NCBI GenBank assembly: GCA_013153635.1
Contig: JAADDZ010000023.1
Span: forward strand, 1 to 26,723
Direction of reading: 5' to 3'
DNA from: Aquificota bacterium
Lineage (GTDB): Bacteria; Aquificota; Aquificia; Aquificales; Hydrogenothermaceae
Length of the DNA stretch: 26,723 bases
Shown here one piece after another: positions 1 through 26,723 of the stretch. Every line of letters begins with the position of its first letter. The stretch's first letter is position 1. Made by a program: the position numbers and the translations under genes. The notes under the pieces were generated by a model. It made no database searches, was not told the origin of the DNA, and saw only the letters and a list, made by a program, of their open reading frames with translations.

Positions 1-49
1 TTTTATTATTTTATTTTTTATTTATTTATTATATTAATAATAATAATAG
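1..49. other. AT-only duplex unwinding element with DnaA-trio run
   Basis: Bases 1-48 are exclusively A or T. Read 3' to 5' on the plus strand from base 49, the sequence is GAT, AAT, AAT, AAT, AAT (49 back to 35). This fits the DnaA-trio pattern 3'-[G/A]AT-5' known from Bacillus subtilis, where DnaA engages single-stranded DNA beside the anchoring DnaA box. A two-base CC spacer (50-51) separates the trios from the DnaA box at 52-60, whose orientation is the one expected for loading DnaA onto the trio strand. The element would be the melting site. Function is inferred from arrangement only. Confidence 0.75.
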
Positions 50-51
50 CC

Positions 52-60
52 TGTGGATAA
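52..60 (-). promoter_or_regulatory. DnaA box next to the trio element
   Basis: A perfect TTATCCACA on the minus strand (TGTGGATAA on plus). It stands alone, 46 bp before the next cluster, and directly abuts the CC spacer and the DnaA-trio run. By analogy with the basal unwinding system of other bacteria it would be the anchor box from which a DnaA filament extends over the AT-rich element. Confidence 0.8.
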
Positions 61-85
61 CTTAAAAATTTTGCAAATTTTCTAG

Positions 86-116
86 TTAAATCAAACACTT
101 AACCCTGTGGATAACT
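86..116 (+). repeat. 31-nt origin repeat, copy 1
   Basis: First of three copies of a unit in which a conserved AAATCAAA core and a TTAA stretch precede the DnaA box and a trailing CT. It differs from copy 2 at three of 31 positions. Only the DnaA box part has an obvious function. The conserved upstream half is unexplained. Confidence 0.75.
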
Positions 117-137
117 ATGTGGATAACTTGTGGATAA
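106..137 (-). promoter_or_regulatory. Cluster of three DnaA boxes
   Basis: Three perfect 9-mers at 106-114, 118-126 and 129-137, all in the same orientation, with starts 12 and 11 bp apart, about one helical turn. The first is the 3' part of a longer 31-nt repeat that recurs at 202 and 332. Confidence 0.85.
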
Positions 138-201
138 CTCAAATTTTGAAATTTTCTTTTAATTAGAACACTTATCTAGTTAGATAACACTAACATTTTA
201 A

Positions 202-232
202 TAAAATCAAATATTTAACCCTGTGGATAACT
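202..232 (+). repeat. 31-nt origin repeat, copy 2
   Basis: Second copy, ending in the DnaA box at 222-230 plus CT. It differs from copy 3 at only two of 31 positions, and the match to copy 3 extends six bases further upstream (TTTTAA at 196-201 and 326-331). Confidence 0.75.
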
Positions 233-290
233 CTGTGGATAACTGCCAGTTATCCACATACTATCCACAATTTTTTTGAGGTTATCCACA
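222..290. promoter_or_regulatory. Mixed-orientation DnaA box cluster with a 25-bp palindrome
   Basis: Two boxes read TGTGGATAA (222-230, 234-242). They are followed by inverted TTATCCACA at 250-258 and 282-290 and the near match CTATCCACA at 261-269. Boxes 234 and 250 lie in a palindrome with 12-base arms (234-245 and 247-258) around the single base 246. Start spacings of 12, 16, 11 and 21 bp are seen. This is the only place in the array where box orientation reverses. Confidence 0.85.
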
Positions 291-306
291 GGTTTTTCTT
301 TGGGTA

Positions 307-315
307 TGTGGATAA
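307..315 (-). promoter_or_regulatory. DnaA box
   Basis: A single perfect TGTGGATAA between the inverted boxes (250-290) and the pair next to pyrG (352-371). It is in the same orientation as most of the array. Its start is 45 bp before the next box. Confidence 0.8.
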
Positions 316-331
316 CTTTTTGATTTTTTAA

Positions 332-362
332 TAAAATCAAATACTTAATCCTGTGGATAACT
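332..362 (+). repeat. 31-nt origin repeat, copy 3
   Basis: Third copy, ending in the DnaA box at 352-360 plus CT. In each of the three copies the unit is followed by a second DnaA box starting 11-12 bp after the first. Confidence 0.75.
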
Positions 363-371
363 TGTGGATAA
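352..371 (-). promoter_or_regulatory. Pair of DnaA boxes beside the pyrG stop
   Basis: Two perfect 9-mers at 352-360 and 363-371, starts 11 bp apart. The second ends three bases before the pyrG stop codon (375-377, minus), so transcription of pyrG that does not stop at once would run into the origin array. Confidence 0.85.
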
Positions 372-374
372 CTT

Positions 375-1982
375 CTATTTTTTTTCTTTATGTTTTACAG
401 ATGCATCTACAAACGATACAAAAAGAGGGTGAGGGCTGAAAGGTTTTGATTTAAATTCTGGGTGAAACTGACATGCTACAAACCATGGGTGGAGTTCTTC
501 TGGGAGTTCTATAATTTCGGCTAATTTTTTAGCTTTGTATTCTCCAGATACAATTAAACCTTTTTCTTCCAGAATAGGTCTAAATTCTGGATTCATCTCA
601 TATCTATGTCTGTGTCTTTCATATATCTCTTCTTGTTTATAAATCTGATATGCTTTTGTGTTTGGTTTTAATGTACATTTGTAAGCTCCAAGTCTCATAG
701 TTCCACCTTTTTTATCTATACCCTTTTGGTCTGGCATAAGGTCTATTACTGGATACGGTGTTTCAGGGTCAAACTCTGTAGAGTTTGCTTCTTTTAAACC
801 TGCTACATTTCTCGCAAATTCTATAACAGCTACCTGCATTCCAAGACATATACCAAGGTAAGGTATGTTATTTTCTCTTGCATATTTTACTGTAAGGATT
901 TTTCCTTCTACTCCTCTTTCACCAAAACCTCCGGGGACTAAAATCCCATTTACTTCACCTAAGATTTGGTCTATATTTTCTTCGTCTATCTTATCTGCTT
1001 CTATCCATTTTATATTTACTTTTACTTTGTTAGGTATCTGTGCATGTATTAAAGCTTCATATATGCTTTTATAGGCGTCTTTTAGCTCTACATATTTTCC
1101 AACGATAGCTATAGATACTTCTTTCTTGAGTTTAGAAAGGACATTTACTATTTTTTCCCATTTAGATAGGTCAGGTTCTCTGTATTCTAATTTTAAGAGT
1201 TTAGATATTACTTTATCTAGTTTTTCCCTTTTTAGATATGTAGGAAGTTCATAAATGAATTCTAAATCTGGTGCAGAAAGGACTGCTTCTTCATTTACAT
1301 TAGTAAATAAGGCAAGTTTTCTCTTTATAGGTTTTGGAAGAGGTCTGTCAGCTCGACAAATCAAAATGTTTGGTTGGATTCCGATAGCTCTTAATTCTTT
1401 TACTGAATGCTGACTAGGTTTTGTTTTTAGTTCTCCTGCCGCTTTTATATAAGGAACGTACGTTAGGTGAATAAAGATAGCATTTTCTCTACCTAATTCT
1501 AATCCCATCTGTCTTATGGCTTCTAGGAAAGGTAGACTTTCTATATCTCCTACAGTTCCTCCTATCTCAATCAATGCTATGTCTGAGCCTTTTGCGGCTT
1601 TTTCTATACTTTTGATAATCTCGTTTGTAAAATGGGGAATAACTTGAACAGTAGCTCCTAAAAACTGACCTCTTCTTTCCTTTTCTAATAAGGAATGATA
1701 CAGTTTTCCTGAAGTTGTATTATTGTATTTTGTTAATGTAACATTGGTAAATCTTTCATAATGTCCAAGGTCTAAGTCCGTTTCTGCTCCGTCTTCTGTT
1801 ACGTAAACTTCTCCGTGCTGATATGGATTCATCGTTCCCGGGTCTATGTTTAGATATGGGTCTAGCTTCAAAAAGGTTATTTTATAACCCATAGATTCAA
1901 GTATAGACCCTATACTAGCAGAAGTTACACCTTTTCCTAAAGAAGATAAAACTCCTCCAGTGATAAAAACAAATTTTTTCAA
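375..1982 (-). CDS. pyrG: CTP synthase (glutamine hydrolysing)
   Basis: Makes CTP from UTP, ATP and glutamine, the last step of pyrimidine nucleotide synthesis; cytosolic. At 535 aa it is close to the usual length of about 540. The N-terminal synthase domain shows the ATP-binding stretch GVLSSLGKGVTSASIG (residues 10-25) and a conserved GGTVGDIES segment (141-149). The C-terminal class I glutamine amidotransferase domain has GGFGERG (351-357), nucleophile Cys379 in GICLGMQ, and the His507/Glu509 pair in FHPEF. The start is a TTG (1980-1982), supported by GAGG at 1990-1993 on the minus strand with a 7-base gap. The gene is transcribed toward the DnaA box array at 1-374 and is divergent from the small membrane protein gene at 2065. 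No clear terminator lies between it and the origin. Confidence 0.98.
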   Translation of the reverse strand: MKKFVFITGGVLSSLGKGVTSASIGSILESMGYKITFLKLDPYLNIDPGTMNPYQHGEVYVTEDGAETDLDLGHYERFTNVTLTKYNNTTSGKLYHSLLEKERRGQFLGATVQVIPHFTNEIIKSIEKAAKGSDIALIEIGGTVGDIESLPFLEAIRQMGLELGRENAIFIHLTYVPYIKAAGELKTKPSQHSVKELRAIGIQPNILICRADRPLPKPIKRKLALFTNVNEEAVLSAPDLEFIYELPTYLKREKLDKVISKLLKLEYREPDLSKWEKIVNVLSKLKKEVSIAIVGKYVELKDAYKSIYEALIHAQIPNKVKVNIKWIEADKIDEENIDQILGEVNGILVPGGFGERGVEGKILTVKYARENNIPYLGICLGMQVAVIEFARNVAGLKEANSTEFDPETPYPVIDLMPDQKGIDKKGGTMRLGAYKCTLKPNTKAYQIYKQEEIYERHRHRYEMNPEFRPILEEKGLIVSGEYKAKKLAEIIELPEELHPWFVACQFHPEFKSKPFSPHPLFVSFVDASVKHKEKK

Positions 1983-2064
1983 ATTACGACCTCTAAAATT
2001 TTGAATTAAAATTAAAACTAAAACATTTTAAACTATTTGAAGCTCTTAAAAAAGAGGAACTGTT

Positions 2065-2400
2065 ATGGTTTTAAAATTGTTCATAGTAATCCTTGTTATA
2101 TTTTTTGTAGGATTAGGTATAGATTATATTTTTGTTATTTTAGAAAAAAAGGGAATACTAGAAGTAGGTTCTTTCCTACATATCCTAGCTAATGGAGTTT
2201 TGATATTTATCCCTCTTTCTATTATCAGAAAGAAAAATTTTTATATATGTTTTCCACTTATTTTATTTACTGCTTTTATTGTTTATGCTCCTATTGTTAT
2301 AATTAAATACAGTTATATAATTTTCTTGAGTATTGCTGTTTATACTATATTTGCATTCTATATAATCTGTAAAAAATCTAAACATATAGGAGAAGTATGA
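2065..2400 (+). CDS. Small multi-spanning membrane protein, unknown function
   Basis: I do not recognise a family. The 111-residue product is almost entirely hydrophobic, with about four predicted membrane helices (roughly 3-22, 38-56, 60-80 and 83-103) and short basic loops such as RKK (55-57) and KKSK near the C-terminus. Start ATG is preceded by GAGGA at 2054-2058. Its stop overlaps the argS start (ATGA, 2397-2400), so the two are probably translationally coupled. It leads a run with argS and the SPOR-domain gene, divergent from pyrG across an 82-bp gap that must hold promoters for both directions; I could not pick clear -35/-10 pairs there. Confidence 0.7.
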   Translation: MVLKLFIVILVIFFVGLGIDYIFVILEKKGILEVGSFLHILANGVLIFIPLSIIRKKNFYICFPLILFTAFIVYAPIVIIKYSYIIFLSIAVYTIFAFYIICKKSKHIGEV

Positions 2401-4055
2401 AAACACAGATAAAAGAAAAGATAGTAGATGTTATATCTAAAGAAATTAAAGAAGTAGATTCTTTAAAAGAGAAAGTAAAGATAGAAATTCCAAAAGAAGA
2501 AAAATTTGGGGACATCTCTACAAATGTAGCTTTTTTATTATCAAAACCTCTAAAAAAGAAACCTATAGAGATAGCTCACCAGATAAAAAGCCTATTGGAA
2601 AACGAAAGAGAGTTTGAAAAGGTAGAAGTAGCAGGAGGGGGTTTTATAAACATATTCCTATCTCAAGAATTCTTTTGGTCTTTCTTGAAAGAAGCTGTAA
2701 AAGAGGGAGAAAACTATGGGAGAGAGAAAACAAAAGACAAAGGTTTTATAAATATAGAGTTTGTGAGTGCTAATCCCACAGGACCTTTGCATCTTGGACA
2801 TGGGAGAGGTGCAGTTGTTGGAAGTACCCTTGCTAATTTAAAAGATTATGCCGGTTACATTGTAGAAAAAGAATTTTATATAAATGATGCAGGAAAACAG
2901 ATTTATCTACTTGGAAAATCTGTCTACGCTAGATTTAGACAGATAGAAGAACCTGATTATCCGTTTCCAGAAGATGGTTATAAAGGAGAATACATAAAAG
3001 AAATAGCCCAAGAGCTGTACCATTATGAAAGAGAAAAAATATATTCAATGTTAGATGAAGAAGAAGCTATAGAATTTTGTGCAAGCTATGCGAAAAATTA
3101 TCTTTTAGATGAGATAAAAAAAGATTTAAAAGATTTTGGAGTTGAGTTTGATATTTGGTTTAGTGAAAAATCTCTCTACGAACACGGGAAGGTAGATGAG
3201 GCTATAGAGTTTTTACAAAAAAAAGGGTTAGTTTACGAAAAAGAAGGAGCTTTGTGGTTAAAAACTACCGAATACGGAGATGACAAAGATAGAGTTCTAA
3301 TAAAGTCAGATGGAACATACACTTATTTTTCTGCAGACATAGCATACCATTATGATAAGTTTAAAAGGGGATACGATTACATAATCAATGTTTGGGGAGC
3401 AGACCATCATGGATATTTCCCAAGATTAAAAGCGGCAGTTATGGCTTTTGGCGTACCAGAGGATTGGATTAGGGTGATTTTTATTCAGATGGTAAAACTA
3501 TTTAAAGACGGAAAAGAGATAAAAATGTCAAAAAGGTCAGGTGAGTTTATAACTCTAAGAGAACTACTAAAGCAGGTTGGTAAAGATGTAGTTCGTTATA
3601 TCTTTTTGACAAAAGATAGTAATACCCATCTAAATTTTGATATAGACTTAGCTCTAAAACAGTCAAATGAGAATCCAGTTTATTATGTCCAATATGCACA
3701 TGCAAGAATTATGTCTGTATTTAGAGAAGCAAAACAAAGATATGGTTTTGATGCAGAAACAGAGTTCGAAGCAGACCTTTCTCTATTGAGTGAGAATATA
3801 GAAAGGCAAATTATGAAAGATATAGCCTTTTTACCAGAGCTTATAAAAGAGATAGCCCACAAAGAACAGCCCCATAAATTAACAGTTCTTAGCTACAATT
3901 TAGCGTCAAAATTTCACAGCTACTACTATCATTATAAATTTTTAGAAAGAAACGAAAACTTAATGAAGGCGAGATTATTCCTTTTAAAAGCTATAAGGAA
4001 TGCTCTAAGAACACTTTTTAAGCTAATGGGAATAACCCCTGTGGAGAAAATGTAG
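2397..4055 (+). CDS. argS: Arginine--tRNA ligase
   Basis: Class I aminoacyl-tRNA synthetase charging tRNA-Arg with arginine; cytosolic and essential. The 552-aa length is typical. It carries the arginyl N-terminal (Add1) domain (about 1-90) with the FGD(I/Y)S-type segment at 37-41, the HIGH motif as HLGH (132-135) after SANPTGP, the WGADHHGY segment (333-340), and a KMSKS-type motif as KMSKR (376-380). The C-terminal DALR anticodon-binding domain includes the YVQYAHAR segment. The start ATG overlaps the stop of the upstream membrane protein gene, and the next gene begins immediately after its TAG stop. Confidence 0.98.
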   Translation: MKTQIKEKIVDVISKEIKEVDSLKEKVKIEIPKEEKFGDISTNVAFLLSKPLKKKPIEIAHQIKSLLENEREFEKVEVAGGGFINIFLSQEFFWSFLKEAVKEGENYGREKTKDKGFINIEFVSANPTGPLHLGHGRGAVVGSTLANLKDYAGYIVEKEFYINDAGKQIYLLGKSVYARFRQIEEPDYPFPEDGYKGEYIKEIAQELYHYEREKIYSMLDEEEAIEFCASYAKNYLLDEIKKDLKDFGVEFDIWFSEKSLYEHGKVDEAIEFLQKKGLVYEKEGALWLKTTEYGDDKDRVLIKSDGTYTYFSADIAYHYDKFKRGYDYIINVWGADHHGYFPRLKAAVMAFGVPEDWIRVIFIQMVKLFKDGKEIKMSKRSGEFITLRELLKQVGKDVVRYIFLTKDSNTHLNFDIDLALKQSNENPVYYVQYAHARIMSVFREAKQRYGFDAETEFEADLSLLSENIERQIMKDIAFLPELIKEIAHKEQPHKLTVLSYNLASKFHSYYYHYKFLERNENLMKARLFLLKAIRNALRTLFKLMGITPVEKM

Positions 4056-4589
4056 ATGGAAAGAGACATAAAACATACGATTAAAAATTTGGAAAGCAAG
4101 AGAAAAAAAATTGAAAAAATTGAAAAAATAATACTGTTCCTTTCAGGAATTATTTTGATAATAATATTTTCAATTATAGGGCTAAATATCTATTCAGGGA
4201 TAGGTCAAAAAGTGTCAGAGCCAGAGATAGAGGTAATTTCTGGGAAAAAATTAGAGCCTAAAAAAGAGGTAATAATACAAAAACCAAAAGATAAAAAAGT
4301 AGAACAAACTCAAAACAAGACCCAAAAAGAGCAACCAACTCCTCACCCAAGAACTAAACCAAAAGCTATTCCTTCATCTTTTTATACTATACAAGTTGGA
4401 GCATTCAAAACGAAAACCAACGCAGAAAAATTTATAAAGGAAAAAAATTTAAAAGACGCATTTATCGTACACGACCAAAAACTGTACAAAGTTATGGTAG
4501 GCAAATTCAAAACCAAAAAGGAAGCTTTTGTATATCTCAAAAAGAACAAAATAAAAGGCTTTGTAAAAAAATTAAAATCTACTGATTAA
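4056..4589 (+). CDS. SPOR-domain inner-membrane protein
   Basis: A bitopic membrane protein with a SPOR peptidoglycan-binding domain. A basic, coiled N-terminus (1-25) is followed by one membrane helix (about 26-46), a lysine/proline-rich linker (about 50-106) and a SPOR domain (about 107-175) beginning FYTIQVGAF and containing the second half-repeat YKVMVGKF. SPOR domains bind denuded glycan strands, often at division sites, so a role in cell wall or division is plausible, as for FtsN/DedD-type proteins. The ATG follows the argS stop with no gap, so expression depends on the argS transcript. The 3' end directly abuts the convergent gene whose stop begins at 4590, with no room for a separate terminator. 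Confidence 0.85.
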   Translation: MERDIKHTIKNLESKRKKIEKIEKIILFLSGIILIIIFSIIGLNIYSGIGQKVSEPEIEVISGKKLEPKKEVIIQKPKDKKVEQTQNKTQKEQPTPHPRTKPKAIPSSFYTIQVGAFKTKTNAEKFIKEKNLKDAFIVHDQKLYKVMVGKFKTKKEAFVYLKKNKIKGFVKKLKSTD

Positions 4590-5810
4590 TCAGTTATTTT
4601 GTTCTTTTTGTTCTTGGGATACCTTGTTTATGATGTCCTTCATCATATTAGTTAAAAACTCACCTCTACTTAAGAGAGTATGTTCTTTTAAGACTCTTTC
4701 TCTTCCTGCTTTAGCTATTTCCTCTCTCTCGTGAGGAGCATCATGTAGATAATATGCTAGCTTTCCTTCTATTTCTACTGGGTCTAAAGGGTGGTATGTA
4801 ATGATTTCTCTATCTTCATACAGAATAGTTCTTGCGGCAAATCTATCCTCTACCATAGTTAACGCACCAGAAGCTACACTGTTAAATACAGTAAATCCAA
4901 AAGAAGTAGGCAAAAATGTAGGCTGGCTTAACAGCGCAATTTTTGTTTTTTCTAAAAATCTTATAATATCTGTTATGTTGTTTATATCAGGATATACAAT
5001 CACATTATCAGAAGTCTCTCCTTCAACTTTTCCCAAAATGTGAACCTCTGTATCCTCGATAGATTCTAGTATCTTCCATCTTCTTAAGTTCATAGCATAT
5101 GAACCAACTTGAATCAAAAGGTTTATATACTCATCATCTTTTTCTTTTTGAAATTTGAATAAGACTTCTTGAATCTTAGGGTTAAATTGTGATGCTATAT
5201 AGTTTGCACCAAATCTAATAGGCATATCAGGGTTTCTATAGAGTAATCTTCCTAACTCAATAGAAAAAAAGTATAAAGTCTCGTCCATCTGATTTTTCCA
5301 CTGCTGTTCAAATATAACAGGGTCAATAATAGGACCTACAAAAGTAACATCAAACTCCCTTTCCCACAGAGGTGGCTTGAAGTATGAAGGGTTTATTCCC
5401 GGGAGCATGTATGCCACATTTTTTCTCATTCCTGCTAACCACTGACTATGTTCTACATCAACAGTTAAAAATAATATCTGGTTAGAGTTTAATACTGATT
5501 TTAATTTTGAAAAATGTACCATAGGGTCTTCTATAAACCAGCTAATATGAATGTTTCCAAGTATGTCAAAAAAAGGTTTTCTAACATTATCCTTCTCTGC
5601 AAAGAGTACCCCGTTTAGATTAATGTCAAAGGTAAACAAAGGTTTAAAATCTATTATCTCTTGGGCTATTTGCTGGAGGTTACTCTCATTCGCCTCTAAA
5701 ACTTTTGTCTCAAAGTCTTTAGAAGAAACAGCCTTTGACAGACCATCTATAATATAATCTGTAAATCCTACAGGGTCAGGAGTCTTTATAAAAACTACTC
5801 TAGGTTTCAT
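4590..5810 (-). CDS. Glycosyltransferase-like protein (CgeB/DUF3880-type GT-B)
   Basis: Probably a GT-B-fold glycosyltransferase related to the CgeB/Glyco_trans_1_2 group; acceptor and sugar unknown. Supporting features: N-terminal Rossmann-like strands, the ISWFIEDP segment (about 109-116) and the LPGINPSYFKP segment followed by FDVTFVGP, both common in this group. The C-terminal GFTVFNSVASGALTMVEDR region resembles the nucleotide-sugar binding part, and the YHPLDPVEIEGKLAYYL and AGRERVLKEHT segments are typical of the C-terminal end of group 1 enzymes. Length 406 aa. The start ATG has a strong GGAGGG (5813-5818 on minus). It stands alone on the minus strand, back to back with the FadL-like gene. 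A role in protein or surface glycan modification is a guess. Confidence 0.6.
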   Translation of the reverse strand: MKPRVVFIKTPDPVGFTDYIIDGLSKAVSSKDFETKVLEANESNLQQIAQEIIDFKPLFTFDINLNGVLFAEKDNVRKPFFDILGNIHISWFIEDPMVHFSKLKSVLNSNQILFLTVDVEHSQWLAGMRKNVAYMLPGINPSYFKPPLWEREFDVTFVGPIIDPVIFEQQWKNQMDETLYFFSIELGRLLYRNPDMPIRFGANYIASQFNPKIQEVLFKFQKEKDDEYINLLIQVGSYAMNLRRWKILESIEDTEVHILGKVEGETSDNVIVYPDINNITDIIRFLEKTKIALLSQPTFLPTSFGFTVFNSVASGALTMVEDRFAARTILYEDREIITYHPLDPVEIEGKLAYYLHDAPHEREEIAKAGRERVLKEHTLLSRGEFLTNMMKDIINKVSQEQKEQNN

Positions 5811-5906
5811 ATTCCCTCCATCAAAATTATTTAAGCTTTAATTAAAAATTCTACACTAACTTTTATATTATTTCTTTTCTTATCAAGCTTTTTCTAAACA
5901 TAGTAC

Positions 5907-5936
5907 TTGACAATTTGATAAAAACATATCTAATAT
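5907..5936 (+). promoter_or_regulatory. Sigma-70-type promoter for the FadL/SCP2 unit
   Basis: A perfect -35 TTGACA (5907-5912) and -10 TAATAT (5931-5936, one mismatch) with an 18-bp spacer. Predicted transcription would start near 5943, giving a leader of about 50 nt before the ATG at 5992. The rest of the 181-bp gap (5811-5991) is AT-rich with no further motif I can support. Confidence 0.65.
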
Positions 5937-5991
5937 TAAAAATGATAAAAATTATTAAAAATATAAAATACTAACAGTAAGGAGGTTTATT

Positions 5992-7344
5992 ATGAAAAAG
6001 GCAGTAGGAGCAGTAGTGCTTGCGTCAGCTGTTTTTTCTACAGCGGCACTTGCTACAAATGGAGACAATCTAATCTGTTCAGGTCCTATATGTCGTGCGA
6101 TGGGAGGTGCAGGGATAGGACTACCAATGGAAACTGATTCTATTTATAAAAACCCAGCATGGCTTGCAGAATACTCTGATGGAGAAACTCTTATAGCATC
6201 TTTTGGAGGGACACTATTTTTGCCTACGGTAAAAGCAAAAATTGATACTATGATGATGAATGTAGATGCAAATGAAAATGGTACATATGAACCAGGTGAA
6301 CCAATGATAAATGCTGGAGGAATGACCAACTACGCAAAAAGTAAGGCAGATACATTTGCAGTACCAGAAATAGGAGTATTATACAGGTCTGGTAGAAATC
6401 TTACTTTTGGTATAGCCGCTTTTGGTATATCTGGAATGGGAGTAGATTACAGAAATTTAGACGACCCTATTGCTAATCAAGCGTTATCTCAAATGAACAC
6501 CTTGTTCCAGTTCTTTAGATTTATGCCTTCTGTTGGTTACAAAGCTGGAAACTTCTATATTGGTGGTTCGGTTCATCTAGCTTATGGCTTGTTATCTATA
6601 GGTGCTATTACATGTGCTACTAACCCTGATGGTTCTATCAGACCAAGTACCTGCTCTCAATCAGGTAGCGGTGCTTCTACAGACTTAGGGGCTGGTTATG
6701 ATATAGGTATCGGTTATAAGCTTTTTGACATGGTTTATATAGGAGCCAACTACCAGTCTCCTATAGAGATGAAATACAATAGAGTGTTTGATTTTAATAA
6801 AGATGGTGTTTACGATGACCTAAAACTCGAACAACCAGCAGAGTACGGTATCGGTATCGGTGCAGATTTTGGAAATGTGAGATTAGTTGCAGACTACAAA
6901 AAGATAAAATGGTCAGAAGCTTACGGTTATGGAAAAGGTACTGTGAACTTTGGCTGGAAAGACCAAGATGTTTACGCTCTTGGTGCAGAGTTTACCTTTG
7001 GGAGATTAAAACTTAGATTTGGTTACAATAATGGAGAAAGTCCTATACCTGATGCGGTTTACCAATCTCCTCCAATGACTCCAACACAATTTATGGGAGC
7101 AGTACAAACATCATACTTCAATCTAGTAGGATTCCCAGCTATAACTGAAGAAGCATATACAACAGGATTTAGTTACAATTTCTCTAAGCACTTTACAGTA
7201 GATTTTGCCTATACCTATATACCAGAAGCTACAGTTACCCAAGAAGCTCAAATGGATCCAGGTGGTGGATACATGACAGTTTACAAAGCAACCGCAAAAA
7301 ACCAGCAAGATGTAATTACAGCCGCGTTAACGTATAAATACTAA
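5992..7344 (+). CDS. FadL/OmpP1/TodX-family outer-membrane transport protein
   Basis: Predicted outer-membrane beta-barrel of the family that imports long-chain fatty acids and other hydrophobic molecules. A Sec signal peptide (1 to about 21, ending ALA) is followed by the family start: NGDNL, RAMGGAGIG (35-43) and the NPAWLA segment (54-59). Alternating beta strands run to a C-terminal aromatic residue (TYKY-end), as barrel proteins have. Two cysteine pairs (C29/C34 and C208/C221) could form disulfides. Two segments resemble EF-hand/thrombospondin-type calcium loops: D92-E103 and D267-D276. Strong AAGGAGG precedes the ATG. It is followed after 18 bp by an exported SCP2-like protein, suggesting a joint role in moving lipids or hydrocarbons across the envelope; the actual substrate is unknown. 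Confidence 0.85.
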   Translation: MKKAVGAVVLASAVFSTAALATNGDNLICSGPICRAMGGAGIGLPMETDSIYKNPAWLAEYSDGETLIASFGGTLFLPTVKAKIDTMMMNVDANENGTYEPGEPMINAGGMTNYAKSKADTFAVPEIGVLYRSGRNLTFGIAAFGISGMGVDYRNLDDPIANQALSQMNTLFQFFRFMPSVGYKAGNFYIGGSVHLAYGLLSIGAITCATNPDGSIRPSTCSQSGSGASTDLGAGYDIGIGYKLFDMVYIGANYQSPIEMKYNRVFDFNKDGVYDDLKLEQPAEYGIGIGADFGNVRLVADYKKIKWSEAYGYGKGTVNFGWKDQDVYALGAEFTFGRLKLRFGYNNGESPIPDAVYQSPPMTPTQFMGAVQTSYFNLVGFPAITEEAYTTGFSYNFSKHFTVDFAYTYIPEATVTQEAQMDPGGGYMTVYKATAKNQQDVITAALTYKY

Positions 7345-7362
7345 AACTAAGGAGGACAAATT

Positions 7363-7857
7363 ATGAAAAAAATATTAGCAACAGCGGTAGGGGTTATGTT
7401 ACTTTGGTCTGCATCTTTTGCACAACCTCCGTTCTTGTCTCCAGAGTTTGCCAAAGAGTTCTGTGAGTTGTGGAATAAAACAAAAACCCTTACAGAAGGA
7501 CTTGCTGATTGGGCAAAAAAAACAAAGGGAGGAAAAGAATACAGAACTATACAGTTCTACAGGACTGACTGTGGTGGACCAGAAAAAGCGGTAGAAGTTC
7601 ATATAAAATACCAAGATGGAAAAGCTATATGCGTTTATGGAGGAAAAGCTGTAGATAAAAATCCAGACTTTAGAATGTATACTTCTACAAAAAAATGGAA
7701 AGAACTAGCAAAAGGGGACTTTGGATTTATGGGTATGGGTATAATGAAAAAACTAAAATTTGAAGGTTCAAAAGTAGAAGCTATGAAAAATATGGGACCA
7801 TTCAAAGCATTCCTATTAAATCTAGGGAAAATCCCTCATACAGACGAATGTCCATAA
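7363..7857 (+). CDS. Exported SCP2-like (sterol carrier fold) protein
   Basis: Predicted periplasmic protein of 164 aa with a signal peptide (1-20, cleavage after SFA). The mature part resembles an SCP2 lipid-binding domain: amphipathic helix, strands VEVHIKYQDGKAICVYGG (77-94), then the segment DFRMYTSTKKWKELAKGD and the KLKFEGS strand (130-136), and a C-terminal helix with FKAFLLNLGKI. In SCP2 proteins this region forms a hydrophobic tunnel for acyl chains. Four cysteines (34, 70, 90, 163) fit two disulfides in the periplasm. AAGGAGG lies just before the ATG. It follows the FadL-like gene in an apparent two-gene operon ended by a terminator at 7867-7891. A carrier for what the channel brings in, or for lipid exchange, is inferred. 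The family call is from pattern only. Confidence 0.6.
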   Translation: MKKILATAVGVMLLWSASFAQPPFLSPEFAKEFCELWNKTKTLTEGLADWAKKTKGGKEYRTIQFYRTDCGGPEKAVEVHIKYQDGKAICVYGGKAVDKNPDFRMYTSTKKWKELAKGDFGFMGMGIMKKLKFEGSKVEAMKNMGPFKAFLLNLGKIPHTDECP

Positions 7858-7866
7858 ATCTCTAAA

Positions 7867-7891
7867 AAGGGGGCTTTTGCTCCCCCTTATT
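7867..7891 (+). terminator. Rho-independent terminator after the FadL/SCP2 unit
   Basis: Arms AAGGGGG (7867-7873) and CCCCCTT (7882-7888) form a 7-bp GC-rich stem with an 8-base loop, followed by ATTTT. It sits 9 bases after the SCP2-like stop codon and separates this unit from waaA. Confidence 0.85.
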
Positions 7892-7932
7892 TTCTTATAA
7901 AATTTTTGTAAAATCAAAAAAGAGAGGATATT

Positions 7933-9123
7933 TTGTACAGTTTTTTATACACTCTTTTTCTTCTTTTTTTTCTTCCTATATATATATTTTTTGTAAAAAA
8001 AAAGGGTTATCATTTTGGATTAAAAGAGAGGGTTTTCTTTGATAAAAAATCTTCTTTAAAAGACCCTGTATGGTTTCACTGTGCTAGTGTAGGGGAGTTA
8101 AATACAGCAAAGCCATTGATAGAGTACTTTTCAAAGGAGTATGACATATTAATCACAGTTTCTTCACCTAGAGGTTGGAAATATGCAAAGCAGAACTTCA
8201 GTAATTTTGAGGTGAGGTTTTTACCTTTTGATTATAAATTTCTCCATAAAAAATTTTATAAGACCTACAAACCTACCCTCTTGATAGTTTTAGAAGGAGA
8301 ATTTTGGTATAACTTCATAACAACTATATCTAAATTTATTCCTATAGTATCTGCAAATACACGAATATCACCATCTTCATATAAATTCTACAAAAAACTG
8401 TCTTTTTTTTATAAAAAGATATTCAATGCTTTTTCAAAGTTTCTTGTAAGGTCAGACCAAGATAAAAAATTTTTAGAAAAATTTATTTTAGACAAAAGTA
8501 AAATCGTTGTGTGTGGTGATTTAAAATTTGTATCCTCAAATATAAAAAAAGATATTCAGCTAGAGAAAAATAATAGAAAAGTACTGATAGCAGGTAGTAC
8601 CCATGAACCAGAAGAGAGAATCTTACTAGAAGTTTTCTCAAAACTGAAGAAAAAATATCCGCATCTTACTTTAATCATTGCACCTAGACATCTAGAGAGA
8701 ATCAACCAGATAATAGAACTCATTAAAAAATTTGGCTTTAGTTACTCATTTAGAACCCAGACAAAAAAATTAGATACAGATGTTTATATAGTAGATACGC
8801 TAGGTGAATTATCAGGTTTATATAGATATGCAGATGTAGTATTTGTAGGAGGAACGATTGCAGACATAGGAGGACATAACATTTTAGAACCAGCATTAGA
8901 GAAAAAACCAGTAATCATTGGAAAACATTACCACAAGATAAAAGACCTTTATAATATGTTAAAAGGATACAACATCGTGTCTGTGGTAGACGATGAAGCT
9001 CAATTGTTAGAGAAAATATCCAATTTACTGGAAAAAGAGGAAACTATAGATATAGATTTTAAATCTTTGCAAAAAAAGATATTAAACTGTTATATAACAA
9101 ATATAAAAAATTTCTTGGGGTAG
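7933..9123 (+). CDS. waaA: 3-deoxy-D-manno-octulosonic acid (Kdo) transferase
   Basis: Adds Kdo from CMP-Kdo to the lipid A precursor at the inner face of the inner membrane. The N-terminal hydrophobic segment (about 3-21) anchors the enzyme. WFHCASVGELN (47-57) contains the catalytic glutamate (Glu55, equivalent to Glu60 of the E. coli enzyme). LEGEFWYN and the IAGSTHEPEE segment are family hallmarks, and GGHNILEP with the following loop makes the CMP-sugar site of the GT-B fold. Length 396 aa is slightly short of the usual 420 or so. The start is TTG at 7933, with GAGAGGA just upstream. Whether it adds one or more Kdo residues cannot be told from sequence. It opens a plus-strand run to 12863. 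Confidence 0.93.
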   Translation: MYSFLYTLFLLFFLPIYIFFVKKKGYHFGLKERVFFDKKSSLKDPVWFHCASVGELNTAKPLIEYFSKEYDILITVSSPRGWKYAKQNFSNFEVRFLPFDYKFLHKKFYKTYKPTLLIVLEGEFWYNFITTISKFIPIVSANTRISPSSYKFYKKLSFFYKKIFNAFSKFLVRSDQDKKFLEKFILDKSKIVVCGDLKFVSSNIKKDIQLEKNNRKVLIAGSTHEPEERILLEVFSKLKKKYPHLTLIIAPRHLERINQIIELIKKFGFSYSFRTQTKKLDTDVYIVDTLGELSGLYRYADVVFVGGTIADIGGHNILEPALEKKPVIIGKHYHKIKDLYNMLKGYNIVSVVDDEAQLLEKISNLLEKEETIDIDFKSLQKKILNCYITNIKNFLG

Positions 9124-9126
9124 ATA

Positions 9127-10230
9127 ATGAACCAAAGATTTATAAAAGACGCCATAGAATTTTATAAAAATGAGATAACAGACTACTACTTGTACATATC
9201 TTTAGCACAAATAGAAAAAGATGAAAATTTAAAAAAAGACCTTTTAAAAATAGCAAACATGGAAAAAAAACATGCCCAATTTTGGAAAACATTTATAGAG
9301 AAAAGAGGGGTAACTGTTCCTTCAGTTAAGCCAGATAAAAAGAAAATAATATTCGTAAAGTTACTTAGAAAAATTTTTAATCCAATGTTAGTTATTTCCT
9401 TTTTAGAAATGGGAGAATCAGCAGGATTTCAAAGATACTACAAGTTTTTAAAAGAACAAAGCATAAATCTAGATGAATATGAACAAAAAGCCCTAAAAAA
9501 TATTATCTTAGATGAAATAGCCCATGAAACTACATTCAAAGAAAAAGGACATTACATTTCAGGGCTTTCTAATATAAGAGATTTTGTTCTTGGTATGAAT
9601 GATGGACTTGTAGAGATACTTGGAGCTGTAGCAGGTCTTTCGGCAGTATACATATACCAACCAGAGATAGTAGCTGTTAGTGGTTTGATAGTAGGTATGG
9701 CAGGAGCTTTATCCATGGGAATAGGAGCATACATATCAGTAAGGTCTCAAAGGCAAGTAAATGAATCATTAAAAGAAAAGATGGAGATTCTATTTGAAGT
9801 TTCTCCAAAAAGTGCATTACAAGAGCTAAAGAAAAAACTGGAAGAGGCAGGTTTAACAGAAGAAATAATAAACGATGTGGTAGAAAAGATAGGGAAGAAC
9901 AAACAGGCAGTAAAAAAGCTTCTTATTCAAGAAACACAAGAAAACGAAATACTTTCAGGTATATTTACAGGAGTAGCATATCTGTTTGGTGTATTTTTCC
10001 CAGTGGTTCCTTTTTTCTTTGCTCCTACTTCTTATATAGCTTTGCCTTTTTCTATACTTTTTGCAGGGTTAGCACTTTCTATAGTAGCTACTATTATATC
10101 TATACTCTCCGGAATATCCATAAAAAAGAAAATAATGGAGATGGTTCTATCAGCATTTGGAGCGGCTGGCATAGCATATATATTTGGTAAAATAATGCAG
10201 TACATATTTGGTATAAATATAGAAGTTTAA
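9127..10230 (+). CDS. Ferritin-like/VIT1 fusion, membrane-bound iron exporter (MbfA type)
   Basis: An N-terminal four-helix ferritin-like domain (1 to about 145) joined to a VIT1/CCC1-type iron and manganese transporter domain. Likely di-iron ligands are Glu16, Glu46 with His49 (ExxH), Glu94 or Glu97, and Glu130 with His133 (ExxH). Five membrane helices follow (about 151-176, 180-206, 276-299, 302-330, 337-362). A charged cytoplasmic stretch lies between the second and third (208-275), where VIT1 proteins bind metal. The NDGLVEILGAVAGLSA stretch (158-173) is the VIT1 signature. In the MbfA family of rhizobia such proteins export iron and protect against peroxide; that role here is inferred. 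It starts 3 bases after waaA; no strong ribosome binding site beyond GGGG. Confidence 0.85.
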   Translation: MNQRFIKDAIEFYKNEITDYYLYISLAQIEKDENLKKDLLKIANMEKKHAQFWKTFIEKRGVTVPSVKPDKKKIIFVKLLRKIFNPMLVISFLEMGESAGFQRYYKFLKEQSINLDEYEQKALKNIILDEIAHETTFKEKGHYISGLSNIRDFVLGMNDGLVEILGAVAGLSAVYIYQPEIVAVSGLIVGMAGALSMGIGAYISVRSQRQVNESLKEKMEILFEVSPKSALQELKKKLEEAGLTEEIINDVVEKIGKNKQAVKKLLIQETQENEILSGIFTGVAYLFGVFFPVVPFFFAPTSYIALPFSILFAGLALSIVATIISILSGISIKKKIMEMVLSAFGAAGIAYIFGKIMQYIFGINIEV

Positions 10231-10242
10231 AGGAGAAAAAAA

Positions 10243-11100
10243 ATGCCTTACAGTATGACAGGATTTGCATATAATCTAAAACAGTACAAAAACTATGAAA
10301 TATCCGCAAAGATAAAATCTCTAAATCATAGAGGAATAGATATAAAAATAAAAGGCTCAAAAGATATAACAATCCTTTTAGATTTAGAGATAAGAAATAT
10401 AGTGAGAAAATATGTAGAACGAGGTTCTATAGATATATACATAGATGTAAAACAAACAGATATAGAATTTCCAATAGATATACAAAAATTAAAAAAAGCT
10501 GTAGATACAATAAAAAACATACAAAAATCCATGGATATAGAGCTATCTGGAGATAAAACATTTGAGTTAGCTTCAAACTTAGTATCTGAAAAAAAAGAAG
10601 ACATCATAGATGAATCCTTAAAAAAGGAGATACTATCAGTAGTAAAACAGACAGTAAAAGAGTTACAAAAAGAAAGAGAAAAAGAGGGAAAAAAATTAGT
10701 AAAAGACATAAAACAGAGACTAAAACTTATAGAAAACCTATTAAAAAAAGTAGAAAAGCAAAAAGACAAATTAATAGCTACAGCAAAAGAAAAGATAATG
10801 ATAAAAATAAAAGAACTGTTTGGTGAAGAGCATTCAGAGAGAGCTTATATAGAGGCAACCTTGTTAGCTGACAAAATGGACATCACAGAAGAAATCGTAA
10901 GACTAAAATCCCATATAAAGAGATTTAAAGAGCTGTTAAAATCAAAAGAACCAGTAGGGAGAAAGATGGACTTTTTATGCCAAGAGATGCTAAGAGAGAT
11001 AAACACAATGGGAAACAAGATGCCTGATTTAAGTCCATATACAGTAGAGATGAAAACAGAGCTGGAAAAAATAAGACAGCAAGTACAAAATATAGAGTAG
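10243..11100 (+). CDS. yicC: YicC-family endoribonuclease
   Basis: YicC/DUF1732 protein, 285 aa, near the usual 290. It opens with the family signature YSMTGFA (3-9) and the SLNHRGIDIKI stretch that corresponds to the conserved SVN-R-LD region. It ends with the DUF1732 domain: EATLLADKMDITEEIVRL, a HIKRF segment, VGRKMDFL, QEMLREINTMGNK. E. coli YicC has been shown to be an endoribonuclease; the target here is unknown. AAGGAG precedes the ATG. The common partner gmk is not adjacent. Instead the gene lies between the MbfA-like gene (12-base gap) and an M48 protease (2-base gap). Confidence 0.92.
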   Translation: MPYSMTGFAYNLKQYKNYEISAKIKSLNHRGIDIKIKGSKDITILLDLEIRNIVRKYVERGSIDIYIDVKQTDIEFPIDIQKLKKAVDTIKNIQKSMDIELSGDKTFELASNLVSEKKEDIIDESLKKEILSVVKQTVKELQKEREKEGKKLVKDIKQRLKLIENLLKKVEKQKDKLIATAKEKIMIKIKELFGEEHSERAYIEATLLADKMDITEEIVRLKSHIKRFKELLKSKEPVGRKMDFLCQEMLREINTMGNKMPDLSPYTVEMKTELEKIRQQVQNIE

Positions 11101-11102
11101 TT

Positions 11103-12383
11103 ATGAAAAAACTATTTATATTTGTATGGCTTTTTATACTGGTTTCATGTGCCAAAACATATGACCCTCTTACAGGTAAACATGTCTATACCCTCCTTCC
11201 AGAAGAAAAAGAGCTAGAGTTAGGAGAACTTTACGTACCTCTAGCCATAGACCAAAACGATGGAAGGTATCCAGATAAAGAGGTACAGCAGTACGTTGTC
11301 TCTATAGGGAAAAAGATAGAAAAAGTAGTACCAAGAAAACTACCTTACGAGTTTTTTGTAGTAAATTCACCAATAGTAAACGCCTTTGCCCTTCCCGGAG
11401 GGAAAATATTTGTGAATATTGGACTTTTATATGTTCTAGAAAATGAAAGTCAGTTGGCAGGCGTTATAGGTCATGAGCTAGCTCACGTAAATGCTAGACA
11501 TCATGCAAGATTTTTAGAAAAACAGTATGGAATAGCTATCTTATTCAACATTTTGGCTATACTTCTAGCAAACCAAAAAAGTGCAGACATATTCCTCCAG
11601 TTTGGGAAGATAGGAGCACAGCTCTTAACATTAAAATACAGCAGAGACCAAGAGAGAGAAGCTGATAGATTAGGAGTAAAATTTGCTTATGAGGCAGGCT
11701 ACGACCCTACAGGACTTTTAGAAACCTTTTTGATATTCAAAAAGCTTGGCAACACCAATGCTCCAGAATGGTTACTGACACACCCACTTCCAGAAAATAG
11801 ATACAAAGAGATAAAAAAACTGCTCTCCAAGTACGACCTTTCAAAAAAACATCTAATAAAAGATACAAAGCAGTTTCATTATATAAAAAACAAAGTATTA
11901 AAATACAAAAAATCTTACGACCTAATGAAAGAAGCAAAAACTCTCATATCCAAAAAAAAGTACAATCAATCTTTAAACCTGCTAAATCAATCAATAAAAA
12001 TATATCCTCAAAACAACGCATCATTAACATACAGAGCGATTATCTATACAATAAAAAGAGATTACAAAAAAGCATACAAAGATGCAAAAAAAGCATTAGA
12101 GATAGACCCAATGTTCTTCAAGCCTCATCTGATAGCAGGAATATCTCTAAACAGGCTAAAGAACTACAGAGAAAGCCTCACATATCTAGAAAAAGCAAAA
12201 GAGCTGATACCTTCGTTCCCAGATACCTATTATTATCTAGGTTTGGATTACGAGTATCTAGGAGACTACAAAAAGGCTATAGAAAATTATCAGATGGCAT
12301 TAAAACTATCAGATGGAAAGAGAGGCTGGGAGGCAGATGCTAAAAGAAGATTGATAAGACTAAAAAAACTGCTATACTATTAA
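11103..12383 (+). CDS. M48-family metalloprotease lipoprotein with TPR repeats (BepA-like)
   Basis: Probable periplasmic quality-control protease for outer-membrane protein assembly, similar in layout to BepA (YfgC). A lipoprotein signal peptide with lipobox LVSC gives acylated Cys16. The M48 domain has the zinc motif HELAH (124-128) and a downstream EREAD (184-188), whose first Glu is the likely third ligand. A THPLPENR stretch (226-233) provides His227, in the place of the BepA histidine that plugs the active site. Residues from about 271 to 405 form TPR-like helix pairs (for example the DYKKAYKDAKKALEIDP and DYKKAIENYQMALKL segments). It starts 2 bases after yicC without a clear ribosome binding site, so translation is likely coupled. 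Total 426 aa. Confidence 0.9.
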   Translation: MKKLFIFVWLFILVSCAKTYDPLTGKHVYTLLPEEKELELGELYVPLAIDQNDGRYPDKEVQQYVVSIGKKIEKVVPRKLPYEFFVVNSPIVNAFALPGGKIFVNIGLLYVLENESQLAGVIGHELAHVNARHHARFLEKQYGIAILFNILAILLANQKSADIFLQFGKIGAQLLTLKYSRDQEREADRLGVKFAYEAGYDPTGLLETFLIFKKLGNTNAPEWLLTHPLPENRYKEIKKLLSKYDLSKKHLIKDTKQFHYIKNKVLKYKKSYDLMKEAKTLISKKKYNQSLNLLNQSIKIYPQNNASLTYRAIIYTIKRDYKKAYKDAKKALEIDPMFFKPHLIAGISLNRLKNYRESLTYLEKAKELIPSFPDTYYYLGLDYEYLGDYKKAIENYQMALKLSDGKRGWEADAKRRLIRLKKLLYY

Positions 12384-12413
12384 TCTTTAAATAAAATTTT
12401 GCAGGAGGGGAAA

Positions 12414-12863
12414 ATGCCAGTAGTTGGAGCAAAGAAATTAGAGATAATACTTAGAAAAGCGGCTAGCTTAGATATAGACCATTCCAAAGCCAAATCTATC
12501 ACAGACATAGTAGAACAAAAGTTGTACGACCTTCTCCTTATAGGAGAGAGGAATGCTAACTTTAACTCAAGGGAAGTTATATGGGAAGCTGACGTACCAC
12601 TTACAAAAGGGTTTTTAGAAACGATACAAAAATTTAAGAAGTTAGAAGAAGAGATAGAAGCTCAAGACATTCTAAACTTTTTAGCTACAATGCCTCCATT
12701 AAAATATCCTCTTGAAATAGAGCTAGAGAACAAATTACCAGAGATAGTTGGAGCGTTACTGTTTATAGTAGCTAATTTGATAAAAGAAATATCTCCCGGT
12801 ACACGAAAACCTAGTGAAGAAGATATAGAAAAAGCAAGGCACATTCTAAATCTTACAATGTAA
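12414..12863 (+). CDS. DUF1931 histone-fold protein (bacterial double histone)
   Basis: A 149-aa protein of the DUF1931 family; the Aquifex aeolicus member (Aq_328) has a known structure with two histone folds in one chain. Each half shows the pattern: a long helix such as SITDIVEQKLYDLLLIG, then REVIWEADVPL (half 1) or RKPSEEDIEKARHIL (half 2), the latter close to the RKT-x-x-EDIE end of archaeal histones. The start is ATG at 12414 with GGAGGGG at 12404-12410. A TTG at 12399 would add five residues but would put the ribosome binding site inside the gene, so I reject it. DNA binding is inferred, not shown. It is the last gene of its run, before a strong terminator. Confidence 0.88.
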   Translation: MPVVGAKKLEIILRKAASLDIDHSKAKSITDIVEQKLYDLLLIGERNANFNSREVIWEADVPLTKGFLETIQKFKKLEEEIEAQDILNFLATMPPLKYPLEIELENKLPEIVGALLFIVANLIKEISPGTRKPSEEDIEKARHILNLTM

Positions 12864-12869
12864 TAATCC

Positions 12870-12895
12870 AAAACCCTCTTATCATAGAGGGTTTT
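12870..12895 (+). terminator. Rho-independent terminator, probably bidirectional in form
   Basis: A perfect 10-bp stem, AAAACCCTCT (12870-12879) and AGAGGGTTTT (12886-12895), with a 6-base loop. It lies 6 bases after the histone-fold gene stop codon. It ends the waaA-to-histone run and isolates the diguanylate cyclase gene. Confidence 0.85.
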
Positions 12896-12940
12896 CCTAA
12901 AAATCTAACTTAAACAAAAAGCGAACTTACAAGGTATACA

Positions 12941-13984
12941 TTGATAAATGCGTTATTTCAAAAACTTTTTTGTAACCGGTGTGAAAAGAGAACCTCCGTT
13001 CTAGAGATAGAAGATGTGTTTCGTAGAAGATTAGCATTATTAGCCACTATCATAGGTATAATAGTACAGATAGTAGAGGTTCTGTATAACTATATCCTCA
13101 AACAAAAAGAGCTTTCTATTATAAATCTATTTATCTTGTCTGTTTTAATATTAATTTTTTTATTTTTTAAAAGATTTCCTACAAAACCAATCGCTCATAT
13201 ACTAGTTCTATCCCTTATTCTAAAAATAGTTCCGCTAGTTTTCTTTTTCAGTGAAACCTTATTCCCGTGGATTATTCTCTTTCCACTTATATCGATAGTT
13301 CTAGTAGGAATACAATCAGCAACGATTTATACATTTTTAGTAGCAATCTATGTAGTTTTTATTTTATCTTTAAAGAGAGAGTATATATCCCCTTATCAGG
13401 TACAGTTTTATTTTGAAGTAGGTATTACATACTTTACATCTTTTGTGATAGGTGCTGTTTACGAAACATTAAATAGATTTTTTTATAATCAGCTAAAAAA
13501 ACAAGCAGTAAAAGATTTTTTGACAGGTCTTTTCAATAGAAGATACTTTGAAGAGATTCTAAAATGGGAGATAGAGTTATCAAAAAGGTACAACCACCCA
13601 CTATCAATAATACTCTTAGATATAGATAACTTTAAGAAAGTAAATGATATGTACGGACACCAAGTAGGAGATAGAGTTCTAAGGGAAATAGCAGATGTAT
13701 TGAAAAAAAATATAAGAAGTTCAGATATTGCGGCAAGATACGGAGGTGAAGAGTTTGTAATACTATTGCCAGAGACAGATGTAGAAGGGGCAGTAAAAGT
13801 AGCCGAAAAGTTAAGAACACAGATTCAAAATCTAAAACCAAATGGAATAGAGATAACAGCAAGCTTTGGAGTGACGAAACTGTTTGGAGATGATACTGTG
13901 GAAACATTTATCAAAAGGGCAGACACAGCTCTATATCAAGCAAAAAGAAAAGGTAAAAATAGAGTAATCTCTCTTCTAAAGTAA
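12941..13984 (+). CDS. Membrane diguanylate cyclase (GGDEF domain)
   Basis: Makes the second messenger c-di-GMP. The N-terminal half has about six membrane helices between residues 31 and 178, acting as an unrecognised membrane sensor. The GGDEF domain (about 187-347) starts with DFLTGLFNRR (192-201), has DIDNFKKVND (227-236) and an intact active site GGEEF (268-272). An inhibitory-site motif RSSD (259-262), five residues upstream of GGEEF, predicts product feedback. A CNRC motif (11-14) lies on the short cytoplasmic N-terminus, unusual for this class. The start is a TTG at 12941, the only plausible start in frame; the AAGG ten bases before it is a weak ribosome binding site. No phosphodiesterase is nearby. 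Confidence 0.92.
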   Translation: MINALFQKLFCNRCEKRTSVLEIEDVFRRRLALLATIIGIIVQIVEVLYNYILKQKELSIINLFILSVLILIFLFFKRFPTKPIAHILVLSLILKIVPLVFFFSETLFPWIILFPLISIVLVGIQSATIYTFLVAIYVVFILSLKREYISPYQVQFYFEVGITYFTSFVIGAVYETLNRFFYNQLKKQAVKDFLTGLFNRRYFEEILKWEIELSKRYNHPLSIILLDIDNFKKVNDMYGHQVGDRVLREIADVLKKNIRSSDIAARYGGEEFVILLPETDVEGAVKVAEKLRTQIQNLKPNGIEITASFGVTKLFGDDTVETFIKRADTALYQAKRKGKNRVISLLK

Positions 13985-14047
13985 CTGATGTACAAATAAA
14001 GCAATACTATGTTAAACTAACCAAAAATAATCTATGGTATAAAAACA

Positions 14048-14434
14048 ATGGAAGCTAAATCTTGGAATCAATATGTAGAAATAATTGCCTATGATGAAGA
14101 AGGGAATAAAAAAGAACTATCAGCGTTATATATAGTAGCTGTTCCCCAGCAAGATAAATTAGAGAAGGATATAGATTTTAAATGTTACAGACCAACTTAC
14201 ATACCAAGGGAGCTTGTAGAAAAAATAGGAAGAGCTTACGGAGTGGCTACAGAGTTTGATATAAAAAACCCAGAAAAATATGACATCATAGGATACAGAC
14301 CTGACTTAGATTTGTATGTCTTCAAAGAAGGAATGACCTTCAAAGAAGGTCTAGAAAGGATATATAAGATATTCAAAGACAAATTAGAAGAAGAAGGTTT
14401 TAAAGTTAAAAAAATAGATGTAATCCTAAGCTAG
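14048..14434 (+). CDS. Conserved-looking hypothetical protein
   Basis: I do not recognise this 128-aa soluble protein. It has alternating strands and helices, a CYRPTYIPRELVEKIGRAYG segment in the middle (starting near residue 47), and a highly charged C-terminal helix (EGLERIYKIFKDKLEEEGF) ending in a strand. One cysteine only, no signal peptide, no membrane helix. The ATG at 14048 has no Shine-Dalgarno; TATAAA at 14038-14043 lies immediately upstream, so a very short or absent leader is possible. It is convergent with the gene at 14440-14898, stops 5 bases apart. Confidence 0.65.
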   Translation: MEAKSWNQYVEIIAYDEEGNKKELSALYIVAVPQQDKLEKDIDFKCYRPTYIPRELVEKIGRAYGVATEFDIKNPEKYDIIGYRPDLDLYVFKEGMTFKEGLERIYKIFKDKLEEEGFKVKKIDVILS

Positions 14435-14439
14435 TATCA

Positions 14440-14898
14440 CTAGAGATATTTTTCTTCAACTAACTTTTTTATTATAACTTTGAGGGCTTCTTTGTACTCT
14501 TTTTTAGAAAGCCTTAACTCTTTTAGTAGGAAAAAAGCTTCCCTTTTAATCTGCTCTTTTTCTTTTTTGGATAGCTCTTTCCATACAAGTGAAATTCTCT
14601 TTTCATTTTCTTCATAATTAGACTCTTTATAGCTACTATTTTTAGGTATGTCCACTTTTTTAGATTTAGTTTTTGTCAGCTGGTTTAACCTTTTATCAAT
14701 AAGAACTAAACTAAACTTTCTTGTCTTTCTTATAGGAAATTTAACAAACTCCTGTTTTATAACTTCTTTTACTGTTTTAGCAGGGATTTTTTTTCTGTAC
14801 CATTTTAGAATAATTTCTCTTTCTTTAGGGGTTAAGAACAGAGTACTTTTTTTAAGTTTTAGATAGAACTCTTCAATTTCCTTTAGATATTGATTCAT
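14440..14898 (-). CDS. Hypothetical basic helical protein downstream of lpxI
   Basis: A 152-aa lysine-rich, helical protein. The N-terminal part (about 1-55: IEEFYLKL, FLTPKEREIILKWY, then IPAKTVKEVI) resembles an uncharacterised domain seen in proteins of other bacteria, in which a short helical element is followed by LSP-(R/K)-(D/E)-W-like residues; I know no function for it. A low-complexity lysine/serine/asparagine linker (about 78-98) joins it to a C-terminal helical part (about 100-152). Its start overlaps the lpxI stop by 26 bases, so it is translated from the same message and is the last gene of the arsR-trx-lpxA-lpxI unit. Whether it has to do with lipid A is unknown. Confidence 0.6.
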   Translation of the reverse strand: MNQYLKEIEEFYLKLKKSTLFLTPKEREIILKWYRKKIPAKTVKEVIKQEFVKFPIRKTRKFSLVLIDKRLNQLTKTKSKKVDIPKNSSYKESNYEENEKRISLVWKELSKKEKEQIKREAFFLLKELRLSKKEYKEALKVIIKKLVEEKYL

Positions 14899-15700
14899 CT
14901 AACTTTATACCTATAACGGTTATACCATTTTTATCTGCAAATTTTATAAAATTCTCTTTGTCAATCAGATATGTTTTTTCTGCTTCTACTGCAAGTACTT
15001 TTGCTTTTGCTTCTACCATACTTTTTAGAGTCTGAATTCCTATAACAGGAACATCATATCTCATATCTTGATTTCTTCTAGCTACTTTACATACGACAGT
15101 TCCTTCTCCTCCAAGACTACCTCCTCTTAAGATACATCTATCAGTACCTTCTATAGCTTCTACCGCTATAACTATCTGGTCTTTTACTACTACAGTCTGA
15201 CCGATGTCTAATTCTGCTATAGATTTGGCTATCTTTAGTCCAAAATTGGCATCTTTTAACTGTTTTTTATCTGGTTTGTGTTTTGTTAAAACACCTTCTT
15301 TTACAAGAATATCTTCCAAAAATGGCATAGGGTCTATGAATCTAAAACCTTCAGCTTCAAACTCTTTGATTAGTCCTTCTAATATTGGTACTGCCCTTTT
15401 ATCTTGGAGTTTGGATAAGAACATCAATGCTCTTTGGTCAAACTCTGAAATACTCTCTAGTAGAGTTTTGTGTTCTATCTTGCCAAGCATGATAAGGTCT
15501 TGGATTTTTTCTTTTTTTAAACTATCTATCAACTGCTGAAGTTTCCCAAAATCAACCCATACAAGTTTCCCATAATTTCCCAAAGATGGGTCGGTTATAC
15601 CTTTGATTCCAAAGATAACTACTTGAATATTTTTCTTTTGAGCTGATTTTAAAAATTCTTCTGGTAAAGAACCTTCCCCAGCGATAAGACCGATTTTCAT
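14873..15700 (-). CDS. lpxI: UDP-2,3-diacylglucosamine pyrophosphatase LpxI
   Basis: Hydrolyses UDP-2,3-diacylglucosamine to lipid X in lipid A synthesis, replacing LpxH. The 275-aa protein has the LpxI N-terminal domain opening GLIAGEGSLP (4-13) and containing MLGKIEH, and the C-terminal domain with KSIAELDIGQTVVVKD, the IEGTDRCILRGG segment and the QDMRYDVPVIG segment. These match the DUF1009/LpxI family described from Caulobacter. Its ATG directly follows the lpxA TAA with GAGGA inside the lpxA end, so it is coupled to lpxA, a frequent arrangement for lpxI. Confidence 0.93.
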   Translation of the reverse strand: MKIGLIAGEGSLPEEFLKSAQKKNIQVVIFGIKGITDPSLGNYGKLVWVDFGKLQQLIDSLKKEKIQDLIMLGKIEHKTLLESISEFDQRALMFLSKLQDKRAVPILEGLIKEFEAEGFRFIDPMPFLEDILVKEGVLTKHKPDKKQLKDANFGLKIAKSIAELDIGQTVVVKDQIVIAVEAIEGTDRCILRGGSLGGEGTVVCKVARRNQDMRYDVPVIGIQTLKSMVEAKAKVLAVEAEKTYLIDKENFIKFADKNGITVIGIKLDESISKGN

Positions 15701-16525
15701 TTATTCCTCAAGAGATTCATCTTTGCTTTTTTTCTTGGAAGCTTCTGGAGCTATGCCTCTTTTTGATTTTTCTTCTAAAAATTCTATAAACAGTTTTATC
15801 TCTGGGGTCATAGGAAGCTCACTTTTTGCGAGTTTTATCCCTTCTTCTAACACGTCTGTTCTTAAAAAGATTATTTTGTAAGCCTCTTTGAGTAGTTTTA
15901 TCGTTTCGTTAGAAAAACCACTTCTTCTTAGTCCTATGATGTTCAGTCCAAAAATCTTTGCAGGATTTCTGCCAGCTCTGGTAAAAGGAGGTATATCTTT
16001 TGTTACAACTGCACCTCCACCAATCATAGCATAGTCACCTATTCTACACCATTGATGAACAGGGGTTAGACCACCTATAAAAACATTCTTTCCTACTCTA
16101 ACATGTCCACCTAAGGTAGCGTTGTTTGCAAATATAGAACTTTCTCCTACTTTACAGTCATGAGCTATGTGTACATATGCCATTAGATAGACGTTATTTT
16201 CTATCTTTGTTATTCCATCGTCAAAAGATGTACCTCTGTGGATAGTGCAGTATTCCCTGATGGTTACGTTGTCCCCTATCTCCACAAATGTTTTTTCTCC
16301 TTTAAAACCTAAATGCTGGGGAATATTCCCTATCGACGCTCCGTCGTATATTGTGCAGTTTTTTCCGATTTTTGTGTATTTTTTTATTTTTACATTGTTG
16401 ATTAGTTTTGTATTGTCTGCGATTTCTACATCTTCATCTACAAAACAAAAGGGGCCAATTTCTACATTGACCCCTAGTTTCGCTTTATCACTTACTACAC
16501 TGGTTGGGTGTATCTTAACAGACAT
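15701..16525 (-). CDS. lpxA: Acyl-ACP--UDP-N-acetylglucosamine O-acyltransferase
   Basis: First enzyme of lipid A synthesis: transfers a 3-hydroxyacyl chain from ACP to UDP-GlcNAc. The left-handed parallel beta-helix is visible as hexapeptide repeats over residues 4-185. The catalytic histidine is His122 in YVHIAHDC, with His119 beside it, in the same positions as H125/H122 of E. coli. The C-terminal helical part (about 195-260) includes NIIGLRRSGFS. A lysine/serine-rich tail (about 253-274) is not typical. AAAGGTG precedes the ATG, which lies 9 bases after the thioredoxin stop. The usual fabZ/lpxD neighbours are absent. Confidence 0.96.
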   Translation of the reverse strand: MSVKIHPTSVVSDKAKLGVNVEIGPFCFVDEDVEIADNTKLINNVKIKKYTKIGKNCTIYDGASIGNIPQHLGFKGEKTFVEIGDNVTIREYCTIHRGTSFDDGITKIENNVYLMAYVHIAHDCKVGESSIFANNATLGGHVRVGKNVFIGGLTPVHQWCRIGDYAMIGGGAVVTKDIPPFTRAGRNPAKIFGLNIIGLRRSGFSNETIKLLKEAYKIIFLRTDVLEEGIKLAKSELPMTPEIKLFIEFLEEKSKRGIAPEASKKKSKDESLEE

Positions 16526-16534
16526 TAAGCACCT

Positions 16535-16852
16535 TTAGATAAGAAGGCTCTTTAGGACTTCTTTTGGCTGAACACCTACCTTTGTGTCTACTACCTGTCC
16601 ATTTTTAAACACCATGATAGTAGGTATAGCTCTTATTCCATACCTCATAGCGATGTTTGGATTTTCGTCTGTGTTTAGTTTGCAAATCTTGGCTTTTCCT
16701 TCTAGCTCTTCTGCTAGTTCTTCAATAACTGGTGCTATTAATCTACAAGGTCCACACCAAGGTGCCCAAAAATCTACTAGTACTGGAATATCAGACTGTA
16801 GAACTTCTTTATCCCAGTTTTGTTCGTTTAGGATACAAACTTTGCCCGCCAT
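16535..16852 (-). CDS. trxA: Thioredoxin
   Basis: Small cytosolic thiol-disulfide oxidoreductase, 105 aa, normal length. The active site is WCGPC (Cys33/Cys36), followed by the cis-proline loop AIPT and the NTDENP, FKNGQ stretches usual for thioredoxin. An extra cysteine lies in KICKLN (Cys57). Its ATG overlaps the stop of the arsR-type gene (TAATG), so translation is coupled to the regulator, and lpxA follows 9 bases later. The genome may have other thioredoxins; the symbol is given on family grounds. Confidence 0.93.
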
Positions 16853-17175
16853 TATTTATCCTCCTTTAATAATAACTTATAAATTTCTAAAGCTTTTTTA
16901 TTTTTAATATAATAGCACACAATAGAACCTTCTCTCTTATAACCTAGTATACCTCTATTTCTAAGTACTGACAAATGCTGGGATACATTTGGTTGTTGTA
17001 AACCTAAAGCTTCCCAGATATGTTTTACACATTTTTTTCCACTAGATAGAAAACCTATTATTTTCAATCTGCTTGGGTGAGCTAATGCTTTTAAAAGCTC
17101 TGCAGATTCTTCTAGAAACTCTTCGTCTTTCCATTTTTCGTTTTCTTCTAAAAGTTCTTTTTCTAGTTTTTCCAT
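16852..17175 (-). CDS. ArsR-family winged-helix repressor
   Basis: A 107-aa dimeric DNA-binding protein. After a charged N-terminal helix (about 1-25) comes the HTH_5 core: [17 protein letters not shown], then the recognition helix region [18 protein letters not shown] and the wing [13 protein letters not shown]. Cysteines at 49 (KKCVKH) and 87 (IVCYY) are at places where thiol- and persulfide-sensing ArsR proteins (BigR/SqrR kind) have theirs, though only by approximate position; metal sensing is also possible. I chose the ATG at 17173-17175 because AAGGTGA lies five bases before it. A GTG at 17182-17184 would add three residues but has no ribosome binding site. It heads the trx-lpxA-lpxI unit. 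Confidence 0.88.
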
Positions 17176-17244
17176 GGCTCTCACCTTCTAATGTTTTTTT
17201 CTTATATATTATTATTTAGTATTTTTTATAAAAAAATCAATATT

Positions 17245-17273
17245 ATTATATGCTTTTATTCATAATTGCGCAA
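17245..17273 (-). promoter_or_regulatory. Promoter for the arsR-trx-lpxA unit
   Basis: On the minus strand, TTGCGC (17268-17273) and a perfect TATAAT (17245-17250) are separated by 17 bp. The -35 is weak (TTG conserved), as is common for regulated promoters, and lies inside the palindrome at 17260-17285. Confidence 0.5.
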
Positions 17274-17285
17274 TAGCAATTATGA
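17260..17285. promoter_or_regulatory. Palindromic operator candidate (10-6-10)
   Basis: Perfect 10-base inverted repeat TCATAATTGC (17260-17269) / GCAATTATGA (17276-17285) with a 6-base centre. It covers the -35 of the arsR promoter and lies in the shared gap upstream of folD. ArsR proteins repress by binding such AT-rich palindromes at their own promoters, so this is the best autoregulation site. No run of T follows on either strand, which argues against a terminator. Confidence 0.55.
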
Positions 17286-17372
17286 GTATATCCACATATT
17301 ATCATTGTTTCGTTTATTATATATATAAGCTTTATAATATATTATCTTGCGTGTAGATAAAGGAGGTTTTTT

Positions 17373-18254
17373 ATGTTACTTCTTGATGGAAGAGAAGTTT
17401 CTAAGCAGATAATTATGTCTTTAAAAGAAGAGATTGAGGAATACCAAAAGAAAGGTTTAAGAAAGCCATCTCTAGCTGTTATTCTTGTTGGAGAAGACCC
17501 TGCTAGCAAGATATATGTAAGAAGAAAGAGAGAAGCAAGTGAAAAGGTAGGTATTAACTCAATCTGTATAAATTTACCTTCTAGTATCTCACAAGAGGAT
17601 TTAGTGCAGGAGATAAAAAGGTTAAATGACGATGATAGTATAGATGGGATACTTGTACAGCTTCCTCTACCAACGCATATAGATACAGGGGAGGTTATTC
17701 AAGCTATAAAACCTGATAAAGATGTTGATGGTTTTCACCCGGAGAACGTAGGAAGGCTTGCTACTGGTATTGGTAGAGGAATAGTGCCTTGTACTCCTTT
17801 GGGTATATGGCTTTTACTTAAACATTACAAAATAGATGCTTTTGGAAAAGATGTTGTTATTGTAGGTGCTAGTAATATTGTTGGTAAACCTATGTCGTTA
17901 GTATTTTTGAAAGATGAAAGAGCTACTGTTACTGTCTGTCATAAAAATACTCGAGATTTAAAGTCTCATACAAGTCAGGCTGATATTTTGGTTGTTGCCG
18001 TAGGGAAACCAAAACTTATAACTAGAGATATGGTAAAGGAAGGTTCTGTAGTTATTGATGTAGGTATCAATAGATTAGAAAATGGTAAGATTGTTGGAGA
18101 TGTTGATTTTGAAAATGTAAAAGATAAAGTGTATGCTATCACCCCTGTTCCCGGTGGTGTTGGTCCGATGACGGTAGTTTCTCTTCTTGTGAATACTCTT
18201 CATCTTTATCGTTTAAAGCACGGATTTCCCCCACATCTTTTTGCACAAATTTGA
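17373..18254 (+). CDS. folD: Bifunctional methylenetetrahydrofolate dehydrogenase/cyclohydrolase
   Basis: Interconverts 5,10-methylene-, 5,10-methenyl- and 10-formyl-tetrahydrofolate in one-carbon metabolism; cytosolic. Length 293 aa. The active site shows SKIYVRRKREASEKVGI (45-61) with Tyr48 and Lys52, QLPLP, DVDGFHPENVGRL, VPCTPLG, the dinucleotide-binding GASNIVGKP and the C-terminal PVPGGVGPMT. A strong AAAGGAGG precedes the ATG. The last 116 bases overlap the 3' end of the convergent DUF502 gene, so the FolD motif GGVGPMT and a short extra tail (residues about 275-293) are antisense to that gene's C-terminus. Sense codons end more often in T than in the A-ending genes around it. Confidence 0.97.
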   Translation: MLLLDGREVSKQIIMSLKEEIEEYQKKGLRKPSLAVILVGEDPASKIYVRRKREASEKVGINSICINLPSSISQEDLVQEIKRLNDDDSIDGILVQLPLPTHIDTGEVIQAIKPDKDVDGFHPENVGRLATGIGRGIVPCTPLGIWLLLKHYKIDAFGKDVVIVGASNIVGKPMSLVFLKDERATVTVCHKNTRDLKSHTSQADILVVAVGKPKLITRDMVKEGSVVIDVGINRLENGKIVGDVDFENVKDKVYAITPVPGGVGPMTVVSLLVNTLHLYRLKHGFPPHLFAQI

Positions 18255-18876
18255 TTTTCTTTTTAATCACTAAGCCTCCAGAAAGTATTATTCTGGTTGC
18301 TTCTTCTACGGTAAGGTCTGTATTTATAACTTCGTCTTTTTTTACAAAAAGGGTGTATCCAGAAGTTGGGTTTGGGGCAGTGGGTACATATATCACAAAG
18401 TAATCTTCTTCGCATATCTTAACTTCGTTAGCTATGAAACCTATAGAGTACACATCTTTTCTAGGAAACTCTACAAGAACAGTCTTAGAGAACTGTTGTC
18501 TCTTTGTAAATAAGGTTTCCATAGTTTGTTTGGTTGCATAGTATATAGACCTTACTAATGGTATCCTTTGGACTATCATGTCCCATATTTCTAGAGCTTT
18601 CTTACCAAAGTAGTTTTGGGCAAACAGTCCTACGAGGAAAACAAGTAAAAGGGTTATAATTATTCCTAGTCCCGGGATATTAGGTATGGGGATTATGTAC
18701 CTTATGTAAGGTAAGATAAGGTTATTTACAAATGCTAATACAGTAAAAATAACCCAAAATGTTATAGCGATAGGGACGAGGACGAAAAGCCCCGTCAAGA
18801 AAATGTCCCTTATCTGCTTAGCTGTGGAGTCATCTTTTTTTAGATTTATTTTGAATAACTGTTTTAAATTTTTCAT
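18139..18876 (-). CDS. DUF502 membrane protein
   Basis: DUF502-family integral membrane protein, 245 aa, function unknown (plant relatives are the COV/LCV proteins). Two membrane helices (about 26-52 and 70-88) are linked by a proline-rich turn, followed by the family segments RIPLVRSIYYATKQ, FPRKDVYSIGF, VPTAPNPTSGYTLFV and the LSGGLV end. The charged C-terminal tail (from about residue 207) is variable in the family and is encoded opposite the conserved end of folD. It starts 2 bases after the ClpP-fold protease gene, with only a weak ribosome binding site, so the two are likely co-translated. Confidence 0.9.
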   Translation of the reverse strand: MKNLKQLFKINLKKDDSTAKQIRDIFLTGLFVLVPIAITFWVIFTVLAFVNNLILPYIRYIIPIPNIPGLGIIITLLLVFLVGLFAQNYFGKKALEIWDMIVQRIPLVRSIYYATKQTMETLFTKRQQFSKTVLVEFPRKDVYSIGFIANEVKICEEDYFVIYVPTAPNPTSGYTLFVKKDEVINTDLTVEEATRIILSGGLVIKKKIKFVQKDVGEIRALNDKDEEYSQEEKLPSSDQHHREQG

Positions 18877-18878
18877 CT

Positions 18879-19742
18879 TTATTTAGAATTTGCGGAGCTT
18901 GAATTTCCGCTACCGGGTCTTTGGTAAGGAACAGGTATATATTGAACTGATGGAGTTCCCGGAGGTTGTGGATACAAGTCCATAAGTGCATAAACTTCTT
19001 TTGGTACGTCTGTAGATACATTAAGTCCTAGTTCTTTTAGATATTCAACTGTTAGAGGGTAGTCGTGAGTCCATTTTCCTTGGGATAGCTCTTTTGCGAT
19101 AAATGAAGATTTTTGTTCATCGTAACCTTTTTTTAGGAGTAAGTTTTTTACAGTGTCGTACATCTGTTTTAGAGCTTTTTTACTCATGTCTATTTTTACA
19201 AGGTACTGGTCATCTATATCTTTTGGCTCTTTTTTCTCTTCTATCTTAACTATTGAGGCGGCTGGTTCTTGACCGAGCTGTGGGTCAACTGGACCAAGAA
19301 CAGCGTAAGGGTCCATGATTATTTTGTCTGCGGCAAGAGCTATTAATGTTCCTCCAGACATTGCATAGTGAGGCACAATAACTCTCACTTCTGCTTTGTG
19401 GTCAGCTAGGGCATTGGCTATTTGGGTGGCGGCTAAAGCTAGCCCTCCGGGTGTATGTATTATAAAGTCTATAGGCATGTCGTCAGGGGTCAATCTTATA
19501 GCCCTTAAGACTTGTTCAGAGTCTTCTATCGTTATGAACCTCATCATGAAAAAGCCAAGAAATGAGCGGGTTTCCTGTCTGTGTATCATGGTGATGACTC
19601 TAGATTTTCGTTTCTCTTCTATAGCTCTGATGAGTCTTTCTCTACTCCATTCTAGTGTTTGTGCCTTTATCATAGGCATTATTAAAAGTAGAAGAAAGAT
19701 TAGCCAAAAAAGCTGACTTATAAAGAACCCATATGGATCCAT
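18879..19742 (-). CDS. Membrane-anchored ClpP-fold serine protease (SDH_protease/SppA-like)
   Basis: Predicted member of the SDH proteinase family (ClpP/crotonase fold) held by one N-terminal membrane helix (about 8-25). The fold core shows IDFIIHTPGGLALAA (91-105; GG oxyanion), then the nucleophile Ser129 in HYAMSGGTLIALAAD (125-139) and MDPYAVLGPVDPQLGQ (143-158), typical of this group. The C-terminal 30 residues are proline/serine-rich and probably disordered. Substrate unknown; related proteins are membrane quality-control candidates. AGGAGGGG precedes the ATG, inside the end of the dUTPase gene. Its neighbour DUF502 is also a membrane protein, which suggests a shared membrane task. Confidence 0.85.
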   Translation of the reverse strand: MDPYGFFISQLFWLIFLLLLIMPMIKAQTLEWSRERLIRAIEEKRKSRVITMIHRQETRSFLGFFMMRFITIEDSEQVLRAIRLTPDDMPIDFIIHTPGGLALAATQIANALADHKAEVRVIVPHYAMSGGTLIALAADKIIMDPYAVLGPVDPQLGQEPAASIVKIEEKKEPKDIDDQYLVKIDMSKKALKQMYDTVKNLLLKKGYDEQKSSFIAKELSQGKWTHDYPLTVEYLKELGLNVSTDVPKEVYALMDLYPQPPGTPSVQYIPVPYQRPGSGNSSSANSK

Positions 19743-19745
19743 AAT

Positions 19746-20429
19746 TTACCCCTCCTGTAGTTTTTTGAATTCTTTCCTTAGTTTCTCTTCTAATGTCTTT
19801 TCATCTGTTATATTTTTTACAATATGTAATAAGTATTGGTTGTCTTCCATACCATTTATATTTTTTTTGTAAGTTCCTTGTTTATATCCCATCTCTTGTC
19901 TTATGTGGTTTAGAATGTTTTTTCCCATATATAAAAGATAAAACTCTTTAAAGTCCATACTATTTTTGACTAAAAGTCCAAAGAAAAAGTTTCCTGCATA
20001 TGAGTTTTGCTCAAGATAGCTTTGGGCTACTCTCTCTGTTAAAAATATGAGTTTCTTATGATAGTTGGTTTCTCCAAGGTAGTGGTTTATGTAGTCTGCA
20101 GGTATATCTATGTTATGAAAATCTTCTGTTATTCCTTTTATGAGCATTTTTATATCTTGATGGGATAGAACTTCTTCTGGTATATCTACATCTAGGAGAG
20201 TGTATGACATGATAAAGTGATAGATGTCTACTATCTCTATTTTTACATTGTTTATGTCTGCTTCCATTTTCTTCCACCATTTCCATGGTAAACTATCTAC
20301 TAGCTCTGCGCATTCTATCCATGTTGCTCGTGCGAAATCTTCTTTTGTTCTTATATTTTTCCAGTTTTCATTTATTTTTCTGTTTAACTGTTCTTGGAGC
20401 TGGAACATCTTTAAAAGTCTATCTTTCAT
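19746..20429 (-). CDS. Dimeric all-alpha dUTPase (dUTPase_2 type)
   Basis: Likely dUTP diphosphatase of the MazG-related all-alpha superfamily, keeping uracil out of DNA; 227 aa. The family pattern is present: MFQLQEQLN (8-16), then the metal-binding ECAELVD (39-45), LPWKWWKK (47-54) and VKIEIVDIYHFIMS (62-75), giving E-x-x-E and E-x-x-D clusters for magnesium. Later helices contain the YAGNFFFGLL and MGKNILNHIRQ-x-x-GYKQGTY segments seen in dimeric dUTPases of other bacteria. AAAGG lies six bases before the ATG. It is first in a minus-strand unit with the ClpP-fold protease and DUF502 gene, divergent from pstC. Confidence 0.85.
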   Translation of the reverse strand: MKDRLLKMFQLQEQLNRKINENWKNIRTKEDFARATWIECAELVDSLPWKWWKKMEADINNVKIEIVDIYHFIMSYTLLDVDIPEEVLSHQDIKMLIKGITEDFHNIDIPADYINHYLGETNYHKKLIFLTERVAQSYLEQNSYAGNFFFGLLVKNSMDFKEFYLLYMGKNILNHIRQEMGYKQGTYKKNINGMEDNQYLLHIVKNITDEKTLEEKLRKEFKKLQEG

Positions 20430-20471
20430 CTTTTACCTTTTTATTTTTGTTTTCATAATAATATCAAATTT

Positions 20472-20491
20472 TTGTTAATTTATTTTAACAA
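20472..20491. promoter_or_regulatory. Inverted repeat upstream of the pst promoter
   Basis: TTGTTAA (20472-20478) and TTAACAA (20485-20491), perfect 7-base arms with a 6-base centre, lie just upstream of the -10 of pstC. The position would suit a transcription factor. It is not a classical PhoB box (no CTGTCAT direct repeats). The TTAACA half resembles the 6-mers bound by the B. subtilis PhoP, but here it is inverted, not direct. Confidence 0.35.
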
Positions 20492-20508
20492 TTTATATGC
20501 GTTGGCTT

Positions 20509-20517
20509 TGGTATAAT
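20509..20517 (+). promoter_or_regulatory. Extended -10 promoter element for pstC
   Basis: TG (20509-20510), one base, then a perfect TATAAT (20512-20517), an extended -10. There is no good -35 at 17 bp, consistent with an extended -10 or activator-dependent promoter. Predicted start near 20524, about 29 bases before the pstC ATG. Confidence 0.5.
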
Positions 20518-20552
20518 TACCATTAGTTATATGGTTTTTGAATGAGGTTTGT

Positions 20553-21497
20553 ATGGGGAAGTTTTTAAGGAAATATCCGATTTCTGATGTAATTTTTGCT
20601 TTTATTTCTTTTTCTGCTTCTTTTGTGGTTCTGTCTTTGATAGTGGCGATAGCTTATGTATTGTATGATGAGTCTTCTTTGGCTATGCATCGTTTTGGGG
20701 TCTTGAATTTTATATTTAGTGCAGAATGGGACCCGGTAAAAGAGGTTTTTGGAGCGGCGGCGAGTTTATATGGTACTCTTGTTACTACTGTTTTGTCTTT
20801 GATGTTTGCTATTCCTGTATCTATTGGTATAGCTATCTTCTTGACAGAAATATCTCCCCACCTTTTAAAGACACCGATAGGTATAGCTATAGAGATGCTA
20901 GCGGCTATACCTAGTATTATTTATGGAATGTGGGGTCTTTTTACCCTTGCTCCTATAATGGCTAATTATATTGAGCCTTTTTTACAAAAGACACTGGGTA
21001 ATGTACCAGTTATTGGAGTGCTTTTTCAAGGTACTCCTCAAGGAATAGACCTTTTTACGGCAAGTGTTGTCTTAAGCATAATGATTACTCCTTTTATAAC
21101 TAGTGTTGCTAGAGATGCGTTGAATCTTACTCCTGATATTATGAAGGAGTCTGCTTACGCTCTTGGTGCAACTAGATGGGAAGTGGTGAAAGATGTGATG
21201 ATTCCTTATGCAAAGCTAGGTATTTACGGGGGTATAGTTCTTGCTCTAGGAAGAGCTTTGGGGGAGACGATGGCTGTTGCTTTTGTTTTGGGGAATAACC
21301 ATCAAATAACTCTTTCTCTGTTTGAGGCGGCGGCGACTATCACTGTTACTTTAGCTAATGAGTTTACAGAGGCGGATAGTGATGTATATCTGTCTTCTCT
21401 TTTTTATCTGGCTTTGATTTTGTTTACTCTTAGCTTTATCATTCTTGCTGTGGCAAAATTCTTTTTGTTAAAGGCTGAAAGGGGTTATTCAAGATGA
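20553..21497 (+). CDS. pstC: Phosphate ABC transporter permease PstC
   Basis: One of two inner-membrane permeases of the high-affinity phosphate importer. 314 aa with six main membrane helices, beginning near residue 11. The EAA loop ESAYALGATRWEVVKDVMIPYAK contacts the PstB ATPase. The EMLAAIPSIIYGMWGLF segment and GRALGETMAVAFVLGN are PstC hallmarks. I place the start at ATG 20553, with GAGG at 20544-20547 five bases upstream. A TTG at 20538 would add five residues but includes that ribosome binding site. Its stop overlaps pstA (ATGA). No pstS lies in the window, so the binding protein must be elsewhere. Confidence 0.96.
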   Translation: MGKFLRKYPISDVIFAFISFSASFVVLSLIVAIAYVLYDESSLAMHRFGVLNFIFSAEWDPVKEVFGAAASLYGTLVTTVLSLMFAIPVSIGIAIFLTEISPHLLKTPIGIAIEMLAAIPSIIYGMWGLFTLAPIMANYIEPFLQKTLGNVPVIGVLFQGTPQGIDLFTASVVLSIMITPFITSVARDALNLTPDIMKESAYALGATRWEVVKDVMIPYAKLGIYGGIVLALGRALGETMAVAFVLGNNHQITLSLFEAAATITVTLANEFTEADSDVYLSSLFYLALILFTLSFIILAVAKFFLLKAERGYSR

Positions 21498-22564
21498 TAT
21501 ACAACCCTGCTCATGTGAAGAAAAGAAAGATAAAAAGTTATATCGCTCTTTCGTTGTCTACTGTTGCGGCTTTTTTAGGTTTGTTTTGGTTAGGATTTAT
21601 TTTGTATGATGTGTTGAGGCATGGGATACAAGGGCTTAGCTTGGAACTATTTTTGGAAGACCCTGCTCCTCCCGGAATAGAGGGAGGTGGGCTTAGGAAT
21701 GCTTTTGTAGGTCAGCTTCTTATAGTATTTTATGCCACTATCATCGGTGTACCTTTAGGTCTTTTGGCTGGAATTTTTGTAGCTGAATATGCTAGAGGTA
21801 CAAGGTTTGCAAGGACTATAAGTATACTTTCAGATATTATGGTGAGTGTTCCTTCTATTGTAGTTGGTACTTTTGTTTATGCGATTTTGGTAAAGCCTGT
21901 AGGTCATATAAATTTTGGGGGGTTGGTTGCAGTTGGATTTTTGTCAGCGATAATTGCTGTAGTTTTTGGTTGGTTTTTATCTTTTGTTTTAAGTAAGCTT
22001 TTTCCAGTAAAATCTGCGACTACAGGAAAATTTATAAAATTACTTACTGCCTTATTTACTACGATGTTTGGGCTTTTTATCTTTTTGATTCTCTATCCAA
22101 AACTTGTAGACAGAATTCAAGGTTTTAATGGGTGGGCAGGAGCAGTTTCTTTGGCTTTTATTATGATTCCTGTGGTTTTAAGAACCACTGAAGATATGCT
22201 TTCTCTTGTACCTTGGACTTTGAGAGAAGCGGCTTTTGCTCTTGGAGCTTCTTACTATAATGTTATAAAAGATGTTGCTATTAGAGCCGCTATTACAGGG
22301 ATACTAACAGGAATTATTTTGTCTATAGCTAGGGTTGCTGGAGAAACAGCTCCGCTATTGTTTACTTCTTTTAATAATTCTTATTTTACTTTGGATATGA
22401 ATGAACCTATGGCTTCTTTGACTGTTACTATATTCAACTATGCTATGGGACCTTATGAAGATTGGCATACAAAGGCATGGGCGGCATCTTTGGTTATCAC
22501 CGTTTTTATCCTTTTTATTACTATTGTGACTAGAACGATTATCGGTATTAAGTATAAAAAATGA
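21494..22564 (+). CDS. pstA: Phosphate ABC transporter permease PstA with an internal insertion
   Basis: Second permease of the phosphate importer. Conserved parts are LRNAFVGQLLIVFYATIIGVP-like (start near 67), LSDIMVSVPSIVVGTFVYAIL (112-132), GWAGAVSLAFIMIPVVLRTTEDML (213-236) and the EAA loop REAAFALGASYYNVIKDV. In ordinary PstA (about 280-300 aa) the KPVGH and F-x-GWAGA parts adjoin. Here about 70 residues (about 139-209) intervene, with two hydrophobic stretches (141-168 and 181-200) around a basic loop, giving 356 aa. Reading frame and codon use continue smoothly through it, so it is not a frameshift. Overlaps pstC by ATGA and precedes pstB by 27 bases. Confidence 0.95.
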   Translation: MIYNPAHVKKRKIKSYIALSLSTVAAFLGLFWLGFILYDVLRHGIQGLSLELFLEDPAPPGIEGGGLRNAFVGQLLIVFYATIIGVPLGLLAGIFVAEYARGTRFARTISILSDIMVSVPSIVVGTFVYAILVKPVGHINFGGLVAVGFLSAIIAVVFGWFLSFVLSKLFPVKSATTGKFIKLLTALFTTMFGLFIFLILYPKLVDRIQGFNGWAGAVSLAFIMIPVVLRTTEDMLSLVPWTLREAAFALGASYYNVIKDVAIRAAITGILTGIILSIARVAGETAPLLFTSFNNSYFTLDMNEPMASLTVTIFNYAMGPYEDWHTKAWAASLVITVFILFITIVTRTIIGIKYKK

Positions 22565-22591
22565 TACGGTTTTAAGGAGGTCTTTTACTTT

Positions 22592-23359
22592 ATGAAAGAA
22601 GTAGAAAAAATAAAAGTGGAGCATCTTTATTTTTGGTATGCAAAATCAAAAGAACCTGCTTTAAAAGATATAAATATGAGTATCTATGAGAATAGAGTAA
22701 CAGCTCTTATTGGTCCTTCAGGGTGCGGTAAAACCACACTTCTTAGGTGTTTTAACCGAATGCACGACTTATATCCGGGTAATAGATACGAAGGGAAAAT
22801 CTTATTAGATGGAGAAAATATCCTTGACAAGGATTATGACCTTATAAAGCTTAGAACAAAAGTAGGCATGGTATTCCAAAAACCTACCCCTTTTCCTATG
22901 TCTATCTTTGACAATGTAGCTTACGGTCTAAAGCTTAGGGGAATTACTGATAAAACAGAGTTAGAAAGTAGAGTGGAAAAAGCTTTAAAACAGGCGGCAT
23001 TGTGGGAAGAGGTAAAAGATAGGTTAAGTCAACCTGCTACAGGTCTTTCAGGGGGACAGCAACAGAGACTTGTTATTGCTAGAGCTTTGGCGGTAGAACC
23101 AGAAGTACTCCTTTTTGATGAGCCTACATCTGCGTTAGACCCAATTTCCACTGCCAAGATAGAGGAGTTGGTAGTAGAACTAAAAAAAAGTGTAACTATA
23201 TTGATAGTTACCCACAATATGCAACAAGCGGCAAGGGTTTCAGACTATACAGCTTTTATGTATCTAGGAGAACTGATAGAGTTTGATAAAACAGATATAA
23301 TCTTCACTTCTCCGAAGAAAAAACTTACAGAAGATTACATAACTGGAAAATTTGGATAA
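22592..23359 (+). CDS. pstB: Phosphate ABC transporter ATP-binding protein
   Basis: ATPase that powers the PstCA channel on the cytoplasmic side; 255 aa, standard length. Walker [10 protein letters not shown] (41-49), Q-loop [10 protein letters not shown], signature LSGGQQQR (152-159), Walker B LLFDEP (173-178), D-loop SALD and H-loop VTHNMQQA are all intact. The FNRMHDL segment and PFPMSI are specific to PstB. AAGGAGG lies before the ATG. Confidence 0.98.
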
Positions 23360-23402
23360 AACCAATCATATTTAAATCTTAAGTAGGTCTTAGGAGGAAA
23401 TT

Positions 23403-24062
23403 ATGCTTATAAAGCCAAGACTAGAAGAAATAAGAGATAGATTGCTAGAAATGGCTAAGATGGCAGAGGTAGCTATTGAAAATGCTGTAAAAGCAATAAT
23501 AGAACATAATCCAGAACCACTAAAAATAGTAGAGGAGTTAGAGAATAAAATAGACCAAATGGAAGTAGAAAATGAAAGTCTTATAATAACTACCATAGCT
23601 CGCTTTCAGCCAGAAGCCAAATATTTGCGTATTCTCATAATGGATTTGTTTGTAAATAGAGACTTGGAAAGGATAGGAGACCATGCAGAAAATATAAAAG
23701 AACAAGCAGAGCATATCATAACTAAACCAAAACTAAAAGAATACGTTGATTTACCTATGATGACAGAGATAACATTATCTATGGTGAGAGATTCAATTAA
23801 AGCGTTATCTACGCTAGATACAGACCTTGCAAGAGATGTCATAAAAAGAGATGACAAGGTTGATGCCCTTCACGAGCAAATCATAAGAGAGCTTTATACT
23901 TACATGGTAGAAGACCCAAGTAATATAAAAGTAGGAATTAGGTTAATAGTTGTATCTTCGAATATAGAAAGGGTTGCAGACCTTGCTACAAATCTTGCTG
24001 AAGAAGTCATATATATGAAAGAAGGGAAGATGTTAAGACATCAAGAATTGGATAAAGAGTAA
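23403..24062 (+). CDS. phoU: Phosphate transport system regulator PhoU
   Basis: Negative regulator linking the Pst transporter to phosphate signalling; peripheral protein of two similar three-helix bundles, 219 aa. Each half has the metal-binding pattern E/D-x-x-x-D: NRDLERIGDHAENI in the first and SSNIERVADLATNL in the second. TTAGGAGG precedes the ATG. The last 22 bases overlap the convergent hypF 3' end. No phoB/phoR genes are in the window, so the signalling partner is elsewhere or lacking. Confidence 0.96.
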   Translation: MLIKPRLEEIRDRLLEMAKMAEVAIENAVKAIIEHNPEPLKIVEELENKIDQMEVENESLIITTIARFQPEAKYLRILIMDLFVNRDLERIGDHAENIKEQAEHIITKPKLKEYVDLPMMTEITLSMVRDSIKALSTLDTDLARDVIKRDDKVDALHEQIIRELYTYMVEDPSNIKVGIRLIVVSSNIERVADLATNLAEEVIYMKEGKMLRHQELDKE

Positions 24063-26290
24063 ATTACCTGTCCTAAAGAAAGTCCCCCATCATTTGGAGG
24101 GACTTTTTTATGAACTAAAACCTGTATTTTTTCTTTTTCAGCTAGTTGTATTACCTTTTCAGTTAAAACTCTGTTCTGAAAAACTCCCCCAGAAAGTCCT
24201 AATTTTTCTCCATTCGTCTTTTGTTTATAAGCAGATATTACTATCTGTGCCAGTGTGTTTATAAACTTAGATATTTTGGTTTTTATGTCTGATTTATCTT
24301 CAAGTAAAGCTATAAAAATAGGTTGCCAGATAATAACTTTATTTTTTATTTTAAATGGATAATATTCTTTTACAGTCCAGTCGTATAGTCCCTCTATAAT
24401 CATTCCAGACTGTCCTTCGTATGATAAAAACTGCCTTAATCCTAATATAGAAGCCACTCCGTCAAAAAGTCTTCCAACAGATGAGGACAATGGAGCGTTT
24501 AAGCCCTTTTTATAGGCTTTGTATAGAAGTTCTATCTGGCTTTTTTCAAAGGCTTCTTTGGTTGGTACATCAGGAATATCTTGACCAAAAATATCAAATA
24601 GTATAGACAAAGCAACTCTTCTTGGCTCTTTTACTGCTTTTTCTCCACCTAAAAGGTGAAAATAATCAAAATAAAAAGCCCTTTCAAAATCTTTATAATC
24701 AGCCAATAAAAACTCTCCACCCCACAGATTACCATCTGTTCCGTATCCTGTTCCGTCCCAGCATACGGAAAACACTTTTTCTTTTTTTATCTGGTTTTCT
24801 GCCATCAAAGAAAGAGCGTGGGTATAGTGGTGCTGAAGCTGTACCAGTGGAATACTTTTTTCCTTTGAAAATGTTTTAGCCCATTTTGTAGAATAATATC
24901 TTGGGTGTAAGTCCGATACTACTATTTCCGGCTCAAATTCATAAAGCTCAAGGAACGAATAAATCACCTCTTCAAAGTTATTACACGCATTTAAAGTTTC
25001 TAAATCTCCTATATGCTGGCTTAAAAATGCTTTATCCTCAAAGGCTATCGCGATACTGTTTTTTTGATGTCCTCCTACTGCTAAAACTCTTTTATTTAAT
25101 TTAAAGGGAAGTTTTATAGGAAGAGGTGCGTATCCACGGGAACGACGAACAAAAGAAATCTTTTTATCTATAATCTGGATAACGCTATCGTCGGCTCTAA
25201 TTTTTATATCTCTATTGTGGGTTAGTATGTAATCTGTAAAGATAGATAAATTTTTAAATGCTTCTTCGTTGTCTTTAACCATTGGTTCGTCTGATAGATT
25301 TGCAGAAGTCATAACAAGAGGTTTTCCATAACCATTTAAAAGTAAATAATGGAGGGGAGAGTAAGGTAGAAAAACTCCTATCCTGTCTAGATGGGGTGCT
25401 ACTCCTTTACTAAGGTCTGTATTAGGCTTTTTCTTAACTATGACGATAGGTCTTTCTGGAGATAAAATAACAGCTTCTTCAAAATCTGTAATATTAGCGT
25501 ACTTTTTTATCTGGTTTATGTTTTTAAACATTACTGCAAAGGGCTTTTCACCTCTTTTTTTTCTTTCTCTTAAAGTGTTTATAGCTTTATCACTGGTTGC
25601 ATCACATACAAGATGAAACCCGCCTATGCCTTTTACTGCAAGGATTTTATCTTTTTTAAGTAGTTCAATAGTTTTTTGTAGAGCCTCTTCTTTTTCTGTT
25701 AATAGTTTTTTATCAGATGTATAGAGACTAATGTGGGGTCCACAAACAGGACAGGCATTAGGTTGGGCGTGAAATCGTCTATCTTTAGGATTTTTATACT
25801 CTTTTTGACAGTCTGGACACATCTTAAACTTTTTCATAGTGGTGTTTGGTCTATCGTAAGGTAGTTTTTCTATTATGGTAAATCTGGGACCACAGTTGGT
25901 ACAGTTTATAAATGGATACCTATATCGTCTGTTTTTAGGGTCTGTAAGCTCTTTTATACACTCATCACAGGTTGATATATCAGGTAGGATAAAAACTTCC
26001 TTTTTTCCTACTACTTTTGACTTTTTAATCTCAAAATCTTGAAATTCTGTTATAGGAAGCTCCTCTATCTCTTGAGAAAAGATATGGGCAAGGGGTGGTT
26101 TTTCTGTTTGTAGAGCTATTAAGAACTGGTTTATATTTTTCTCTTCTCCTTGTATTTCAATAATAACCCCGTGGGTGTCGTTTATAACATATCCCTTTAG
26201 GTCTAACCTTTTTGCTAGATTGTATACAAATGGTCTAAACCCTACTCCCTGAACTGCTCCTGTTAAGTGGAGTTTAAGGTGTTTTATCAT
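24041..26290 (-). CDS. hypF: Carbamoyltransferase HypF, [NiFe]-hydrogenase maturation
   Basis: Uses carbamoyl phosphate and ATP to place a carbamoyl group on the HypE C-terminal cysteine, the source of the cyanide ligands of [NiFe]-hydrogenase. 749 aa with all domains: acylphosphatase-like (1 to about 90, GAVQGVGFRPF); two zinc fingers C108-x2-C111-x18-C130-x2-C133 and C158-x2-C161-x18-C180-x2-C183; YrdC-like (about 200-380, KGIGGFHLVCDA, TSANLSDEP); and Kae1-like (about 385-749, VSDLHPRYYSTKWA, QHHYTHALS, WDGTGYGTDG, GLSGGVFQNRVL, VPPNDGGLSLGQ). The ATG overlaps the stop of the gene before it (ATGA at 26287-26290 on minus). No other hyp or hydrogenase gene is in the window. Confidence 0.97.
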   Translation of the reverse strand: MIKHLKLHLTGAVQGVGFRPFVYNLAKRLDLKGYVINDTHGVIIEIQGEEKNINQFLIALQTEKPPLAHIFSQEIEELPITEFQDFEIKKSKVVGKKEVFILPDISTCDECIKELTDPKNRRYRYPFINCTNCGPRFTIIEKLPYDRPNTTMKKFKMCPDCQKEYKNPKDRRFHAQPNACPVCGPHISLYTSDKKLLTEKEEALQKTIELLKKDKILAVKGIGGFHLVCDATSDKAINTLRERKKRGEKPFAVMFKNINQIKKYANITDFEEAVILSPERPIVIVKKKPNTDLSKGVAPHLDRIGVFLPYSPLHYLLLNGYGKPLVMTSANLSDEPMVKDNEEAFKNLSIFTDYILTHNRDIKIRADDSVIQIIDKKISFVRRSRGYAPLPIKLPFKLNKRVLAVGGHQKNSIAIAFEDKAFLSQHIGDLETLNACNNFEEVIYSFLELYEFEPEIVVSDLHPRYYSTKWAKTFSKEKSIPLVQLQHHYTHALSLMAENQIKKEKVFSVCWDGTGYGTDGNLWGGEFLLADYKDFERAFYFDYFHLLGGEKAVKEPRRVALSILFDIFGQDIPDVPTKEAFEKSQIELLYKAYKKGLNAPLSSSVGRLFDGVASILGLRQFLSYEGQSGMIIEGLYDWTVKEYYPFKIKNKVIIWQPIFIALLEDKSDIKTKISKFINTLAQIVISAYKQKTNGEKLGLSGGVFQNRVLTEKVIQLAEKEKIQVLVHKKVPPNDGGLSLGQVIYSLSNS
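24079..24109 (+). terminator. Terminator of the pst operon inside hypF
   Basis: Arms AAAGTCCC (24079-24086) and GGGACTTT (24099-24106) make an 8-bp stem, extended by CC/GG after one mismatch, and run into six T residues (24104-24109). It begins 17 bases after the phoU stop on the plus strand. The whole hairpin lies within the hypF coding sequence on the minus strand, opposite the conserved VPPNDGG codons. Confidence 0.75.
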
Positions 26291-26723
26291 ATTAATTCAA
26301 GTAGTTTTTTTCTTTTGAGGTTATACTTTCCATTTTTAAACAACTCTTGCATTAAGATACGCTGATTTTCCTTTTTTAACTTTTCATAATTTTCAAAAAT
26401 TCTAATTTCATCAAATAAAAACCATTCTTTTAAAATCTTCATATATCTTTCTTTATCTTTTTCAAAGTTTTCAGGGTTATTTATAAATTCAAATTTTTCT
26501 AAAAAGTCCGGTTTGGCTATCTGATTTATGATATTAAGTATTTTTTCCATAGTATTAGGCTCTCCACTTAATCTATCCCATAGCTCGCCTGCTAATAAAA
26601 CTTCCCTTGGGTCAAAATATTTCTCAAATTCTACTAAATGTTCCATAAATCTTTTTTTATCGTATCCTGTTGGCGTATCGCTTAAAGGGTCAAATGGGAA
26701 ACCGATAAAATATCTTATCTCTT
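26287..26723 (-). CDS. 3' part of a larger gene cut by the window; possibly restriction endonuclease-like
   Basis: The frame is open from the window edge (26723) through to the stop at 26287-26289, so the ATG at 26644-26646 is probably an internal methionine, not the start. The upstream residues continue the protein sensibly, including FIGFPFDPLSDTPTGYDKK. The visible 145 residues then read EVLLAGELWDRLSGEPNTMEKILNII-like and end in charged helices. The order FP-(F/Y)-x-P, then a LLA-x-ELWD-x-LSGE element, is similar to the C-terminal part of TdeIII-like type II restriction endonucleases as I remember them; this is weak and uncertain. The stop overlaps the hypF start by ATGA. No cysteine motif or membrane helix is seen. 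Confidence 0.45.
   Translation of the reverse strand, partial: EIRYFIGFPFDPLSDTPTGYDKKRFMEHLVEFEKYFDPREVLLAGELWDRLSGEPNTMEKILNIINQIAKPDFLEKFEFINNPENFEKDKERYMKILKEWFLFDEIRIFENYEKLKKENQRILMQELFKNGKYNLKRKKLLELI

Follow-up and report, generated by a model that had tools for sequence, protein, structure and literature searches.

A compact DnaA-box array beside pyrG is the predicted chromosomal replication origin of a member of the Hydrogenothermaceae

The first 371 bases of the window, by which we mean the whole stretch of 26,723 nucleotides analysed here (contig C2 of the source genome, G000, from base 1), are predicted with high confidence to form the chromosomal replication origin, oriC. An origin function had been proposed for this region in an earlier note, and it is now supported by a DnaA-trio module at one end of a dense array of DnaA boxes, by the family-wide occurrence of this array and of its spacing, by its presence as a single copy, and by a strand-corrected switch of compositional skew in relatives. 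The array represents no new type of system and, judged on its testable features, is a bacterial oriC; the parts of specialist interest are a conserved second motif and a shifting genomic address. For this deep-branching family of thermophiles, no mapped origin, experimental or detailed, was found in the literature searched on Aquificota and Persephonella, and DoriC may already list predictions for closed relatives.

The array (positions 52-371, 320 bp) holds 12 boxes, namely eleven exact DnaA boxes (TTATCCACA/TGTGGATAA) and one near match (Table 1). The count of the earlier note was thus exact on recount, and its description of an array devoid of genes beside a 48-bp A/T-only run was borne out as well, with no ORF inside the array and the pyrG ORF beginning just past the last box. 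Much of the array is made up of three direct repeats of 49 nt, and the inverted inner boxes sit between groups pointing the opposite way. The density is indeed far above chance, as had been claimed: the eleven boxes observed compare with 0.005 expected per 320 bp at the rate found in the rest of the genome, and with a mean of 0.004 (maximum 1) in 20,000 composition-preserving shuffles of positions 1-374. Altogether, the 1.69-Mb, 28-contig assembly contains 37 exact boxes, 11 in the array and 26 scattered, and since a reversed-pattern control gave 27 matches genome-wide, the boxes outside the array represent a chance-level background. An equally dense array elsewhere, coinciding with a GC-skew minimum or replication peak, had been named as an observation that would speak against the origin; a second box cluster was sought across all 28 contigs of the assembly and none was found.

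Table 1. Features of the predicted origin region, in window coordinates.
Feature	Position	Strand	Basis
A/T-only stretch, predicted DNA unwinding element (DUE), truncated at contig start	1..48		longest A/T run
DnaA-trios TAA-TAA-TAA-TAA-TAG + CC spacer	35..51	+	sequence; kept in relatives
DUE-proximal DnaA box (platform box)	52..60	-	exact match
Motif M copy 1, TCAAACACTTA, 4 bp before box 106	91..101	+	sequence
DnaA box	106..114	-	exact
DnaA box	118..126	-	exact
DnaA box	129..137	-	exact
Motif M copy 2, diverged, TCAAATATTTA, 4 bp before box 222	207..217	+	3 mismatches to consensus; placed like copies 1 and 3; within 49-nt direct repeat
DnaA box	222..230	-	exact
DnaA box	234..242	-	exact
DnaA box, inverted group	250..258	+	exact
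DnaA box, inverted group, CTATCCACA	261..269	+	1 mismatch
DnaA box, inverted group	282..290	+	exact
DnaA box	307..315	-	exact
Motif M copy 3, TCAAATACTTA, 4 bp before box 352	337..347	+	sequence
DnaA box	352..360	-	exact
DnaA box, ends 3 bp before pyrG ORF	363..371	-	exact
pyrG (CTP synthase), flanking gene outside origin	375..1982	-	PRK05380 E 7e-257, TIGR00337 E 1e-248

The A/T-only run at the outer end of the array is the longest of the window, the next longest being 30 bp. As contig C2 starts at window base 1, the A/T-rich side of the origin is truncated by the assembly; in relatives, the A/T-rich flank extends further outward. The basal unwinding system (BUS) is laid out as a DnaA box, a short G/C spacer and trios with a central A, mostly with GAT nearest the box, and it is recognised by three or more trios (NAN, consensus 3'-GAT-5') at most 16 bp from a DnaA box and in the right polarity (PMC8287927). 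The sequence of the Bacillus subtilis BUS is given in PMC10316083 and that of its Helicobacter pylori counterpart in PMC8235120. Outside the first box of the array, the + strand reads TAA-TAA-TAA-TAA-TAG-CC-TGTGGATAA, or outward 3'-GAT-AAT-AAT-AAT-AAT-5', so that five trios (GAT first, then four AAT) begin 2 bp from box 52-60, within the BUS distance and with the polarity seen in B. subtilis. The G/C spacer consists of CC only (GCC if the G of the first trio is counted) and is short in most relatives too; the usual spacer between box and trio is 4-5 bp (PMC8235120). The trio module beside the DUE-proximal box is kept in most relatives, and in the g7 genomes it comes with a near-box in tandem, like that of B. 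subtilis. In the source genome, the pattern AATAATAR-N1-6-TGTGGATA matches the array and nothing else, and most genomes of the family that carry an array showed the trio-box pattern there. BUS-like hits outside the family but within the order (G039, G043, G055, G058, G059), as well as at 992 kb in G009 and on contig C22 of G028, are isolated single boxes inside ORFs and were put down to chance.

The DnaA protein of the source genome (L034:1042-2367) exhibits domains I, III and IV and the DHTT motif. Single-strand binding by B. subtilis DnaA involves Asn187, Arg202, Lys222, Glu223 and Glu228 (PMC10721633), and equivalents of Arg202, Lys222, Glu223 and Glu228 are kept here. In B. subtilis, Asn187 is the residue that recognises the trio's middle adenine; at its position, all 13 DnaAs examined from the family have Ser and A. 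aeolicus has Gln. The Ser is one of the points that weigh against reading the array as the origin. An Asp stands at the Glu183 position throughout the sampled family, whose trios are mainly 3'-AAT-5', and it is possible that the Ser and Asp substitutions are co-adapted with AAT trios.

Comparison with related genomes, which the earlier note had suggested as a check, relied on a paired-box pattern (two boxes no more than 30 bp apart). It retrieved the array in 24 of 61 relatives, every one of them a member of one family, and the reversed-pattern control gave 0 matches everywhere. Each of these genomes has a single array place, except for an isolated box pair in G001. Box spacing is nearly constant across the family, although the intervening sequence and the neighbouring genes differ: the steps between boxes are 54-12-11-93-12-16-11-21-25-45-11 here and 54-11-11-92-12-16-22-21-21-14-11-55-11 in G024. 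The predicted origin cassette keeps its layout while its gene neighbourhood changes. A degenerate array with few exact boxes was also seen beside dxr at about 493.5 kb on contig C1 of G009 (L073, 6980-7144), the same place as the array of G028.

The location of the array bears on two other explanations. In the window, the 3' end of pyrG faces the array, and the pyrG-argS side is common to all three genomes of the genus (G000, G001 and G002). Among named genomes, the relatives of this PyrG assign the source genome to the Hydrogenothermaceae (Aquificota). Other genera carry the array beside a dxr-like and a thioredoxin-like gene, a folK-like gene or others, names that were read from translations. 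That the array adjoins pyrG might speak for a DnaA-regulated control region of pyrG or of a neighbouring gene, but the probability of this reading is close to nil, given that the array lies at the 3' end of pyrG and that different genes flank the same array in other genera. Similarly, iteron-like box arrays are known on plasmids and could point to the origin of an integrated plasmid or phage. This is extremely unlikely in view of the chromosomal housekeeping genes on the flanks (pyrG, argS, trxA and folD), of the presence of the array throughout the genus, and of G004, where the array resides on the closed 1.93-Mb replicon and is absent from the 54-kb contig.

Linkage of oriC to dnaA is common in bacteria without being defining. 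The earlier note had set the origin against the 3' end of pyrG and away from dnaA. The second part held, since dnaA of the source genome is located on contig C11 with no boxes upstream; the first did not extend to a general address, pyrG being the neighbour in this genus only. In none of the 13 genomes read were DnaA boxes found upstream of dnaA. Among closed relatives, dnaA and the array are about 0.86 Mb apart in G004 (868 kb vs 6.8 kb) and about 0.72 Mb apart in G024 (887 kb vs 1612 kb); in G006 the distance is only 47 kb. An origin at dnaA was considered and rejected, both for this lack of upstream boxes and because in G004 and G024 the skew slope then has the wrong sign; G009 is the only genome where dnaA fits the skew better than the array does. 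For setting base 1 of genomes of this family, the array is a better landmark than dnaA. On contig C16 of the source genome (L311, 684-2873), we also noticed a mobile-element-like segment with a tyrosine-recombinase-like ORF and an ORF for a DnaC/DnaA-like AAA+ ATPase.

Plain cumulative GC skew, another check put forward in the earlier note, is not usable in this family, as it follows gene orientation. It was therefore replaced by third-codon skew regressed on gene strand and side, using sampled stretches of the genomes; thus corrected, the skew agrees with the array on average and not in every genome. When the flanks (about 7 kb) of 19 arrays were pooled and compared with 2000 draws of 19 control segments, the third-codon skew switched sign at the array (GC 0.054, TA 0.052) and 0 of the 2000 draws reached either value, a test that is optimistic because flanks from related genomes depend in part on one another. 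In G001, of the same genus, the best single switch on contig C34 falls at the array (66-70 kb) for GC and TA alike. The closed 1.93-Mb chromosome of G004 presents GC -0.070 and TA -0.075 in the 40 kb to the left, GC +0.084 and TA +0.089 in the 40 kb to the right, and a coarse whole-chromosome scan puts its origin at 0 kb, against an array position of 6.75 kb; fitting the whole chromosome requires a terminus near 1.83 Mb, which is implausible. Within the window, genes to the right of the array show a leading-strand bias of 0.109 +- 0.036, the left flank being missing in the source genome. Overall the skew is weak: the array of G024 fits it about as well as other sites do, the skew of G015 is flat with no switch at the array, and G009 and G011 show skew contrary to the array as origin. 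In G009 the skew favours an origin near 140-180 kb. Between 80 and 200 kb to the left of the array on contig C2 of G004, the third-codon skew reverses again, and most of the remaining chromosome resembles one replichore; this second sign change suggests a later rearrangement or a strongly displaced terminus.

Dense boxes alone would also fit a DnaA-titration site. Such a site is datA of Escherichia coli, a cluster of boxes that titrates DnaA and controls initiation. Were the array of this kind, the real origin would lie elsewhere, as the contrary skew of G009 and G011 could also be taken to indicate. We consider this very unlikely in view of the A/T stretch and polarised trio at one end of the array and of the skew switch at the array; the genome also has no alternative box cluster that could serve as origin and nothing upstream of dnaA.

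If the array is the origin, as we predict, its boxes would be bound by domain IV of DnaA, and the inverted inner boxes at 250-290 would probably fold it into a compact complex. From box 52-60, ATP-DnaA would extend outward along one trio strand (TAG, then the TAA repeats), and capture of this strand would open the A/T stretch. Helicase loading would then establish two forks moving in opposite directions, one of them through pyrG into the window.

Known origins share several of these elements. The oriC of E. coli has the classical 9-mer box, a DUE at one end and oppositely oriented box groups, all shared with the array described here; it combines few strong and many weak boxes, whereas consensus boxes are numerous here. 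In Thermotoga maritima the boxes are longer and of different sequence, compared with the classical TTATCCACA of the array. Likeness to the T. maritima oriC lies in its being a thermophile origin whose DUE adjoins the DnaA-oligomerizing region (PMC10316083). The array resembles the BUS part of B. subtilis oriC in its box, its G/C spacer, its trios of like polarity and the A/T-rich stretch that follows them (PMC8287927, PMC10316083). Unlike that origin, it is neither bipartite around dnaA nor beside it, its later trios are 3'-AAT-5' instead of 3'-GAT-5', its spacer is CC and the corresponding DnaA has Ser for Asn187. In H. pylori, the DUE of oriC2 likewise consists of a G/C spacer, a trio and an A/T-rich part, and a box cluster adjoins it (PMC8235120). 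H. pylori differs in having two box clusters split by dnaA, whereas the present array is single and compact and has its inner group inverted.

Once the boxes were masked, the most enriched k-mers of the arrays besides the trio belonged to TCAATAACTTA, which we call motif M. The form TCAAHWACTTA was counted 25 times in one orientation and 3 times in the opposite one, where 0.06 would be expected per strand. The gap between the end of motif M and the next forward box measures 4 bp 24 times and 14 bp 10 times, two distances about one helical turn apart. Read as a box, motif M does not keep phase with the box spacing of 11 and 21 bp; as ATAACTT is common to motif M and to the extended box TGTGGATAACTT, a weak DnaA site is possible. 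Motif M (TCAANNACTTA), placed 4 or 14 bp before boxes, is probably a second recognition element, which DnaA would bind weakly or to which a different origin protein would bind. Its repetition may result partly from duplication of the 49-nt unit, yet the motif recurs in many genera. No published description of motif M was found in the literature searched, and it presumably differs by sequence from the I and tau sites of E. coli. We tentatively propose, at somewhat less than even chances, that Hydrogenothermaceae origins are cassettes of fixed geometry, in which the non-box element TCAATAACTTA would be bound by a second mode of DnaA or by an unknown origin protein and whose address changes between genera. 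With an exact candidate of 370 bp and homologues in about 24 genomes, origin function, trio opening by a Ser-bearing DnaA and the role of motif M are directly testable.

Two further observations concern this motif. G011 (genus g10; L074, 6394-7288) harbours an expanded origin with about 11 boxes over some 900 bp and at least seven perfect copies of TCAATAACTTA, where the local skew does not speak for an origin. Moreover, positions 164-176 of the window, in the central part of the array, form a box-free segment that is conserved at the matching place in relatives; it is TTTAGAACACTTA-like and followed by GTTA...AACT, and may be either another motif M copy or a site of its own.
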